DNA of 64,000 nucleotides from Oscillospiraceae bacterium (lineage in GTDB: Bacteria > Bacillota > Clostridia > Oscillospirales > Oscillospiraceae): positions 47,991 through 111,990 of the forward strand of contig CACYXC010000003.1 in NCBI GenBank assembly GCA_902778285.1. The letters run 5' to 3'. Made by a program: the position numbers and the translations under genes. Shown here in pieces: positions 1 to 64,000 of the stretch. The notes below the pieces were generated by a model, which was given only the letters and a program-made list of their open reading frames with translations, had not been told where the DNA came from and did not search any database. Each line of letters starts with the position of its first letter. The stretch's first letter is position 1.

Positions 1-485
1 GAGGAGGGCGTACGCTGCCCGCCGTACTCGAGCGGGAAGCGGTATTGCCGCTCGGCCGAGCAGAAATGCGAACCGGTAAGCGCGCCGGCGCAGCCGGCAA
101 AGCCGCCGTCGATGGCAGCCGCAGCCAGGGACAGGCTTTCGGCCATGGTCGAGCAGGCGCCGTAGAGACCGAAGTAAACGAGACCGGTCTCTTTCATCGC
201 CCGGCTGGAGGAGACGCACTGGTTCAAAAGGTCCCCGCCGAACACGCAGTCAAGCTCGGGGGGACTGAGCTTCGCCTTGCCGCATGCGAGATCGAAGCAT
301 TGCCGCAGCATGTGGCTCTCGGCCTTTTCCCAGCTGTCTTCCCCAAAATAAGAATCCCCGGAGATATAGTCAAAGCCGTCTTTCAGCGGCCCCTCGCCCT
401 CCTTGCTGCCGACTACCGCCGCGTACGAGAGCACGGACGGCGCCGAGGGCAGCATAAGCGTCTGTCTGCCGAGTTGTTTGATCAT
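1..485 (-). CDS. spoVAD: Stage V sporulation protein AD, N-terminal part (cut by window edge)
   Basis: The 161 visible codons match SpoVAD, the thiolase-fold protein of the spoVA system that takes up and binds dipicolinic acid in the forespore and spore inner membrane. Landmarks are GSKEGEGPL at residues 26-34, GGDLLNQ at 83-89, GLYGACSTMAESL at 106-118 and FCSAERQYRFPLEYG at 141-155. The ATG at 485 follows a GGAAGGA ribosome binding site. The gene continues beyond base 1, so the C-terminal half is not visible. A second copy of its first codons and upstream region lies at 1906-1975. The family assignment is firm; expression late in sporulation is inferred from family knowledge. Confidence 0.95.
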   Translation of the reverse strand, partial: MIKQLGRQTLMLPSAPSVLSYAAVVGSKEGEGPLKDGFDYISGDSYFGEDSWEKAESHMLRQCFDLACGKAKLSPPELDCVFGGDLLNQCVSSSRAMKETGLVYFGLYGACSTMAESLSLAAAAIDGGFAGCAGALTGSHFCSAERQYRFPLEYGGQRTPS

Positions 486-665
486 GTTTTCCTTCCGGTC
501 CTTTCTTTTTTCCATAGTGTGTACAGGAAATGAAAAAATAAACAGGGAGAACGATCCGCTCCCGTGCGTCTTGCGGAGCGCCCGCGCGTGCGGTATAATC
601 AAAAAAAGACTCCGTTCAGAGAGGCGACCGGCAAGAACTCACGATACAGAACATGCGAGGGGATC

Positions 666-1877
666 ATGAATCACAAGAGAGTGTTGGCTGTTTTGCTGCT
701 GATGGGAATGTGTTTCTCTGTTCAGCTGCTGAAGGGGAACGGATCGGCCGAGGCCGCATCCGCCCTGCAGCTTCTTCTGGATGATTACGACCAGATGTGG
801 GACGTTTTATATGAAAGCTATCCGTTTTTGTCCTGCACGGGAAAAGACGCAGAACAGCTGGAGGCTCTGCGCCTGGAAAAGCGCGCTCTGATCGGGAAAA
901 AGGCAGCGGATCCGGCGGGGCTCTACCACATCCTGCAGGACACATGCTCGGCGTTGGGAAATATCGCCCATTTACGCGCCGTCAGCCCGGAGGAGTATTC
1001 GGCCTTTTATGCCGACAGGTCGGAAGATCGGGAAAACGGGATCATACACAAAGACACCGATATCTGGCTCGATCCGAAGACCGTGGAGGTCTATGCGCAA
1101 TTGGGCTTCCGGGAGGCGCGGCCGGCGAACAGCTCCGGCCTGTACTCTGTGGGGATGGACTACTTTCCGGATCTCCATGCGGCTTATTTCCGCTTTCCGA
1201 CCTTCTACAGCGAAGAATTGACTCGCCAGGCTGTGCCCATTGCCGCGTTTCTGGAAAAGCACCCCGACGTTGAACATCTTATTTTTGATATCACGGGCAA
1301 TCGCGGCGGCTACACTTCCGCCTGGATCAACGGTATCGTATCCGCGTTTCCGGATCCGGTCGAATGGCAAAGCACCAGTTATATCCGCATTACGGAGACG
1401 GTTGCCCGGACATATGAGGGGATCCCGGTTGAACCGATCGACTTCGAAGCCGCGGACCTGCCGGATTGGGTCGAGTCTCTGGGGATGACGCATCAAGGGA
1501 CACACAGGCTTTCCCTGCCTTTGGAAGCCTATGCCGGAGAGAAAGTCGAACGTTCGGTAAAGCGCTGGCTCGTGATCGACGGCGAGGTCGCTTCGGCGGC
1601 TGAAATGTTCGCGCGTTTTTGCAAGGATACGGGATGGGCTGCCGTCGCAGGCACTGCGGCAAAAGGAGATGGGCTTGTTTCCGCCTACGCCCCGAGCGTC
1701 GTGCGGCTGAACAATACCGGTCTGCTGTTTATGTTTTTCGCGGAGAGCGGCGTCAATGAGGACGGGTCGCTCAACGTTCTGCGCGGCACTGAACCGGATT
1801 ATTTTGCAAAGCCGACGGAATCGCCGCTGGAAGCCTGTATTCGGTGGATAGCGATCAGCGACGGCCGTGAACCCTGA
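666..1877 (+). CDS. Secreted S41-family (tail-specific/C-terminal processing) peptidase-like protein
   Basis: This is a 403-residue protein with a hydrophobic signal segment in its first 30 residues, so it is probably exported. It carries two S41 peptidase hallmarks: a LIFDITGNRGG strand-loop near residue 204 and VASAAEMFA near residue 308, where the first Ser is in the position of the S41 nucleophile. No PDZ domain is evident, so it resembles the short, PDZ-less S41 proteins seen in Clostridia. The ATG at 666 follows GAGGGG; a longer open frame to 564 has no ribosome binding site. It is divergent from spoVAD, and a duplicate of the spoVAD 5' end lies just past its stop. Substrate unknown. 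Confidence 0.75.
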   Translation: MNHKRVLAVLLLMGMCFSVQLLKGNGSAEAASALQLLLDDYDQMWDVLYESYPFLSCTGKDAEQLEALRLEKRALIGKKAADPAGLYHILQDTCSALGNIAHLRAVSPEEYSAFYADRSEDRENGIIHKDTDIWLDPKTVEVYAQLGFREARPANSSGLYSVGMDYFPDLHAAYFRFPTFYSEELTRQAVPIAAFLEKHPDVEHLIFDITGNRGGYTSAWINGIVSAFPDPVEWQSTSYIRITETVARTYEGIPVEPIDFEAADLPDWVESLGMTHQGTHRLSLPLEAYAGEKVERSVKRWLVIDGEVASAAEMFARFCKDTGWAAVAGTAAKGDGLVSAYAPSVVRLNNTGLLFMFFAESGVNEDGSLNVLRGTEPDYFAKPTESPLEACIRWIAISDGREP

Positions 1878-1905
1878 AAAGCCTGTGCACGGCCCCGCCC
1901 GTCGG

Positions 1906-1975
1906 CGGCATAAGCGTCTGTCTGCCGAGCTGTTTGATCATGTTTTTCGCTCCTTTGTTTTTCCTATAGTTTGCG
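1906..1975 (-). repeat. Duplicated 5' end of spoVAD (first 11 codons plus upstream region)
   Basis: On the minus strand this stretch reads MIKQLGRQTLM, identical to the first 11 codons of spoVAD at 485, and then diverges. The similarity continues upstream of the ATG at 1941 as T/C-rich sequence with a shared CATAGT/CTATAGT block. It lies in the same orientation as the copy at 449-520, so the two form direct repeats around the S41-like gene at 666-1877. It is too short to encode a protein and is read as a remnant. Confidence 0.8.
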
Positions 1976-2000
1976 CAGAAGTCGGGATAATAAACAAAAA

Positions 2001-2034
2001 GACACCGCACGAGCTTTTTTGCTCGTGCGGTGTC
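2001..2034. terminator. Intrinsic terminator-type hairpin (site of repeat element A)
   Basis: A 14-bp perfect stem (GACACCGCACGAGC and its complement) closes a loop of six T. A-rich sequence precedes it on the plus strand, giving a T tract on the minus strand. It abuts the repeat element at 2036 and matches the position of the flanking hairpins at the other three copies. Confidence 0.75.
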
Positions 2035-2035
2035 T

Positions 2036-2195
2036 CAATCTGTCGACAAGGTGTCGACAGATTGAGAGGCAAAAAATGGGAACTTCTGAAAAAGTTCCCA
2101 TTTTTGCACAGATTGTACTGCGAAAGGGGATTACCGTCCCCTCTCGCGCTCTCCCCATGCAGGTCCGACTCGTTCTGCAGGGGTTCGTCTACTGC
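2036..2195 (-). mobile_element. Terminator-associated short repeat element, copy A (degenerate)
   Basis: This is one of four related copies in the window (others at 28542-28755, 43306-43448 and 54348-54475). Shared parts are the palindromic end with TGTCGACA arms around a short spacer, a hairpin that includes GGGAACTT/AAGTTCCC, a CGAGAGGGG segment, and GCATGGGGAGAGC. It lies next to a terminator hairpin (2001-2034) on one side. A second hairpin copy is not visible on the other side, where the alpha-galactosidase stop codon follows 12 bases later. It groups with copy B through GTCGGAC followed by CTGCATGGGG. No protein-coding capacity is credible. Confidence 0.8.
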
Positions 2196-2207
2196 CTTAT
2201 ACGATTA

Positions 2208-4394
2208 TCAGCATTTCTCCAGCCGCCAGACGAAGCTGTCAAACTGCCGCAGTTCCTGCGGAAGCGGGAGACCCATGTCCATCAGGGCGTCTGCGCCGTA
2301 ACAGCGGCCGCTCTCCCGGTCGCGGTAGACAGCGCCGGGGGTCAGGCCGCGCGGGCGGATATACAGCGGCGGCATATACCCGTGCAGAGCCTGCAGGACC
2401 GCCGTGATCATCGCCCTCTCGCCGTCCTCGGAGACAAAGGCCCAGGCGCAGCAGTCCGCACTCATGGGATCGCTCAGTCGGTAATACAGCCCTTCCCGGA
2501 TCAGATCGGCGTCCTCGCGGTAAACCCGGGTCTGTTCCCGGACCGCCCGGCGTTCCTCTCCGCTCAGCTTTGCGGGGTTCAGCTCGTAACCGAAGGTCCC
2601 CGCCGCGGCGACCGCGCCGCGCGTCTCGATGGGCACGCTGCGGCCTGTCTGATGGTTCGGGCAGGCGGAGACGTGCGAGCCGACCGCGGAGACCGGATAG
2701 CCGAAGGAGCTGCCGTACTGGATCCGGAGACGGTCGATGGCGTCGGTGTTGTCGCTGCACCAGATCTGCGGACTGTAATAGAGCATGCCCGCGTCGAAGC
2801 GCCCGCCCCCTCCGCTGCAGCCCTCGATCAGAAGATCGGGGTAGCGGGTGTTGAGCCGCTCAAGGATCTCGTAGACGCCAAGCATATTATCGTAGAGGAC
2901 CTTGCCCTGATCCGTCGCGGCGTGCGAGTAGACGTCGGAGATCGAGCGGTTCGCGTCCCATTTGAGGTATCCGATCCGCCCCTGATCCAGAATCTGACAG
3001 ATGCATTCAAAGATGTGCTCGCGGACTTCCGCGCGGGAGAAATCCAGCACCAGCTGGCTGCGCGAGCGCACGGGCGGCTTGCCGGGGATCGCAAGCGCCC
3101 AGTCGGGGTGGGCGCGATAGAGCTCGCTGTCCTCGCTGATCATCTCCGGCTCCATCCAGATCCCGAACTTCAGCCCGAGAGCGTTGACGCGCTCGGTAAG
3201 CTCTCCCAGCGTACAGCCGAGCTTCTCGACGTTCACGGTCCAGTCGCCCAGCGCCCGGCGGTCATCCGACCGATTGCCGAACCAGCCGTCGTCCATCACC
3301 AGCATCTCCATGCCGAGCGCCGCGGCCTCCTGCGCCAGCTTGAGCAGCGATTCGCCGCTGAAATCGAAGTAGGACGCCTCCCAGCTGTTGAGCAGGATGG
3401 GGCGGCGGATATCGCGGTACTTCCCGCGGCAGATATGCCGCCGCAGGCAGCGGTGCAGCTGATGGCTCAGACGCTCGAGACCCGCGCCGCTGTAGCTGAG
3501 GATGACCTCTGGCCCGACGAGGCTCTCCCCGGGCAGCAGCGGATAGGAAAACTGCTCCTCGCCGAGGCCCATCTGCAGCCGCGTCAGACCGAACTGATCC
3601 CGCTCGCCCTCGGCGCGGAAGCAGCCGCTCCAGACGAACTGCATGGCCCAGCAGCGCCCGGCGGTCTCCGTCGTCTCTTGCTCCGCGAGGATGACGAAGG
3701 GGTTGTACTGATGCGAGGAATAGCCTCTGCGGCTGCCGACCACGGCCGCGCCGTGGCCGAGCGCGCGCCGGTCGGGCATCCGCTCCATCGCATGGCGTCC
3801 GTGAAAGCTTATCAGATCGTACTCTCCGCCGACAAAGTCCAGACACGCGCTCTGCAGCTTTTCCACGCAGAAGGGGGCGGAGCCGAGATTGCGGACGACG
3901 ACGCTGCGCGTGATCACGTCCAGCTTCGGCAGAACACCGTAAAGCAGCTCCACGCGCAGGGACAGGCGCTCGTCCTCCAGAAGGATCTTCAGGCTCTCCG
4001 CCTCGTCCTCTCCGCTCTCGGAGTAGACGGCCGGGAGGCCGGGGAGAGAATACTTGCCGGGCATGATCTCATAGCCGCGATAGCGGAGCTCGCAGCCGCA
4101 GGCACCGTCGATGCCGCGGACGACAAGGGAGGAGGAGCGAAAATCGCCGCTCCCCCAGTAGGGGAACTCCTGCGGCAGTATGTCGAGCGAATAGCGCCGA
4201 TCCTCCTTCGCGGCGGCGGGATTGCCGGAAAAGCCGCGGTCGGCGTAGCACAGCAGATAGTCCATGCGCCCTTCGGTCCTCGCGCCGTAATACAGGTGGA
4301 GGAGCTGATCGAGGGGATCTGCCTGCAGCTGATAGGTGGAATGGAGGGTGTGAAGGGTAAAGATTCGTTTTTCGGCGTCAAAACGGATGGACAT
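2208..4394 (-). CDS. Alpha-galactosidase, glycoside hydrolase family 36
   Basis: The 728-residue protein is a full-length GH36 alpha-galactosidase of the AgaA/RafA type, which releases terminal alpha-1,6-galactose from melibiose, raffinose and related plant oligosaccharides. The nucleophile motif YLKWDANRS is near residue 480 and the acid/base motif WCSDNTDAID near residue 550, both at the spacing expected for the family. There is no signal peptide, so it should act in the cytoplasm on imported sugars. The start at 4394 has a GGAGGTGG ribosome binding site. No sugar transporter or regulator lies beside it; downstream is only repeat element A. Confidence 0.95.
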   Translation of the reverse strand: MSIRFDAEKRIFTLHTLHSTYQLQADPLDQLLHLYYGARTEGRMDYLLCYADRGFSGNPAAAKEDRRYSLDILPQEFPYWGSGDFRSSSLVVRGIDGACGCELRYRGYEIMPGKYSLPGLPAVYSESGEDEAESLKILLEDERLSLRVELLYGVLPKLDVITRSVVVRNLGSAPFCVEKLQSACLDFVGGEYDLISFHGRHAMERMPDRRALGHGAAVVGSRRGYSSHQYNPFVILAEQETTETAGRCWAMQFVWSGCFRAEGERDQFGLTRLQMGLGEEQFSYPLLPGESLVGPEVILSYSGAGLERLSHQLHRCLRRHICRGKYRDIRRPILLNSWEASYFDFSGESLLKLAQEAAALGMEMLVMDDGWFGNRSDDRRALGDWTVNVEKLGCTLGELTERVNALGLKFGIWMEPEMISEDSELYRAHPDWALAIPGKPPVRSRSQLVLDFSRAEVREHIFECICQILDQGRIGYLKWDANRSISDVYSHAATDQGKVLYDNMLGVYEILERLNTRYPDLLIEGCSGGGGRFDAGMLYYSPQIWCSDNTDAIDRLRIQYGSSFGYPVSAVGSHVSACPNHQTGRSVPIETRGAVAAAGTFGYELNPAKLSGEERRAVREQTRVYREDADLIREGLYYRLSDPMSADCCAWAFVSEDGERAMITAVLQALHGYMPPLYIRPRGLTPGAVYRDRESGRCYGADALMDMGLPLPQELRQFDSFVWRLEKC

Positions 4395-4446
4395 GGTCCA
4401 CCTCCTGAATCAATTTGGGAGACATCCGGTTTTTGCGATCAGGGAA

Positions 4447-4473
4447 ACGGCCCGCTGCCTGGCAGCGGGCCGT
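4447..4473. terminator. Hairpin between potD and the alpha-galactosidase gene
   Basis: A perfect GC-rich stem (ACGGCCCGCTGCC and complement) lies 29 bases past the potD stop on the minus strand. The following T tract is short, so termination strength is uncertain. Confidence 0.6.
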
Positions 4474-4501
4474 CAAAGCATTCAGCCGCGAGGCGCTTCG
4501 A

Positions 4502-5611
4502 TCACGCGATCTTCAGTTCTTCCCAGAGCGTGTTGAGATAGTCGAGCGTCGCGCTGTCCAGATTGCGGTAGGCAAACTCGTTGTAGAGCTCGCTGAAGTT
4601 CTCGATGCCCGGGTAGAGGATCTGCATGGTCTCCTCGCCGAGCTCCTCGGCGTAGTCCTCGCTGTCATAGACGAGCGAATTGGGGGAGGCATAGTAAATA
4701 AACTCTGCGTTGGCGATGGCCGGCTCCTCGGAGAGCATGTAGTTGATGAAGATCTCGGCCAGCTCCTTGTGCTGCGCGGAGCTGGGGATGCACATGGCGT
4801 CCACGAAGTAGTTGGTGCGCTCGGGATAGTAGAACTGCAGATCCACGCTGTCGGCCTGCGCGTCGATCATGGTGAAGTAGTCGCCCGCGTAGTAGGCGCC
4901 GACGGCAGCCTCGCCGGATTCCATCATGTTGTAGATCTCATCCATGACATAGCTCTTGACCAGCGGCGCCTGGGTCTTCAGCTCGGCCAGGGCGGCGTCC
5001 CAGTCGGCCCGGTCGGTGGAGTTGACGTCCAGCCCCAGCTTGTACTGCGCGGTGGCGAAGGCGTCGCGGGAGTTGTTGAACTGGACGATGTTGCCGGCGT
5101 ACTTGCTGTTCCACATCAGATCCCAGTCCTGCGCGTCAGCCTCGTCGACGACGTTGGCATTGTAGATGATGCCCACGACGCCGTAGGTGTAGGGTACGGA
5201 GTAGAGGTTGTCCGGGTCGTAGTACAGGCCGCGGAAGCTCTCGTCGATGTACTCATAGTTGGGGATGTTGCCGAAATCCAGCGGCTGCAGCATACCTTCG
5301 GCGGCCATGCGCGCGATCATATAGTCGGAGGGTACGACCACGTCGTAGCTGACGGCGCCGGTGGAGAGCTTGTTGTACATGTCCTCGTTGCTGGCGTAGG
5401 TGTCGTAATTGACCTTGAGCTTCTGGCCGTAGGTCGCCTCGTACCATTTCTCAAACTCGCGGATCGTATCGAAGGAGTCCTCGGAGCCGTCGGAGATGTA
5501 CTCGCCCCAGTTGTAGACGTTCAGGGTGAGCGTGTCCTTTTTGCCGCAGCCGGTGAGGAGGACGGCGCAGACAAGCGCGCAGACGACAAGAAGAGATACG
5601 AGCTTTTTCAT
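4502..5611 (-). CDS. potD: Spermidine/putrescine ABC transporter substrate-binding lipoprotein
   Basis: The 369-residue protein captures extracellular polyamines for the PotABC importer. It begins with a lipoprotein signal sequence ending in LLTGCGKK, with the lipidated Cys at residue 22, and continues with LNVYNWGEYI, a signature of PotD-type binding proteins. Family features such as VSYDVVVPSDYMIARM and the C-terminal LNTLWEELK are present. Its start overlaps the potC stop by four bases, so it is the last gene of a potABCD operon. Putrescine versus spermidine preference cannot be read from the sequence. Confidence 0.95.
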   Translation of the reverse strand: MKKLVSLLVVCALVCAVLLTGCGKKDTLTLNVYNWGEYISDGSEDSFDTIREFEKWYEATYGQKLKVNYDTYASNEDMYNKLSTGAVSYDVVVPSDYMIARMAAEGMLQPLDFGNIPNYEYIDESFRGLYYDPDNLYSVPYTYGVVGIIYNANVVDEADAQDWDLMWNSKYAGNIVQFNNSRDAFATAQYKLGLDVNSTDRADWDAALAELKTQAPLVKSYVMDEIYNMMESGEAAVGAYYAGDYFTMIDAQADSVDLQFYYPERTNYFVDAMCIPSSAQHKELAEIFINYMLSEEPAIANAEFIYYASPNSLVYDSEDYAEELGEETMQILYPGIENFSELYNEFAYRNLDSATLDYLNTLWEELKIA

Positions 5612-6453
5612 GTGTTTTTCTCCTTTTTTGCTTTTCTTTTTTCCCGTGCCTTCCGCACGGTCTCGGCGCTCTCGCTGTCGGTGAGGTTGGACAGGAGCAG
5701 CAGGGCCAGGATCACGAAGAAGATGATGGTCGCCAGGGCGTACATCTTGGGCGTGACCGTCTTTTTCGTCATGTTGTAGATGCGGATCGGCAGGGTCTGG
5801 AAGCCGTTGCCGGCCGTGAAATACGAGATCACGAAGTCGTCGAGCGACAGGGTGAAGGCCATGATGAGGCCGGTCACGATGCCGGGCAGGATCTCGGGGA
5901 CCTCGACCTTGAAGAAGGCGCGCAGCGGCGTGCAGCCCAGATCCATCGCGGCCTCCGGCAGGGACTTGTCCATCTGCTGTAGCTTCGGCAGCACCTGCAG
6001 GATCACATAGGGCAGGCAGAAGGTCACGTGCGCGATCAGCATGGTCCAGAAGCTCAGGCTGGTGGCGGCGCCGAAGAGGCGGCCGACAAAGACGAACATG
6101 AGCATCAGGGAGATACCGGTGATGATGTCGGGGTTGATCATCGGGATATTGGTCACGGTGTCCATCAGCGTGCGCAGGTACTTGCTGCGCAGCTTGTGGA
6201 TGCCCACAGCGGCGGCCGTGCCCATGGCGGTGGAGATCAGCGACGCGCTCACGGCGAGAACGAGCGTGTTTCGCACGGCGCCGAGCGTGTCGGAGTCACG
6301 GAAGAGCTCGCGGTACCAGTAAAGCGAGAAGCCGGAGAAGACCGAGAGGCTCTTGGCCTCGTTGAAGGAGAAGACCAGCAGGATCGCGATCGGCGCGAAG
6401 AGGAAGATCATCACCAGCGCCGTGTAGAAGCGGGCGAGAGGTTTCATTTTCAT
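5608..6453 (-). CDS. potC: Spermidine/putrescine ABC transporter permease (PotC)
   Basis: The 281-residue inner-membrane subunit has about six hydrophobic segments and the EAA loop typical of binding-protein-dependent permeases (LPEAAMDLGCTPLRAFFKVEVP near residues 165-186). It pairs with PotB to form the channel and is driven by PotA. Fourteen bases separate it from potB, and it overlaps potD by four. The C-terminus is charged and Lys-rich. Length and order match the canonical pot operon. Confidence 0.95.
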   Translation of the reverse strand: MKMKPLARFYTALVMIFLFAPIAILLVFSFNEAKSLSVFSGFSLYWYRELFRDSDTLGAVRNTLVLAVSASLISTAMGTAAAVGIHKLRSKYLRTLMDTVTNIPMINPDIITGISLMLMFVFVGRLFGAATSLSFWTMLIAHVTFCLPYVILQVLPKLQQMDKSLPEAAMDLGCTPLRAFFKVEVPEILPGIVTGLIMAFTLSLDDFVISYFTAGNGFQTLPIRIYNMTKKTVTPKMYALATIIFFVILALLLLSNLTDSESAETVRKAREKRKAKKEKNT

Positions 6454-6467
6454 CCCGGCGCCCCCTC

Positions 6468-7348
6468 TCAGACCGCGGCGCGCCTGTTGGCGGCACGCTG
6501 GAAGACGGCCATGCAGGCAAGCAGGATGACCATCAGGATAAAGGCGATGGCGGCGGCAAAGTGCAGGTTGTTGGCCACATACTGGCCCTCGATCGCGTCG
6601 CCGATCAGATAGAACTTGCCGTTGCCGAGCTTCTGGGAGATATAGAAGGTGGAGATCGAGGGCACCAGCACCATCGTGATGCCGGAGAACACGCCCGGCA
6701 GACTCAGCGGCCAGATGACCCGGCGCAGCACGCCGAAGGGGTTGCAGCCGAGATCGCGCGCGGCCTCGATGAGCTTCTCGTCCATCTTGGCCATGACCGA
6801 GTAGATCGGCAGGATCATGTAGGGGAAGTAGTCATACACCATGCCGATCACGACGGCGGACTCCGTGCCGATGATGTGGACGGGCCTGAGCCCGATCAGC
6901 CCGAGCATGCTGTTGAAGATGCCGGTGTCCTGCAGGATAGTCATCCAGGCGTAGGTGCGGATCAGGAAGTTCATCCACATGGGGATCATGATGAGGGTGA
7001 TGAGGATGCTCTGCACCCGGGAGGAGGCCTTGGAGATGATGTAGGCCGCGGGGTAGCCCATCAGCAGGCAGATGAAGGTGGAGATCACCGCCAGCTTCAG
7101 CGAGCGCATGAAGATCAGCAGATAGGTGCGCACCTCACGGGCGGCGCCGTTTTCATCGGCGATGGAGGAGGTGGCGGTGAAGAAGCGGGTGATGTTGGAA
7201 AAGGTGAACTGAAAGCTGTTGTCGGTAAAGGCGTAGTAGGCCACGAACAGTAGCGGCACCACGATGAAGAGCGCGGCCCAGACCGAATACGGCGCAAGGC
7301 ACATGCGCTGGATTATCAGGGCGCGCTTGGAGACGGCGTTTTTGTTCT

Positions 7349-7352
<4 letters not shown>
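6468..7352 (-). CDS. potB: Spermidine/putrescine ABC transporter permease (PotB)
   Basis: The 294-residue permease has six predicted membrane spans and an EAA loop ([22 protein letters not shown]), where it contacts PotA. It overlaps the potA stop by four bases, so the two are probably translationally coupled. Together with PotC it forms the membrane pore of the polyamine importer. Confidence 0.95.
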
Positions 7353-8509
<1,157 letters not shown>

Positions 8510-8850
8510 GCTCTATTTCTCCCAAAAATCGAAAAAGCGACATGTGCACTCGCACACGTCGCTTGTATGGACGGACGGGGCACCCGCCTCAGGCGGCTGC
8601 CGTTGTCACAATGGGATCAGAGTCTATATAGCAAAGATTACTTTTACTACTCTTATTGACCATTTTACAAGTTTGTGTGCCGGATAATAGTAACCAACTT
8701 TGCAAAACTTGCGCTCTTAACGCAATCAATAAGGCAACAGAAGTTGCCGCCGCGTTCCGCGGAGAATCGGCATTCGACCCGGCTGTCCGTATGGCCTTGG
8801 CCCCGAAGGGCGGTCGACATCCTGCTTCAGATAGACGCTATCCGATTGAG
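8510..8850 (-). ncRNA. Long structured leader of the potABCD operon; candidate cis-regulatory RNA
   Basis: A strong promoter at 8858-8886 would make a leader of about 340 nt before potA. Read on the minus strand it contains a stem closed by TCGACC and GGGTCGA (about 8820-8776) around the hairpin GCCCTTCGGGGC, then CCGCGGAACGCGG, a TTGCG/CGCAA hairpin, a GCCGCCTGAGGCGG hairpin, and finally a strong terminator hairpin ending in a T tract. I do not recognise an Rfam class in it. No coding frame on either strand looks real. A second weaker -10 (TATATA near 8625) could start a shorter transcript. Confidence 0.45.
8535..8564 (-). terminator. Terminator/attenuator hairpin directly upstream of potA
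   Basis: A 13-bp stem with one mismatch is followed on the minus strand by TTTTTCGATTTTT and then, within about 15 bases, by the potA ribosome binding site GGGAGA. A terminator this close to the start codon implies conditional read-through into potABCD. Confidence 0.75.
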
Positions 8851-8857
8851 ACGACTC

Positions 8858-8886
8858 ATTCTAACAAGTTTCCCCGGTCGTGTCAA
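8858..8886 (-). promoter_or_regulatory. Consensus sigma-A promoter for the pot leader
   Basis: On the minus strand TTGACA (8886-8881) and TAGAAT (8863-8858) are separated by exactly 17 bases. The promoter lies in the gap between truA and potA, about 350 bases before potA. Confidence 0.8.
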
Positions 8887-8951
8887 TAGATGGAGAATAC
8901 AATAATACATTTTTATTCAATCCGATTCGGCGTTATTCATGGGCATTATGC

Positions 8952-9689
8952 TCAAAAACGGAGCTCCCAGAGCGTCAGCCCCAGCGCGGGCGCCGTCGGC
9001 CCCGCCTGTGCGCGCTCGCGCGAGGCGAGGATCGCGGCCATCGCTTCCGGCGCGCGTCTGCCGAGCCCGACCTCCAGCAGCGTGCCGGTCAGGATGCGCA
9101 CCATGTTGTAGAGAAAACCGTCGCCCGTGAAGAAGATGCGCAGCTCGCCGTCAGTCTCGGAGAACGTGATGCTCTCCAGGCGGCGGACGTTTGATTTTTT
9201 GCTGTTTTTGAGCGAGCAGAAGGCGGAGAAATCGTGCTCTCCGCAGAGCGCAGCCGCGGCTTTTCGCATCGCGTCGAGATCCAGTTGTCCGGGATAGGGG
9301 AGCACGAAGCGCCGGGTGAACACGTCCGGCGTCTCCGCCGTGCGCACGCGGTAGCAGTAGGTCTTGCCGACACAGCTCAAACGCGCGTGAAAGCGCGGTG
9401 CGGCCTCCTCGAGGGCGAGGGCGCCGATATCCTCCGGCAGCACCTGCCGCAGCTGCCGGAGTGTCTCGCGGCAGTCGATGGCCTTTACCGTGCGGAAGGA
9501 GCAGACCTGCCTTCTGGCGTGCACGCCCGCGTCGGTCCGGCCTGAGCCGGCGACTTCCAGCGGCTCGTTGAGCAGACGGCTCAGCGCCGTCTCCAGCTTC
9601 TCCTGTATGGTGCTGCCGGTGTTGCCCTGCTTCTGCCAGCCGCGATAGCGCGTCCCGTCATAGCTGAGCGTCAGACTGTAATTCGGCAT
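8952..9689 (-). CDS. truA: tRNA pseudouridine(38-40) synthase TruA
   Basis: The 245-residue enzyme isomerises uridines 38-40 in the anticodon arm of many tRNAs. The catalytic Asp lies in GRTDAGVHA near residue 52, and the N-terminal YDGTRYRGWQKQ and later YNMVRILTGTLLEVG blocks are diagnostic. Length is normal for bacteria. It is transcribed alone from the divergent promoter region at 9719-9748. The opposite strand is open for long stretches but only because of GC bias. Confidence 0.96.
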   Translation of the reverse strand: MPNYSLTLSYDGTRYRGWQKQGNTGSTIQEKLETALSRLLNEPLEVAGSGRTDAGVHARRQVCSFRTVKAIDCRETLRQLRQVLPEDIGALALEEAAPRFHARLSCVGKTYCYRVRTAETPDVFTRRFVLPYPGQLDLDAMRKAAAALCGEHDFSAFCSLKNSKKSNVRRLESITFSETDGELRIFFTGDGFLYNMVRILTGTLLEVGLGRRAPEAMAAILASRERAQAGPTAPALGLTLWELRF

Positions 9690-9718
9690 GATCCTGCCCC
9701 CTCGCCTTTATCCGCTCT

Positions 9719-9748
9719 ATTATAGCACAGGGTCGAAAACGCTTGCAA
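9719..9748 (-). promoter_or_regulatory. truA promoter sharing a palindromic -35 with the divergent gene
   Basis: On the minus strand TTGCAA (9748-9743) is followed after 18 bases by TATAAT (9724-9719). TTGCAA is its own complement, so the same six bases also serve as -35 for the plus-strand promoter. Confidence 0.65.
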
Positions 9749-9771
9749 TGCGCCTGCGGGAAGAATATAAT
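9743..9771 (+). promoter_or_regulatory. Promoter of the LRR / glycosidase operon
   Basis: TTGCAA (9743-9748) and TATAAT (9766-9771) with a 17-base spacer lie 35 bases upstream of the ATG at 9807. The -35 is shared with the truA promoter. Confidence 0.65.
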
Positions 9772-9806
9772 AAATTATATCCGCAAGCAATTTTGAGGGG
9801 TCTTCG

Positions 9807-11336
9807 ATGAAGCAAGGAAAGGGGATACGTGTACTGCTGGCCGTCCTGCTGACGGCGGCGCTGGCGGTCGGCGGCGTGGCTCTCCGGCACGTAGCGCAGC
9901 AGCGCCGCGCGGCGGAAGAGCGGCAGCGCGCGCTCGACGCGGTGGAGGACTTCGCCGGTGTGCTGACTGCCGACGAGCTGGGAACGCTGGAGCAGTACCG
10001 CAACTTGAAAAGCGTCGATCTGCGCGGGAGCGTATGTTACGAGGCGCTCGCGCGATACAGCGAGGCACACCCCGCGCAGGACGTGCGCTATACGGTACCG
10101 TTGGGCGGTCTGGCTGTCGGCAGCGGCGTGACCGCGCTGACGCTGGAGCCGGGCAGCTTTTCTCTCGACGGGCTGACGGAAAGCCTGCGCTGCCTGCCCT
10201 CGCTCACGCAGATCACGCTCTCGCGCACGACGCTGACGGCGGAGGAGATCGCCCAGCTGCGCGAGAGCTTCCCGGAGCGTACGATCCGCTACACGGTGGC
10301 GCTGCTCGGCCGCGAGCTCGGCGAGCACACGCGGACGCTGGACCTGAGCGCCATGCCGGGCGAAGCGCTGGATGAGGCGATCGCGGCCCTGCGCCTGCTG
10401 CCCGTGCTCGAGCGTGTGGAGCTGACCGATCCCGAGGGCGGCAATACCCTCGGCCGGGAAGAGGTCAAAACCCTGCAGGACGCCTTCCCGGAGCTCTGCT
10501 TTGCCTACCGCTTCGAGCTCTTCGGTCAGACCGTCTCCACGGAGGACGAGCGCATCGAATACATTCGCGTGCCCATCGGCAACGAGGGCGTGGACGAGCT
10601 GCGCCGCGCCCTGCCGCTGCTCAAGAGCTGCCGCTATTTCCTGCTGGACAACTGCGGGATCGACAACGAGCTGCTCGCTCAGCTGCGCGATGAGTTCCCC
10701 GAGACCAAGATCGTCTGGCGGCTTTACATCGAATACATCGGCTTTCTGACCGATATCAAGGTCCTGCATCTGACCTGGATGTGGGATAACCGGAACATCC
10801 AGATCCTGCGCTACTGCAACGAGCTGGAGTACTTTGACATCGGGCACAACACGATCTCCGACATCAGCTTCATGGCCTATCTGCCGAACCTGAAATACGC
10901 GATCCTGTCCTACAATTACGTGCGCGACGTAAGCCCCCTGGCCAACTGCAAAAAGCTCGAAATGCTGGAGCTCTACTTCTGCCACCTGCTGGAGGACATC
11001 TCGCCGCTGGCCGAATGCGAGAGCCTGAAGCTGCTCAACGTCAGCGCCACGAAAGTGCATGACATCAGCCCGGTCTTCGGGCTGAAGAATCTGGAGCGCT
11101 TTTACTGCATCATGAACTACGGCATCCCGGAAGAGCAGCAGAAGCAGATCTATGAGGAGCTGCCCGACTGCTGGATCACCTTCAACCAGGAGATCGACAA
11201 GGCCGTGGGCTGGAGCTTCGACGCCGCGGGCGGCGTGCGCGCCCAGTGGTATCTCGATATGTACAAGATCTTCCGCTACCGGGCGGAGCCGTATTTCTTC
11301 GGCGACTATCCGGAGGAATTCCAGAAGGGGGAGTGA
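9807..11336 (+). CDS. Secreted or membrane-anchored leucine-rich-repeat protein
   Basis: The 509-residue protein starts with a Lys/Arg-rich cap and one hydrophobic segment (residues about 8-26), so it is exported or anchored. The body is a solenoid of leucine-rich repeats. In the first half each unit ends in a related phrase (RESFPERTIRY, QDAFPELCFAY, RDEFPETKIVW); the second half has classical LRRs such as LEYFDIGHNTISDISFM and LEMLELYFCHLLEDISPLAE. No enzyme motif is visible. It is the first gene of a three-gene unit with a phosphodiester glycosidase and a small membrane protein, 6 bases apart and then overlapping. A cell-surface binding role is inferred. Confidence 0.8.
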   Translation: MKQGKGIRVLLAVLLTAALAVGGVALRHVAQQRRAAEERQRALDAVEDFAGVLTADELGTLEQYRNLKSVDLRGSVCYEALARYSEAHPAQDVRYTVPLGGLAVGSGVTALTLEPGSFSLDGLTESLRCLPSLTQITLSRTTLTAEEIAQLRESFPERTIRYTVALLGRELGEHTRTLDLSAMPGEALDEAIAALRLLPVLERVELTDPEGGNTLGREEVKTLQDAFPELCFAYRFELFGQTVSTEDERIEYIRVPIGNEGVDELRRALPLLKSCRYFLLDNCGIDNELLAQLRDEFPETKIVWRLYIEYIGFLTDIKVLHLTWMWDNRNIQILRYCNELEYFDIGHNTISDISFMAYLPNLKYAILSYNYVRDVSPLANCKKLEMLELYFCHLLEDISPLAECESLKLLNVSATKVHDISPVFGLKNLERFYCIMNYGIPEEQQKQIYEELPDCWITFNQEIDKAVGWSFDAAGGVRAQWYLDMYKIFRYRAEPYFFGDYPEEFQKGE

Positions 11337-11342
11337 GCAGAC

Positions 11343-12365
11343 ATGGAGGAAAACAACAGGCGCATGCCCCTCTGGCTGCTCGTGCTGCTGCAGCTGGCGC
11401 TGGCCGGGGCGGTGCTGTGCGTGTTCGCGCTCTTTCATCATGTGATCCCTTATCGGCAGCTGCGCCGGGGCGGCATGCCCGAGCCCATCGCCGCCGTGGC
11501 GCGCGCGGAGACCCCGCCACCCACGGAGGAGCCGATCCCGGCGGAGCTCGCCGCGGAGCCGGAGGCGACGCCGGAGCCCGTCCCGCAGACCTGGGCGGAG
11601 CGCTTTGCCGCGCATTTTTCCGACGAGACCGTCTGGGAGGACATGAGCTACCGCAGCCCGACCATGGCGGTGACGGTGACGAAATACGAGTACAATGAGC
11701 TGATGCCCAAGGGCGTCTACTTTGTGGCGGATATCTATCTGAGCGACGTGGAGCAGCTGCAGGCCGCCTTTCCGCTCAACGGCTTCACCTTCGCGCAGCC
11801 TGCGGCCATCGCGCGGGATGCGGACGCGGTCGTCGCCGTCAACGGGGACTGCTTCGTGGACCAGCGCGGCGGCTTCGTCGTGCGAAACGGCGAGATCTAC
11901 AGCCAGAACCCCACAACGGCCGACATCTGCGTTCTGTATAGTGACGGCCGCATGGAGATCTGCGAGCCGGGCGAGTATGAGCCGGAGCAGATCGTCAAGG
12001 GCGAGCCCTGGCAGATCTGGCACTTCGGGCCGAGCCTTCTCAACGACGACGGCAGCGCCCGCGAGAGCTTCAACATCAGCGACGCGCTGCTGATCGCCCA
12101 CCCGCGCACCGCGCTGGGCTATTACGAGCCCGGACACTACTGCTTCGTAGTGGTGGACGGGCGGCAGGGCGGCTACTCGCTGGGCGCGGAGATGAAGGAG
12201 CTTGCCGCGATCATGAGCGATCTCGGCTGCAGCGCCGCGTATAATCTGGACGGCGGCGCCTCCTCCGTGATGATCTTCCACGGCGAACTCGTCAACCATC
12301 CCGTGGGCGAACGCTATCTCAACGACCTCGTCATCGCCGTCGACGGAAAGGAGGGCGCGGAGTGA
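11343..12365 (+). CDS. Phosphodiester glycosidase family protein (NAGPA/DUF2233), exported
   Basis: The 340-residue protein has an N-terminal membrane segment (about residues 10-30), a Pro/Glu-rich linker (PPPTEEPIPAELAAEPEATPEP region) and a C-terminal NAGPA-type domain. Signature blocks are VVAVNGDCF near residue 160, HPRTALGY near residue 255 and NLDGGASSVMIF near residue 303. The family removes GlcNAc phosphodiester caps in animals; bacterial members are poorly characterised cell-surface enzymes. It sits 6 bases after the LRR gene and overlaps the next gene by four bases. Confidence 0.85.
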   Translation: MEENNRRMPLWLLVLLQLALAGAVLCVFALFHHVIPYRQLRRGGMPEPIAAVARAETPPPTEEPIPAELAAEPEATPEPVPQTWAERFAAHFSDETVWEDMSYRSPTMAVTVTKYEYNELMPKGVYFVADIYLSDVEQLQAAFPLNGFTFAQPAAIARDADAVVAVNGDCFVDQRGGFVVRNGEIYSQNPTTADICVLYSDGRMEICEPGEYEPEQIVKGEPWQIWHFGPSLLNDDGSARESFNISDALLIAHPRTALGYYEPGHYCFVVVDGRQGGYSLGAEMKELAAIMSDLGCSAAYNLDGGASSVMIFHGELVNHPVGERYLNDLVIAVDGKEGAE

Positions 12366-12556
12366 AGCGCTTCAGGATCTTTCTCGCCATGCTGGCAAAC
12401 GCCCTGCTGCTCGGCCTGATCGCGCTGGTGATCGTGGACGCGCGCAACCCCTACATGCGCTTTCTCACCAGTACGGCCTCCTATCTCTATCTGCTGCTGC
12501 TCGCCGTCGTGGGCGTCGTCGTGGTGTCGATGTACATCGCTTCGCTCCGTCGCTGA
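12362..12556 (+). CDS. Small two-span membrane protein
   Basis: The 64-residue protein has two hydrophobic segments (about residues 7-26 and 41-60) separated by a short basic loop and ends in SLRR. Its GTG start overlaps the preceding stop codon, which supports translational coupling. I do not recognise the family. It is the last gene of the LRR/NAGPA operon, followed by a terminator at 12592-12623. Confidence 0.65.
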   Translation: MKRFRIFLAMLANALLLGLIALVIVDARNPYMRFLTSTASYLYLLLLAVVGVVVVSMYIASLRR

Positions 12557-12591
12557 GGGCGGGATAAAAGAAAGAGCGACAGCATATGCAT

Positions 12592-12623
12592 ACGATCTCC
12601 CGGACTTCTGTTCGGGAGATCGT
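12592..12623 (+). terminator. Hairpin ending the LRR/NAGPA operon
   Basis: A perfect stem of ACGATCTCCCG with its complement and a short loop. The downstream T tract is weak (TTCACATATTCTCTC). Confidence 0.6.
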
Positions 12624-12699
12624 TCACATATTCTCTCTTGTGCCGCGCGGGGAAACGTGGTATTCTATGCAAAGTAATCTGCAATGAGGGGGGATCCCT

Positions 12700-13755
12700 G
12701 TGAAAATCGTGGTTCTGGGCGGCGGCATCAGCACCGAGAGACATGTTGCTCTGGTCACCGCTACCTCCGTCTGCAGGGCTCTGCGCAGCCGGGGCCATCA
12801 GGCCATTTTCGTGGATATGTTTTTAGGTCTCGAGGATTTTGACGGCCCGCTGGAGACGGCCTTTGACGCGCCGGACGGCTTCTGCGGCAAGGCAGCCATC
12901 GGGCATACCGCGCCGGATCTGGCCGCGGTCATCGCCTCGAGAAAGGATAAAAGTCCCAGCCGCCTGGGTAAAAACGTGCTGGAGATCTGCCGCCTGGCGG
13001 ACTGCGTCTTTCTCGGCCTGCACGGGGCAGACGGCGAGGACGGCAAGATCCAGGCCGCGCTGGACCTGCTGGGCGTGCCCTATACTGGTTCCGGCCCGCT
13101 GGGCAGCGCCATGGCCATGGACAAGGCCGTGGCCAAGCGCATCGTGAGCGCCGCCGGCGTGCGCACCCCCGCCTGGCGGGAGCTGAGCTACTCGGAGGCG
13201 GATATTCCCGCCCTGCGCGACAGCCTGCCCGTGCCCTGCGCGGTGAAGATCGTGGGCGGCGGCTCGTCCATCGGCGTAGCCCTGCCCGACACGCGCGAGG
13301 AGCTGGAACAGGCGCTGCATGAGATCCTCTTCTACGGCAGCCGCGTGGTCGTGGAGCAGAAGATCGTCGGCCGCGAGCTGACGGTCCCCATCCTCGACGG
13401 GCGCGCTCTCAGCCCGATCGAGATCGTCCCGCCCGAGGGCAGGAGCTTTGACTATGTGTCCAAGTACCAGTCCGGCGAGGAGGGCGCCGCGGAGCTCTGC
13501 CCGGCGCCGATCACCGAGGAGGAAAAGCTGCGCGTCAGCGAGGCGGCGCTGGCCGCCCACAGGGCGCTCGGCCTCTCCGTCTACTCCCGCTCCGACTTCA
13601 TTATGGATCGGGATGGGCTGGTCTGGTATCTGGAGACCAACACCCTGCCCGGCATGACGCCCAACAGCCTCATTCCCAAAGCGGCAAGGGTGGCGGGGAT
13701 GAGCTACGAGGATCTCTGCGAAAAAATCGTCCTGCTGTCTCTGCGCAGGAATTAA
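12700..13755 (+). CDS. D-alanine--D-alanine ligase family ATP-grasp protein
   Basis: The 351-residue ATP-grasp enzyme has the Ddl layout: an N-terminal VVLGGGISTERHVAL loop, FLGLHGADGEDGKIQAAL, the YTGSGPLGSAMAMDK segment near residue 130, KIVGGGSSIGV, and the metal-binding ETNTLPGMTPNSLIPKAA near residue 310. It should ligate D-Ala residues or a close analogue for peptidoglycan. The start is GTG behind a GAGGGGGG sequence. The last residues of the active-site loop are normal. Because it stands alone rather than with murF, it may be a second Ddl or a Ddl-like ligase, so no gene symbol is given. Confidence 0.88.
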   Translation: MKIVVLGGGISTERHVALVTATSVCRALRSRGHQAIFVDMFLGLEDFDGPLETAFDAPDGFCGKAAIGHTAPDLAAVIASRKDKSPSRLGKNVLEICRLADCVFLGLHGADGEDGKIQAALDLLGVPYTGSGPLGSAMAMDKAVAKRIVSAAGVRTPAWRELSYSEADIPALRDSLPVPCAVKIVGGGSSIGVALPDTREELEQALHEILFYGSRVVVEQKIVGRELTVPILDGRALSPIEIVPPEGRSFDYVSKYQSGEEGAAELCPAPITEEEKLRVSEAALAAHRALGLSVYSRSDFIMDRDGLVWYLETNTLPGMTPNSLIPKAARVAGMSYEDLCEKIVLLSLRRN

Positions 13756-13827
13756 CAATTTCTTGATGTATTGACCTGCTGACGTGGTAAAATCATAAGT
13801 CAGAAAAATACGCTTCAGGGTGAAGAC

Positions 13828-14265
13828 ATGAAAGAACGCATCGCACAGTTTATGGCACAGTCCCGGCAACGGACGGCCCGCTTCATGGCGGGGAGAAACG
13901 GCAACGATCAGTTCAACTTTTTCCTGCTGATCGTGGACGTGGCGCTGCTCCTGCTGGCGTCGATCTTTTCCCGGCGCCTCGGCGGGCTGCTCTATCCGCT
14001 GGTGCTGGTCCTGCTGGGCTACACCTATTTCCGCATGCTCTCCCGCAATCTCTACAAGCGGCGGACGGAGAACGAGAACTACCTTCGCCTCTACGGCCGC
14101 GCCATGTCGAAGCTCCGCCTTCTCAAGGAGCGCTGGGTGCAGCGGCGGGATTACAAGTTTTTCACCTGCCCGTCCTGCAAGGCGGTCATGCGCGTTCCGA
14201 AGGGTCACGGCAAGATCAAGATCGTCTGCCGCAAGTGCGGCAGCTCCTTTACGGGAAAGTCGTAA
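13828..14265 (+). CDS. Membrane-anchored zinc-ribbon protein
   Basis: This 145-residue protein has one or two hydrophobic segments at about residues 30-65, a charged middle part (NLYKRRTENENYLRLYGRAMSKLR) and a C-terminal zinc ribbon with CPSCKAVMRVPKGHGKI and CRKCG. The Cys pairs suggest one structural zinc. It is followed without a gap by the DUF5685 gene (stop TAA at 14265, ATG at 14266), and a DnaJ-domain gene follows. The three probably form one operon; their joint role is not known to me. Confidence 0.75.
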   Translation: MKERIAQFMAQSRQRTARFMAGRNGNDQFNFFLLIVDVALLLLASIFSRRLGGLLYPLVLVLLGYTYFRMLSRNLYKRRTENENYLRLYGRAMSKLRLLKERWVQRRDYKFFTCPSCKAVMRVPKGHGKIKIVCRKCGSSFTGKS

Positions 14266-15114
14266 ATGTTCGGCTATCTGGTGGCCGACACCGGCACGCT
14301 GACCGAGGAGCAGTTCGCGCGCTACCGCGCCTGCTACTGCGGGCTCTGCCGCAGCATCCGGGAGCGCCACGGGCAGCAGGCGGGGCTTTCCCTGACCTAT
14401 GACATGGCCTTCCTCGTGCTTCTGCTCTCCTCGCTTTACGAGCCGGAAGAGCGGGCGGGTGAGGGCACATGCATGCCCCATCCCGTCAGGGCGCGGGAGT
14501 ACTGGCAGAATGAGATCACGGCCTACGCCGCCGACCTGAACACCGCCCTGGCCTATCTCAAGTGCCTGGACGACTGGGAGGACGACGGGAACCTCGGCGC
14601 GCTGGCCGAGGCAAAGCTTCTGGAAAAGAGCTTTCACGAGACGGAAAAAAGCTGGCCGCGCCAGTGTGAGGCGATCCGGCGCTCGCTGGATGCGCTGCAC
14701 GCGCTCGAAAAAAACAGGATCGAGGACGCGGACGCCGCGGCGGCGAGCTTCGGCGAGCTGATGGCGGAGCTGATGGTCTGGCGCGAGGACCGCTGGGCAA
14801 AGGACCTGCGCGCACTCGGGCACAGCCTCGGGCGCTTCCTCTACGTGATGGACGCCTGCATGGACCTGGACGCGGACACGCGCCGCGGCCGCTACAATCC
14901 CTTCCGGCGCTTCTACGGTCTGTCCGACAACGAGAGGCGCTTCCGGGACATCCTGGAGATGATCCTGGGCGAGTGCCTGCTGTCCTTTGACCGCCTGCCT
15001 CTGGTGCAGGATGTGCCGCTGTTGAAGAACATCCTCTGCGCCGGTCTCTGGCAGCAGTTTGACCACAAATACAATGCGAAAAGGGGAAGCCCAGATGGTG
15101 CAGGACCCGTATAA
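14266..15114 (+). CDS. DUF5685 family protein
   Basis: The 282-residue protein begins [31 protein letters not shown], with the conserved CxCGLC cluster near residues 25-30 that suggests metal binding. Further family-like blocks are [16 protein letters not shown] and [23 protein letters not shown] near residues 185-207, an acidic helix pair that resembles metal or diphosphate sites. The function of the family is unknown. It overlaps the DnaJ-like gene by 20 bases. Confidence 0.8.
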
Positions 15115-15778
15115 AGTCCTCGGTGTGCCGCCCGACGCCTCCGATGAGGAGATCAAAAAGGCCTACCGGGATCTGACAAAAAAATACCATCCGGACCTCA
15201 ACCCCGGGGACGAGACGGCCGCCGAGAAGATGAACGACATCAACGCCGCCTACGACGCCATCAAGAACGGCACCGCCCAGCAGGGCTACGGCGCGGGCGC
15301 GGCGTATCAGCAGTACAGCCAGCAGGCAGGCTACGGCTGGGGCGGAGGAGGCTATACCGGATGGGACAACTGGTACACCGGCGCCTATCAGCAGCAGTAC
15401 CAGCAGACCGAGCGCAGCGAGTACACCGCCGCGCGCAACTTCATCCGAAACGGTCTCTACCGCGAGGCGCTCAACGCCCTCTCCGGCGTTCCCGTCGCGG
15501 AGCGGGACGGCAGGTGGTACTACCTCAGCGCCGTGTCGAATATGTATTCCGGCAACAAGATCGCGGCGCTGGAGCAGGCCAAGCGCGCCGCTTCCATCGA
15601 GCCGGATAACGAGGAGTATCAGCGCCTGGTGCAGATGCTGCAGCAGGGTGGGGACTTCTACCGCGGCTATCAGCAGGAATACCGCGGCGGCCTCGGCATC
15701 AACCGTCTGTGCATGACGATGTGCCTGGCCAATATGTGCCTCGGACCCATGTGCGGCTACCGGTTCATCTGCTGTTGA
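15095..15778 (+). CDS. J-domain (DnaJ-like) protein with Cys-rich C-terminus
   Basis: The 227-residue protein opens with a J domain (residues about 3-65) including [13 protein letters not shown], so the HPD motif that stimulates Hsp70 is intact. A Gly/Tyr/Gln-rich linker follows, then a TPR-like helical part ([18 protein letters not shown] and [19 protein letters not shown]), and a short hydrophobic Cys-rich tail ending in CGYRFICC. The start at 15095 was chosen for its AAAAGGGG ribosome binding site; it lies inside the end of the DUF5685 gene. It lacks the zinc fingers and substrate domains of DnaJ proper, so it is a specialised J protein, possibly at the membrane. Confidence 0.85.
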
Positions 15779-15796
15779 AAACAGACATCAATAAAA

Positions 15797-15832
15797 CGAC
15801 ACTCTTCTGCACGTTGAGAGCGAAAGAGTGTC
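15797..15832. terminator. Bidirectional terminator between the J-protein gene and the HTH gene
   Basis: ACGACACTCTTCT pairs imperfectly with GAAAGAGTGTCGT, followed by CTATTTTTTG on the plus strand; the minus strand gene ends at 15835. Confidence 0.7.
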
Positions 15833-15834
15833 GT

Positions 15835-16032
15835 CTATTTTTTGTATTCAGCAATATCCTCAAGCGAACAGTTCAGTATCTCGCACAAGCGATTCAATGT
15901 AAAAGTGCTGATGTTCTCGTTCTTCCGCAACCGGTCCAATTGCCCGCTGCTGAACCCGTATTCTTTTATCAGCATGTATTGAGAAATCTCTTTGGTTTTC
16001 ATTAGATCCCAGAGACGATCATATACAATCAT
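15835..16032 (-). CDS. Small Cro/C1-type HTH regulator
   Basis: The 65-residue protein is essentially one helix-turn-helix domain (LWDLMKTKEISQYMLIKEYGFSSGQLDRLRK, then LNRLCEILNCSLEDIAEY), typical of stand-alone Xre-family repressors. The ATG at 16032 is preferred over an upstream start at 16083 because homology begins at IVYDRLW. It is divergent from the gene at 16170, whose promoter contains a palindrome between -35 and -10 that is a natural operator for it. Confidence 0.85.
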   Translation of the reverse strand: MIVYDRLWDLMKTKEISQYMLIKEYGFSSGQLDRLRKNENISTFTLNRLCEILNCSLEDIAEYKK

Positions 16033-16076
16033 GTGCACCACCCGACCCTTTATAAGATTAGGATGCGCACAGATTA

Positions 16077-16105
16077 TTGACAATAGCCCGTATTCGGGCT
16101 ATAAT
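16077..16105 (+). promoter_or_regulatory. Consensus promoter with palindromic operator in the spacer
   Basis: TTGACA (16077-16082) and TATAAT (16100-16105) are a perfect pair with a 17-base spacer. The inverted repeat TAGCCCG-TATT-CGGGCTA (16084-16101) fills the spacer and is placed to let the divergent HTH protein block RNA polymerase. Confidence 0.8.
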
Positions 16106-16169
16106 TTTACATGTCTATCTCTCAATTGCCATGAACACTGAAGTTGAAATGAATAAAGGAGTACAAAAA

Positions 16170-16910
16170 ATGAGTTATCAGTATGATGGAAGACCGGAAT
16201 ACAAACCGATGAGCCCATGGGGCTATATCGGCTTGACCATTCTGTATGCGATCCCTGTAATCGGTTTCATTTTTCTGATCATTTTTTCATTTCATGACGG
16301 AAATATCAACAGAAGGAACTTCACCCGGTCTTATTGGTGTTGGCTTCTTGTTTTTGTTTTGCTGTTTCTGGCCCTGGCAGTCTTTGCTCTAGTTTCAAAG
16401 GATGAGGGCTTATCGGATAAACTCCACACTCTCTCAGATACACTGCAGGTAATGTCTGATAAACTAAGCGGCAAGGATGAAAACAATTCATCCATCGGGC
16501 CTTCCGTAACCCCTTCCAAACCACAACCAAGCGTTTCGCCGGCGGCAGGGGCCGATGATTTACCTCAGCCGACAATTGAGGCCATAACGAATACCTCGTC
16601 AACAGACGAAACGAAAACGGTATCCGAATCGCCCGGTGGATCAACCGGAGACTTCAAAAAAACAATGGATGCGTATGAAGCGTTCTTTGATGATTTCATT
16701 GCGTTTATGCAGAAATATGATGAAGAGGATAATATCTCTGCTTCCATGCTGGTTGAGTATGCGAGTATGATGAGCAATTATTCAAAGTATATGGATGAAA
16801 TGGACAGTATTGATCAGAACAGTCTATCGAGTGAGGAACAAGCGTACTATCTGCAGGTAATGGCGAGAATTGAAAAGAAATTGATTGATTATGCATCGAA
16901 TATCGACTAA
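16170..16910 (+). CDS. Membrane protein with acidic C-terminal domain (DUF6591-like)
   Basis: The 246-residue protein has two membrane spans (about residues 15-38 and 55-75), a Ser/Pro/Thr-rich linker (about 110-165) and an acidic helical C-terminal domain with repeated Tyr/Met/Asp (FMQKYDEEDNISASMLVEYASMMSNYSKYMDEMD). The ATG at 16170 follows AAAGGAG. Its base composition is clearly more AT-rich than the surrounding genes, a sign of transfer. It is likely repressed by the divergent HTH protein. DUF6591 membership is my recollection of the domain layout. Confidence 0.7.
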   Translation: MSYQYDGRPEYKPMSPWGYIGLTILYAIPVIGFIFLIIFSFHDGNINRRNFTRSYWCWLLVFVLLFLALAVFALVSKDEGLSDKLHTLSDTLQVMSDKLSGKDENNSSIGPSVTPSKPQPSVSPAAGADDLPQPTIEAITNTSSTDETKTVSESPGGSTGDFKKTMDAYEAFFDDFIAFMQKYDEEDNISASMLVEYASMMSNYSKYMDEMDSIDQNSLSSEEQAYYLQVMARIEKKLIDYASNID

Positions 16911-16913
16911 ACC

Positions 16914-16946
16914 GAAAAGCGGACGGTCATCGACCATCCGCTTTTC
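16914..16946. terminator. Convergent terminator
   Basis: GAAAAGCGGA...TCCGCTTTTC stem between the membrane protein gene and the minus-strand P-loop gene; it has T tracts on both sides and overlaps the last codon of the P-loop gene. Confidence 0.75.
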
Positions 16947-17481
16947 ACGGAAACAGCTCCTTCACACACCGTTCGGTATAGGCCGTCAGCGCGTCGAAAT
17001 CGACGTAGGGCTTATATACCGCCTCGAGCGCGTCGTGCAGCTCTTTGGCCTGCCGCAGCTTCTCGTAGGCCTCGGCGTAGAGCGAGCGGTATTCCGCCGT
17101 GAGGCGCAGCACCTCCTCCCGGTCCTTCTCCGCCATGGGCAGGCGGACAAAGCGGCCGAGGTTTACATAATCCGAATCTACCCCAAAATGCCGCGGCTCC
17201 ACGACGTGCGGCGCGGTGCCGTCCACCCAGGCCTGATGCAGCGCGGGGATGTAAACCCCGTCGAGCGAGTCCGGGTCTCCGGAGCAGAGCACATAGTGAA
17301 CATCCATGCCGCGCGCCTCGGCGGCTTCTCCGATCTTTCGCATGAAGCCGGACTTGCCGGTGCCCGGCCCTCCCTTGATGATGTGCAGGAAGGCGCCCTC
17401 CTCCGGCGGAAAGCCGTCGTAGAGCGAGAAAAAACCCCGGCAGGAGTTCCCGCCGAGAAAGTAGGTCTGTTGCATATTCAC
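16945..17481 (-). CDS. P-loop ATPase of the PRK06851 type, half-length version
   Basis: The 178-residue protein has Walker A GGPGTGKSGFMRK near residue 38 and the family phrases CSGDPDSLDGVYIPAL and DGTAPHVVEPRHFG. Known relatives (PRK06851-like, uncharacterised, common in spore-formers) are about twice as long, with a second P-loop half. Here the frame ends cleanly at an own stop and terminator, so only the first half is present. The start at 17481 gives MNMQQTYFLGGN; an ATG two codons later is equally possible. Function unknown; a nucleotide-dependent role is inferred. Confidence 0.75.
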   Translation of the reverse strand: MNMQQTYFLGGNSCRGFFSLYDGFPPEEGAFLHIIKGGPGTGKSGFMRKIGEAAEARGMDVHYVLCSGDPDSLDGVYIPALHQAWVDGTAPHVVEPRHFGVDSDYVNLGRFVRLPMAEKDREEVLRLTAEYRSLYAEAYEKLRQAKELHDALEAVYKPYVDFDALTAYTERCVKELFP

Positions 17482-17539
17482 GCCTCCGATTGACAGACTG
17501 GTATCTTCCCACTATAATTATGCCCCGAAGGGCGTGAAT

Positions 17540-18238
17540 ATGATGTACGACTATATTCTTTTTGACTTCGACGGCACGGTATACGACACGGTGGAGGGCA
17601 TCACCAAGTCGGTGCGCTACGCGCTCAACAAGCACGGCTGGGACGCGGAGCTCGCCGATCTGCGCTGCTTCGTCGGGCCGCCGCTCGACGAGATGTTCAT
17701 GGAGAAATACGGTGTGAGCCGGGAGATGGGCCTGCGGCTGACGGAGGAATTCCGGGAGCGCTACAAGCCCATCGGCGTCTACGAATCCCGGCCCTTCGAG
17801 GGCATCGGCGAGCTGCTGAGCGCCCTGCGCGCGGCGGGGAAGAAGACCGCCGTCGCCACCTCCAAGCCCCAGTATCTGGCCGAGCATCTGCTGGAGCGCG
17901 CGGGGCTTCGCGCGCTGTTCGACGTCGTCTGCGGCTCGGAGCCGACGGGCGGCGGCAACGCCAAGTGGCAGGTGACGGAGCGGGCCCTGAACGCGCTGGG
18001 CGCGGACAGGGCGCGCAGCGTCCTCATCGGCGACACCAGATGGGACGTGGAGGGCGCTGCGCGCGTCGGCATCCCCTGCATCGGCGTGCGCTACGGCTAC
18101 GCCGCGCCCGGCGAGATGGAAGCGGCCGGCGCGATCGCGATGGCGGAGGATACGGAGGAGCTGTTGGGTCTGCTGCTGCCGCAGAGCGCTTCCTGTTTAG
18201 GGGCGGCTGACAGACGCACGCAAAAAACTGCCGAGTGA
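17540..18238 (+). CDS. HAD-superfamily hydrolase, phosphoglycolate phosphatase/PpaX type
   Basis: The 232-residue enzyme has the HAD motifs in order: FDFDGTVYDT (motif I, nucleophile Asp), VATSKPQ (motif II), a Lys in NAKWQVTERAL (motif III) and LIGDTRWDVEGA (motif IV). A helical cap follows motif I, as in Gph and pyrophosphatase PpaX. Substrate is not determined by sequence. The ATG at 17540 is 7 bases behind GAAGGG; a GTG at 17534 is also possible. A terminator follows at 18243. Confidence 0.85.
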   Translation: MMYDYILFDFDGTVYDTVEGITKSVRYALNKHGWDAELADLRCFVGPPLDEMFMEKYGVSREMGLRLTEEFRERYKPIGVYESRPFEGIGELLSALRAAGKKTAVATSKPQYLAEHLLERAGLRALFDVVCGSEPTGGGNAKWQVTERALNALGADRARSVLIGDTRWDVEGAARVGIPCIGVRYGYAAPGEMEAAGAIAMAEDTEELLGLLLPQSASCLGAADRRTQKTAE

Positions 18239-18242
18239 AAGA

Positions 18243-18284
18243 AAGAAGGCGACTTCGTATGTGTTCTTACGAAATCGCCTTCTT
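18243..18284. terminator. Terminator after the HAD gene
   Basis: AAGAAGGCGA(C)TTCGTA pairs with TACGAAATCGCCTTCTT around a short loop; it serves the plus-strand gene and faces the minus-strand SLOG gene. Confidence 0.75.
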
Positions 18285-18336
18285 GTTTGAAAAGGATTAT
18301 CCATACGTGCGGGCGGATGACAGCCGCCCCCGCGGC

Positions 18337-18849
18337 TCACTTTTCTGTTTCGATGTCGATCACGATGGTTTTCAAACCCTGACGCTGCGCATACAGCAGC
18401 GTGCTCTGCGTGCCGCCGGGAAAGCCGGTATAGCAGGCCAGCAGCAGGGAGGAGCGGGCGACCATGCAGCGGTTGCGTTTCTGCATGCAGTCCGGCGTGT
18501 AGTGGATCTGCAGCACCGTGACCCTGTCGCAGCGGTCGAGAAGAGCGTTGTAGCGCTGCCGCAGAGCGGCGGGCCATCTGTCCGGCTGCGTTCCGCAGGG
18601 GATCACGGCCTCCAGCGTCACGTCCGGGCGGCTGTCGCGCAGGGCAAGCACGGCCTCGGCAAAATACATGTCGCAGCCGATGGCCATCCCGCACAGAAAA
18701 TGCCGCCATCCGGCCTCGTATACGCCCTCCAGCCGGGCGGCCAGCTCCAGCTTCAGCTCCAGACAGCGCGGGTCGTTCTCATTCGCGCCCCAGGGCAGAG
18801 ACTGCGGTCTGTGGCCGGTGAAGCAGCAGGTGATCGCTTGCTCGTCCAT
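18337..18849 (-). CDS. SLOG-domain protein (DUF1273/YpsA-like)
   Basis: The 170-residue protein has the Rossmann-like SLOG fold signatures CFTGHRPQSLPWG near residue 9 and FLCGMAIGCDMYFAEAVL near residue 50, then RNRCMVARSSLLLACY near residue 124 and a final acidic strand. SLOG proteins bind nucleotide-derived ligands; members of this branch are related to YpsA, but the function here is unknown. It is divergent from the riboswitch-ribU transcript. Confidence 0.85.
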   Translation of the reverse strand: MDEQAITCCFTGHRPQSLPWGANENDPRCLELKLELAARLEGVYEAGWRHFLCGMAIGCDMYFAEAVLALRDSRPDVTLEAVIPCGTQPDRWPAALRQRYNALLDRCDRVTVLQIHYTPDCMQKRNRCMVARSSLLLACYTGFPGGTQSTLLYAQRQGLKTIVIDIETEK

Positions 18850-18899
18850 AACGACTCCTTCGTGATTGATGTATTTTAGTATATTCTATTCCGGGGGAC

Positions 18900-18928
18900 T
18901 TGTCAAAAGCAATCGCCGGTGTTATAAT
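18900..18928 (+). promoter_or_regulatory. Promoter of the FMN riboswitch-ribU transcript
   Basis: TTGTCA (18900-18905) and TATAAT (18923-18928) with a 17-base spacer, ending just before the aptamer. Confidence 0.8.
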
Positions 18929-18933
18929 CCAAG

Positions 18934-19051
18934 TGTCTTCAGGGCAGGGTGAAATTCCCGACCGGCGGTATAGTCCGCGACCCACCGTTTTCGGTGGCTG
19001 ATTCGGTGCAATTCCGAAACCGACAGTTACAGTCTGGATGGAAGAAGACGG
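18934..19051 (+). ncRNA. FMN riboswitch (RFN element)
   Basis: The conserved aptamer segments appear in order: AGGGCAGGGTGAAATTCCCG, ACCGGCGGTATAGTCCGCGA, a variable CCACCG/CGGTGG arm, TTCGGTGCAATTCCGA, ACCGACAGT and AGTCTGGATGGAAGAAG. It binds flavin mononucleotide and here precedes a terminator and the riboflavin transporter gene, so high FMN should stop ribU transcription. Confidence 0.97.
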
Positions 19052-19084
19052 GGAAATCATATATTCCTGTCTTTCCTTTCACTG

Positions 19085-19113
19085 CGCCCGAAGCACAAGC
19101 TTCGGGACTTTTT
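19085..19113 (+). terminator. Riboswitch expression-platform terminator
   Basis: CCCGAAG-CACAAG-CTTCGGG is followed by ACTTTTTGTTTT, 20 bases before the ribU start. Confidence 0.85.
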
Positions 19114-19132
19114 GTTTTAAGGAGGAATCTGT

Positions 19133-19864
19133 ATGGAAAACCTGAAGTTCATTCTCGTGTGCCTGGCGATCTTTGTCGGGCTGCTGCTGGCGGCCGCTGC
19201 CTTTGAGCGCCTTGTGGTCAAGGACCGCAAGCGCTTTTCGGACACGCACTACATCACCTACACCGCCATCTTCGCCTGCATGGCCGGCGTGCTGATGCTG
19301 GTGGAGATCCCGCTGTTTTTCGCGCCGGGCTTTTATAAAATGGACCTGAGCGAGCTGCCGATCATGATCTGCACCTTCTATCTCGGCCCCGTGGCCGGCG
19401 TCGTGGCGGAGCTCATCAAGGTCTGCATCAAGCTCCTGCTCAAGGGCACCACCACCGCCTTCGTCGGCGACTTTGCCAACTTCGCCGTCGGCTGCTCCTT
19501 CGTCCTCCCCGCGAGCATCGTCTATCACGCCAAGCCCAGCCGCAAAAGCGCCCTCACCGGCATGATCGTCGGCACGCTGATCATGACCGTCTTCGGCAGC
19601 GCCTTCAACGCGATCTACCTGCTGCCCAAGTTCTCCGCCCTCTTCGGCATGCCCATGGAGGCCATCATCGGCATGGGCACCAAGGTCAACAGCGCCATCA
19701 ACAGCGTCTCCACGCTCGTCCTCTTTGCCGTGGTGCCCTTCAACCTGCTCAAGGGCGCAGTGGTTTCGCTGCTCACCTTCCTGCTGTATAAGCGCATCTC
19801 GCCGATCCTCCACAGGGGCGACGAGCGCCGCCGCGAGCGGAACGCAGGCAGGTCCGAAGCCTGA
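19133..19864 (+). CDS. ribU: Riboflavin ECF transporter S component
   Basis: The 243-residue integral membrane protein binds riboflavin for an energy-coupling-factor transporter; the shared EcfAT module is not in this window. About six membrane segments are visible, and SELPIMICTFYLGPVAGVVAELIK near residue 80 is typical of RibU. An added N-terminal hydrophobic segment makes it longer than the 190-200 residues common in the family. It is controlled by the FMN riboswitch directly upstream. The 3' end overlaps the convergent flippase gene by 92 bases, an unusually long overlap. Confidence 0.92.
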   Translation: MENLKFILVCLAIFVGLLLAAAAFERLVVKDRKRFSDTHYITYTAIFACMAGVLMLVEIPLFFAPGFYKMDLSELPIMICTFYLGPVAGVVAELIKVCIKLLLKGTTTAFVGDFANFAVGCSFVLPASIVYHAKPSRKSALTGMIVGTLIMTVFGSAFNAIYLLPKFSALFGMPMEAIIGMGTKVNSAINSVSTLVLFAVVPFNLLKGAVVSLLTFLLYKRISPILHRGDERRRERNAGRSEA

Positions 19865-21143
19865 GCGCGCTGAGCGAGAGGTTGAAGGCTTCGCTGAAAT
19901 ACAGCAGCGCCAGATAAGCCGAAAGACCATGGCGCGGCAGCAGGAGCATCATCAGCAGCAGGCCCAGCGCCGCCTCGGCGATGTTGACGCCCATGCTCCA
20001 CACCTGCTGCCCCAGCCCCTTCAGACAGCCGTCCACCGCCATGTCGGTGAACATGATCGGCACCAGCGGCGCGAGCATGCGCAGAAAGCGCGCGGCCTCG
20101 CGGCTGTGGTACAGCAGGCCGCCCAGCAGATCGGCGCATAATAACAAAACGGCAGACACCGCCAGAGAGTAGTGCAGACTGATGCGCACGAGCTTTCCGG
20201 CGGTGTTTTCTATGGCCGCGCCGTCTCCCCGGACCTGCGCCGCGGTCAGCTCGGGCACGATCAGCTCCGCCGCGGCGCCGAGCAGACAGGAGGGGAAGAA
20301 CAGCAGCGGCATGACCATGCCCTGAATGATCCCGTAGCCCGCCAGCGCCGTGTCGGCCGTCAGGCCGGCAGCCCGCAGGCCGCGGGGGACCAGCAGATGC
20401 TGCAGCGTCGTGAGGGCGCTGCGCGTGTAGGCCGACAGCGCGAGCGGCACGGCCAGACGCAGCATGCGCCCCGACAATCGAATCCCGGTCCCCTCTGCCC
20501 GGTAGTGACGGCTCCGGTCATGGAGATAGACGGCAGACATCAGGAGCACGGATAAAATGTCCGCTCCCGTCCTCCCCAGCGTCACGGCGGCGCAGCGCCG
20601 CTCCAAATCGCCCGGCGCCGCCCCGCGCAGCAGCAGCATCACGAGCGCGACGCCCATGAGCTGCTCCGCCAGATGCACGGCCGCTGCCTTTCCCACGCGG
20701 CCGCAGGCGGTGAAATAGCCGGAGATCGCGGCGCACAGCGAGATACAGGGCATCGACAGCGCCGCGATGCGCAGCGAGAGCACAGTGCGCGCATCGCCGA
20801 TCCAGAGAAAGCCGAGCGGCTCCGCCAGAAGCTGCAGCAGCGCCCCCGACAGAAGACCAAAAAAGCCGCCGTAGGCCAGACAGCGCCCCATGGCGGCGCG
20901 GATGCTGCCGGTGCGGCCGCCGCCCAGCTCCTCCGCGACAAGCCGCGTGGCGGTGAAGCGGATGCCGGAGATGGCAAGCGTCGCGCAGAGATTATAGACC
21001 GAGAGCGTGAGCTGATACAGCCCTAACCCGGACGCGCCCAGAGACAGCGCGAGCCGGGACTGGAAGGCCATGCCGATCACGCGCATCAGCAGCGACGCGC
21101 CCGTGAGCGTCAGGGTATTGCGAACAAGCGTTTTGGATAACAT
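19773..21143 (-). CDS. SpoVB-like polysaccharide/lipid flippase (MATE-like)
   Basis: The 456-residue protein has 12 or more membrane spans and begins MLSKTLVRNTLTLTGASLLMRVIGMAFQ, the usual start of SpoVB/MurJ-superfamily proteins of Clostridia. SpoVB-type members act in spore cortex synthesis, probably moving lipid-linked precursors. The C-terminal tail (RGGARRPCGGSARCAYTAGR) is not typical and is encoded where the gene overlaps the end of ribU, so the reading frame may have been extended by loss of an earlier stop. A copy of its 5' end lies at 24255-24330. Confidence 0.85.
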   Translation of the reverse strand: MLSKTLVRNTLTLTGASLLMRVIGMAFQSRLALSLGASGLGLYQLTLSVYNLCATLAISGIRFTATRLVAEELGGGRTGSIRAAMGRCLAYGGFFGLLSGALLQLLAEPLGFLWIGDARTVLSLRIAALSMPCISLCAAISGYFTACGRVGKAAAVHLAEQLMGVALVMLLLRGAAPGDLERRCAAVTLGRTGADILSVLLMSAVYLHDRSRHYRAEGTGIRLSGRMLRLAVPLALSAYTRSALTTLQHLLVPRGLRAAGLTADTALAGYGIIQGMVMPLLFFPSCLLGAAAELIVPELTAAQVRGDGAAIENTAGKLVRISLHYSLAVSAVLLLCADLLGGLLYHSREAARFLRMLAPLVPIMFTDMAVDGCLKGLGQQVWSMGVNIAEAALGLLLMMLLLPRHGLSAYLALLYFSEAFNLSLSALRLRTCLRSARGGARRPCGGSARCAYTAGR

Positions 21144-21409
21144 GCTTTATCGTATGTATCGCATTGGGCGGTTAGTATCTGTAAAGATCAGAGTTTTTGA
21201 CATTTTCCTCTGGCCTTCAGCCACATAATATGATATCTTTTATTACGCATATGCCGCGGCTGTTTTCAGGCGTTGATTACGCAAGCGTTCGTTGAAAACG
21301 ATGAGCATGATCCCAAAGCGCAGACAGCGGACAGCGGGGAACAGCCAGCCTGATTCGTTTCTTCTGTGAAATGAAAATACGGCGGTTCCGGGAAAGGAAG
21401 GATGTGGCG

Positions 21410-23913
21410 ATGATAAAAAAACGATACTGCTGCTGCTGATCTTGAGTATGCTTCTGACGGCGGGTTTCCCGGCGGGTGCTTCCGCAGCGCAGGCTGAAGA
21501 GCCGCGTGAAAGAGAGATTCCCGCATCCTTTGACCTTAGGAGCGTCGACACGGATGGGGACGGCGTCGGCGACCGCTGCTATGTGACTCCGGTCAGGTTT
21601 CAGAATCCGTTTGGCTCCTGCTGGGCCTTCGCGGCCATTGCCGCCGCGGAGACCAGCCTTTTGGGGTCGGTGTACGCCGATGACCCGGAGGCATAGAAAA
21701 CCCTGGACCTGTCAGAAAAGCAGCTGGCCTATTTCACCCGAGTGCCGCTGAACGATCCCTCCAGCCCTCAGAACGGAGAAGGCAATGGGGCGATCGACCC
21801 TACGGACATGTTCCAGGTTTACGGCGGGGGAACGACGGTGATGGCTGCTGCGGCCCTTGCCGAGGGCATCGGCCCCTCCGATGAGCATCCGGAATCACCG
21901 GATGTCGGAGAGATTTTTGAATATCACGGAAAAGAACGCATCACCACCTATGATTATTTCGATGGCGCTTTCCGGCATTTTTGCTACAGTGAGGAAGACG
22001 ATTGGACCATTCCCGAGGAATTCAGGTTCCATCAGAATTATATCCTGGCGGATTCCCATTTCCTCCCTTCCCCCGCTCGTCGGGACGTCCCCGGACAATA
22101 TGAATATAACGAATCCGCCACGACAGCCATCAAACAGGAGCTGCTGGAGAAGCGCGCTGTGATGATAAACGTGCTTGCCGATTCCAGCGAGCCGCAGTCG
22201 ACGACAGGGGAAAAGACAAAATATATCAGCGACAACTGGGCGCATTACACCTGGGATTACGGCGAATCCAATCACGTGGTGACGATCATCGGCTGGGACG
22301 ATGCTTATCCCAAAGAGAACTTCCTTGCGGAGCATCAGCCCCCCGCAGACGGCGCGTGGCTTGCCAAAAACAGCTGGGGATCGGCAGAAGAGGGATTTCC
22401 CTCCTACGGCCGGGGGAACTGGGGCATCGAAAACGAGGAAGGCCGGCATACGGGGTATTTCTGGATCTCGTATTATGACCATTCTCTCTCCGATCCGGTC
22501 TCCCTGGAACTGCAGATTGCGCCGACGCCGCAGAGTACAGATCAGCTCGATTACTTTCAGCCAAACTCCGTGAACAGCCAGAGCTATGACGAACCCGTCT
22601 CCATGGCCAATGTGTTCCGGGCGGATCATTCCAAAACAATCCGTGCAATCTGCGCCATGACCGCCGCGGAAAACACTTCTGTGCATTATCGGATTTATCT
22701 TCTCCAGGATGCCTATCAGACGCCTGAAGACGGACTGATGGCGGCGGAAGGCTCTGCCGACTTTGATGATGCCGGCTACCACCGCATTCCGGTCAGCGAA
22801 ATCTGTGTGCAGAAGGACCAGTATTTCTCAGTCGTTGTGACGCTGACCAGGCAGGACGGAAGCTGTGACATCATCATGCCGAGGTCCGGCGGATTTGCTG
22901 ATGTCGACAAACAAACAGCCATTGTGAATGAGCGGGAAAGCTATTTGCAACAGGATGGGCAATGGCAGGATTACAAGGCGATTGTCGATTCCAAGATGAG
23001 CGAATTGGGGCCCTCCGGTGCGGGAGACTGGTTCAATCTGTCTTATGATAACTTCCCCATCAAGGTTTTCAGCGACCGGGCGGCGGCCGATGTCAAGCTG
23101 AAACTGTCGCATGGAGATAAGCCGCTCAGCATGCTGGAAGGTTACGATACTGACCGGTATAAGCTGCAGCTTACCGGAAGCAGCACCTTTGACGTCGGAG
23201 ATCCGTCCATTGTCTGGCAGCTGCTGCCCGGATCGGAAGAAATCGTGGAGACCGAGCCGAAGAATCAGGGCACAATGCTTGATGTGACCGCGAAAGCACC
23301 CGGAACGGCCATGCTCTCAGTGACGGCTGAGGGGATCGGGACAACGCTCCTTCCGATTGAGGTCAGCCCCGGGGGCCATCTTGACTTTATAACCGTCGTT
23401 GCGCTTGATTCGGCGTATACCGGGCAGGAAATCACTCCTTTTGTTATGGTGTACAGCGGCAGTTTCTTCCTGACGGAAGGCGTTCATTATCAGCTGCAGT
23501 ATTATGACAATATCCTGTGCGGTCTTGCCAGGGTAGAGGCCACGGGGATCGGCTCCTGCGCAGATCCCGATGCGTCCGGGCCCCTCGTCGACTATTTTGC
23601 CATCGTGCCCAACAGCCCGGAAATCACCGCCCTCACGGCACAGAATGGTGAGATCCGTCTTTCCGTTGCGGATCTGTCGGATACGGGCGCGGATGGATAT
23701 GAAGCGCAGTACCGGAGGAAGGGAAGCGAGGAATGGGTCTCTGCTCCTTTTGCGGCCTGTCATACCGACCTTGTCATCAGCGGCCTTGCGGCCGGGGAAT
23801 ATGAGGTGCAGGTATGCGCTTTCGTGGACAATACTTCCGCTTCCGCTCCCGAAGAAGATCAGACGGTGGCCTATGGAAGCTATGGCGATATCTGTTCCGT
23901 CATCGTTCCGTGA
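21410..23913 (+). pseudogene. Papain-family (C1) secreted peptidase gene with a frameshift and an in-frame amber stop
   Basis: The frame encodes a large C1 peptidase: signal-like KKTILLLLILSMLLTAGFP, the catalytic Cys in NPFGSCWAF, His in ESNHVVTIIGWDD, Asn in AKNSWG, a middle Ig-like part and a C-terminal Fn3-like domain. Two lesions are visible. The natural ATG at 21410 (after GGAAGG) is out of frame by one base at a run of seven A (21415-21421), and TAG at 21694-21696 interrupts the frame between residues 84 and 86 of the readable part. A TTG at 21442 could start the short first part. The catalytic residues are intact, so the damage is recent or bypassed. Confidence 0.8.
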
Positions 23914-24065
23914 TACCCGTCACGCCTGCCGCGTGCAGCATATGATCTATCTGAACGACACAGGAAAACTGCTCCGGAGAAGCTGAGATCGGTGCTCCGC
24001 CGTCCGAACGGAAAGGGATAAAGGAAGCATCTCTTACGCGGGGCAAAGCATTTCACTTTTCACGC

Positions 24066-24114
24066 AAAAAGGAAGATGATCTGCACATAAAGATGCAGAC
24101 CGTCTTCCTTTTTT
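24066..24114 (+). terminator. Terminator after the C1 peptidase gene
   Basis: AAAAAGGAAGA(T)... pairs with ...(CG)TCTTCCTTTTTT around an inner CTGCA/TGCAG stem, ending in six T. Confidence 0.8.
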
Positions 24115-24254
24115 GATTCCAACCCGGCGAGCCGGATGCCCGGGCGGCATGTCTTTCCCTGCCGCCTTCTGAACACCCGGCCGCAGTCCGGCTTGGTATC
24201 TATGGCGCTGCTGCCTCCCGCTCACGCGGCGGATTTCGATCAGCCAGGCGCGGT

Positions 24255-24330
24255 ATTCCCTCGCCGGGGGCGTGAGGGTCAGGGTACTGCGAACAGGCGT
24301 TTTGGATAGCATGCTTCGTACTTCGTATCG
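24255..24330 (-). repeat. Duplicated 5' end of the SpoVB-like flippase gene
   Basis: On the minus strand it reads MLSKTPVRSTLTLT, 12 of 14 residues identical to the start of the flippase at 21143, with further similarity upstream of the ATG (TCGTAT, ATC(A)GAAT blocks). It has the same orientation as the original, so the two copies bracket the C1 peptidase gene as direct repeats of about 75 bp. Confidence 0.8.
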
Positions 24331-24406
24331 GGCGATCAGAATCTCGCTTGCATTGGCTGCGCGGAGGTGCTAAAATGGAAAAAAACATGCAAAAGAGGAT
24401 GCTGTT

Positions 24407-25660
24407 TTGAGAAGATCGACCAAAATCACTCTGATCATTCTGGCGCTGATCGTGATGATCCTGCTGCCCTCCGGCTGCTCCAACGGCATCGGTGAGGCGC
24501 TTTTCCGTCTGCCGTCCACGATGGTGCAGACCACGCCCGAGCCCACCCCGGAGCCGACGCCGGAGCCTGCCCCGGAACCCACACCGGAGCCGACGCCTGA
24601 GCCCACGCCCGAACCCCCGCTGCCCGCGGGAAGGGCCGTGACCGTGGACGGAAAGCCGCTCGCCTCCGGCACCGTCGTCAGGGACGGCACCGAGTACATG
24701 CGCCTTGCCGAGGCCGCCGAGGCTCTGGGCCTTGAAGTTACAACGGAGGGGGACGCTGTCTCCTTCGTGTGGAGAAGGAAGGACGTGCGCTTCACACTCG
24801 GCGGGAGCGATTTCGCATACGGGGACAAGCGGCTGAGTCTGGACCCCGCGCCCGCCGCCTACCAGCGCGAGCCCTGGGTGCCGGTGCAGGCCTTCTGCGA
24901 CGCGCTGGAGATCTCGGTCTTCCTCGACGAGGAGAATGAGCATCTCTACTGCACGCCCGGTGCGGGCGACTGGGCGCTGCCCGAGGGCTACAAGGTGCCG
25001 ATCCTGATGTACCACGGCGTCAACGACTACGCCTGGACCATGCCGAGCCTGTTCGTGACCCCGGCGGAGATGGAGGAGCAGCTTGTCTATCTGCTCGACA
25101 ACGGCTGGGACCCGATCTTTTTCGAGGATCTGGAGCACGTGGAGGAGTACGACAAGCCCATCATCCTGACCTTTGACGACGGCTATGTCTGCAACTACAA
25201 CATCCTTTTCCCGCTGCTGCAGAAGTATAACGTCAAGGCGACCTTTTTCATCATCACCAACTATCTGAGCCGCCCCGAGGGCTCGGGCTACTCCAATCTC
25301 GAGCAGTACCTGACCTGGGACAACCTGCGGGAGATGGACGCCTCCGGCCTCTGCTCGATCCAGAGCCACACCGAGGAGCATCTGGACATGGGCATCCTCG
25401 GCGAGGCCTCCACCCACCGCGAGCTCGAGGGCGCCAAGCTCATGCTCGTGCGGCAGATCGGAAAGGAGCCTTTTGTGGTCTCCTATCCGGAGGGCAAGGC
25501 CACGGAGCTGACCTACAGCGTGACGCGCGAGACCTATCGCTTCGGCGTGAAAATGTCCGGCCCGACCTATGTGACGGGCGACGATCCGGTGATCCTCTGG
25601 CGCATCTTTATCCCGCGCGGTACGAGCATCACCACCTATGAAAAGCTGATCAACCAGTGA
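24407..25660 (+). CDS. Polysaccharide deacetylase lipoprotein with Cu-amine-oxidase-like N-terminal domain
   Basis: The 417-residue protein starts at a TTG behind AGAGGA. A lipobox (LLPSGCSN, Cys near residue 24) and a TPEP-repeat linker (residues about 42-70) lead to a Cu_amine_oxidN1-type wall-binding domain (about 75-185) and a NodB domain with ILTFDDGY (metal-binding Asp pair), SHTEEHLDM (metal His pair) and VSYPEG. It should N-deacetylate a cell-wall or surface glycan outside the cell. It heads a probable four-gene run; the next gene starts 12 bases on. Confidence 0.9.
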   Translation: MRRSTKITLIILALIVMILLPSGCSNGIGEALFRLPSTMVQTTPEPTPEPTPEPAPEPTPEPTPEPTPEPPLPAGRAVTVDGKPLASGTVVRDGTEYMRLAEAAEALGLEVTTEGDAVSFVWRRKDVRFTLGGSDFAYGDKRLSLDPAPAAYQREPWVPVQAFCDALEISVFLDEENEHLYCTPGAGDWALPEGYKVPILMYHGVNDYAWTMPSLFVTPAEMEEQLVYLLDNGWDPIFFEDLEHVEEYDKPIILTFDDGYVCNYNILFPLLQKYNVKATFFIITNYLSRPEGSGYSNLEQYLTWDNLREMDASGLCSIQSHTEEHLDMGILGEASTHRELEGAKLMLVRQIGKEPFVVSYPEGKATELTYSVTRETYRFGVKMSGPTYVTGDDPVILWRIFIPRGTSITTYEKLINQ

Positions 25661-25672
25661 GGAGGAAGAATA

Positions 25673-26266
25673 ATGATCATCACCATCGGCAGAGAACACG
25701 GCAGCGGCGGCCATGAGATCGCCCGCGCCCTGGCGGAGGAGCTGGGCTACGCCTGCTACGACAAGGAGATTGTGGACCATGCGGCGGAGAGCTCGCACTT
25801 CAGCCGGGAGGTCATGGATTCCTTTGATGAAAAGCGCGTCTCGCCCTACGTGGTCCCGGTCCCCAACTTTGTGGGGATGGGGGAGAGCTTCCGCCTGAAC
25901 ATGCAGGTAGCGGCGGCCCAGTTTGAGGCGATCCGGAGCCTCGCCGAGAAGGGCAACGGCATCTTCGTCGGCCGCTGCGCGGACTACGTGCTGCGCAATC
26001 GGGACGATCTGCTGCGCGTTTTCATCCAGGCGGGTGAGGAGAGCCGTATCCGCGAGATGATGAAGCGGCGCGATCTGAGTGAGGAGCAGGCCAGAAAGCT
26101 CATCCGTCAGGTGGACAAGGACCGCTCCAGCTATTACCGCTATTACACCGACCAGAACTGGGGCGACCGGCAATACTACGACCTGTGCATCAACAGCGAC
26201 AAGGTCGGCGTACGGGGGGCGGTGCAGATCATCAAGGTCTGCCTGGAGTCCGTGGAAGCAAAATGA
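25673..26266 (+). CDS. Cytidylate kinase-like family protein (AAA, Cytidylate_kin2)
   Basis: The 197-residue protein starts IITIGREHGSGGHEIARALAEELGYACYDKEIVD, the modified P-loop (GREHGSGG) of the cytidylate-kinase-like family found widely in Clostridia. FVGRCADYVL near residue 100 and the Arg-rich lid KRRDLSEEQARKLIRQVDKDR near residue 130 are also typical. A phosphotransfer to a nucleotide or similar molecule is implied but the substrate is unknown. Its stop overlaps the start of the next gene by four bases. Confidence 0.9.
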   Translation: MIITIGREHGSGGHEIARALAEELGYACYDKEIVDHAAESSHFSREVMDSFDEKRVSPYVVPVPNFVGMGESFRLNMQVAAAQFEAIRSLAEKGNGIFVGRCADYVLRNRDDLLRVFIQAGEESRIREMMKRRDLSEEQARKLIRQVDKDRSSYYRYYTDQNWGDRQYYDLCINSDKVGVRGAVQIIKVCLESVEAK

Positions 26267-26925
26267 AAAAGCTCCTTGCCATCCTGCTTTCGCTCCTGAT
26301 ACTGCTCTCTCTTTCCGCCTGCGGACGACGGACGGAGGCGCAGACGCCGCCGGAGGAGGAGAGCGAGCTGCCGCCGGTATCCACGCCGGTGCAGTATCTC
26401 TTTGACAACAGCGGCGTGGAGCCTCAGGGGACGCTGCTCGGCAGTCTGGACTGCAGAGCGGAGTACCGCTCGGTCTATTCCGACATCCGGGAGGTCCCGG
26501 ACCGGGGGAGCGATACGCGGCGCTTTACGCTCTACACCGACGGTCTTGCCATGTGGAACGGCTTTCTCGTGATCCTCCAGTCCACGCCCGAGGGGCATTC
26601 GACGGAGGACGACGAGGCCTATACCGAATACGCCGTGATCCGGCCCGATCATTTCGCCGCGGGCGAGGGCGTCAAGGACGCCAAGATGCAGAGCGACTGG
26701 AGCTGGGAGAGCTTCACGCGCGACCTCAACGGCGCGCTGATCGAGCTGACTGTCGGCAGGAAGGGCGATAAGGCGGAGCTTGCCTTTACGGCGACCACAG
26801 CGGCCGGAGAAGTCCATCAGCTCAGCTGCAAGGATATCGCGATCCCGGCGGACGGGCCGCTGTACTATTGCCTCAGCGTCGAGCACGCCTGCCTCGATCT
26901 GCTGGAAGAGGACACGATCGAATAA
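26263..26925 (+). CDS. Small lipoprotein of unknown function
   Basis: The 220-residue protein has a clear lipoprotein signal (MKKLLAILLSLLILLSLSACGRR, Cys at residue 20). The rest is a globular beta-rich domain without motifs I recognise. The ATG at 26263 overlaps the stop of the kinase-like gene (ATGA), so the two are coupled. A 3' gap of 18 bases leads to the sugar kinase gene. Confidence 0.75.
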   Translation: MKKLLAILLSLLILLSLSACGRRTEAQTPPEEESELPPVSTPVQYLFDNSGVEPQGTLLGSLDCRAEYRSVYSDIREVPDRGSDTRRFTLYTDGLAMWNGFLVILQSTPEGHSTEDDEAYTEYAVIRPDHFAAGEGVKDAKMQSDWSWESFTRDLNGALIELTVGRKGDKAELAFTATTAAGEVHQLSCKDIAIPADGPLYYCLSVEHACLDLLEEDTIE

Positions 26926-26943
26926 TAGAAAAAGGGGAGTACT

Positions 26944-28497
26944 ATGGAACTGAAAAACACCGTACTGGGCATCGAACTCGGCTCCACCCGCATCAAGGCC
27001 GTTTTGATCGACGAGCGGCATGTCCCCATCGCCTCGGGCGACTTTGAGTGGGAAAACCAGCTGATAAACGGCGTCTGGACCTATTCGATGGACATGGTGC
27101 ACTCCGGACTGCAGACCTGCTTTGCCCGCCTGTGCGAGGACGTGAAGGCCAAATACGGCGCGGAGCTTACGACTGTGGGCGCTATCGGTGTTTCCGCGAT
27201 GATGCACGGATACCTGCCCTTTGACGCAGAGGGGAAGCAGCTGGCGGCGTTTCGCACCTGGCGCAACACCATCACCGGCGAAGCGGCCGAGAAGCTCACG
27301 GCGCTCTTTGCCTTCAACATCCCCCAGCGCTGGAGCATCGCGCATCTGTATCAGGCCATGCTCAACGGCGAGGAGCACGTGAAGGACATCGCCTATCTGA
27401 CGACGCTCGCGGGCTATATCCACTGGCGCCTCACCGGCGAGAAGCTGTTGGGCGTGGGCGAGGCCTCCGGCATGTTCCCGATCGACAGCGCGAGGTGCGA
27501 CTATGACGAGGGCATGCTGCGGAAGTTTACGGAGTTGACCGGCGTCGACCTGCGCGCGATCCTGCCGAAGGTCGTCCCCGCCGGCGCCTGCGGCGGCTAT
27601 CTGACCGCCGAGGGCGCAAAGCTCCTCGATCCCGACGGCGTGCTCCGGCCCGGCATCCCCGTGGCCCCCTGTGAGGGCGACGCGGGCACCGGCATGGCGG
27701 CCACCAACTCCGTCCGAGCGCGCACCGGCAACGTCTCCGCCGGCACTTCCGACTTTGCCATGATCGTCACCGAGAAGCCGCTCGGCGTCCACCGGGAGAT
27801 CGACATGGTGACAACCCCCGACGGCGCCCCGGTCGCGATGGTGCACTGCAACAACTGCACCTCGGACATCAACGCCTGGGTGAGTCTCCTGGGCGAGTTC
27901 GCCGCGGCCATCGGCGCCCCGCAGGACAAGGGCAGGCTCTTCACCCTGCTGTTTCGCAAGGCGCTCGAGGGCGACGCCGACTGCGGCGGCCTTCTGAGCT
28001 ACAACTACTTCTCCGGCGAGGGCGTGACCGATCTGGACGAGGGCCGGCCCCTCTTCGCGCGCACGCCGGACGCCCGCTTCACCCTCGCAAACTTCATGCG
28101 CGCGCATCTGCTCTCCGCGCTCTCCACGCTGAAGATTGGTCTGGATATCCTGACGCAGACTGAGCAGGTGGCCATCGACAAGCTCTACGGTCACGGCGGC
28201 TTCTTCAAAACGCCGGAGGTGGGGCAGCGGATGCTCTCCGCCGCGGTCGGCGCGCCGGTCTCCGTGATGGAGACGGCGGGGGAGGGCGGTCCCTACGGCA
28301 TGGCGCTGCTCGGGGCCTACATGCTCTGGAAGGACGAGGGCGAGAGCCTGGCCGATTATCTGGACAACAAGGTTTTCGCCGATGCGAAGTCCAGCACGCT
28401 CATGGCCGATCCGGCCGACGTGGAGGGCTTCAACCGCTTTCTCATGGCTTATATGAGGGCACTGCCAGTGGAGAAGCTCGCGACAGAGAGTATCTGA
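26944..28497 (+). CDS. FGGY-family carbohydrate kinase
   Basis: The 517-residue protein belongs to the FGGY sugar kinases (xylulokinase, fuculokinase, ribulokinase group). The N-terminal phosphate loop [16 protein letters not shown], the MMHGYLPFD and FRTWRNT blocks, [12 protein letters not shown]-like [13 protein letters not shown] near residue 262 and [19 protein letters not shown] near residue 415 fit two complete actin-like lobes. The sugar cannot be fixed; similar proteins are annotated as xylulokinase-like. No isomerase or transporter is beside it. It is followed by repeat element B. Confidence 0.85.
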
Positions 28498-28513
28498 AAC
28501 GGATAAAACATCT

Positions 28514-28541
28514 AGCGGCACACCCGGAAGGGTGTGCCGCT
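28514..28541. terminator. Terminator hairpin, left copy flanking element B
   Basis: AGCGGCACACCC-GGAA-GGGTGTGCCGCT, 17 bases past the kinase stop. The same hairpin with one base changed recurs at 28756-28783. Confidence 0.8.
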
Positions 28542-28755
28542 GAGACTGTAGACAAACCTATACAGAACAAGTCGGACTTGCATGGGGAGAGCGCGAGAGG
28601 AAGATTCCCCCGGCGGGGGAAATGTCAGCGAAGCTGACAAAAGGGGGGGCGGAGATTGGTTATTCCCTCTCGCGTTTGATATCCTCAAAAATGAGAACTT
28701 TTTCGAAAGTTCTCAATTTTGATTCTCAAGGTGTCGACACTTTGTCGACAGCTTG
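28542..28755 (+). mobile_element. Terminator-associated short repeat element, copy B
   Basis: At 214 bp this is the longest of the four copies. It starts GAGACTGTAGACAAAC and ends TGTCGACAGCTTG, the imperfect terminal inverted repeats of the family. Inside are GCATGGGGAGAGCGCGAGAGG, TTCCCTCTCGCG and an AAAATGAGAACTT/AAGTTCTCA hairpin. Relative to copy D an extra block of about 50 bases (CCCCCGGCGGGGG, GTCAGCGAAGCTGAC, a G7 run) interrupts the CGAGAGG arm, itself apparently a nested repeat. The 28-bp terminator hairpin is present on both sides with one mismatch. Confidence 0.85.
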
Positions 28756-28783
28756 AGCGGCACACCCGGAAGGGCGTGCCGCT
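28756..28783. terminator. Terminator hairpin, right copy flanking element B
   Basis: AGCGGCACACCC-GGAA-GGGCGTGCCGCT, matching 28514-28541 in 27 of 28 positions. A third, more diverged version with the loop in the opposite sense lies at 28936-28963 next to the recG end. Confidence 0.75.
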
Positions 28784-28831
28784 TGATGTACAGACAAAGT
28801 CGTACAAGGAAAAAGAAAGCCGTCATTCTGA

Positions 28832-28912
28832 GGAACGAAGTGACGAAGAATCTCTTATCCCGCTCAGCGAACGGAGTGTTTGAGATCCTTCGCTGCGCTC
28901 AGGATGACAAGA
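28832..28912. repeat. Imperfect inverted repeat of the GTCATTCTGA...TCAGGATGAC type
   Basis: GTCATTCTGAGGAACGAAGT and its partner CGCTGCGCTCAGGATGACA form the arms of an imperfect palindrome with GAATCTC/GAGATCC inside. A related palindrome is at 44231-44320. Such hairpin repeats are common between genes in this bacterial group; function unknown. Confidence 0.7.
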
Positions 28913-28935
28913 GCTTGGCTTGACTAAGTTCCTAA

Positions 28936-28971
28936 CGGTATACCCTTCCGGGTGTGCCGTTGTTTTTTGGA
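28936..28971 (-). terminator. Terminator hairpin near the recG end
   Basis: AACGGTATACCC-TTCC-GGGTGTGCCGTT followed by GTTTTTTGG on the plus strand, four bases past the recG stop on the other strand. It is a diverged relative of the two hairpins flanking element B. Confidence 0.65.
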
Positions 28972-28975
28972 TTCG

Positions 28976-31030
28976 TTAATTGAAGCTGTCGGCGTTTTCG
29001 CGGAACAGCTGCTCCACGCGCTCGCGCAGCAGGGCGTTTTCTTCCTTTTCCAGCTCCGGGTCCTCCTGCAGCAGCTGCATCGCCTCATGCTGCGCGCGCT
29101 GCAGGGTGTTCGCATCCGCACCGAGGTCCGCAATGTGCATCTCGGGCAGGCCGTGCTGCCGGGAGCCGAAAAAATCCCCCGGACCGCGCAGACGCAGATC
29201 CTCCTCCGATATCTTGAAGCCGTCGCTGGTTTTTGTCATGATGGACAGCCGCGCCTTCACGTCCTCGCTGTCCGCGTCGGAGATCAGGATGCACCAGCTC
29301 TTGTGCTGCCCGCGGCCCACGCGGCCGCGGAGCTGATGCAGCTGGCTCAGGCCGAAGCGCTCCGCGTTCTCCACGATCATCAGCGCTGCGTTCGGCACAT
29401 CCACGCCCACCTCGATGACCGTGGTGGAGACGAGAATGTCCGCCTCCCTGTCGACAAAGGCGGCCATGACTGCGTCCTTCTCCTTCGCTTTCATCCTGCC
29501 GTGTACGCAGGCCACGCGCAGCTCGGGAAACTGCGCCTGCAGCTCCTTCGCGTGCTCCTCGGCGGATTTGAGCGGCACGGCCAGCTCTTCATTCTCCTCC
29601 ACCATCGGGCAGACGACGAATACCTGCCGCCCCTCGGCCGTGAGCTTGCGGATAAAGCCGTTGAGCCGTGCGCGGTAGCTCTCGTCCACCGAAAATGTGT
29701 CCACCTTCTGCCGGCCGGGCGGGAGCTCGTCAATGATCGACACGTCCAGATCGCCGTAGATGATGAGCGCGAGCGTCCGGGGGATGGGCGTCGCGGACAT
29801 GACAAGCACATGCGGCCTGCCGCCCTTGCCGATCAGGGCGGAGCGCTGCTCCACGCCGAAGCGGTGCTGCTCGTCCGTGACGACGAGGCCGAGATTCGCG
29901 TATTCCACATCCCGGCTGAACAGGGCGTGGGTGCCGATGACCAGATCCAGCGCGCCGTCCCGGAGCAGAGCCCTGGTCTCGCGCTTTTCCTTCGCGCTCA
30001 TCGATCCGGTCAGCCTGCCGACGCGCAGGCCCAGCGGCTCCAGCATGGCGCTCAATGTGTGGAAGTGCTGCTCGGCGAGGATCTCCGTCGGGGCCATAAA
30101 GGCGCTGCCGTACCCGCTTTTCCAGACGTACCAGATCAGCGCCGCGGCCACAAGCGTCTTGCCGCTGCCCACGTCGCCCTGTACCAGACGGTTCATCACG
30201 CCGCCGCCGCGCAGGTCGCTTACCGCCTGCTCGACGGCCCTGCGCTGCGCGCCGGTGGGGGAGAAGGGGAGCGTCCGCCAGAACTCGCCGAGATCAGCTT
30301 GGCCGATGGGTATGCCGCCCTCGCGCACGCGCTCGCGGCGCAGGCGGCCGAGGGCGCAGGCCAGCACGAACAGCTCCTCAAAGATGAGCCGCCGCCGCGC
30401 AAGCTCAAGAGCGCCGAAGTCGGCGGGGAAGTGGATGTTTTCACAGGCGTATCGCGCGGGCGCGAGCTCGCAGCGGCGGCGCACGCTATCCGGCAGGATG
30501 TCCGGCAGCTGATCGCCGCAGAGTGCCAGCCCCTGCCGGACGGCCTGCACGATCGCGCGCTGGTTGAGCCCGGCGCTCATGCGGTAGACGGGCATGATGC
30601 GCCCGGTCACGCCGTTTTCCTTCCCCTCCTGTTCATAGACGGGGTTGGTCATGCTCCGGTGGGCGCCCTTGACCTCCATCCGACCGAAGAAAACAAATTC
30701 CTCGCCGCGGTGGAAGCTATCCTTCACATAGGACTGGTTGAAGTACGTGATGTTGACAAGCCCGCTGTCGTCCACAGCCTTGAATTTGACCAGATCCAAC
30801 CCGCGTCGGACGCGGGTCAGGCGCGGGGTGTCGGCGACGACAGCCTGGATGCAGACCTGCTCGCCGTCGAGCGCGAGCGCGATCGGGCGGTACTGGCTCC
30901 GGTCCTCATATCGCCTGGGATAAAAGGAAACAAGGTCATGGAGAGTAAAGACGCCGAGCTTGTTCAGCGCCAGCGCCTTTTTCTCTCCTATGCCCTTGAT
31001 GAAGCGAACGTCGGTATTGAGATCAGCCAT
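28976..31030 (-). CDS. recG: ATP-dependent DNA helicase RecG
   Basis: The 684-residue helicase remodels stalled forks and branched DNA. The N-terminal wedge domain carries VFTLHDLVSFYPRRYEDRS near residue 28; Walker A is GDVGSGKTLVA near residue 287, the DEQHRFGV box (DEQH) near residue 388, and the late helicase motif QLRGRVGRG near residue 560. Length is normal. It is the last gene of a minus-strand run with the aldo/keto reductase and apbE, nine bases after apbE. Confidence 0.97.
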   Translation of the reverse strand: MADLNTDVRFIKGIGEKKALALNKLGVFTLHDLVSFYPRRYEDRSQYRPIALALDGEQVCIQAVVADTPRLTRVRRGLDLVKFKAVDDSGLVNITYFNQSYVKDSFHRGEEFVFFGRMEVKGAHRSMTNPVYEQEGKENGVTGRIMPVYRMSAGLNQRAIVQAVRQGLALCGDQLPDILPDSVRRRCELAPARYACENIHFPADFGALELARRRLIFEELFVLACALGRLRRERVREGGIPIGQADLGEFWRTLPFSPTGAQRRAVEQAVSDLRGGGVMNRLVQGDVGSGKTLVAAALIWYVWKSGYGSAFMAPTEILAEQHFHTLSAMLEPLGLRVGRLTGSMSAKEKRETRALLRDGALDLVIGTHALFSRDVEYANLGLVVTDEQHRFGVEQRSALIGKGGRPHVLVMSATPIPRTLALIIYGDLDVSIIDELPPGRQKVDTFSVDESYRARLNGFIRKLTAEGRQVFVVCPMVEENEELAVPLKSAEEHAKELQAQFPELRVACVHGRMKAKEKDAVMAAFVDREADILVSTTVIEVGVDVPNAALMIVENAERFGLSQLHQLRGRVGRGQHKSWCILISDADSEDVKARLSIMTKTSDGFKISEEDLRLRGPGDFFGSRQHGLPEMHIADLGADANTLQRAQHEAMQLLQEDPELEKEENALLRERVEQLFRENADSFN

Positions 31031-31039
31031 AGAATCAGA

Positions 31040-32095
31040 TCATTCGGAAAACTTCAGCGTGTAGCTGTCATTGACAAGGGTGAACTTCTCGATCAGGCCG
31101 CTGGTGCAGATGACGTGCCTGGAATCGGTTACGAGGATCATCTCAAAGCCGCCGTACTGCCGCCAGTAGTTGAGCGCCTTGTTTTCGCCCAGCACATACA
31201 TGGCGGTGGACAGGCAGTCGGCCATGGTGCCGTCCTCGCAGATGATGGTCACGGAGGTCAGAGAATTGTTGGCCGGGTAGCCGGTCGCGGGATTGAGGAT
31301 ATGGCCGTAGGTCCTGCCGTTCATGGCGGTGAACTGGTCCTGATAGGCGGCGCTGGTGACAACGGCGGTCTCACCCACGTTGATGACGCCCAGATGGGTC
31401 GCGGGATTGGCCGGGTCCTGGATGCCGACGGTCCAGAGCGAGCCGTCGGGCTTGACGCCGAGGGTCTGCACGTTGCAGCCCATGGAGATAAAGGCGCTCT
31501 CCACGCCGGCCTGACGCATGGCGTCGATGGCGTTTTCGCTGGCGCAGCCCTTGGCCACGGCGGCTAGTGTCAGCTCCGCCCCGATGGGCAGAGAGACGGA
31601 ATAGGCCCCGGAGCTGGGAAAGCTCGTGAGCACCAGCTTGTCGTAACAGAGCTTCGCCATCTCCGCAGAGATCTCCTCGTCGGAGGGGAGATAATACTTT
31701 CCGTCCACAAAACCCCAGCGCTTGACCAGCGGATAGATGCTCAGATCGAGGGCGCCGCCGCTCTGGGTATAGACCGTCATGGCAGAGGAGAGCATCTTTG
31801 CCACCTGCGCCGAGACGATCACGTTCTGTCCCTGCGAGTGGTTGATCGTGTAGATCGTGCTGTTGGGAAGCTCCGGGTCCAGCGCGGCATCCATGGCGAC
31901 GATGACGCCCTCCGCGGCATTCAGCCCGACTTCGGCCTTCTTGCCGTAGGCGGTCAGGGTCATGACGGAGTTCATGGCCGAGACCTGCCGCTTCGTCTCA
32001 CGGGATTCTCCGCAGGCGGTCAGCGCGGGCAGCATGCACAGGCAGAGCAGAAGGGCAAGCAGGCGGGCTTTATAACTGATCCTTGTGCGCTTCAT
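31040..32095 (-). CDS. apbE: FAD:protein FMN transferase, lipoprotein
   Basis: The 351-residue enzyme attaches FMN covalently to Thr/Ser residues of exported flavoproteins such as Rnf or Nqr subunits. It has a lipoprotein signal ending LPALTACGES (Cys near residue 28), the MNSVMTLTAYG start of the ApbE domain, AKGCASENAIDAMRQAGVESAFISMGCNVQTLG near residue 185 and the metal site around TSAAYQDQF and HILNPATGYPA. Its start overlaps the end of the aldo/keto reductase gene by 26 bases. Confidence 0.93.
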   Translation of the reverse strand: MKRTRISYKARLLALLLCLCMLPALTACGESRETKRQVSAMNSVMTLTAYGKKAEVGLNAAEGVIVAMDAALDPELPNSTIYTINHSQGQNVIVSAQVAKMLSSAMTVYTQSGGALDLSIYPLVKRWGFVDGKYYLPSDEEISAEMAKLCYDKLVLTSFPSSGAYSVSLPIGAELTLAAVAKGCASENAIDAMRQAGVESAFISMGCNVQTLGVKPDGSLWTVGIQDPANPATHLGVINVGETAVVTSAAYQDQFTAMNGRTYGHILNPATGYPANNSLTSVTIICEDGTMADCLSTAMYVLGENKALNYWRQYGGFEMILVTDSRHVICTSGLIEKFTLVNDSYTLKFSE

Positions 32096-33104
32096 AGAAT
32101 TCTCTGTAATCCTTTAACATGTATTTGAGCAGATTCGGCGTGTCGAGCTGGTAGGGGCATCGGCTGCTGCAGCTGCGGCACCCGATGCAGTCCTCGATGC
32201 GGTTCATTTTTTCCTGCCACTCCGGCGTCATGTACTGCTGCCAGGGGGAGCGGCGCAGCAGCATGTTCATGCGCGCGCAGTTGCGGATCTCGATGCCCAT
32301 GGGGCAGGGCATGCAGTAGCCGCAGCTGCGGCAGAAGGAGCCGGAGAGCTCCTGCCGTTCCTTTTGGATGAATGCGGCCAGCTCCTCGTCCATGTCGGGA
32401 TCTTCCTCCGCCACGGCGAGCCACTGTTCCAGCTCTTCCATGTGCTGGATGCCCCAGATGGGGACCACGTTTTCGTGCTGCTTCATAAAGGCGTGGCAGG
32501 CGCGCACATTGGTGAGCATACCGCCGGCCAGACCCTTCATGGCAATATAGCCCATATCGGCCTGCCTGCACTTATCGGCCAGCGCCAGATCCCGATCGGC
32601 GGAGATGTAGCTGAAGGGGAACTGCAGCGTCTCGAAATTGCCGGAGGCGATGCAGTCCTCCGCAATGTTGACCCGGTGCGAGGTGACGCCGATATGACCG
32701 ATCCAGCCGCGCTTTTTGGCCTCCAGCGCGCCGGCATACGGACCCTCCGGGTCGTTGATGTCCGGCACCTCCTGCATCTGATGGAACTGGAAGAGATCAA
32801 TGTAATCGGTCTTCATCCTGCGCAGGCTCAGCTCGATGTGCTCCAGTACGGTTTTCCTGTCCTTTCCGGCGCTTTTGGTGGACAGAATGATCCGGTCGCG
32901 CACATCGGAGAGGGCGAGCCCGATTTTTTCCTCGCTGTCGGTGTAGGCGTTCGCGGTGTCAAAATAGTTGATTCCACCCTCAAAGGCCGCACGCAGCAGC
33001 TTCACGGCGTCCTCCCTGCTGCAGCGCTGCACGGGCAGGCAGCCCATTGCGGTTTTCGTGACCATCAGTCCGGTTTTGCCGAGCATTATTTTTTTCATGT
33101 GCAA
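32070..33104 (-). CDS. Aldo/keto reductase with C-terminal 2[4Fe-4S] ferredoxin-like domain
   Basis: The 344-residue protein combines an AKR barrel (NYFDTANAYTDSEEKIG with the catalytic Asp/Tyr, ILSTKSA with Lys, VTSHRV with His) and a C-terminal iron-sulfur region with CRSCGYCMPCPMGIEIRNC and CIGCRSCSSRCPY. This is the usual form of anaerobic AKR/ferredoxin oxidoreductases; substrate unknown. A ribosome binding site GGGGAGGA precedes the ATG at 33104. Shared transcription with apbE and recG is inferred from the overlap. Confidence 0.9.
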   Translation of the reverse strand: MHMKKIMLGKTGLMVTKTAMGCLPVQRCSREDAVKLLRAAFEGGINYFDTANAYTDSEEKIGLALSDVRDRIILSTKSAGKDRKTVLEHIELSLRRMKTDYIDLFQFHQMQEVPDINDPEGPYAGALEAKKRGWIGHIGVTSHRVNIAEDCIASGNFETLQFPFSYISADRDLALADKCRQADMGYIAMKGLAGGMLTNVRACHAFMKQHENVVPIWGIQHMEELEQWLAVAEEDPDMDEELAAFIQKERQELSGSFCRSCGYCMPCPMGIEIRNCARMNMLLRRSPWQQYMTPEWQEKMNRIEDCIGCRSCSSRCPYQLDTPNLLKYMLKDYREFYEAHKDQL

Positions 33105-33172
33105 TCCTCCCCTTGCCGTAGGCGGTCAGAACGCGGTGCTACCGTACGACCAAATAAAATGCAAAACAGCAC

Positions 33173-33201
33173 TTGCCTTTGCGCGTGAACTTTGCTATAA
33201 T
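33173..33201 (+). promoter_or_regulatory. Probable tRNA-Arg promoter
   Basis: TTGCCT (33173-33178) and TATAAT (33196-33201) with a 17-base spacer, 81 bases before the tRNA. Confidence 0.6.
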
Positions 33202-33282
33202 ACGCAAGGTCGGTCCGTTATCGGCTTTCTATTATATCAAAGCTCCGCCGTAAAGTAAATAAGCGGATTGACCGGAATATCT

Positions 33283-33359
33283 GCGGCTGTAGCTCAGCTG
33301 GATAGAGTGCCAGACTCCGACTCTGGAGGTCGTGGGTTCGAATCCCGTCAGCCGTACCA
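33283..33359 (+). tRNA. tRNA-Arg (anticodon CCG)
   Basis: Acceptor arms GCGGCTG and CAGCCGT pair with one G-U, the D arm is GCTCAGCTGGATAGAGT, the anticodon stem-loop is CCAGA-CTCCGAC-TCTGG with anticodon CCG, and the T arm is CGTGGGTTCGAATCCCG. The CCA end is encoded. Its 3' half is the attachment site of the element that follows. Confidence 0.95.
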
Positions 33360-33363
33360 CGAA
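33314..33363 (+). repeat. attL core: 50-bp identity with 42336-42385
   Basis: The core runs from the anticodon loop (ACTCCGACTCTGG) through the tRNA 3' end to CCACGAA and recurs base for base at 42336-42385. Integration therefore rebuilt a complete tRNA on the left and left a fragment on the right. Confidence 0.92.
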
Positions 33364-33398
33364 AAACCACCGATTGTATGTGAAATCGGTGGTTTTTG
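33363..33398. terminator. Terminator directly after the tRNA, supplied by the element
   Basis: AAAAACCACCGATT pairs with AATCGGTGGTTTTT around a short loop; it lies on the element side of attL. Confidence 0.8.
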
Positions 33399-33434
33399 GT
33401 ATTTTTAAGGGCAATTCAAAATCGGCAAAAATGG

Positions 33435-33458
33435 TTTTGGCGCACATTTGGCGCACAA
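33435..33458. repeat. Candidate integrase arm-type site, left end
   Basis: TTTTGGCGCACATTTGGCGC followed by ACAA contains TTTGGCGCACA-type units in tandem. The same 24 bases occur in the same orientation at 42197-42220 inside the right end, as expected for recombinase arm sites. Confidence 0.7.
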
Positions 33459-33468
33459 CCTCGAAAAA

Positions 33469-33501
33469 ATCAGCGGTTACCGGGAAGGGTAACCGCTTTT
33501 T
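33469..33501. terminator. Terminator after the integrase gene
   Basis: AGCGGTTACC-GGGAA-GGGTAACCGCT with T tracts on both strands; it touches the integrase stop. Confidence 0.75.
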
Positions 33502-34883
33502 CATGCCCTGCGGAGAACGACGTCGGCAATGCTTTCCGCTGCCCGCTCGTCTGCCTCCTTGATGGCGTGACTGTATATGTCCGTGGTTGTCGATACCTGC
33601 GCGTGACCGAGACGCTTGGAAACGGTGAGAACGTCCGTCCCGTTGTAGATTAGCAGGGAGGCCATTGTGTGCCGGAACTTGTGGGGGTGGATCGGCGGCA
33701 GACCGTGTTTCTTGGAGAAGTTCGCCAGCCATTGGGTGACATTGTCGGGATTCATAACCCCGCCGTCGTCACGGGTAAACACATACTCGCTCTCAATCCA
33801 GCGGTCACCGTTTTTGACTTTGAGGCCGTCGTAATAGGCCCGGTACAACTTTAGAAGCTGGATCGTCTCAGACGGGACTTTGATAAAGCGCGTCTCGCCG
33901 GTCTTGGTCGTGTCCTCGTAGATCCCGCTCTCCGGTGCGTAGAGCAGAGCACGGTCAATGCGGAGCTGCTGACGCTTCCAGTCAATGGCGTCCCAATGCA
34001 GGCCCATGATCTCCCCGCGCCGGCAGCCGGTCACAATCAGAAGATGCGTGATGGTGCGCCACTTGACCGGCTCCAGTTCCAAGCATTCCAGAATCCGCGT
34101 CAGTTCGTCCGGCTGAAAGCTGTCCGTTTCCGGGCGCTCCTGTTTGGGCGGAGAGGCACGGTGCGCAGGGTTGTACGGGATCAGCATTTCCTTTTCCGCT
34201 TGGCTCAGTACGGAAGAGATTACCCGATGATAGCCGAGAATCGTCCGAGCCGAGAGCGGGCTTGTGTCTTGGGTGAGCTTGAAAAGGGTTTCGGTCTTAT
34301 AGCCGAGCGCCGCCGCCAGGGTATCCGCCGTGTTCTTTGAGACGGTCTGCCCATGCACAGCAGGGCGAAACGTGGACGTGGCCATGCCAGAGGAGCGGGC
34401 GATCTCTGCCGAGGTCAGTTTCTTTGACTTCATCAAAGCGGCAATATCCTTTTTCGGTGTGGCCTTGATAGCCGCGGTTCGGATTCCGGCCTCTTCCATA
34501 TTCGCATAGAACAGGTTTAAGTGCTGCGGGCGTATATCTGTCAGCTTCAGATGTCCGATTGCGGCATTGATGCGTGTCAGCAATTCACGGTATAGCTCTA
34601 CTGTCCGCCGTTTGGCACCGCTGCGCTCTTTAAGGCCGACAACATACTCCGCATACTGGGCGAATGTCTGCCGGTTGTCGGCAATAAAGCCCTTCTCGAT
34701 CTGCTGCTCAAATTCAAAAGCGGCTTTCTGCACGGCTTTTTCCATCTGCCTGTCTGTCATCCCCGAATCCGGCTTCCAGGTCAGATAATGCCGGACCTGC
34801 TTGCCGTCCGTGCTGCGCCCGCTCGTGACGGTGATCTTATAGGCGACGCCGGTCTTGCCGTCAATCCTTTTGATGTTCGCCAT
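33501..34883 (-). CDS. Tyrosine recombinase / integrase of the tRNA-Arg element
   Basis: The 460-residue protein is a phage/ICE-type integrase: an N-terminal arm-binding domain, a SAM-like core-binding domain and a C-terminal catalytic domain with VTGCRRGEIMGL (first Arg), HPHKFRHTMASLL (His-x-x-Arg) and GHAQVSTTTDIYSHA (second His and nucleophile Tyr). An extra Cro/C1-like stretch (ALMKSKKLTSAEIARSSGMATSTFRPAV, about residues 150-178) is inserted between the N-terminal and catalytic parts, which is unusual. It sits next to attL and overlaps the repressor gene by 23 bases. Confidence 0.95.
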   Translation of the reverse strand: MANIKRIDGKTGVAYKITVTSGRSTDGKQVRHYLTWKPDSGMTDRQMEKAVQKAAFEFEQQIEKGFIADNRQTFAQYAEYVVGLKERSGAKRRTVELYRELLTRINAAIGHLKLTDIRPQHLNLFYANMEEAGIRTAAIKATPKKDIAALMKSKKLTSAEIARSSGMATSTFRPAVHGQTVSKNTADTLAAALGYKTETLFKLTQDTSPLSARTILGYHRVISSVLSQAEKEMLIPYNPAHRASPPKQERPETDSFQPDELTRILECLELEPVKWRTITHLLIVTGCRRGEIMGLHWDAIDWKRQQLRIDRALLYAPESGIYEDTTKTGETRFIKVPSETIQLLKLYRAYYDGLKVKNGDRWIESEYVFTRDDGGVMNPDNVTQWLANFSKKHGLPPIHPHKFRHTMASLLIYNGTDVLTVSKRLGHAQVSTTTDIYSHAIKEADERAAESIADVVLRRA

Positions 34884-35529
34884 TAGGGGCCTCCTGTTTC
34901 ATCACAAACCGAATAGCTTCTGTTGCGCCAGTACTCAGACCGATTATCCCTTCAAAACACTGTGCTGCAGCATGCCTTTGGTATCCGATTTCTTCATATG
35001 GGGTGAGAATCGTCACACCCGGTATACCTGCGCGAATCTGCTGGACTCTATCCGTTTCGGTTTGATAGTAGTTTTTATCATCGAGAATCTTGCGAGAAAT
35101 GCGAATTAGCTTCGATATATGATTGCACAATAAAAGAATTGCGGGATTATCAAGGATGACATGAAGCCCATCTATGGCGCCATATTCTTTTATTTTCCGT
35201 ATGTTTTTAATCTCTCTCGAATTTAGGCCAATATCCCTGTATGCTGCCTGTAACTTCTCGTTAGGGTCTTTCTCATCTGACAGTCCTAATAGATAGCTTG
35301 GGCTAATGTTCAGCGCTTTGCAAAGCATCGTCAATCTGTCGGTATCCGGTTTGCTTTGGCCTCGCGTATACTGTGAGATTGTTTGACGTTGCAATACTCG
35401 CCCTTGTTCCCTTTTTATTTTTTCGGCCAGTTTTGTTTGATCCGTTCCGCGCTCTTTCATAATTTCGGTAAGCCGTTTGGCGAAGATATCGTTTTCAGTA
35501 AAGTATGCAGGAGTTTCACGAATGGTCAT
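34861..35529 (-). CDS. Element repressor, Cro/C1-type HTH with C-terminal domain
   Basis: The 222-residue protein has an HTH domain at about residues 17-83 (FAKRLTEIMKERGTDQTKLAEKI...QTISQYTRGQSKPDTDRLTMLCKALNISPSYLLGLSDE) and a helical C-terminal half without S24 peptidase motifs. It is divergent from the small genes at 35690 onward and likely controls them and the integrase. Base composition is AT-rich compared with the host. Confidence 0.9.
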   Translation of the reverse strand: MTIRETPAYFTENDIFAKRLTEIMKERGTDQTKLAEKIKREQGRVLQRQTISQYTRGQSKPDTDRLTMLCKALNISPSYLLGLSDEKDPNEKLQAAYRDIGLNSREIKNIRKIKEYGAIDGLHVILDNPAILLLCNHISKLIRISRKILDDKNYYQTETDRVQQIRAGIPGVTILTPYEEIGYQRHAAAQCFEGIIGLSTGATEAIRFVMKQEAPNGEHQKD

Positions 35530-35689
35530 TTTACAACCTCCAGTGTTCGGAAATGAAGAACAAGGAAATGCATAAGTATGTTTCGCTTGAAGTATGCAAA
35601 CGCAGATGTTAAGATAACTACTGCAAGGAAATCATACATCACCTTGCGCTGTATGTCAAGGCAAAGATTAAGGCAAGGAGGGAATTCTT

Positions 35690-35863
35690 TTGAAGAAAGA
35701 TGAAAAGTCTGAACAGATCAGGCAGGCTCGAAATGCGTATCTGCGGGAGTGGAGATCCAAAAATCCGGATAAGGTCAAAGCTATCAATGATCGATATTGG
35801 GCGAAGCGTGCAGAAAAAATAATGGGGGGTAAACATCATGCCGAGAATCCGCACAATCGATAA
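35690..35863 (+). CDS. Small basic protein, first gene of the element's rightward operon
   Basis: A 57-residue frame starts at TTG (35690) eight bases behind AAGGAGGGA, one of the best ribosome binding sites in the region. The product is Lys/Arg-rich (KSEQIRQARNAYLREWRSKN, then PDKVKAINDRYWAKRAEK), probably helical and nucleic-acid binding. It overlaps the next start by 26 bases. I do not recognise a named family; similar short R/K-rich proteins are common in prophage early regions. Confidence 0.65.
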   Translation: MKKDEKSEQIRQARNAYLREWRSKNPDKVKAINDRYWAKRAEKIMGGKHHAENPHNR

Positions 35864-36065
35864 AGGCTATCAAGAATATAGAGAGACTGACCCGAATACA
35901 TCGCTGACAAAAACCGCCCTGCGACGGCTGATTATCACGCATAAAATCCCGAGCTTCATGGTCGGAGGAAAATACTTGTTCGACCTCGATGTGCTGGAGG
36001 CCTATCTACAAGGTTCAATTCCACGCCAGGAAACCGCGCCGGGGATTCGGGAGATCAAGCTATGA
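35838..36065 (+). CDS. Excisionase-like small HTH protein
   Basis: The 75-residue protein has the layout of MerR/Xis-like DNA-binding proteins (NTSLTKTALRRLIITHKIPSFMVGGKYLFDLDVLEAYL, residues about 20-58). GGGGGG(T) precedes the ATG. Adjacent to an integrase module it is a good candidate for the recombination directionality factor, but a plain transcription factor is possible. Confidence 0.75.
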   Translation: MPRIRTIDKGYQEYRETDPNTSLTKTALRRLIITHKIPSFMVGGKYLFDLDVLEAYLQGSIPRQETAPGIREIKL

Positions 36066-36433
36066 ACGACGAAAAGAAAAAAGCCGCCCCAGTGGTGGTG
36101 CACCGTGACGGCGGGGGAGAACAGATAGCTTTACCGGGCTTCACGCTCTCCAAGTCAAAGCATAACATGGGCGGCACCGAAAAACAAGGGCCGATTACCT
36201 CTTTGCTTCCTTCTGGGGCGGAGCGGGCCGTGTCCCTGCGGCGGCTGGCTGAGATGACCGGGTTTTCCACGCGAGAAGTCAGGCGGGCGATTCAAAGGGA
36301 GAGACTGTTGGGTTTTCCTATCTGTGAACTCGGCCGGGGCTACTTCTTAGCCGAAAACGAAGAGGAAGGACGCGCCCGGCAAATCCTACGGGCTGCCCGA
36401 GCCGTTGAGAGAGGATGCGACACTATTGAGTAG
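36062..36433 (+). CDS. Phage-type HTH protein of unknown function
   Basis: The 123-residue protein overlaps the previous stop by four bases (ATGA). Its C-terminal half (LPSGAERAVSLRRLAEMTGFSTREVRRAIQRERLLGFPIC) is a winged-helix-like DNA-binding segment as seen at the N-terminus of phage replication initiators. The N-terminal half is polar and probably disordered. Possible replication or regulatory role, inferred only. Confidence 0.7.
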   Translation: MNDEKKKAAPVVVHRDGGGEQIALPGFTLSKSKHNMGGTEKQGPITSLLPSGAERAVSLRRLAEMTGFSTREVRRAIQRERLLGFPICELGRGYFLAENEEEGRARQILRAARAVERGCDTIE

Positions 36434-37001
36434 AAAGAACAAAGTGAAACCAGGTATACTACTCTACTTTGACCAAGCCGAAGCGTTCGAGTATTTCACA
36501 GATGCGGAGGTTGGGCAGATAGTCCGGGCTGCTCTGCGGTTCGGGCAGTTCGGTGAGGACACTGTTTTCCAGGATAGGGCACAACAAGCAGCGTGGCATA
36601 GTATTCGACTTGCATTAATCCGCGACCATGCGAGCTATTTCCGTGATATTGCTGAAAGAACTTATTCGTCAATGTGCCGCGTATGGAAAGAGGCCGGAGC
36701 CGAGTACCCGGAAAAAGACGCTTGGATTGAATCAGAGACACAGCGCCTTTTATCGCTCGACGCCGAGCGGAGCCGGACGGTTCCGAGCGCACCCAACAGA
36801 AAAGATAGTCAACAGGATACCCAACCCCAACACGATAATAGTGTGATAACATCTCCAGCACCAGCACGATACGCGCCGACCGCCTGCGAATCTGCACCCG
36901 ATAACAGAGACGGCGAATCGCTTTCGATAGAACAAGAATTTGAGGAAAAGCGGCGGAAATCCATCGAATTACTCAATTCAAGAACTTTTGAACGATTTTA
37001 A
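36426..37001 (+). CDS. Phage DUF6291-like protein
   Basis: The 191-residue protein begins with a compact helical domain (GILLYFDQAEAFEYFTDAEVGQIVRAALRFGQFGED) of the DUF6291 type found in Firmicutes prophages, followed by a low-complexity Ser/Pro/Asn-rich tail and a charged C-terminal helix (EQEFEEKRRKSIELLNSR). The TTG at 36426 lies 12 bases behind GAGAGGA; TTG at 36405 and GTG at 36444 are alternatives. Function unknown; the family often sits in replication modules. Confidence 0.7.
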   Translation: MSRKNKVKPGILLYFDQAEAFEYFTDAEVGQIVRAALRFGQFGEDTVFQDRAQQAAWHSIRLALIRDHASYFRDIAERTYSSMCRVWKEAGAEYPEKDAWIESETQRLLSLDAERSRTVPSAPNRKDSQQDTQPQHDNSVITSPAPARYAPTACESAPDNRDGESLSIEQEFEEKRRKSIELLNSRTFERF

Positions 37002-37091
37002 TAATCCGCTGGCATTTGTCAGCAACGCGCGGTCAAATGACAGCGGATTTCTGTGAATCACGGTGAGTCACCGTGAAACGGAGGAAACGTA

Positions 37092-37409
37092 ATGAACTCA
37101 TGCCGCAAGGGCGCTCGAGGAGAGCAAGAATTAGCCGCCCTCCTCCGCGCTGAAGGATTTGAAATTGACCGGGGCGGAACCACTTCATTCGGCACCGTGC
37201 CAGACCTGTCCGGTCTGCCGGGGGTACATATCGAAGTGAAGCGCAGGGAAAAGCTGAACGTGATGGAGGCCATGCAGCAGGCTATAGCCGACGCTGCCCG
37301 CTTCAAGGACGGCGCGCCCGCTCTGTTCCACCGAAGGAACCGCGCGCCCTGGCTCGTCACGATGCTTTTCACGGACTGGATCCGGTTCTATAAGGAGGCG
37401 CACAAGTGA
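37092..37409 (+). CDS. Holliday-junction-resolvase-like PD-(D/E)XK nuclease
   Basis: The 105-residue protein has the layout of Hjc/VRR-type nucleases: KGARGEQELAALLRAEGFEI with the first acidic residue, then TVPDLSGLPGVHIEVKRRE with the Asp and the E-x-K catalytic pair near residues 38-51, and a Gln-containing helix (NVMEAMQQAIADA). It should cleave branched DNA in recombination or replication of the element. GGAGGAAACGT lies before the ATG at 37092. It overlaps the next gene by four bases. Confidence 0.8.
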   Translation: MNSCRKGARGEQELAALLRAEGFEIDRGGTTSFGTVPDLSGLPGVHIEVKRREKLNVMEAMQQAIADAARFKDGAPALFHRRNRAPWLVTMLFTDWIRFYKEAHK

Positions 37410-37603
37410 CGCCTGTTAAATCCATTCGGGCAAAGTGCCTTGACTGCTGCTGTGGGTCGCCCCAGGAGGTCAGACTTTGCCCTGCGCAAAATTGCCCCTT
37501 GTGGCCTTATAGGATGGGGAAACGACCAACTACCCCCGGAGCAGCGGCCGAAAAAGAAAAACGCGACGTAGCCCCTACTTTTTCAGAAGAGAGCGAAGAA
37601 TAG
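37406..37603 (+). CDS. Small Cys-rich phage protein
   Basis: The 65-residue protein has CLDCCCGSPQEVRLCPAQNCPLWPYRMG, a pattern widespread in Firmicutes prophages and likely to bind zinc. The GTG start overlaps the nuclease gene's stop. Function unknown. Confidence 0.8.
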   Translation: MTPVKSIRAKCLDCCCGSPQEVRLCPAQNCPLWPYRMGKRPTTPGAAAEKEKRDVAPTFSEESEE

Positions 37604-37621
37604 AGGGAGGGAGAACATACC

Positions 37622-38095
37622 TTGACACACTGGAAGAAACTCACGAACCCGGATTATCTGGGAGCGTATAGCCTGGAACCGGGGCAGGATGTTGTTTTGA
37701 CCATTGACCGGGTACAGGTAGAGACCGTTACCGGCCCGGACGGGAAGAAAGAGGAGTGCATGGTCTGCCATTGGAAAGAGCAGGCAAAGCCGATGATTCT
37801 GAACAGCACCAATGCAAAGATGATTCAGAAGCTGCTTAAAACGCCATATATCGAAGAGTGGGCCGGTCACCGCATTCAGATAGGGGTGGAGATGGTAAAA
37901 GCCTTTGGGGAGGTCGTGGACGCCCTCAGAGTGAGAAATCATCTGCCGGTCATGGTCAAGTGCGAGTGCTGCGGCAAGGATATTGTCGGCGCTCACGGGA
38001 TGAACGGGGAGCAGCTGGCCGAGTACACCCGGAAGAAATACAGTCGTGCGCTCTGCCCTGCCTGCGCTACAAAGGAGGCCGCCGCCCATGCTTAG
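37622..38095 (+). CDS. Phage protein with C-terminal zinc finger, possibly DNA-binding
   Basis: The 157-residue protein starts at TTG behind GGAGGGAGAAC. The first 110 residues form a beta-rich domain (DVVLTIDRVQVETVTGPDGKKEECMVCHW), and the tail has CECCGKDIVG and CPACATKEAA, a Cys4 zinc site. Its place directly before a PD-(D/E)XK exonuclease gene is typical of phage recombination modules, where a single-strand-binding or annealing protein is often found; that role is inferred. It overlaps the next gene by eight bases. Confidence 0.7.
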   Translation: MTHWKKLTNPDYLGAYSLEPGQDVVLTIDRVQVETVTGPDGKKEECMVCHWKEQAKPMILNSTNAKMIQKLLKTPYIEEWAGHRIQIGVEMVKAFGEVVDALRVRNHLPVMVKCECCGKDIVGAHGMNGEQLAEYTRKKYSRALCPACATKEAAAHA

Positions 38096-38840
38096 GCTGA
38101 CGAAGAAGAATTACCACAGCGAGGAGGCCAACCGCGCCTATTGGTCGGCCTCATTCGTCAAGGCTATGCTGCGCTGCCCCGCTGCGGCTATGGCGGCCGA
38201 GCCGGAGGAACCGAGTACAGCCCTGCTTGTGGGATCCTATGTTGATGCCTATTTCGAGGGAACGCTTGACCGCTTCCGGGAAGATCACCCGGAATTGTTC
38301 AAGCGTGACGGCACGCTGAAAGCTGATTATGTCCAAGCGGAGGAGATGATCGAGCGGGCGCGGTCAGATAAGGTTTTCATGGAGTTCATGCGAGGCCGGA
38401 AGCAGGTTATTAAGACCGGCACCATCGGCGGACTGCCCTTCAAGTGCAAGATGGACGTATACAAGAAGGGAAAACGGATCGTGGATCTGAAAACCACGCG
38501 CAACACAGAGCCGGTCTATAAGCCCGGGGAGGGCTGGGTCACCTTTGCCGACGCCTGGGAGTGGCCGCTGCAGCTGGCTATCTATCAGGCTATCGAGGGG
38601 AACAGGCTGCCTTGCTTCCTTGCGGTTATCACAAAAGAGAACCCGGCAGATTTGGCCGTGATCGAGGTCTCGCAGGAGCGCCTTGATGCCGAGATGCAGC
38701 GCCTCCTTGATAAGCTCCCATACCTGGACGCTATTCGTAGCGGGATCATTGAGCCGCCGCGCTGCGGCCGGTGTGCCTATTGCCGGAGAACGAAGAAGCT
38801 GACGGGGCCGGTCTCGCTGGCCGAGTATGAGAAGGAGTGA
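38088..38840 (+). CDS. PD-(D/E)XK exonuclease-like protein (DUF3799/RecE-type)
   Basis: The 250-residue protein matches the phage exonuclease VIII-like family: WSASFVKAMLRCPAAAM near residue 20, LLVGSYVDAYFEG near residue 45, FKCKMDVYKKGKRIVDLKTTRN near residue 118 with the catalytic Asp and D-x-K pair, and QLAIYQA near residue 164. A Cys-rich end (CGRCAYCRRTKK) could bind a metal or FeS cluster. With its neighbours it suggests a 5'-3' resection and annealing system used in element replication or integration. Confidence 0.85.
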   Translation: MLRLTKKNYHSEEANRAYWSASFVKAMLRCPAAAMAAEPEEPSTALLVGSYVDAYFEGTLDRFREDHPELFKRDGTLKADYVQAEEMIERARSDKVFMEFMRGRKQVIKTGTIGGLPFKCKMDVYKKGKRIVDLKTTRNTEPVYKPGEGWVTFADAWEWPLQLAIYQAIEGNRLPCFLAVITKENPADLAVIEVSQERLDAEMQRLLDKLPYLDAIRSGIIEPPRCGRCAYCRRTKKLTGPVSLAEYEKE

Positions 38841-38846
38841 AATGAT

Positions 38847-39551
38847 ATGGCCGTTACGATCGAGATTGACACAAGCGAGCTTGACAGCTTGGTCGATGGT
38901 CTCAAAAAGCGCTTGACACCGGCACAGGTGGACCGGGCTATGTCTTCTGTTTTGCGGGATACAGCCGAGCACACGAAGGAGATTCTTAAGAGAGCCATCC
39001 CGGAACACTACTACGTGACGCCTGGCGAAGTGGGGAAAGCTGTGGGCCGGGCAAAGGTAACATCTGGCGGCTTGGGTGTGGGCTGCTGTATTCCCATTAC
39101 CGGTGCGCGTAAATCTATCGGAGGCGGCTTTTCTGCTACCGGTGGGGCACGAGGATGGGAGAGCCTGCGCAAGCGCTACCGCGTAAAGGCCCGCATTGTA
39201 AAAGGCGTACAAAGCACCCTACCGCAGAATATGAGCAGCTACGGCGGACAAGCACCGTTCCGGAACCTGGGGCCGTCGCTGCGATCATTCAAAGACGCAA
39301 ACGGTAATACAATCGCCAGGGGCGCTATTGGCCCGGACGGTGCCTTTGAGAAGTATCCGAAATCCTCACTCGGCAAACAGGTATTTACCAGAGGAGCAAA
39401 GGGCCGCCTGCCTATCAAGAAGGTGGTCGGTATTGCTATCCCGCAGATGGCAGCGAACAGAGCGAGAGAAGATATAGAGGGAGCTATCAAGGATAGGCTG
39501 GAGAAGAGCACAGCGGAGAAACTCAACGCTCTCGTCCGGGGCGGGGGCTAA
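38847..39551 (+). CDS. Orphan phage minor-tail-protein-Z-like gene
   Basis: The 234-residue protein resembles prophage minor tail protein Z / HK97-gp10-like proteins: an N-terminal helical part (LVDGLKKRLTPAQVDRAMSSVLRDTAEHTKEILKR), a Gly/Ser-rich middle and ASKR-type C-terminal helix (NRAREDIEGAIKDRLEKSTAEKLNALV). It follows the exonuclease gene by six bases. No other structural gene (capsid, portal, terminase) is present in the element, so this is a single tail gene in a non-phage context. Confidence 0.7.
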   Translation: MAVTIEIDTSELDSLVDGLKKRLTPAQVDRAMSSVLRDTAEHTKEILKRAIPEHYYVTPGEVGKAVGRAKVTSGGLGVGCCIPITGARKSIGGGFSATGGARGWESLRKRYRVKARIVKGVQSTLPQNMSSYGGQAPFRNLGPSLRSFKDANGNTIARGAIGPDGAFEKYPKSSLGKQVFTRGAKGRLPIKKVVGIAIPQMAANRAREDIEGAIKDRLEKSTAEKLNALVRGGG

Positions 39552-39762
39552 TTTCGCCCGGCAGCTTGTTCTTTTATTCAATGAAATCTACGTAAAAGGT
39601 ACTGTAACGAAAGAGGGCACCCTTTGCGGATGCTGCGAGTGCGCCATAGGTCTAATTTTTGTGTAAAATTTATAGATTTCATTCATTCCTTTTGTTGAAT
39701 GCGCACAAGAAAGGGCGGGCTTTTCAGCCCGCCCTTTGCTGAAATATTGGGTTTTCAAGATT

Positions 39763-39936
39763 TCATGTGGTGTTGGCCGTTGCGTCCTCCTCGGTGGGAA
39801 ATCGCTTGTTTTTCTGGTAAAAGTGCACGATGTAATACAAGCTGCGGTGGTCGTGCGGCTCTTCCGGGCCGTGCCTGGCCGCACAGACCGGGCACACGCC
39901 GGGCCTCGGGGAGAGCACATGAATTTTGTCGATCAT
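39763..39936 (-). CDS. Small phage protein with CPVC motif
   Basis: A 57-residue frame below the usual length cut-off starts at ATG 39936 behind GGAGGGCC. It reads MIDKIHVLSPRPGVCPVCAA, then HGPEEPHDHRSLYYIVHFYQ, a family often seen in Firmicutes prophages (CPxC plus PHxxxSLYY). The Cys pair may bind zinc with His residues. Its start overlaps the preceding gene's stop by four bases. Confidence 0.75.
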   Translation of the reverse strand: MIDKIHVLSPRPGVCPVCAARHGPEEPHDHRSLYYIVHFYQKNKRFPTEEDATANTT

Positions 39937-40241
39937 GCGCGGCCCTCCATGCGGTCAAGCAAAAATTGGCTCATAACTGCCGGGGCTTTCATTGCCTCAT
40001 GCATTGTCCACATTGCCCGCATTCCGTAAAGGATTGCAAGGGATATAACATCACTCTCAAGGCGGCTATATGCCTCTTCGATATGTATTGCCGTATCATC
40101 TGGCAACTGCTCCAAGAGTGACGTGAAATGCTTCCAGTCCTTCTGTATGGCGGGATCTGTATTATACGCTTCGAACCACGCATCAGACTGTTCGACAGCG
40201 CCCATAATCTCATTGGCAAGCTCAATATCTGTTTTATCCAT
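39933..40241 (-). CDS. Hypothetical element protein
   Basis: The 102-residue acidic, helical protein (MDKTDIELANEIMGAVEQSD..., ending FLLDRMEGRA) has no motif I recognise. A GGGGAGGGAAC ribosome binding site precedes the ATG at 40241, and it is coupled to the next small gene by a four-base overlap. Confidence 0.65.
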   Translation of the reverse strand: MDKTDIELANEIMGAVEQSDAWFEAYNTDPAIQKDWKHFTSLLEQLPDDTAIHIEEAYSRLESDVISLAILYGMRAMWTMHEAMKAPAVMSQFLLDRMEGRA

Positions 40242-40255
40242 GTTGTTCCCTCCCC

Positions 40256-40447
40256 TTAAGGCTTAAATGCTGTCATAGTGATAATTGCAGTAAGCAACGT
40301 TATAACAGGATCACCGGTATAGCCCTGCGCCGTCCATGCTGCGCGGATCATCTTACAGGTAGAATAAAATGTTTCCTGTGACATTCTGGCCCTTTCCGCG
40401 TTGGTAGCTGGCCGGAATTCATTTATTCCAGTAATTTTTCCGTCCAT
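40256..40447 (-). CDS. Hypothetical element protein
   Basis: The 63-residue protein starts at ATG 40447 behind AAGGAGGAA. It has a polar N-terminus and a hydrophobic C-terminal helix (VITLLTAIITMTAF), possibly a membrane anchor. Same direction and close spacing as its neighbours; function unknown. Confidence 0.65.
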   Translation of the reverse strand: MDGKITGINEFRPATNAERARMSQETFYSTCKMIRAAWTAQGYTGDPVITLLTAIITMTAFKP

Positions 40448-40524
40448 GATATTCCTCCTTGCCTTATTGTGAAGGGCCGTGGTATAATAGCCGCGGCCCC
40501 TGGTGGTCAGTCTCTTGCGCGTTT

Positions 40525-40557
40525 AGCTTTGGCCGGCTTGCGCAAGGGGCTTTTTTC
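40525..40557 (+). terminator. Hairpin with T tract between small element genes
   Basis: CTTGCGC...GCGCAAG followed by GGGGCTTTTTTC on the plus strand. Orientation suits transcription from the left, so it may stop the rightward operon. Confidence 0.5.
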
Positions 40558-40566
40558 ATGCGCTGA

Positions 40567-40806
40567 TCAGAACTCGGTGTACAGATCGCCGTGGGCGGCC
40601 TTAAAGGCCTTGCTGTCAAAGCGGCTGCTGTTGACGTTTTTCCAACTGGCTTTCCAGCCCTCGCCCTCCAGGACTTCCGCGCCCTGGTCGATCATAGCGC
40701 CCTTGATCTTGTCCGTCAGCGCCTCGGCCTCTGCCTGCAGCTCCTCGATCATGGCCCGGACGGCCAGGAGATCCAGCGCGGCCTTGTCCAACTCGTTCTT
40801 GCTCAT
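40567..40806 (-). CDS. Small coiled-coil phage protein
   Basis: The 79-residue protein has a long N-terminal helix with heptad-like pattern (LLAVRAMIEELQAEAEALTDKIKGAMID) and a C-terminal segment WKASWKNVNSSRFDSKAFKAAHGDLYTEF that recurs in small prophage proteins. GGAGGTACAATCC precedes the ATG. It heads the leftward group of four small genes. Function unknown. Confidence 0.7.
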   Translation of the reverse strand: MSKNELDKAALDLLAVRAMIEELQAEAEALTDKIKGAMIDQGAEVLEGEGWKASWKNVNSSRFDSKAFKAAHGDLYTEF

Positions 40807-41183
40807 GGATTGTACCTCCTTGATCTGTTTTGGAGAGCGGCGGGGGGCATTAAGTTTATCAACTCGCGCACGCAGTCTTTCTTATCCGTTCCCGCTCTTA
40901 CCTTGCGTTCTTATTTCACTTGGCTTCTCGCCGTACCTTTGACCGTACCTCTGCAGTTCTCACCGCTCGGCCGCCTATCTCCGGAGCTACTTTGTCCGCC
41001 TCGGCTCTCCCTTGTTCAGGGCTTCCTTGTTCCCTGTGACTATATGATAGCATATGGTTAACCATATATCAAGATGGGATACTGCACAAAGTTAACCATA
41101 TATTTTTGTGAGAAATGTATATGGTTAACCACCCTCTACCTGTGGTATAATCATTTCACAATTAAGCGAGGAGGGGGATGCGT
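40807..41183. other. Divergent regulatory region before the toxin-antitoxin pair
   Basis: No gene is visible in these 377 bases. They hold the leader of the leftward small genes and, from 41052 on, three copies of a GGTTAACC palindrome and the toxin-antitoxin promoter. Confidence 0.6.
41052..41151 (+). promoter_or_regulatory. Toxin-antitoxin promoter with three GGTTAACC operators
   Basis: A perfect palindrome ATATGGTTAACCATAT (41052-41067), a half version GTTAACCATATAT (41091-41103) and TATATGGTTAACCA (41118-41131) lie upstream of TATAAT (41146-41151). The third site covers the -35 region. This suits autoregulation by the ribbon-helix-helix antitoxin. Confidence 0.75.
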
Positions 41184-41387
41184 GTGGCACCGACAGACGC
41201 CCAAAAGAGAGCTTCAAATAAATATAATCTGGAGCACATGGCAACTTTAGGTTGCAAAGTAAGGAAAGAGCAGGCGGAGGCGTTTAAAAGCTATTGCTCA
41301 CTACGTGGAATGACCGCGAATAACGCGCTCAGAGAGTATGTGCTAAAATGTATTGATGAATCGCCCGAGCGGGAGGGCCAGGCATGA
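41184..41387 (+). CDS. Ribbon-helix-helix antitoxin
   Basis: The 67-residue protein has the Arc/MetJ-like layout, with a short strand (CKVRKEQAEAFKSYCSLRGMTANNALREYVLKC) and two helices. GTG at 41184 is preferred over ATG at 41178 because the GAGGAGG ribosome binding site is well spaced only for GTG. It overlaps the zeta-like toxin gene by four bases, the standard antitoxin-first order. Confidence 0.8.
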   Translation: MAPTDAQKRASNKYNLEHMATLGCKVRKEQAEAFKSYCSLRGMTANNALREYVLKCIDESPEREGQA

Positions 41388-41941
41388 AAACCTATACCAT
41401 TATCGGCGGTGTCAACGGCACTGGCAAAAGCAGCTTGACCGGCGTACTCAAAACGCAAAAGACGGACTTAGGCCAGATCATCGATGTGGATAAAATCACC
41501 GCCCAGAACGGCGGGAGTGCCATTCAGGGCGGCAAGATCGCGCTGGAGCGCATCCGGGAATGTCTGGACAAGGGGCAGAGCTTCACGCAGGAAACAACGC
41601 TCTCAGGGCGCAAGACGGAGCTCACAGCACAGGAGGCCAGAGAGCGGGGTTATTCCGTCCGGCTTTACTATGTGGGCCTTGACAGCGCCGAGGAGTGCTT
41701 ACAGCGCATCGAGAACCGCGTAGCCCACGGAGGGCACAACATCCGCGAGGAGGACGTGCTGCGGCGCTTTGCGGGGCGCTGGGCGGCCGTGGCGAAGGTG
41801 CTGCCCTACTGTGACGAGGCGCATTTCTTTGATAACTACAACGGATTTGTTGAGGTTGCCGAGTATGTCAACGGTGAATTGATCGTCAAGGGCAGCCAGC
41901 GTCCGGCCTGGGTGGAAGAACTGCAGGAATACCTTTCATAA
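41384..41941 (+). CDS. Zeta-toxin family kinase
   Basis: The 185-residue protein has Walker A GGVNGTGKSS near residue 12, IDVDKITAQNGGSAIQGGK near residue 32, and TTLSGRKT near residue 65, all typical of zeta toxins and related P-loop kinases. Zeta toxins phosphorylate UDP-N-acetylamino sugars and block wall synthesis. Paired with an RHH protein rather than epsilon, it is a stability module for the element; kinase activity here is inferred. Confidence 0.85.
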   Translation: MKTYTIIGGVNGTGKSSLTGVLKTQKTDLGQIIDVDKITAQNGGSAIQGGKIALERIRECLDKGQSFTQETTLSGRKTELTAQEARERGYSVRLYYVGLDSAEECLQRIENRVAHGGHNIREEDVLRRFAGRWAAVAKVLPYCDEAHFFDNYNGFVEVAEYVNGELIVKGSQRPAWVEELQEYLS

Positions 41942-41946
41942 AGCAC

Positions 41947-41971
41947 AACGCCGCCCGCATCGGACGGCGTT
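41947..41971 (+). terminator. Terminator after the zeta-like gene
   Basis: AACGCCGCCCGCATCGGACGGCGTT followed by ATTTCTT; it overlaps the stop of the minus-strand gene at 41970. Confidence 0.7.
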
Positions 41972-42134
41972 ATTTCTTGCTTTTGAACGTATCGAACGCA
42001 GATGGGACTTGCTGGGAGATCACCATGCGGGGCGGCTCCTCGGTTTCTTCATCCGGCTTGTTGCAGATCGCAGCGATAAAACCGATGATCATAAATCCGC
42101 CGACCAGGGCGAGGAAAATACCGATCAATCCCAT
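41970..42134 (-). CDS. Small membrane protein at the right end of the element
   Basis: A 54-residue frame starts at ATG 42134 behind GAAGGGGGTG. It begins with one membrane helix (MGLIGIFLALVGGFMIIGFI) followed by a polar tail (NKPDEETEEPP...FDTFKSKK). It is shorter than usual ORF cut-offs. Unknown family. Confidence 0.6.
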   Translation of the reverse strand: MGLIGIFLALVGGFMIIGFIAAICNKPDEETEEPPRMVISQQVPSAFDTFKSKK

Positions 42135-42196
42135 GCCTGCACCCCCTTCCGATCACAGTATATCACGGGGATATTGAGCTTTCAATATCAGGTTGC

Positions 42197-42220
42197 TTTT
42201 GGCGCACATTTGGCGCACAA
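42197..42220. repeat. Candidate integrase arm-type site, right end
   Basis: Identical 24 bases to 33435-33458, same orientation; here followed by GTGTGCGCCAAA, an inverted unit of the same GGCGCACA word. Confidence 0.7.
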
Positions 42221-42335
42221 GTGTGCGCCAAATCGTCAGAAGCAGTCATAGACTGCGAAAGGGGCAAGCCCCAAAAACCGCATAAAACCTGAACATTTCC
42301 GAGGTAATAAAAAGACGTGAAAAGAATTTGCGGCA

Positions 42336-42385
42336 ACTCCGACTCTGGAGGTCGTGGGTTCGAATCCCGTCAGCCGTACCACGAA
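42336..42385 (+). repeat. attR core (tRNA-Arg 3' half)
   Basis: Exact 50-bp copy of 33314-33363 from the anticodon loop to CCACGAA. The 5' half of the tRNA is missing, so this is not a functional tRNA gene. Confidence 0.92.
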
Positions 42386-42414
42386 CAGGCATCCCCACAG
42401 GGGGACGCCTGTTT
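42384..42414 (+). terminator. Terminator past attR
   Basis: AACAGGC(A)TCCCC...GGGGACGCCTGTTT hairpin directly after the attR core. Confidence 0.65.
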
Positions 42415-42503
42415 GTGATAAAGACAGAGAAAAAAGAAACCCACGAGCTCCAGGTGCGAAGCACGTTCAATCCGCCGGAGGCGTTACGCGCGAAGCGCGG
42501 AAC

Positions 42504-42536
42504 AGGTCGTGGGTTCGAATCCCGTCAGCCGTACCA
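42504..42536 (+). repeat. Third copy of the tRNA-Arg 3' end (33 bp)
   Basis: The copy runs from AGGTCGTGGG to CCGTACCA and is followed by GTAAGGGACTCTGATC, a terminator, rather than by CACGAA. It is probably the original chromosomal 3' end of the tRNA. Confidence 0.85.
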
Positions 42537-42538
42537 GT

Positions 42539-42576
42539 AAGGGACTCTGATCAAGATATGATCAGAGTCCCTTTTC
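42539..42576 (+). terminator. Native terminator of the tRNA locus
   Basis: AAGGGACTCTGATCA-AGATA-TGATCAGAGTCCCTTTT, directly after the third tRNA 3'-end copy. Confidence 0.85.
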
Positions 42577-42646
42577 TCCTTCCCTTGTTGTGCGTTGTCT
42601 GTTATAATGATCCCGATAGATCGGGATTTGTGAGAGGGAAAAAACG

Positions 42647-43165
42647 ATGGTTGAACAAGTTGAATTTGTCACGGCAAAAATAAGTGATGCGGCAACCATC
42701 AGTATGCTTCGGCAGAGAATCTGGGATACGACGTATCGGGGCATTTACCCGGATGCAGTCATTGACGAATTCGACTATGACTGGCATCAACAGCGCGATC
42801 TGCAGAAGATTTCAAACCCATTCTTCACGGTATATCTGATCAAATACGGTGACGAAAATATCGGATATCTCATTTTTCGGGATGATGACACCGGGGTGTG
42901 GCTGCACTCCCTGTATGTACTCCAAGAGTATCAGCACATAGGGATTGGTAAACAGGCCTTTTCTATCTTGAAGAACTACTGCAATGAAAGAGAGATCAAC
43001 TGTTTTGCCTGCAATTGCAGCCCTCACAATGAAAATGCCATGCGGTTCTACCAGCACATGGGCGGTGTGGTGACAAAAACTGATACGGGCCATGAGAACA
43101 GGCAGGAAGACGGCGTCATATTTGAGTTCAACTTAAATGAATATCATCATAGTTTCAAGTATTAG
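42647..43165 (+). CDS. GNAT-family N-acetyltransferase
   Basis: The 172-residue protein has the GNAT acetyl-CoA-binding motif A (LYVLQEYQHIGIGKQAFSILKNYC near residues 90-112) and a motif B region (CNCSPHNENAMRFYQHMGGV). The N-terminal MLRQRIWDTTYRGIYPD block is typical of acetyltransferases acting on small molecules. GAGAGGG lies before the ATG. Substrate unknown. It is just outside the integrated element. Confidence 0.9.
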   Translation: MVEQVEFVTAKISDAATISMLRQRIWDTTYRGIYPDAVIDEFDYDWHQQRDLQKISNPFFTVYLIKYGDENIGYLIFRDDDTGVWLHSLYVLQEYQHIGIGKQAFSILKNYCNEREINCFACNCSPHNENAMRFYQHMGGVVTKTDTGHENRQEDGVIFEFNLNEYHHSFKY

Positions 43166-43305
43166 TTTGTCGAGCTGCACCCCACCCGCCGAAAACGCAC
43201 CCCGGGGGATGTAGCCAAGCGGCGCGAATACGAACACCCGGCGTTCGACTTTCGCGCCATCTCCAGCACAGAAAACCGAGGATTTTTCTTTGAAAATCCT
43301 CGGTT
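43166..43305 (+). other. Possible gene remnant and first terminator copy before element C
   Basis: Directly after the acetyltransferase stop, and in the same frame, sequence reads VELHPTRRKRTPGDVAKRRE and YEHPAFDFRAISSTEN. It looks protein-like but has no start and runs into the terminator hairpin at 43274-43305, so it is probably the tail of a lost gene. I do not recognise the family. Confidence 0.3.
43274..43305. terminator. Terminator hairpin, left copy flanking element C
   Basis: AACCGAGGATTTT-TCTT-TGAAAATCCTCGGTT. The identical 32 bases recur at 43449-43480. Confidence 0.85.
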
Positions 43306-43448
43306 CAAGCTGTCGACAAAGTGTCGACAGCTTGAAAATCAAAAATGAGAACTCCCCAAAAAGTTCTCATTTTTGAGTATATCAATCGCGAGAGGGAATA
43401 ACCCCCATGCGTGTCAAACTTCGGCAGCATGGGTTTGTCTACAGTCTG
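43306..43448 (-). mobile_element. Terminator-associated short repeat element, copy C
   Basis: The 143-bp copy is in the reverse orientation to B and D. It runs from CAAGCTGTCGACA to TGTCTACAGTCTG, the two ends being imperfect inverted repeats of 13 bp. It shares CATGCTGCCGAAGTTTGACA and the CCCTCTCGCGATTGATATACT segment with copy D, but lacks the AGAGCGCGAGAGGGGATTGG block and has an added TGAGAACTTTTT/AAAAAGTTCTCA-type hairpin. It is bracketed by an exact 32-bp duplication of a terminator hairpin. Confidence 0.9.
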
Positions 43449-43480
43449 AACCGAGGATTTTTCTTTGAAAATCCTCGGTT
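43449..43480. terminator. Terminator hairpin, right copy flanking element C
   Basis: Exact copy of 43274-43305, followed by TTTAC. Confidence 0.85.
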
Positions 43481-43534
43481 TTTACTAAAGCAGTCAAGTG
43501 GTAAAACACGTTTATTTGTGAAGGAGAAAACGAA

Positions 43535-44140
43535 ATGAAGATCGACGCCGAAAGCATGGAGTGGACCAGAGCCCCGAAGCTGTACGAGATGACGGCGGAT
43601 CGCGTCACGATAACGACAGAAGCGTTTACCGACCTTTGGCAGAGGACCTACTATCACTTCCGCAACGACAACGCGCCCCTGCTCCAGATGGAGACGGAGG
43701 AGAAGTATTTCTCCTTCATCGTCAAAACGGACTTCAGCGAAAGTCATCACCGCTTCGACCAGTGCGGCATCGTTCTGTACCTCGACTCGGAAAACTGGCT
43801 GAAGGCCTCGGTGGAGTGTGAAAACGAGAGCTTCCAGCATCTCGGCTCCGTGGTGACGAACCACGGCTGGTTCGACTGGGCGACGACAGCCATCGGCGCG
43901 GATGTGAAGACCATGTGGTACCGTCTCAGCCGCCGCGAGGACGACTACTGCATCGAGTGCTCCCCGGACGGCGTGAGCTTCAGCCAGATGCGCGTCTGCC
44001 ATCTGTGGGAGGGGGCGGGAAAGATCCGCTTCGGCGTCTACGCATGCAGCCCGGAGGATTCCAGCTTCAGGGCGGTGTTCACCGACATGCGGATGACGGA
44101 GTGCGCGTGGAAGGCCCACGACGGCCAGCAGCCGGACTGA
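43535..44140 (+). CDS. DUF1349 domain protein
   Basis: The 201-residue protein is a complete DUF1349 (concanavalin-like) domain: WTRAPKLYEMTADRVTITTEAFTDLWQRTYYHF near the start, HHRFDQCGIVLYLDSENWLKASVE in the middle, and IRFGVYACSPEDSSFRAVFTD near the end. Members are cytosolic and of unknown function, sometimes linked to carbohydrate genes. GGAGAA precedes the ATG. It appears monocistronic. Confidence 0.88.
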   Translation: MKIDAESMEWTRAPKLYEMTADRVTITTEAFTDLWQRTYYHFRNDNAPLLQMETEEKYFSFIVKTDFSESHHRFDQCGIVLYLDSENWLKASVECENESFQHLGSVVTNHGWFDWATTAIGADVKTMWYRLSRREDDYCIECSPDGVSFSQMRVCHLWEGAGKIRFGVYACSPEDSSFRAVFTDMRMTECAWKAHDGQQPD

Positions 44141-44204
44141 CGCGGCGCTGTGACGAAAGAGGGAAGAGGACTTCAAAAGAAAAATCGGAAGATTCGCAAA
44201 ACAA

Positions 44205-44355
44205 TCGGGGCTGTCTCAAAGCATCGCGTCATCCTGAACGGAGCGAAGGATCTCAATCTGAACGTTCGTGAAAACCTTCAGAAAAGAGATCCTTCGTCAC
44301 CTCGTCCCTCAGGGTGACAAAACGCGAGGTGTTTTGAGACGGCCGCTTTTTCTTT
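44205..44355 (+). terminator. Terminator whose loop has taken up a hairpin repeat
   Basis: GGGCTGTCTCAAA (44207 on) pairs with TTTTGAGACGGCC (about 44332-44344) followed by GCTTTTTCTTTC. The 110 bases between the arms are mostly a GTCATCCTGA...TCAGGGTGAC palindrome. The outer arms would form an ordinary terminator without the insert. Confidence 0.6.
44231..44320. repeat. Inverted repeat of the GTCATCCTGA type, second copy
   Basis: GTCATCCTGAACGGAGCGAA and its partner (TTCGTCACCTCGTCCCTCAGG then GTGAC) with AGGATCTC/GAGATCC inside. It is related to 28832-28912 and has CGCG on both outer sides. Confidence 0.7.
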
Positions 44356-44423
44356 CGGAATAGCCGAAACGCCCGGAGAGGCCGCGGCATGGCGCCGAGG
44401 GCCGCTTCTTTTCCCGGGCGCTC

Positions 44424-44452
44424 TTGACACACCGTATAAGAACGTGTATGAT
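44424..44452 (+). promoter_or_regulatory. Promoter of the redox-defence operon
   Basis: TTGACA (44424-44429), a 17-base spacer and TATGAT (44447-44452), 57 bases before the first small gene. Confidence 0.8.
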
Positions 44453-44461
44453 AAATAAGAA

Positions 44462-44473
44462 ATTGTGCACAAT
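44462..44473. promoter_or_regulatory. Palindromic candidate operator ATTGTGCACAAT
   Basis: A perfect 12-bp palindrome lies ten bases downstream of the -10, at the expected transcription start. The OhrR/MarR-type regulator encoded by the second gene is the natural candidate to bind it. Confidence 0.6.
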
Positions 44474-44508
44474 CGTTTTGCACGCAATGCCTAAGGAGGT
44501 TTGTTGAT

Positions 44509-44661
44509 ATGAAAAAGGAAACCATGATCTGGATCATCGTCTGCGCCCTTGTTACTTGCTTTGTCTATATCCATCGCCGCGTTATCAGAGCGCTGATCAG
44601 GCATGAACCCATGCCTGCCGCGCCGAAGTGGCATGTGTGGTGCAAAGACCGCAGACGCTGA
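44509..44661 (+). CDS. Small membrane protein, first gene of the redox operon
   Basis: A 50-residue frame starts at ATG 44509 behind AAGGAGGT, a near-perfect ribosome binding site. It has one membrane helix (MIWIIVCALVTCFVYIH) and a basic tail ending WHVWCKDRRR. It is too short for usual gene calling. Unknown function; it is the first gene after the operon promoter. Confidence 0.7.
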   Translation: MKKETMIWIIVCALVTCFVYIHRRVIRALIRHEPMPAAPKWHVWCKDRRR

Positions 44662-44691
44662 AAGGCGAAGGGAAGGAAAGGGATAAGGGCA

Positions 44692-45144
44692 GTGAATCCG
44701 GAAAACAAATACGAGCGTATCCGCCTGAAAAACCAGCTCTGCTTTCCCCTGTATGCCTGTGCCAAGGAAGTTGTGCGCCGGTATAGAGAGCCCCTGGAAA
44801 AGCTCGGCCTGACATATACGCAGTATGTCGTGATGATGGCGTTCTGGGAATTTGGCGGGATGTCGGAGAAGGAAGTGGGCGAGAAGGTCCATCTTGACTC
44901 CGGAACGCTGGCCCCTCTGCTCAAGAGGCTGGAAAAACAGGGCTATGTCAGGCGTGTGCGGCCGGAAAACAATGAACGGGTCCTGTTCGTCACGCTGACC
45001 GAGGCCGGAGAGGCGCTCAAAGAAGAAGCCCTCAAGGTTCCCGATTCCATGAAGGGCTGCATCGACCTTCCGGACGAGGAGCTTTGGGAGCTGAAGAAAC
45101 TGTTGGATAAAGCTTTATCAAAAATGGGGAGGACAAAAGAATGA
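44692..45144 (+). CDS. MarR-family regulator, OhrR-like
   Basis: The 150-residue protein has the OhrR-type N-terminus NQLCFPLYACAKEVVRRYREPLEKLGLTYTQYVVMM; the Cys near residue 14 matches the peroxide-sensing Cys of OhrR. The winged helix follows (EKEVGEKVHLDSGTLAPLLKRLEKQGYVRR). It should repress the operon until oxidised by organic peroxides. The start is GTG. It overlaps the glutathione peroxidase gene by four bases. Confidence 0.88.
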   Translation: MNPENKYERIRLKNQLCFPLYACAKEVVRRYREPLEKLGLTYTQYVVMMAFWEFGGMSEKEVGEKVHLDSGTLAPLLKRLEKQGYVRRVRPENNERVLFVTLTEAGEALKEEALKVPDSMKGCIDLPDEELWELKKLLDKALSKMGRTKE

Positions 45145-45686
45145 TATACGATACCACCATCATTACCGGCAAGGGCGAGAAACTTGACCTGGCAGACTAT
45201 AAGGGCAAGGTCATCATGGTCGTGAACACGGCCACCGGCTGCGGCTTCACGCCTCAGTATGAGCCGATCGAACAGCTGTACCGAGATTACCATGAACAGG
45301 GGCTTGAGATCCTGGACATCCCCTGCAATCAGTTCGGCGGGCAGGCGCCGGGAAGCGATGAGGAGATCCATGAATTCTGCACGCTGCACTATAACACCAC
45401 GTTCCCGCAGATGAAAAAAGCCGACGTCAACGGGGAGAACGAACTGCCGCTGTATACCTGGCTGAAATCCCAGAAGGGCTTCGCGGGCTTTGATGAGCAT
45501 CCCTACAAGGCCCTGCTGGAGAAGATGTTTGCCGAAGCCGACCCGGATTGGGACAAGAAGCCGGACATCAAATGGAACTTCACGAAATTTGTGATCGACC
45601 GCGAAGGAAATGTGATCGCCAGATTTGAGCCGACCGCCGACATGGAGGAAGTCAGAAAAACGGTGCTTGCCGCTCTGCGGGCATGA
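45141..45686 (+). CDS. Glutathione peroxidase family protein (cysteine form)
   Basis: The 181-residue thioredoxin-fold peroxidase has [21 protein letters not shown] with the active Cys (TGC codon, not a UGA selenocysteine), [12 protein letters not shown]-like [17 protein letters not shown] with the catalytic Gln, and [13 protein letters not shown] with the Trp/Asn. Such Gpx proteins in anaerobes usually take electrons from thioredoxin. It is coupled to the OhrR-like gene. Confidence 0.93.
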
Positions 45687-45712
45687 GAAGCGGACCGGAA
45701 GGAGTGCATATA

Positions 45713-46651
45713 ATGAAAATCAGCGCAGTAAAACTCTACGACAACGGATTTATGCTCCAGCCCTTCGCTTTCGGCGGAGAGGAGGGGCCGCAGGCCTTCG
45801 ACCCGACCGTGCGCTATCGGTCGAGCCTGCAGAACTTTGTGATCGACACCGGGGACGAGGTCATTCTCGTAGACACCGGAATGCCCAGGGAAGTCCCTCA
45901 GGCCGTGCCCGACGCCGCGACGCCGATTTTCATGGGGATCAAGGGCGATGACTACGTCACGGCGCTCAGAAAGCTCGGTTATGAGCCGGAACAGGTCAGC
46001 AGGATCCTGATCACACACAAGCACGCGGACCATACCGGCGAGCTGCGGAATTTCCCGAACGCGAAGATCTACGCATCGGTAGAGGAGTGCGAGGCGGAAG
46101 AGCTGCTGCGCTATCCGAATCTGGTCCCGGTCGCGTTCTGTAAAAACGGCTACGAAAACTTCCCCGCGGCACAGAAGATCACGGAGGGCGTCTGGTTCGT
46201 CCAGGCCAAGGGCCATACCGCCGGCAACAGCATCGTCATCGTCGAGGGGGACGGCATCTACTATATGATCCACGGGGACGTCACCTATACCGACGAGGCC
46301 CTGTACGCCAACAAGCTCTCTGTCGTCTATGAGGATCTCGCGGCCGCGCGGGAGACTCTGGACCGCGTGCGGGAGTTCATTCGCTCGCATCCCACCGTGT
46401 ACCTCTCCACGCATACGCCGCTGGGCTATGAGAATCTGGAAAAGCGCGCGATCTGCGATCTTGACAATCCGCCGGAGAGCATCCCGCACCGGGACGTCGC
46501 GGCGGTCGAAGCCACCGGCAGGTACATCTGCTCGGTCTGCGGCTATGTCTATGACCCTGCCGAGCACGGTAATGCCGCGTTTGAGGAGCTCCCGGACGAC
46601 TGGACCTGCCCGCGCTGCAGACAGGGGAAGGATCAATTCAACCGCGCGTGA
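45713..46651 (+). CDS. Metallo-beta-lactamase-fold hydrolase fused to rubredoxin
   Basis: The 312-residue protein has an MBL domain (residues about 30-250) with [19 protein letters not shown] (HxHxDH metal motif near residue 101), the GHTAGN His and [10 protein letters not shown] with the bridging Asp, as in lactonase-type enzymes. The C-terminal 50 residues are a complete rubredoxin with [12 protein letters not shown] and [15 protein letters not shown], four Cys for one iron. Flavodiiron proteins use HxExDH, so this is not one. ATG 45713 follows GGAAGGAG; an ATG at 45683 overlaps the previous stop. The fusion suggests a redox-linked hydrolase or an electron carrier tethered to it. Confidence 0.85.
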
Positions 46652-46671
46652 TTTCGGAAAGGGGAACAAAA

Positions 46672-47085
46672 ATGAAAATCGCTGTAAGGTACTATACAAA
46701 AACCGGCAACACGAAAAGGCTTGCCGAGGCCGTCGCCGAAGCGGTCGGGGCAGAAGCGCTTCCGCTGAGCGCCCCCGTCGAAGAAGCTGTCGATCTTCTT
46801 TTTCTCGGCAATTCCTATTATGCGTTCAGCATCGACCCGGAGGTGCGGGATTTCGTGCGTTCCCTGGACAGCGGAAAGGTCGGCCGCATCGTCAATTTCG
46901 GTTCGGCAGCCATGCTGAACTCTACATACAAAAAGGTCAAGGCCGAGGCGGACAAGGTCGGCATCCCCATGGATGAGCGGGAATTCCATTGCAGGGGCGA
47001 ATTCAAGGGCCTGCACAAGGGCAGACCGAATGAGGAGGATCTGAAGGCGGCGGCAGCGTTCGCCAGAAAAATCGCGGAGGGATAA
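46672..47085 (+). CDS. Flavodoxin
   Basis: The 137-residue protein has the FMN-phosphate loop RYYTKTGNTKRLAEAV and LLFLGNSYYAFSIDPEVRDFV in the isoalloxazine region, so it is a short flavodoxin. It likely passes electrons within this operon, perhaps to the rubredoxin or rubrerythrin partners. GAAAGGGGAAC precedes the ATG at 46672, 20 bases after the MBL-rubredoxin gene. Confidence 0.85.
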   Translation: MKIAVRYYTKTGNTKRLAEAVAEAVGAEALPLSAPVEEAVDLLFLGNSYYAFSIDPEVRDFVRSLDSGKVGRIVNFGSAAMLNSTYKKVKAEADKVGIPMDEREFHCRGEFKGLHKGRPNEEDLKAAAAFARKIAEG

Positions 47086-47091
47086 CAAGCC

Positions 47092-47484
47092 ATGACCAGG
47101 ACGCTGACAAAAGAGCAGATGTCCGCCTGTCTGAAAGCACAGCAGGGCGAGGTCGATGCCGTCGCCATGTATGAAAGGCTGGCAAAAAAAGTCAAAGACG
47201 ACGCGGATAAAAAAGCGTTCGCCAGACTGGCCGGAGACGAGGCGCGGCATGCGGCGGTCTTCCAGCAATACACGAACAGGGTATTGAAGCCCAAACCGAC
47301 CAAAAGGATCGCTGTCCCTGCCATGTATCGGATACTCGGCAAAAAAAGGCTCTACCCCATCATTGCCGGGAAAGAGTATGACGCCGCCGACAAGTATCAG
47401 CATCTCATCGCTGACTTTCCGGAAATCGAGTCCGTCATGAACGACGAAGTACGTCATGGGGACGCGGTCATGGGACTTCTTTAG
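47092..47484 (+). CDS. Rubrerythrin/ferritin-like diiron protein
   Basis: The 130-residue protein is a four-helix bundle with helix 1 GEVDAVAMYERLAK, helix 2 DEARHAAVFQQY (E-x-x-H), and a C-terminal helix NDEVRHGDAVMG with another E-x-x-H, ligands for a diiron site. It lacks the rubredoxin domain of classical rubrerythrin. Peroxide reduction is the likely role and fits the operon. Confidence 0.8.
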   Translation: MTRTLTKEQMSACLKAQQGEVDAVAMYERLAKKVKDDADKKAFARLAGDEARHAAVFQQYTNRVLKPKPTKRIAVPAMYRILGKKRLYPIIAGKEYDAADKYQHLIADFPEIESVMNDEVRHGDAVMGLL

Positions 47485-47505
47485 GGCGGAAGCGGAGGAA
47501 AACGC

Positions 47506-48609
47506 ATGAATAAGGAATTTGATCTGCAGGCCTATCTGACCAGGGGCGTGGAGCAGGTGGTAACGGACGCGATCAAGGCCACGCTGAAGGACCCGAAGGA
47601 GGGCGCCTTCATGCTGCGCTTTGCCGCGGCCAGCCGCGCCGCCTCGAAAAAGAGGATGGCCGCGGAGGAGCGGGGCGAGCATATCCCGTCCTATCTGATT
47701 GCCAGCATCACGAGCCAGTGCAATCTCCACTGTGCGGGCTGCTATTCCCGCTGCAACCACGCCACGGTGGATGAAACGCCGGTCGCGCAGCTTAGCACGG
47801 AGGTATGGACAAGGATCTTTGACGAGGCGGACGAAATGGGCATCAGCTTCGTGCTGCTCGCGGGCGGCGAGCCGACGCTCCGCCGGGATGTGATCGAGGC
47901 GGCCGGGAAGAAGCAGAATATCCTCTTTCCCATCCTGACCAACGGCACCTTCCTGAACGAACGCTATTTTGAACTGTTTGACCGATGCCGCAACCTTATC
48001 CCCATCATGAGCATCGAGGGTGAGCGCGAAGTTACGGACGCCCGCCGGGGAAAGGGCATCTACGACAGGCTGATCGCCAACATGGACGAATTCCATCGGC
48101 GCGGCCTGATCTTCGGCGCCTCGGTGACGGTTACGACGGAAAACCTGCACGAGGTCTCCTCGGACGCCTTCCTTCAGAAGCTGTCCGACCGGGGCTGCAA
48201 GGCGGTGATCTTTGTGGAGTTCGTGCCCGTCACGGAGGAGAGCAGGGAGCTCGCTCCCGGTGAAGCGGAGCGCGAGATCCTTCGTTCGGAGATCGCCCGG
48301 CTGCGCGCCGAGCACCCGGAGATGGTATACATCTCCTTCCCCGGGGATGAGAAGGACTCCGGCGGCTGCGTGGCGGCGGGGCGCGGCTTCTTCCATATCA
48401 ACTCCCACGGCGGCGCGGAGCCCTGCCCCTTTTCGCCCTATTCGGACATCAACGTGCGGGATACCTCCCTGCGTAAAGCCATGAACTCCGGGCTGTTCCG
48501 CGCTCTGCGGGACAACGGACATCTGCTGGAGGATTACGTCGGTGGCTGCGTTCTTTATGAAAAGAGGGAGCTGGTGGAACAGCTCCTGCGCGAAAGCGCA
48601 GGCGCGTGA
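47506..48609 (+). CDS. Radical SAM protein with SPASM-like C-terminal part
   Basis: The 367-residue protein has the cluster motif CNLHCAGC (Cx3Cx2C) near residue 71, LLAGGEPTLR for SAM binding and IMSIEGE in the barrel. The C-terminal part has ERGFFHINSHGGAEPCPFSPYSD-like Cys residues as in partial SPASM domains. Reaction unknown. It sits 21 bases after the diiron gene and 44 before the nitroreductase gene. Confidence 0.85.
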   Translation: MNKEFDLQAYLTRGVEQVVTDAIKATLKDPKEGAFMLRFAAASRAASKKRMAAEERGEHIPSYLIASITSQCNLHCAGCYSRCNHATVDETPVAQLSTEVWTRIFDEADEMGISFVLLAGGEPTLRRDVIEAAGKKQNILFPILTNGTFLNERYFELFDRCRNLIPIMSIEGEREVTDARRGKGIYDRLIANMDEFHRRGLIFGASVTVTTENLHEVSSDAFLQKLSDRGCKAVIFVEFVPVTEESRELAPGEAEREILRSEIARLRAEHPEMVYISFPGDEKDSGGCVAAGRGFFHINSHGGAEPCPFSPYSDINVRDTSLRKAMNSGLFRALRDNGHLLEDYVGGCVLYEKRELVEQLLRESAGA

Positions 48610-48653
48610 AGCGAGTTTTCAGTGGCTGAAGATTGACGGAAAGGAGATACAGC

Positions 48654-49478
48654 ATGTCTGAATTGTTGGAAATCATCAAAGGCAGAAAGAGCGTTCGCAG
48701 CTTTGACGAGCAGCCGCCCAGCGCGGAGGACCGGAGCCGGCTGGAGCGGTATATGGAGACGATCGTCAACCCCTTCGGCGTCCCGGTCCGCTTCGTGCTG
48801 CTCGACGCAAAGGAGAACGGTCTCTCCAGCCCGGTGCTGACCGGCGAGTCGCTATACGTCGCCGGGAAGGTCAGAAAGGGAGAGTATGCGGATGTCGCCT
48901 TCGGCTTTTCCTTCGAAAAGCTGGTGCTGTATGCATGGTCGCTGGGGATCGGGACGACCTGGATCGGCGGCACCATGAAGCGCGAGCTCTTTGAGCGGGC
49001 GGCCGGTCTTGCGGAAGGCGAGATGATGCCCTGCATGAGCCCTCTCGGTTATCCCGCGAAGAAACGCTCCGTCAGAGAGACCATGATGCGCAAGGGCGTC
49101 GGAGCGGACTCCCGCCTGAGCGCCGACAAGCTGTTCTTCGACAGGACCTGGGGCGCCCCTCTGGACGCCTCCGGCTCGGAGGAACTCCGCGATCTGATGG
49201 AAATGGTGAGGTGGGCGCCCTCCGCCGTCAACAGACAGCCCTGGCGAATCATCGCCGCAGACGGCGCCTTCCACTTCTATGAGAAGCAGGACAGGGGATA
49301 TGTCAGCGAGAAGACCGGCGATCTCCAGAAGGTCGACCTCGGCATCGTGCTTTGCCACTTCGTCTCTGGCATGGAGGAGCAGGGGAAAAATCCGCAGCTT
49401 GTACTTCAGGATCCCGGCATCTCAGTTCCCGAGGGCGTGCAGTATATCGCCACCGTGCGGGCAGGCGGTCAGGCATAG
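48654..49478 (+). CDS. Nitroreductase family protein
   Basis: The 274-residue FMN-binding protein has IIKGRKSVRSFDEQPP at the N-terminus and MVRWAPSAVNRQPWRI near residue 184, the usual FMN-contact block, with LGIGTTWIGG near residue 103. It is of the putative nitroreductase (TM1586-like) type with duplicated features. The ATG at 48654 follows AAAGGAGA; a TTG at 48633 has no ribosome binding site. It ends the redox operon. Confidence 0.85.
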   Translation: MSELLEIIKGRKSVRSFDEQPPSAEDRSRLERYMETIVNPFGVPVRFVLLDAKENGLSSPVLTGESLYVAGKVRKGEYADVAFGFSFEKLVLYAWSLGIGTTWIGGTMKRELFERAAGLAEGEMMPCMSPLGYPAKKRSVRETMMRKGVGADSRLSADKLFFDRTWGAPLDASGSEELRDLMEMVRWAPSAVNRQPWRIIAADGAFHFYEKQDRGYVSEKTGDLQKVDLGIVLCHFVSGMEEQGKNPQLVLQDPGISVPEGVQYIATVRAGGQA

Positions 49479-49540
49479 TTCCTGAGCATACTTTTGAAGA
49501 TAACAGGCGGCGCTTCAGGATCGGGTGAGAACATGTCCAA

Positions 49541-50602
49541 ATGCAGTATATCTTCGTCCACGGGCTGTCCGGGTGGGGCAGCTACGATAAGCGATACCGG
49601 CAGATGCCCTACTGGGGGATGCGCGGCGGTGATCTGATGGCCTGGCTGCGTGCCCGGGGCTTCGACTGCTATGCTGCCTCCGTTTCTCCGACGGGAAGCG
49701 CCTGGGACCGCGCCTGCGAGCTGTATGCGCAGCTGGCAGGCGCAAGAGTGGACTACGGCCGGGCGCACAGCCACCGGTGCGGGCACGAACGCTTCGGGAG
49801 GGATTTTTCATCCTGTCCGCTGATTCCCGCCTGGAATGAGGATACCCGCCTTGTCCTGCTCGGACACTCTTTCGGCGGGGCGACCGTGCGCCTGCTGTCC
49901 GAGCTGCTGGCCCGCGGAGACGCGGGCGAGCGGGCTTGCGCCGATCCCTCGCCGCTCTTTCTCGGCGGCCTGAAAAACCGGATCCACAGCATCGTCGCCC
50001 TCGCCTCCCCCATGAACGGCACGACTGCCTATGACCTGTTCCGCGATCCCTCCTTCGATCCCGACGCGGTCATTGTTCCCCGGTGGAGCAAAGCGCTGGC
50101 CAGAATGATGTCGGCAGGCACTGCACCAAAGATGGACGGACGGGCGGAATCCGACTATGCAAATTTCGACATGCACATTGACCGGGCGATGGACCTGAAC
50201 GCGCGTATCGCCACCCTGCCTTCGGTCTTCTACTTCTCCGTCCCCTGCGCTGCCACGGTATGCAGGGAAGACGGGACCCATGTGCCGAAGAGAGAGATGG
50301 AGCCGCTTTTCGTCATGCGCTCGTATCAGATCGGCGCCTATAAGGGAACGACCGTCGGCGGGCTGTCCATTGACGAGAGCTGGCGGGAGAACGACGGGCT
50401 GGTGAACACGCTGTCCGCCATGAGCCCGGCAGGCGCTCCCTCCCGGCCCCTCGACCGCGAGGATATCCGACCCGGGATCTGGAACATTTGCCCCACGGTC
50501 GATGGGGATCATATGTGGCTTCAGGGCGGTTTGACGCGGAAACACGACGTCAGAGAGTTTTATCTCGACTTGCTGAAGATGATCGAAAACACCCTGTCAT
50601 GA
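49541..50602 (+). CDS. Lipase-like alpha/beta hydrolase
   Basis: The 353-residue protein starts YIFVHGLSGWGSYDKRYRQMPYWGM and has the nucleophile elbow GHSFGG near residue 108 and SPMNGTTAYDLF near residue 158, as in bacterial triacylglycerol lipases of family I.5/I.6. Zinc- or calcium-binding Asp/His segments typical of that group (WSHHY-like) are not all evident. No signal peptide is visible, so export is unclear. The ribosome binding site is weak. It follows the nitroreductase gene by 62 bases. Confidence 0.78.
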   Translation: MQYIFVHGLSGWGSYDKRYRQMPYWGMRGGDLMAWLRARGFDCYAASVSPTGSAWDRACELYAQLAGARVDYGRAHSHRCGHERFGRDFSSCPLIPAWNEDTRLVLLGHSFGGATVRLLSELLARGDAGERACADPSPLFLGGLKNRIHSIVALASPMNGTTAYDLFRDPSFDPDAVIVPRWSKALARMMSAGTAPKMDGRAESDYANFDMHIDRAMDLNARIATLPSVFYFSVPCAATVCREDGTHVPKREMEPLFVMRSYQIGAYKGTTVGGLSIDESWRENDGLVNTLSAMSPAGAPSRPLDREDIRPGIWNICPTVDGDHMWLQGGLTRKHDVREFYLDLLKMIENTLS

Positions 50603-50604
50603 AC

Positions 50605-50651
50605 TCGCATGGAGAAAACGATCGAAAACCCGATTGTTTTCTCCATGCGAT
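50605..50651 (+). terminator. Hairpin after the lipase gene
   Basis: CTCGCATGGAGAAAAC...GTTTTCTCCATGCGA, a stem of about 15 bp; the T tract lies inside rather than after the stem. Confidence 0.55.
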
Positions 50652-50857
50652 ATTCATTATGGGATCGCTGCCCAGATCTGCTCACTCAAGTTCAGCAAAA
50701 CCGCCGGCTGATGCCATATCCCGGCGGAAGAGGGAAAAAGGGCGCTCACACTTGCGTTTGCACTCTGCGCGTGCTATTCTATTCTTGATACCAGAGAAAA
50801 AGAGAGAAAGAACGGCGCGACGGTCGCAGACGATCGTGCGCCGGCGAGGGGATACAG

Positions 50858-52849
50858 ATGGTTAGGCTTGTTCAGATCGACCCTGCGCTCCGGCCCTTCG
50901 AGCGGGATCTGGAGCTGCGCATGGACAACTACCGCCGCACGCGCGAGGCGCTGACCCGGGGCGGCAGCCTGAGCGACTTTGCCAACGCCCACGGCTACTA
51001 CGGCTTTCACCATACCGACGAGGGCTGGATCTACCGGGAGTGGGCCCCCGCCGCGGATGCGCTGTATCTGACGGGAGAATTCAATGACTGGGACGCGCAG
51101 TCCCATCCGATGAACGCGGTCGGAAACGGCAACTGGGAGATCCGCCTGCCGGGCGACACCCTGCGCGACGGCATGCGCGTCAAGACCGTGGTGCGAAACG
51201 GCGAGCATCTGAGCTGGCACATCCCGCTCTACGCCCGGCGCGTGGTACAGGTGCAGAATCCCGACGGCTTCGAGTGGATCTGCGAGGTATGGGACCCCGT
51301 AGAGCCTTTCCCGTGGACGGACGAGGGCTTTGTCCCGGACAGCACACTGTATATTTATGAATGTCACGTCGGCATGGCGACGGAGGAGTACCGCCCCGGC
51401 ACCTATCGGGAATTTGCCGACCTCGTGCTGCCGCGCGTGCAGGATCTCGGCTATAACAGCATACAGCTGATGGCCGTGATGGAGCACCCCTATTACGGCT
51501 CCTTCGGCTATCAGGTCTCCAGCTTCTTTGCGGCGTCCAGCCGCTTCGGCCTGCCGGAGGATCTGAAGTACCTGGTCGACCGGGCCCACGCGATGGGCAT
51601 CGCCGTCGTGCTCGATCTGGTGCACTCGCACGCGGTCAGCAACACCGTCGAAGGCATCAATTGCTTCGACGGCACGGAGTATCAGTTTTTCCACGCCGGC
51701 GCGAAGGGGAACCACCCCGCCTGGGGAACCAAGTGCTTCAATTACGGCAAGCACGAGGTGCTGCACTTTCTGCTCTCCAACCTGAAATTCTGGCTGACGG
51801 AGTTTCACCTGGACGGCTTTCGTTTTGACGGCGTGACCTCCATGCTCTACCATGACCACGCCCTGGGCAGCGCCTTCACCGACATGCGCATGTATTTCTC
51901 CATGAACACGGACACCGAGGCCGTCACCTATCTGCAGCTGGCAAACGCCCTGATCCGGGAGGTCAACCCGAACGCCGTGACCATCGCGGAGGACATGTCC
52001 GGCATGCCGGGGATGTGCGCGAAGATCGCGGACGGCGGCATCGGCTTCGACTACCGCCTCGGCATGGGCCTGCCGGACATGTGGATCCGGCTCATCAAGG
52101 AGCAGCGGGACGAGGACTGGAAGCTCGACAATATCTGGCGCGAGCTGACCGTTCGGCTGGCGAAGACCATCGCCTATGTGGAGAGCCATGACCAGGCCCT
52201 CGTGGGCGACCAGACCGTGATCTTCCGGCTGGCGGGCGCCAGCATGTACACCGACATGGACAGGGCCTGCCACAATCCGACGATCGACCGGGCCATCGCG
52301 CTGCACAAGATGCTGCGCCTGCTGACGATATCCGCCGGCGGCAGCGGCTATCTGACCTTTATGGGCAACGAGTTCGGCCATCCGGAGTGGATCGATTTCC
52401 CGCGCGAGGGCAACGGCTGGAGCCACCACTACTGCCGCCGGCAGTGGAGCCTGGTGGACAACGGTTATCTGAAGTATGAGCTGCTCAACAACTTTGACCG
52501 TGACATGATCCATACCTGCAGGCAATATGCTGTGATGCGGGAATGGGCGCCGACGCTGCGCGTGCTGAATCAGAACGACCATATGCTGGCCTTCGAGCGC
52601 AGCGGCCTCGTGTTCGTCTTCAACTTCGACCCGCAGTACGCGCACGAGGATTACATCATTCCCGTAAGCGTGGGGCGCGATCACGAGGTGCTCTTCACGA
52701 CAGACGATGAGCGCTACGGCGGTTTCGGCCGCATCGGGCATGAGCCTCGCTCGGCCTTCATCGAAGGGCATACCGGCCCGGCGCTGGAGCTCGGCCTGCC
52801 GCCGAGGACGGCCATGGTGCTGCGCCCGGCGGACGCGAGCGCGCGATGA
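50858..52849 (+). CDS. glgB: 1,4-alpha-glucan branching enzyme (GH13)
   Basis: The 663-residue enzyme makes alpha-1,6 branches in glycogen. A CBM48-type N-terminal domain (about residues 60-150) precedes the GH13 barrel with DLVHSHAV, DGFRFDGVTSMLY (nucleophile Asp), TIAEDMSGMPG (acid/base Glu) and VESHDQALVGDQ. GAGGGGATAC precedes the ATG. It overlaps the next gene by four bases. No other glycogen gene is in the window. Confidence 0.93.
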   Translation: MVRLVQIDPALRPFERDLELRMDNYRRTREALTRGGSLSDFANAHGYYGFHHTDEGWIYREWAPAADALYLTGEFNDWDAQSHPMNAVGNGNWEIRLPGDTLRDGMRVKTVVRNGEHLSWHIPLYARRVVQVQNPDGFEWICEVWDPVEPFPWTDEGFVPDSTLYIYECHVGMATEEYRPGTYREFADLVLPRVQDLGYNSIQLMAVMEHPYYGSFGYQVSSFFAASSRFGLPEDLKYLVDRAHAMGIAVVLDLVHSHAVSNTVEGINCFDGTEYQFFHAGAKGNHPAWGTKCFNYGKHEVLHFLLSNLKFWLTEFHLDGFRFDGVTSMLYHDHALGSAFTDMRMYFSMNTDTEAVTYLQLANALIREVNPNAVTIAEDMSGMPGMCAKIADGGIGFDYRLGMGLPDMWIRLIKEQRDEDWKLDNIWRELTVRLAKTIAYVESHDQALVGDQTVIFRLAGASMYTDMDRACHNPTIDRAIALHKMLRLLTISAGGSGYLTFMGNEFGHPEWIDFPREGNGWSHHYCRRQWSLVDNGYLKYELLNNFDRDMIHTCRQYAVMREWAPTLRVLNQNDHMLAFERSGLVFVFNFDPQYAHEDYIIPVSVGRDHEVLFTTDDERYGGFGRIGHEPRSAFIEGHTGPALELGLPPRTAMVLRPADASAR

Positions 52850-53595
52850 GAGAGCCCGAGCGCGAGATCTGCGCCGTCGTCTGCGCGCACGACGGGATCA
52901 AGGCTCGGGAAATCGCCAAGGAGCTGGGCCTTGACCGGCTTACGGTCAATCATATCCTTTTCCGCTCGCCGCTGATGAAGGAGCTGTGCTGGCAGGATCG
53001 TCAATACCGCTGGCACGGCATCGTCCGCCAGACCCGCCCGCATACGGGGCTGGAGGAGTTCGCGGCGTATACCGACTCCGTGCGCGCTTTTCTGGCGCTG
53101 GATGAAGAGGCGTGGATGGAACAAATGACCGCCGGCTGCGTCAATATCGGCAGGAACGTGAACGACACACGCGGTCTGCTGCACTCCTTCCGGGACTGCC
53201 GGGAGCAGATGATCGCCCTCTTTGCCGATTTGCGGCAGATGCTTGGAGAGAGCTGCCTGGGCTGGGAGATCGCCTTTGAACTGCGGCTCAAGCGTTCGCG
53301 GCATGTCCGGATCTACGCGGACGTGCTGGTGATCACGGAGGACCGCGTTTTCTCGCTGGAGTTCAAGATGAAGGACAGCGTCGAGCCCGAGGAGGTGCTG
53401 CAGGCGGCGAAGTACGCGCCGTATCTGGAGATCGTTTTTGGGAAAGACTATGAGATCATCCCCGTGCTGGTACTGACGAAGGGAAGAGAGCTGTTCACCT
53501 TCGCAGCGATCGGAGAGACGGACCGCGTGCTGCCGGTATGCTCCGGCGACATGCTGTTCAACGTTTTCGACGAATATATCGGATTTTTACAATAA
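52846..53595 (+). CDS. HTH plus PD-(D/E)XK nuclease-like protein coupled to glgB
   Basis: The 249-residue protein has an N-terminal HTH (GIKAREIAKELGLDRLTVNHILF, about residues 17-40) and a C-terminal nuclease-like core: WEIAFELRLKRSRHVRIYADVLVITEDRVFSLEFKMKD near residues 142-180, with a Glu, an Asp and an E-x-K pair in the order of PD-(D/E)XK enzymes. Another helix (EVLQAAKYAPYLEIVF) follows as expected. I know no named family. The start overlaps the glgB stop, implying coupling, but a link to glycogen metabolism is not obvious. Confidence 0.65.
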   Translation: MREPEREICAVVCAHDGIKAREIAKELGLDRLTVNHILFRSPLMKELCWQDRQYRWHGIVRQTRPHTGLEEFAAYTDSVRAFLALDEEAWMEQMTAGCVNIGRNVNDTRGLLHSFRDCREQMIALFADLRQMLGESCLGWEIAFELRLKRSRHVRIYADVLVITEDRVFSLEFKMKDSVEPEEVLQAAKYAPYLEIVFGKDYEIIPVLVLTKGRELFTFAAIGETDRVLPVCSGDMLFNVFDEYIGFLQ

Positions 53596-53615
53596 ACTCG
53601 CAGGGAGGGACTGTC

Positions 53616-54302
53616 ATGTATCTTTACCGTTCCGATATCTACTATCTGCTGACGATCGTCATGTTTGTGGTCAGCCTGATCTGCTCCGGCGTGGTCAAAA
53701 GCCGCTTCAGCAGATATGCCAAGGACCGGCCCCGCAACGGCATGACCGGCGCTATGGCGGCCGATCGCATCCTGCGCGCAAACGGCATCACGGACGTGCG
53801 CATCGCGCCCATCGCGGGCTCGCTCTCGGACAACTACGATCCGACCAAAAAGGTGCTGAATCTGTCCCAGACGGTGTACGGCGAGAGCAGTGTTTCTGCC
53901 GTCGCGGTGGCGGCGCATGAGTGCGGGCACGCAATCCAGCACGCGAAGGCCTACCCGCTGCTCATGCTGCGCAAGGCGCTGGTGCCGATCTGCAACATCG
54001 GCTCCATCGGCTCCTATATCGCGATCCTCGCGGGCATCTTCCTGCAGATGAGCGGACTGATCGTCTTCGGCGCGCTGCTCTTTTCGGGCATCGTGCTCTT
54101 CAATCTGGTGACGCTGCCCGTGGAGGTGGACGCCTCCCGCCGCGCGCTGGCGGAGGTCGAGCGCCTGAACCTCCTGAGCGAGGAGGAAATGCAGGGCGGG
54201 CGCAAGGTGCTCGTCGCCGCGGGCATGACCTACTTCATTTCTCTGGTCTCCTCCATCGTCCAGCTCCTGCGTTTGCTGAGCCTGGCGAACAGACGGCGCT
54301 GA
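53616..54302 (+). CDS. YugP-type neutral zinc metallopeptidase, membrane protein
   Basis: The 228-residue protein has a membrane helix near the N-terminus, a VAVAAHECGHAIQHA zinc site (HExxH-like, HECGH) near residue 106 and two further hydrophobic segments, with the acidic residue in LPVEVDASRRAL as third ligand. This is the YugP/PF04298 family; substrates are unknown. GGAGGGAC precedes the ATG at 53616. It is followed by repeat element D in its terminator. Confidence 0.9.
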   Translation: MYLYRSDIYYLLTIVMFVVSLICSGVVKSRFSRYAKDRPRNGMTGAMAADRILRANGITDVRIAPIAGSLSDNYDPTKKVLNLSQTVYGESSVSAVAVAAHECGHAIQHAKAYPLLMLRKALVPICNIGSIGSYIAILAGIFLQMSGLIVFGALLFSGIVLFNLVTLPVEVDASRRALAEVERLNLLSEEEMQGGRKVLVAAGMTYFISLVSSIVQLLRLLSLANRRR

Positions 54303-54317
54303 GCTGCATGGATAAGA

Positions 54318-54347
54318 AAACACCGGCACTTTCAAGTGCCGGTGTTT
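54318..54347. terminator. Terminator hairpin, left copy flanking element D
   Basis: AAACACCGGCACT-TTCA-AGTGCCGGTGTTT, 15 bases after the metallopeptidase stop. The identical 30 bases recur at 54476-54505. Confidence 0.88.
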
Positions 54348-54475
54348 CAGACTGTAGACAAACCCATGCTGCCGAAGTTTGACACGCATGGGGAGAGCGC
54401 GAGAGGGGATTGGTTATTCCCTCTCGCGATTGATATACTCAATTTTCAAGCTGTCGACACTTTGTCGACAGCTTG
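54348..54475 (+). mobile_element. Terminator-associated short repeat element, copy D
   Basis: The 128-bp copy runs from CAGACTGTAGACA to TGTCGACAGCTTG, terminal inverted repeats matching at 10 of 13 positions. Inside are CATGCTGCCGAAGTTTGACA, GCATGGGGAGAGCGCGAGAG, CCCTCTCGCGATTGATATAC and a palindrome AAGCTGTCGACA-CTT-TGTCGACAGCTT at the right end. It is bracketed by an exact 30-bp duplication of a terminator hairpin and is the cleanest member of the family. Confidence 0.92.
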
Positions 54476-54505
54476 AAACACCGGCACTTTCAAGTGCCGG
54501 TGTTT
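54476..54505. terminator. Terminator hairpin, right copy flanking element D
   Basis: Exact copy of 54318-54347, followed by TTGATATGTTTTGG; it also serves the minus-strand oxidoreductase gene ending at 54523. Confidence 0.88.
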
Positions 54506-54522
54506 TTGATATGTTTTGGGGA

Positions 54523-57132
54523 TTATTTGCTGCTCGCCCTGCGGATCTGGATGTTGCGCTCGCGGTTGGCGATGAACTCGGGCAGCACCTTGGGGCGGTC
54601 GAAGTAATCGATGCTCTCCTCGAAGGTGCGCTTCTTCAGGTGGATGGCGTCGAACTTGCAGCGGGTGGTGCACACGCCGCAGCCGAGGCACTTGTTGGGA
54701 TCCACAAAGGAGGCGCCGCAGCCGAGGCAGCGGGCGGTCTCGGCCTTGAGCTGCTCCTCGGTGAAGGTCCTGCGGTCGTCTTTGAAGGTGGAGGCCTTCG
54801 TTTCGTCCTTGCCGGGGATCTGCCGCGGCGCGGGGTCGGCGCTCTTCTTCACGGTGTCGAAGTTCACGTTCTCCTTGTCGAAAGCACGGTAGGTGAGACG
54901 GTCGCGGCCGATGACGAGGCTCTGGCCCGGATGGACATAGCGGTGGATGGAGATAGCGGCCTGTTTGCCCTGGGCGATGGCGTCGATGGCGAACTTGGGC
55001 CCGGTATAGGCGTCGCCGCCGACGAAGATGTCCTCCTGCGCGGTCTGGTAGGTGACGGCGTCGGCCAGGACGCGGCCCTTCTCGTCGACCGTAAGCTTGC
55101 CGAGGTCCAGACCGTCCAGCTCGATGCGCTGGCCGATGGCGGCGAGGACGGCGTCGCACTTGATCTTCTTGCCTCCCTCGCACACGAGCGCTGCGACCTT
55201 GCCGTTCTTGCCCTCGATCTCCACGGGCCTGTGCTCAAAGAGGAACTTGACGCCCTCTTCCCTCGCCTCGGCGACCTCGGCGGGATCGGCGGGCATGTCG
55301 CTCTCCTTGCGGCGATAGGCGACGGTCACATCCGCCCCCAGACGCACGGCGGTGCGGGCCACATCCATGGCCACGTTGCCGCCGCCGACCACGACGACCT
55401 TCTTGCCCAGCGCGGGACGGACGCCTCCGTTGACCTCACGCAGGAAGTCGATGCCGCCCCAGACGCCCTTGAGCTCCTCGCCGGGGATGCCGAGGGAGGC
55501 AGATTTCTGCGCGCCGACGGCGAGATAGATGGCGTCAAAGCCCTGCTCGCGCAGCTGCTGGATCGTGAGATCCTTTCCGATCTCCACGCCGCAGCGGAAG
55601 ATCACGCCCAGCTCCTTGAGCACGTCGATCTCGGCGTCGAGCACGGTCTTTTCCAGACGGAAGGAGGGAATGCCGTAGCGCAGCATGCCGCCGGGCAGCT
55701 CGTTTTTGTCGAAGACGGTGACTCTGTAATTGTCAGCCGCGAGGAAGTACGCGCAGCTCAGGCCGGCGGGGCCGGCGCCGATGATCGCGACCTTCTTATC
55801 GCTGTAATCATACAGCTTTTTGGGGACGAAGCGGGTGTCACGGTCCAGCTCTCTGTCGGCAATGAACTTCTTGACCTCGTCGATGGCGACGGCGCGGTCG
55901 ATATTGCCGCGGGTGCAGGCCTCCTCGCACTTGCGGTTGCAGATGCGGCCGCAGACGGCGGGCAGGGGATTTTCCTTCTTGATGAGCTCCAAAGCCTCCA
56001 GATATCTGCCCTGGGCCGCCAGCTTCAGATAGCCCTGTACGGCGATGTGCGCGGGGCAGCTGACCTTGCAGGGAGCGGTGCCCTCGGGGGCGATGTATTC
56101 GCGGTTGGTGCGGTGCTCGGGGTTCCAGTGCTCGCTCGTCCACTCGATGTCGTCGGGCAGCTCATGGGGCTTGTGCTCAATGGGCGTGACGGCGCAGAGC
56201 TTCTGGCCCATCTGGATGGCGTTGTTGGCGCAGCGGTCGGTGCACTGGCCGCAGGCCACGCACTTTTCCTGATCGATCTCCGCCACATAGTTGCTCTTGG
56301 AGGTGGCGGGGGTGTTGTAATACTGGGACACGCCGAGGGCCAGGCAGCTCTCGGGCATGCAGTTGCAGATGGCGAAGGTCTCGCCCTGATGCAGAGTCGT
56401 GATCTGATGGACGCAGCCGCGCTCCTCGCACTTTTTGACCAGAGCCTTGGCCTCCTCCACAGTGCAGGGACGGCCCTTGCCGGTGTGGTTGAACATGTCG
56501 CCCACATGGCCCATGAAGATGCAGAGTCCCTCGTCCAGATCGCCGCTGCCCTCGCCCATCATCTTGCGCACGCGGCGGCACTGACAGGGCGTGATGCTCA
56601 TGTGGCCCTCGTTGTCCTCGATGTACTTGCTGACGCGCTCGTTGTCGATCTTCTGCGCGTCGGCGGGAATGGCGCTCTCAACCGGGATGACGCGCATGAT
56701 GCCGGCGCCCATCGGGGTATTGGGGGCGTGCTCGATCTGGCTGGTGGTGGCGTGCTGGTGGAAGGCGTAGGCGATCTCGGGATGCGCGAGGCAGAATTTT
56801 TCGTTGATCAGCAGGAACTCGAAAACGCCGGGAGTGTAAGGCGGCAGAAGATAGATCTCCAGTCCGACCTTCGGCACGATGACCTGCACCACAAGGCCGA
56901 TGTCGGTGATCTCGTGGAGCACTTCGCGGGTACGCTTGACGGAAAGACCGGCCTTGCGCGCAATGATGGGGACAAACGCCGGCTTCATGCTGGTCATGGC
57001 CAGCATGACGGAAATCTGCTCATCGGTGATCCACTTTTCGAACACCTTGTATTCCGCACAGTCCGGCGTGATTTTATAGTGCCCGTCGTTGATCTTCTCG
57101 CAGAGCCTGATCAGATTCTCTCTGACTTCCAA
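54523..57132 (-). CDS. Large GltD-like FAD/NAD(P) oxidoreductase with ferredoxin domains
   Basis: The 869-residue protein starts at TTG behind AGGAGGGA. Order: a winged-helix-like segment (FEKWITDEQISVMLAMTSMKPAF...RKAGLSVKRTREVLHEITDIGLV, about 25-75), a Cys-rich part with CQCRRVRKM, an iron-sulfur site (CVACGQCTDRCANN near 300), a GltD N-terminal iron-sulfur domain (CPAHIAVQGYLKLAAQGRYLEAL, then CGRICNRKCEEACTRG), FAD-binding AIIGAGPAGLSCAYFLA near 450, NAD(P)-binding VVVGGGNVAMDVARTAVRLG near 580, and C-terminal CLGCGASF and CLGCGVCTTRCKFDAI. It is likely an electron-transfer subunit; its partner is not in the window. Confidence 0.85.
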   Translation of the reverse strand: MEVRENLIRLCEKINDGHYKITPDCAEYKVFEKWITDEQISVMLAMTSMKPAFVPIIARKAGLSVKRTREVLHEITDIGLVVQVIVPKVGLEIYLLPPYTPGVFEFLLINEKFCLAHPEIAYAFHQHATTSQIEHAPNTPMGAGIMRVIPVESAIPADAQKIDNERVSKYIEDNEGHMSITPCQCRRVRKMMGEGSGDLDEGLCIFMGHVGDMFNHTGKGRPCTVEEAKALVKKCEERGCVHQITTLHQGETFAICNCMPESCLALGVSQYYNTPATSKSNYVAEIDQEKCVACGQCTDRCANNAIQMGQKLCAVTPIEHKPHELPDDIEWTSEHWNPEHRTNREYIAPEGTAPCKVSCPAHIAVQGYLKLAAQGRYLEALELIKKENPLPAVCGRICNRKCEEACTRGNIDRAVAIDEVKKFIADRELDRDTRFVPKKLYDYSDKKVAIIGAGPAGLSCAYFLAADNYRVTVFDKNELPGGMLRYGIPSFRLEKTVLDAEIDVLKELGVIFRCGVEIGKDLTIQQLREQGFDAIYLAVGAQKSASLGIPGEELKGVWGGIDFLREVNGGVRPALGKKVVVVGGGNVAMDVARTAVRLGADVTVAYRRKESDMPADPAEVAEAREEGVKFLFEHRPVEIEGKNGKVAALVCEGGKKIKCDAVLAAIGQRIELDGLDLGKLTVDEKGRVLADAVTYQTAQEDIFVGGDAYTGPKFAIDAIAQGKQAAISIHRYVHPGQSLVIGRDRLTYRAFDKENVNFDTVKKSADPAPRQIPGKDETKASTFKDDRRTFTEEQLKAETARCLGCGASFVDPNKCLGCGVCTTRCKFDAIHLKKRTFEESIDYFDRPKVLPEFIANRERNIQIRRASSK

Positions 57133-57326
57133 AGATATCCCTCCTGTATTTTTGGCTTCTGCAGATTTGGTCCTTTGAGATATATGCGGGAAAAGTGTGA
57201 AGAATTGGCTATAAATCTTCAGTTTAAGTTTATCTGTTAGCCCGTTAAATGTCAACGACAGCAGGGCGGCGTTTGTCTAAGAAAAGCAAGAAAAATACAG
57301 AGGGGAAAAGCTTAGCGGACGGCAAA

Positions 57327-57350
57327 GCGCAGGACCTGTCGGTCCTGCGC
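57327..57350 (-). terminator. Terminator after the Lar-like gene
   Basis: GCGCAGGACC-TGTC-GGTCCTGCGC, ten bases past the minus-strand stop at 57360; short T tract. Confidence 0.65.
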
Positions 57351-57359
57351 CGGATAAGC

Positions 57360-57584
57360 TTATTCGTTCGGGTTTGCCCGGACCACTTTGCCGATGTTCC
57401 AGAGATGGGCCGCCTTTTCGGCCGCCGAGCGCCGGTCCTCGGGCTTGTGGTATTCAAAGGGCGCGGTCTGCGAACCGCAGTCCAGGCAGATCGCGTACCA
57501 GCACCAGCCGTTCTCTTCCTCCAATAGCCCCGGCCCGCCGCAGAAGGGGCAGTCCTGCAGGAACAGTTCCTCATGAATGTCCAA
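57360..57584 (-). CDS. Small zinc-ribbon protein, Lar (restriction alleviation)-like
   Basis: The 74-residue protein starts at TTG (57584) behind GGGAGGACA. It has CPFCGGPGLLEEENGWCWYAICLDCGSQTAPFEY, the two CxxC halves of a Lar-type zinc ribbon, and a C-terminal RRSAAEKAAHLWN helix as in Lar proteins. Prophage Lar proteins reduce type I restriction; a chromosomal stand-alone copy may do something else. Confidence 0.78.
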   Translation of the reverse strand: MDIHEELFLQDCPFCGGPGLLEEENGWCWYAICLDCGSQTAPFEYHKPEDRRSAAEKAAHLWNIGKVVRANPNE

Positions 57585-57680
57585 AATCGTGTCCTCCCGA
57601 TTGGTGTTTGAATTATTATAACATTTCTTGTTCAAAAGTACAACCGGAATCGCATCGCAGCCAGGAGGCGCGGACAGATT

Positions 57681-58277
57681 TTACCTGTCGAAGGCGGGAT
57701 TGACCGCGTAGAGGTTTTTCTGGTCCATCTTCTCCATGGCCAGGCGCAGCGCCTCGCCGAAGCGCTGGAAGTGGACGACCTCGCGCTCCCGCAGGTAGCG
57801 CATGACGTTGTTGACGTCCGGATCGTCCGACAGGCGCAGGATATTGTCATAGGTGGTGCGCGCCTTCTGCTCGGCGCCCATGTCTTCGCTGAGATCGGTG
57901 ATCACGTCGCCCTTGACCTGCATGCTGGCGGCCGTCCAGGGGAAGCCCGAGGCCGCGGTCGGGTAGACGCCGGCGGTGTGATCCACGAAGTAGGTGTCAA
58001 AGCCCGCCTTTCGGATCTCCTCGTCGCTCATTTTCCGTGTGAGCTGGTGGATGACCGCGGCCACCATTTCCAGATGGCCGAGCTCCTCCGTCCCGATGTC
58101 GGTCAGCAGAGCCTTGAGCTCGGGGTAGGGCATGGCGTAGCGCTGACTCAGGTAGCGCATCGAGGCGCCCAGCTCACCGTCCGGGCCCCCGTACTGGCTG
58201 ATGATGAACTTTGCCAGCGCGGGATTGGGATTCTTGATGCGCACGGGGTACTGCAGCTTCTTCTCATACACAAACAT
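57681..58277 (-). CDS. cotJC: Spore coat protein CotJC, manganese catalase family
   Basis: The 198-residue protein has the manganese-catalase fold: GGPDGELGASMRYLSQRYAMP near residue 31, TEELGHLEMVAAVIHQL near residue 68 and REREVVHFQRFGEAL near residue 164, with the dimetal Glu/His ligands. CotJC is built into the spore coat. It lies three bases after the fused cotJA-cotJB gene. Confidence 0.95.
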   Translation of the reverse strand: MFVYEKKLQYPVRIKNPNPALAKFIISQYGGPDGELGASMRYLSQRYAMPYPELKALLTDIGTEELGHLEMVAAVIHQLTRKMSDEEIRKAGFDTYFVDHTAGVYPTAASGFPWTAASMQVKGDVITDLSEDMGAEQKARTTYDNILRLSDDPDVNNVMRYLREREVVHFQRFGEALRLAMEKMDQKNLYAVNPAFDR

Positions 58278-58280
58278 GGC

Positions 58281-58712
58281 TCAGGCCTCCCTTCCCGTAC
58301 GGTATTCCCACGGCCAGGGATTGCCCAGCCAGGTGTAGCGCTCAGCGCCGAGCATATCCTGCTGCGTGACAGGGCCGCAGGCCCTGCTGTAGCGCTCCCG
58401 CGCCTCCTGACGGAGGGCCAGGAAGGTCTGATACATGGCAAAGGCCTCGAGGTCGTCGCTGTGGGTGTCCAGATACAGCTCCAGCTCGTCGGCCACGAAG
58501 TCGATGGCCATCATCTCGGTCATCGGCGTGGCCGGGAGCGTGTCGTTGACCACATTCATAAACGGCAGGTCCAGCCCGGGAAACAGCGTGCCGCGGCTGA
58601 GCGCCTCCGACGCTTCATAGCGATCGGCGGCGTTTTCCTGCATGGGCACGTAGGCCGCTGCCAGCGGCGCGTAGCTCGGAAGACTGCCGAAACCGGAATC
58701 GTTTCTGTTCAA
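58281..58712 (-). CDS. Fused CotJA-CotJB spore coat protein
   Basis: The 143-residue protein starts at TTG behind GGGAGGAAAAG. Residues about 10-60 match CotJA (LPSYAPLAAAYVPMQENAADRY, EALSRGTLFPGLDLPF), and residues about 70-143 match CotJB (MAIDFVADELELYLDTHSDDLEAF, then GPVTQQDM and YTWLGNPWPWEY). In Bacillus and most Clostridia these are two adjacent genes of 75-90 codons each; here one frame carries both without a stop. cotJC follows. Confidence 0.85.
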   Translation of the reverse strand: MNRNDSGFGSLPSYAPLAAAYVPMQENAADRYEASEALSRGTLFPGLDLPFMNVVNDTLPATPMTEMMAIDFVADELELYLDTHSDDLEAFAMYQTFLALRQEARERYSRACGPVTQQDMLGAERYTWLGNPWPWEYRTGREA

Positions 58713-58810
58713 AATGCTTTTCCTCCCGAGGAAAGAATCGAGGATGCTCCTCGCTTCATTGTATGGAAAAAAGAGAGCAGCGGTGAAAAGCGCCGAGGGA
58801 AAGAGCAGCT

Positions 58811-58839
58811 TGACAGAGTTCAATCAGGCGATTATAATA
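58811..58839 (+). promoter_or_regulatory. Consensus promoter of the S24 repressor gene
   Basis: TTGACA (58811-58816), 17-base spacer, TATAAT (58834-58839). GTTCA in the spacer and TGAAC after the -10 form a widely spaced inverted repeat that could be an operator for autoregulation. Confidence 0.8.
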
Positions 58840-58891
58840 TACTAAAATAGCTGAACAGGCAATTTATGGCCTGCGGAAGGGAGTTTGCGTG

Positions 58892-59578
58892 ATGAGTATC
58901 GGGGCGATTCTGGAACAGAAGCGGAAGGAACGGGGGCTGCTGCAGGCGGAACTCGCGGAGCTTCTGGCGGACGAGGGCATACAGGTCAGCAAGCACGCAA
59001 TCAGCAAGTGGGAGGGCGGCAAAACCCTCCCGAACGCGCAGCAGTTCCTCGCGCTCTGCAGGGTGCTGAAGGTCTACGACGTGCTGGGGGAGTTTCTGGG
59101 CGAGGCGGACGAGCTTCGTACCGGTCTCAACGCGCAGGGCAAGGCGCGGCTGCGCGAATATGCGCGGCTCCTGCGCGGCGATGAAGCCTTTTGCCTGACG
59201 GAGAAGGCGGCGCCTCTGCGTGTGCTGCCGCTGTACGATCTCGCGGTCTCCGCGGGCACCGGTCAGTTTCTGGACGGGGAGAATTACGAGATGGTGGAGT
59301 GCGGCATCGAGGTGCCGGAGGGCGCAAACTTCGGCGTGCGCATCGCGGGCGACAGCATGGAGCCGCGCTATCACGACGGACAGACCATCTGGGTCCACCA
59401 GCAGCGCAGCCTCATGACCGGCGAGATCGGCATATTTCTCTACGACGGCTGCGCGTATCTGAAGAAGCTCGTGGCAGAGGACGGGCAGATGCGGCTGCGT
59501 TCGCTGAATCCCGCGTATCAGGATATCGTCATCCTGCCCTCGCTCCCGCTCAGGGTGCTCGGCAAGGTGCTGGGCTGA
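58892..59578 (+). CDS. Xre/S24 (LexA-like, self-cleaving) repressor
   Basis: The 228-residue protein has an N-terminal HTH (residues about 5-65) and a C-terminal S24 peptidase domain with the cleavage-site Ala-Gly in DLAVSAGTGQF near residue 118, the catalytic Ser in GDSMEPRYHDG near residue 152 and the catalytic Lys in CAYLKKLV near residue 192. It should be cut in the presence of activated RecA, as in SOS or prophage control. It lies 13 bases before a UvrD-type helicase gene, so it may regulate that helicase. Confidence 0.9.
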   Translation: MSIGAILEQKRKERGLLQAELAELLADEGIQVSKHAISKWEGGKTLPNAQQFLALCRVLKVYDVLGEFLGEADELRTGLNAQGKARLREYARLLRGDEAFCLTEKAAPLRVLPLYDLAVSAGTGQFLDGENYEMVECGIEVPEGANFGVRIAGDSMEPRYHDGQTIWVHQQRSLMTGEIGIFLYDGCAYLKKLVAEDGQMRLRSLNPAYQDIVILPSLPLRVLGKVLG

Positions 59579-59591
59579 ACGGAGGCTCGCC

Positions 59592-61742
59592 ATGTGGGAA
59601 GACATTCTGAATACCGCACAGCGCGAGGCCGTCACGACGACGGAGGGCTTCGTGCGCGTGATCGCGGGCGCGGGCTCGGGCAAGACCCGGGCGCTGACGC
59701 ACCGCTTCGCTTATCTGGTAAGCGAGCTGGGCATCCTGCCGGCCAACATCCTCTGCGTGACCTTCACCAACAAGGCCGCCAATGAGATGCGCCAGCGCAT
59801 CCACAACCTCACCGGCGACAACGACACCGGCTACATCAACACCTTCCACGGCTTCTGCGTCTCCGTCCTGCAGGAGGACAGCCATGCTGTGCAGTACCCG
59901 AAGAGCTTTCTGGTGCTGGACAATTCGGATATCGACTCCATGCTGCGCATCATCTATGAGGAGCGCGGTCTGACCCTGCGGGACATGACCTTTGCCAACG
60001 CCCGCGACATGATCGAGATCCTCAAGCTTTTCAAGCGGCCGGAATACTATCTGGACAAGATCCAGATGTCCCTCGATGCGCTGCACGAGAAATATCTGCA
60101 GGCGGTGAGCACGGAGGATATCATTTTCTACGGCTATCTCTATCAGGAGAAAAAGTGCTTCGCTCTGGACTACAACGATCTGATCAAATACACGCTGTAT
60201 ATCTTTGAGCAGAACGGTGATATCCGCCTCAAATGGCAGAAGAGGCTCGAATACATCATGATCGACGAGTTTCAGGACATCGACCAGCTGCAGTACCGGC
60301 TGATGGAGGTCCTCTGCGATTACCACAAAAACCTCTTCATCGTCGGCGACCCGGACCAGACCATCTACACCTGGCGCGGCGCGAACGTGAAATATCTGCT
60401 GGATTTCGACAGACAATATCCGACGACGAAGACGATCCTGATGATGGAAAACTACCGCTCCACGCCGCAGATCCTGGCGGCGGCCAACGCGCTGATCGGC
60501 AGGAATCATAACCGCATCCCCAAGCAGCTCAAAGCGATGCTGCCCGGCGGGGAGAGCGTGCTCTGCCATCACGCGCGCACCGCCGAGGACGAAGCCGAGT
60601 GGCTGGCCTTCCAGATGCACGAGATGCACGACAGGGGAGTGCCCTTCGGCAAAATGGCCGTGCTCTACCGGGCGCATTACGTGACGAGAGCGGTGGAGGA
60701 GACGCTGCAGAAGCGGAAGATCCCCTATACGATCTACAGCGGCGTGCAGTTTTTCGGCAGGGCGGAGATCAAGGACGCGCTGAGCTATCTGCGCATGATC
60801 GCCCTGCAGGACGATTTGTCCTTCCGCCGCATCGTGAACATCCCCAAGCGCAATATCGGCCAGAGCCGCACAAAGCTGCTGGAGGAATATGCCGCCGCCC
60901 ACGGCTGCACGCTGTATCAGGCGCTGCAGAAGCTGCTGGACGACGAGAGCTTCCAGCGCACGAAGGCGAGACAGTTCGTCCGCCTGATCGAACGCTTTTC
61001 CGCGGAATACCGGGAGCGCCCCGTGTCGGAGCTGCTGTCCGCCGTGCTGGACGAGAGCCGCTACGAGGAGATGCTGCGCACGGAGGGCAGCCAGGAGCGG
61101 CTCGACAATCTGGCGGAGCTGAAGCAGTCCATCCGGGATTACGAGGTCTCCTGCGGCGAGGAGGCCACGCTCGAGCACTATCTGGCCCATGTGGCGCTCT
61201 TCACCAATGCCGACGCGGACGAGGCGCCGGATAAAGTCAAGCTCATGACCGTGCACGCGGCCAAGGGACTGGAGTTTCCCTATGTCTTCCTCTGCGGCAT
61301 GAACGAGGGCGTCTTCCCTTCGCGCAAGACCCGTACCCTGCCCGGCATGGAGGAGGAGCGGCGGCTTGCTTTCGTCGCGGTGACGCGGGCGGAGAAGCGC
61401 CTTTTTCTCTCGGAGGCAGAAGGGCGGAATCTGGACGGCTCGCCGCGCTATCCCTCCCGCTTCCTGCTGGACATCGGCGCGGAGAACCTGGAGTTCACCG
61501 CGCCGCCGCGGGAGGGCCTGATTTGCGAGGCGCGCGACTATATCGCCGTCAGCGAACGCTTTCTGCCCGAGGAAGAGCAAAAGGCGGGCTTTGCGGTCGG
61601 CGCGCGTGTGCGCCACGCGGTGCTGGGGGAGGGCACGGTGGTCGAGATCGATGCGGAAAAAGGCGCCCATATCGTCAAATTCGATACGGTTGCCACGCCG
61701 CGGGCCATCTCCTTTCGCGCAAAGCTCGAAGCGGCGGAGTAA
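59592..61742 (+). CDS. UvrD/Rep-family superfamily 1A DNA helicase
   Basis: The 716-residue helicase has Walker A IAGAGSGKTRALTHR near residue 22, DEFQDIDQLQYR (motif II), GDPDQTIYTWRGA (motif III), MTVHAAKGLEFPYVFLCGMNEGVFP (motif V) and VAVTRAEKRLFLSEA (motif VI). A C-terminal Tudor-like tail (GARVRHAVLGEGTVVEIDAEKGAHIVKFD) matches PcrA, where it binds RNA polymerase. Repair or replication-restart role; with the S24 repressor upstream it may be damage-inducible. Confidence 0.92.
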   Translation: MWEDILNTAQREAVTTTEGFVRVIAGAGSGKTRALTHRFAYLVSELGILPANILCVTFTNKAANEMRQRIHNLTGDNDTGYINTFHGFCVSVLQEDSHAVQYPKSFLVLDNSDIDSMLRIIYEERGLTLRDMTFANARDMIEILKLFKRPEYYLDKIQMSLDALHEKYLQAVSTEDIIFYGYLYQEKKCFALDYNDLIKYTLYIFEQNGDIRLKWQKRLEYIMIDEFQDIDQLQYRLMEVLCDYHKNLFIVGDPDQTIYTWRGANVKYLLDFDRQYPTTKTILMMENYRSTPQILAAANALIGRNHNRIPKQLKAMLPGGESVLCHHARTAEDEAEWLAFQMHEMHDRGVPFGKMAVLYRAHYVTRAVEETLQKRKIPYTIYSGVQFFGRAEIKDALSYLRMIALQDDLSFRRIVNIPKRNIGQSRTKLLEEYAAAHGCTLYQALQKLLDDESFQRTKARQFVRLIERFSAEYRERPVSELLSAVLDESRYEEMLRTEGSQERLDNLAELKQSIRDYEVSCGEEATLEHYLAHVALFTNADADEAPDKVKLMTVHAAKGLEFPYVFLCGMNEGVFPSRKTRTLPGMEEERRLAFVAVTRAEKRLFLSEAEGRNLDGSPRYPSRFLLDIGAENLEFTAPPREGLICEARDYIAVSERFLPEEEQKAGFAVGARVRHAVLGEGTVVEIDAEKGAHIVKFDTVATPRAISFRAKLEAAE

Positions 61743-61747
61743 AGCCA

Positions 61748-61791
61748 AAAAACTGCCCGGAAAGCATGAAGCATGCTCTTCGGGCAGTTTC
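61748..61791 (+). terminator. Terminator after the helicase gene
   Basis: AAACTGCCCG(G)AA(A)GCATG pairs with GCATGCTC(T)TCGGGCAGTTT; followed by CTGCG, so the T tract is short. Confidence 0.65.
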
Positions 61792-61861
61792 TGCGAAATA
61801 ATCGGTTTCCGGTGCAAGATCCGCTCACGGATTGCGAGATGATAAGTGAGGCGGAAAGGAT

Positions 61862-62428
61862 GTGACGCAATTGGAGGACAGCACGATCATCGACCTGTTT
61901 TTTGAGCGCTCGGAACAGGCGATTGATGAACTGGACAGCAAATACGGCAAAACCGTTACGGCGACAGCGGCAAATATCCTGTCGGATCGTCAGGACGTGG
62001 AGGAGTGCAGGAACGATACTTATCTGGCTGCGTGGAACAGTATTCCGCCTCACCGACCGCAGCCTCTGGTGAGCTTCGTGTGCAGGATCGCCCGCAACCT
62101 GGCCATATCCAGACTGCGCGCCGAATCCGCGGCCAAGAGGAACCGCAGCCTCGATCTCGCCCTGGACGAGCTGGAGGATTTCATCCCTTCCGGGATGAAT
62201 GTGGAAGCGGACTATGAGGCCAGAGAGCTGGCGGAGGCGATCAACCGCTTTTTGTCAGGGCTCAAATACGACGACAGATTTCTTTTCGTCCGCCGGTATT
62301 GGTACGCGGATTCTGTCAAAGATATAGCCGAACAGATGAACGAACGGGACAGCCGTGTCTCCACGCGTCTTTTCCGCCTCCGTGAGAAATTGCGGAAATC
62401 TTTAGTGAAGGAGGGCCTGCTTGTATGA
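61862..62428 (+). CDS. RNA polymerase sigma-70 family factor (ECF-like)
   Basis: The 188-residue protein has a sigma region 2 (IIDLFFERSEQAIDELDSKYGKTVTATAANILSDRQDVEECRNDTYLAAWNSIPPHRP) and region 4 (FVRRYWYADSVKDIAEQMNERDSRVSTRLFRLREKLRKSL). GTG start behind GGAAAGGAT. It overlaps the next gene by four bases; that gene encodes a membrane protein with cytoplasmic N-terminus, as is usual for sigma/anti-sigma pairs. Confidence 0.92.
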   Translation: MTQLEDSTIIDLFFERSEQAIDELDSKYGKTVTATAANILSDRQDVEECRNDTYLAAWNSIPPHRPQPLVSFVCRIARNLAISRLRAESAAKRNRSLDLALDELEDFIPSGMNVEADYEARELAEAINRFLSGLKYDDRFLFVRRYWYADSVKDIAEQMNERDSRVSTRLFRLREKLRKSLVKEGLLV

Positions 62429-63303
62429 ATCGGGAACAGGTGTTTGAGGCGTTCGGCGGGATCGACGACCGCTATGTGGCCGAGGCCGCCCGTTACGCTC
62501 CCGGGGATGCGGACAGCGCCCCGGAAAGGATCGTACACATGAACAGAAAACGCATCGTGACTTTTTTGATCGCGGCGGTACTCATGCTGACGCTGAGCGT
62601 CACCGCCTTTGCGGCCCATGCCGCGGTCTCGACGCCGAAGGCGGCGGAGAAGGTGGCAAAGGAGCAGATCGAGATCTGGAAAGAGCTGGGCATTCTCTCC
62701 CCGGAAGTGAATTTTGAGGGTGACGCCGACGCGGTTTTTGAATTTGAGGAGAGAGACGGCGGCGACGCCTGGTTCGGCAGGATCTTCCCACACTGGTTTG
62801 ACGTCCGATTCTACGGCAGTTCCCAGTTCCACACGGATCGCCCGAAATACGGCGGCACGCTACGTGTGGATACGCTGAACGGGAAGATCATGTCGGCCAC
62901 GATCGACGCCGCGGCGGATGAGGACGACGTGCCTGTACGTGAGGAGGAGATCGGCGAGATTCCGGAAGCCAACGGGCAGCCCGTCTGGTACTTCTATGAT
63001 AATTACGACGATATTTTCCCGGCGGACATGACCATTGACCGCTTCTGCACGCTGCTCGCCGAGTACTGGGGCTTTACGGGCTATACCATCGCCGATACGG
63101 ACGACGAGTACTTCTATCATCAGCATTTTGACGCGCCGGACGGATCGACGCTGCTGAAGGATCTGAACGGCGACACGAGAGAAAACTATTATCTGACCGT
63201 TTTCTTCGAGGGTGATCAGGAGGGCGCGCCGATGTATATTCAGCTGCATCAGTTCCCGGGCTATGTGACCCTGATGCTGGGCACCGGACATGCGGTCGGC
63301 TGA
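62425..63303 (+). CDS. Probable anti-sigma factor / secreted domain protein
   Basis: The 292-residue protein has a short cytoplasmic part (EAFGGIDDRYVAEAARYAP), a membrane helix at about residues 43-65 (RIVTFLIAAVLMLTLSVTAFAAH) and an extracellular domain of unknown fold. The IDDRYVAEA phrase near residue 13 is typical of Clostridia anti-sigma factors. Coupling to the sigma gene supports the role. Signal unknown. Confidence 0.82.
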   Translation: MNREQVFEAFGGIDDRYVAEAARYAPGDADSAPERIVHMNRKRIVTFLIAAVLMLTLSVTAFAAHAAVSTPKAAEKVAKEQIEIWKELGILSPEVNFEGDADAVFEFEERDGGDAWFGRIFPHWFDVRFYGSSQFHTDRPKYGGTLRVDTLNGKIMSATIDAAADEDDVPVREEEIGEIPEANGQPVWYFYDNYDDIFPADMTIDRFCTLLAEYWGFTGYTIADTDDEYFYHQHFDAPDGSTLLKDLNGDTRENYYLTVFFEGDQEGAPMYIQLHQFPGYVTLMLGTGHAVG

Positions 63304-63326
63304 AACAAAACTTACCAGTTCAATTT

Positions 63327-63356
63327 TGCATATCTCTTCTTTTTCAGCAGATGATA
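63327..63356 (+). promoter_or_regulatory. Candidate sigma-G-like promoter of the SASP fragment
   Basis: TGCATA (63327-63332) and GATGATA (63350-63356) with a 17-base spacer resemble forespore promoters (GHATR and CATWMTA). It lies 70 bases before the SASP start. Confidence 0.45.
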
Positions 63357-63425
63357 AACGTGGGCTGCGGAAGCACTGCGTGTTCGCTTTCGCATACCCA
63401 ATCTGAAGAAAAGGAGATGCAAGCA

Positions 63426-63533
63426 ATGTCCAGCAACACCAGCAACCATCTTGTCAACCCCGCTGCCCGCGAGGCCATGGATAAGTTCAAGATGGAGGCG
63501 GCCGCTGATCCGGCTGTAACGCTACCATCTTGA
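63426..63533 (+). pseudogene. Truncated alpha/beta-type small acid-soluble spore protein
   Basis: The frame MSSNTSNHLVNPAAREAMDK, then FKMEAAADPAVTLPS, matches the N-terminal half of DNA-binding SASPs and ends at a stop after 35 residues. The usual GDLTSREAGSIGG-type second half (about 25 more residues) is missing in all frames downstream. A good ribosome binding site (AAGGAG) and a forespore-like promoter remain, so it is a truncated gene rather than a decoy. The break lies about 90 bases before the hairpin array. Confidence 0.75.
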
Positions 63534-63867
63534 AAAGCTTCCGAAAACGGCGTGTGATTCTATACAGCTTTAGTACATACGGCTCTCTAAATTCAACGCA
63601 ACAATGACTGTCGGATGGCGAAATCAATCCTCGTTTGATTTCGCCATCCGATGATCATTATAATGACAATAAGATGGCGAAAAGCCAAAAAGCTTTTCGC
63701 CGCGCCGCTTTGCGGCGCAGCAAAACAGCGCGGCTGTTTTGCCATATTTTCATTGCAATGAGCATCGGGCGAATGATTCAAAGAATCATTCGCTGCCAAA
63801 CAACGAGTTTGGCAGTGAAATCAACCGGATCATCGGTTGATTTCACTATCCGATGATCATTATAAAA

Positions 63868-63900
63868 AGCCCGCTTTCGGCCGCAGGCCGAAAGCGGGCT
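63868..63900 (-). terminator. Strong hairpin, terminator for minus-strand transcription
   Basis: AGCCCGCTTTCGGCC-GCA-GGCCGAAAGCGGGCT, followed on the minus strand by TTTTATAATG. Confidence 0.65.
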
Positions 63901-63922
63901 CATACTAAAACCTAATAAAAAA

Positions 63923-63951
63923 TAGACATGTGATCATCACCGTGGTATAAT
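63923..63951 (+). promoter_or_regulatory. Promoter of the gene entering at the window end
   Basis: TAGACA (63923-63928), 17-base spacer, TATAAT (63946-63951), ten bases before the first ATG, so the transcript would be nearly leaderless. Confidence 0.6.
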
Positions 63952-63961
63952 AAAGATGGTG

Positions 63962-64000
63962 ATGAAAATGAAGTACAAATTCAGCGCAGAAGATTATGAA
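63962..64000 (+). CDS. Start of an unidentified gene (cut by window edge)
   Basis: Thirteen codons (MKMKYKFSAEDYE) are open to the window end, after a promoter at 63923-63951. Either ATG at 63962 or 63968 could be used; no clear ribosome binding site. Too short to identify. Confidence 0.4.
   Translation, partial: MKMKYKFSAEDYE

Follow-up and report, generated by a model that had tools for sequence, protein, structure and literature searches.

Short elements flanked by duplicated hairpins in an Oscillospiraceae genome and their likely partner, an IS1182-family insertion sequence

The genome of an Oscillospiraceae bacterium contains a large family of short elements that very probably are MITE-type passengers of a subgroup of IS1182 insertion sequences with the ends CAGACTGnnGACAAA, and the hairpin at their palindromic targets very probably sets the duplication that accompanies insertion. 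We observed the characteristic anatomy of these elements, the match between duplication and hairpin, a lone hairpin at unoccupied sites and, within this genome and genus, an IS1182 insertion sequence with the same left end. The analysis started from a window of 64,000 nucleotides, the whole stretch of DNA analysed, and was extended to the remaining genome, to the genus and to more distant bacteria.

Results

The window contains four related elements of 128–214 bp, copies A to D, all of which were claimed in the original prediction and found at the coordinates given here. They have imperfect inverted ends and are too short for a transposase, coding capacity being judged by length only. The cleanest of the four is copy D, an element of 128 bp with the ends CAGACTGTAGACA / TGTCGACAGCTTG (54348–54475, plus strand) that lies between identical 30 bp copies of a target hairpin on the left (54318–54347) and on the right (54476–54505). 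Copy C, 143 bp long and on the minus strand (43306–43448), has a 32 bp hairpin at its right end (43274–43305) and an identical one at its left end (43449–43480). At copy B, which has the left end GAGACTGTAGACA and a length of 214 bp (28542–28755, plus strand), the 28 bp hairpin at the left end (28514–28541) recurs with one mismatch at the right end (28756–28783). Copy A (160 bp, 2036–2195, minus strand) has a degenerate left end, beyond which no second hairpin was found, and a lone hairpin (2000–2035) adjoins its right end. The hairpin direct repeats of 28, 32 and 30 bp that had been described at three sites were seen at copies B, C and D, where the hairpin sequence is different at each site but the same within a site, which upholds the view that the hairpin belongs to the target and not to the element. 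No Rfam family matched any of the four elements at the gathering threshold; in the whole window, Rfam searches returned only an FMN riboswitch (18931–19053), a hit to SpF59, an sRNA family of Streptococcus (8767–8816), and a tRNA.

A search of the window's own genome (2.43 Mb in 76 contigs) with copy D, as had been recommended earlier, yielded 82 matching pieces by BLAST and thereby revealed a large family. The left-end motif CAGACTGTAGACA was found with at most one mismatch at 132 sites of the genome, compared to 2 for the reversed control, and at least five of these 132 sites belong to a full insertion sequence (IS) and not to a short element. Among 41 genomes from the genus, the own genome included, 23 contained relatives of copy D. 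The elements are short, non-coding as judged by length only, and numerous, and they have inverted-repeat ends, which are the characteristics of MITEs. For the analysis of the flanks we used 124 motif sites in the stretches fetched around the listed places (100 of the 132), a number that includes chance matches to the motif. A hairpin adjoined the left-end motif in 111 of the 124 sites, four of them left ends of the full IS, compared to 10 of 248 control positions located 75 and 110 bp upstream of each site. Among the 97 testable sites, defined by the presence of the hairpin and at least 400 bp of downstream sequence, a second copy of the hairpin followed downstream in 85 at 80% identity or more and in 82 at 90% or more, while the hairpin of another site, swapped in as control, reached 80% in a single case (1/97).

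Copy A and, at the 90% threshold, 15 of the 97 testable sites deviate from this pattern. Among the 12 sites without a second hairpin at 80% identity, L009, L013 and L038 still have a direct repeat of 20–24 bp, L015 and L061 reach assembly gaps and L020 is nested; the count of 85/97 was left unadjusted for all of these. Of the 13 sites without a strong hairpin, L050, L109 and L120 have weaker hairpins and L077 has a 6 bp duplication and others resemble chance matches to the motif; all 13 were kept in the denominator of 124. The hairpin-flanked pattern is far beyond chance.

The shape of the duplication was determined at sites preselected for a hairpin and a second copy of it. There were 83 such sites, and both element ends could be set in 81 of them (L021 and L045 were dropped). 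The duplications were 20–44 bp long with a median of 28 bp (n=81), and their two copies were exactly alike in 63/81, the limit of at most two mismatches between copies being inherent in the construction of the measurement. Symmetric positions were at least 80% complementary in 71 of the 81 duplications, compared to 1/81 after shuffling. The first base of the duplication was A in 76/81 and the last base T in 74/81, indicating that most joins lie at an A-T pair close to or directly at the base of the stem; since the next bases outside also pair in 56/81, joining does not in every case take place at the outermost pair. The target hairpins had no evident common primary sequence when compared by eye. 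In these cases the duplication spans the hairpin, and its length varies with the hairpin.

Most of the targets look like intrinsic terminators and are regarded as putative ones. At least four A among the eight bases on the left side were present in 56/81 and at least four T on the right side in 55/81, neither side being favoured; an A or T tract, counted like the others without a control set, accompanied the hairpin on at least one side in 70/81, as expected for terminators, and on both sides in 41/81. An exception is L113, where the element lies inside the palindrome of another repeat family and the target is no obvious terminator. For this reason the element seems to use DNA palindromes in general, with terminators as the commonest kind, and the earlier proposal that it recognizes terminator hairpins would hold for most targets and probably not for L113. 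This second palindromic repeat family, GGATGGCGAAATCAATCG...CGATTGATTTCGC, occurs in the window at about 63600–63860 and in L004, L005, L053, L086, L091, L113 and L120, and can be a target of the element in L113 and probably in L015. In L077 (minus strand, around 3239; C28 of the own genome), a copy of the element resides in an apparent coding region with a duplication of only 6 bp (AGAACT), which is the middle of GGAAGAACTTCC, as though the loop alone of a tiny palindrome had been duplicated. Three consecutive elements occupy a single target in L024 (minus strand, 1050–1686), where a nearly unchanged hairpin precedes the first element, separates it from the second and recurs behind the second, indicating that a used hairpin can serve again.

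Whether an empty site holds one hairpin or two had been named beforehand as a test that could refute the prediction. The comparison at site D used the gene that adjoins copy D, for which a search of 100 relatives returned loci from 29 members of the genus. The element motif (at most two mismatches) was absent next to this gene in 27 of the 29 relatives, over the 300 bp inspected (186 and 207 bp for two of them), and all 27 unoccupied relatives had a hairpin at most 44 bp from the aligned gene end. The sole case of a second hairpin among the 27 was L285, in which it is farther off, weaker and different. Among the other loci, L263 has a related element of its own, flanked by another hairpin in two identical copies, and L276 contains the right end of a full-length IS followed by a hairpin, the left end not being found on the stretch behind the right end. 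The unoccupied relatives are other species with hairpin sequences unlike that of the window, and the comparison therefore gives the position and the number of hairpins and not the descent of individual letters. Sequence-level evidence came from the repeat family of L113 within the same genome: one hairpin was present in 7/7 unoccupied copies on the fetched stretches, two surround the element in L113, and the unoccupied copy in L053 has exactly the hairpin sequence that is found twice in L113. Site C had no synteny in the 29 relatives and gave no information on empty sites. The outcome, a single hairpin in 27/27 relatives at site D and in 7/7 paralogues, supports the central claim of the original prediction, according to which these are non-autonomous transposable elements that use hairpins as insertion sites and duplicate them completely.

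Some of the left ends in the genome lead into a different sequence, in which a promoter-like stretch and a start codon are present, and represent a full IS. Five such left ends are present in the window's own genome, all at contig ends. The left end of the full IS was matched in 16 of 101 genomes of the genus, the own genome included, and nothing was found with it in plasmid and phage collections. The full IS of the genus is 1.64 kb long and encodes a transposase of 507 aa (L188), located behind the left end CAGACTGTAGACAAAG. Against NF033551, the NCBIfam model for IS1182, the transposase that follows the left end CAGACTGTAGACAAA scores 444.9 bits (cut-off 270), in agreement with an earlier hint at the IS1182 type, and it contains the domains PF05598, PF13751 and PF01609. 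In the own genome, a search with the transposase recovered nothing but its C-terminal residues, which lie at five contig ends, and a search for PF13751 gave no match because the IS is broken at contig ends. Several of the broken ends can be paired by their hairpins: these are identical on the left and right contigs L060/L339 and L195/L337, the pair L160/L336 has a common stem and a different loop, and the right-end hairpin of L340 matches the one at the left end of the short element L016. For L051, L196 and L338, no hairpin partner was found among the contigs read, and altogether an identical partner is lacking for three of the five contigs with a left end of the IS and for three of the five with a right end. 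In genome G062 (assembly RGIG6117), the left-end contig L161 and the right-end contig L256 have the same hairpin. It had been proposed to look for a transposase gene that carries the ends of the element, and such a gene was found with regard to the left end, where 15 bases are identical between the short elements and the IS; at the right end only 11/15 bases agree, and mobilization of the short elements by the IS can for this reason be called likely only. We consider an IS1182-family insertion sequence the likely autonomous partner of the short elements.

Members of the IS1182 family are single-gene elements of approximately 1.3–2.0 kb with terminal inverted repeats. The partner IS has a transposase of the DDE type, the size and inverted repeats of this family, and palindromic targets. 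When genome contigs were scanned with the transposase, 62 loci were obtained, of which 40 were full-length copies, defined by two ends 1350–1800 bp apart; these copies span 1.42–1.74 kb with both ends present. The same hairpin stood on both sides in 30 of the 40 copies, several of which share one genome, and 25 of these 30 reached a simple stem score of at least 8. The 30 hairpin-duplicating copies come from Lachnospiraceae, Bacillus, Priestia, Anoxybacillus, Ureibacillus, Streptococcus, Enterococcus, Hutsoniella and other Clostridia, Eubacteriales and Bacilli. No matching hairpins were found in the remaining ten (L200, L208, L212, L219, L223, L229, L243, L244, L247 and L251), five of which (L200, L212, L219, L223 and L243) have clear but different hairpins with a score of at least 8 on both sides. 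L200 and L212, which are the same copies as L188 and L189, are the only two complete copies found in the genus of the window, which consequently provides no complete matching copy on a single contig. The mismatched flanks could have arisen by recombination between copies or from chimeric assemblies.

More distant relatives gave a mixed picture. Four members from the plasmid collection were analysed (L342, L343, L344 and L346). A relative from Rhizobium binae with 36.7% identity duplicates a 20 bp hairpin, a relative from Sinorhizobium meliloti with 25.3% identity has a 6 bp duplication, hairpin duplication was not seen for ISCfr1 (28.3% identity), and the element ends could not be set for L342 (54.7% identity). 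In the copy L341, which is named ISEfa7 and neighbours an IS256 gene, the ends are the same and the hairpins do not match. Hairpin duplication is not peculiar to the short element and is found also in full-length IS1182 elements of other Bacillota and in one from Rhizobium, and it seems to be tied to the CAGACTG subgroup, as judged from few cases outside it.

Discussion

We propose that the transposase inserts at DNA palindromes, mostly those resembling intrinsic terminators, and that the two 3' ends of the element would be joined to the two 5' feet of the palindrome, one per strand. The single-stranded stretches on each side would then span the whole palindrome, and their copying by repair would leave a complete hairpin on each side of the element, with the consequence that the hairpin and not the enzyme would set the length of the duplication (20–44 bp). 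The palindrome is probably extruded as a cruciform when it is attacked. In the discussion of PMC5678879, duplication of the whole stem-loop is drawn as pathway b, only as a possible pathway, and the elements described here behave in the way expected from this duplicating pathway. When a terminator consisting of A tract, hairpin and T tract is the target, each tract would after insertion still lie beside a hairpin, and both neighbouring genes should therefore still terminate. Insertion may in this way be nearly neutral for the neighbouring genes, with termination probably kept on both sides. Beyond the elements of this genome, we cautiously favour the more general view that a widespread IS1182 subgroup gauges its target by the extruded hairpin, with strand transfers at the 5' feet of the cruciform and a variable duplication set by the shape of the target, and that non-autonomous derivatives exploit terminators as a near-harmless niche.

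DDE transposases usually produce duplications of nearly fixed length, which results from the fixed spacing of their two active sites. The finding that the duplication of 20–44 bp tracks the hairpin suggests that DNA structure, and not enzyme geometry, sets the spacing. Alternatively, the transposase might read the palindrome as a duplex and, contacting linear DNA as an ordinary dimer, cut it with a long stagger, with no cruciform involved. The first A (76/81) and last T (74/81) of the duplication constitute a mild sequence preference that such an enzyme could explain, but we regard this alternative as rather unlikely because the length of the duplication varies with the hairpin from 20 to 44 bp and the targets are, by eye, without an evident common sequence. 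It also seems improbable that a different transposase moves the elements and that the common left end reflects convergence or decay. The agreement of the right ends in only 11/15 bases and the lack of a PF13751 match in the own genome would fit this explanation, yet the 15 identical bases of the left end and the same kind of target and duplication within the same genome speak against it, and the search with the full protein located fragments of the IS at contig ends.

A further objection would be that no target duplication occurred at all and that the hairpins belong to the element itself or were produced after insertion by tandem duplication or gene conversion. The mismatched flanks of 10/40 full-length copies, both complete copies of the genus among them, could be cited in its favour; we judge it very improbable, since the hairpins vary among sites but match within each site and a single hairpin was found in unoccupied relatives and paralogues. 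Group IIC introns insert beside terminators, and for this reason an element similar to them or another RNA-based element that targets terminators was considered as well. The terminal inverted repeats, the long duplications and the DDE transposase partner, together with the absence of an Rfam match at the gathering threshold for the four elements, make an RNA-based origin hardly conceivable. Our preferred reading remains that of MITE-type passengers of an IS1182 element at palindromic targets.

The closest systems for comparison are IS1272 of Staphylococcus, an IS1182-family member which, according to PMC5678879, replaces its stem-loop target and for which joining at the 3' feet was proposed, and TnSha1. 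As described in PMC5678879 and PMC4923244, these elements have in common with ours an IS1182-family transposase and hairpin targets, which show no preference in primary sequence and include several confirmed terminators; in contrast to our elements, whose insertion leaves two complete hairpins, IS1272 and TnSha1 make no duplication and replace or delete the target stem-loop. The insertion mode of IS1272 was not observed here, as hairpins were present on both sides in 82/97 sites of the own genome and in 30/40 full copies. The full-length IS1182 elements of the CAGACTG subgroup are more similar, having ends like CAGACTGTAGACAAA / TTTGTCTACAGTCTG and a hairpin on both sides in 30/40, but they carry a transposase (ISEfa7 is an annotated name), for which the window elements of 128–214 bp are too short. 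Short non-autonomous IS1182 derivatives of 160 and 169 bp are known as ISMac2-related MITEs of Methanosarcina acetivorans; we take the values 26, 4 and 25, 0 given for them in a table of PMC3852290 to be the lengths of inverted and direct repeats, which would mean that they differ in having no long duplication. RUP, BOX and SPRITE of pneumococcus and REP elements are likewise small and mostly intergenic repeats, for which a target duplication of the whole hairpin is not mentioned in passages of the review PMC10969869. IS1182 is listed among the families over-represented between convergent genes in PMC9208149, and nothing relevant was found in passages of PMC2828477 and PMC4438569.

Hairpin targeting by IS1182 members and IS1182-related MITEs are thus already known, whereas the observation of whole-hairpin duplication is apparently new: searches of the open-access literature found no report of it as an observed outcome. 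ISfinder reportedly lists long direct repeats for IS1182 elements, and curators may for this reason already know of whole-hairpin duplication. The elements could provide natural examples for the pathway that was drawn as a possibility in the discussion of PMC5678879, beside the target-removing IS1272. If the cruciform model is true, cruciforms would have to be common enough in living cells for approximately 100 uses in a single genome. The arrangement also suggests a cheap way of filling a genome, as each insertion would leave a hairpin by each neighbouring gene and can create a fresh target.

The left end was additionally found in elements of other architecture. L168 and L174 from relatives in the genus and L208 at about 319–369 (GAM79) contain tiny palindromic elements of about 50–70 bp that consist of the left end and its own inverted copy, and in L168 and L174 the hairpins differ between the two sides. 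In L091 (minus strand, 1534), a short element with the same left end has a different body with a GTCATTCTGAGCGAAGCGAAGAATCTC-type repeat.
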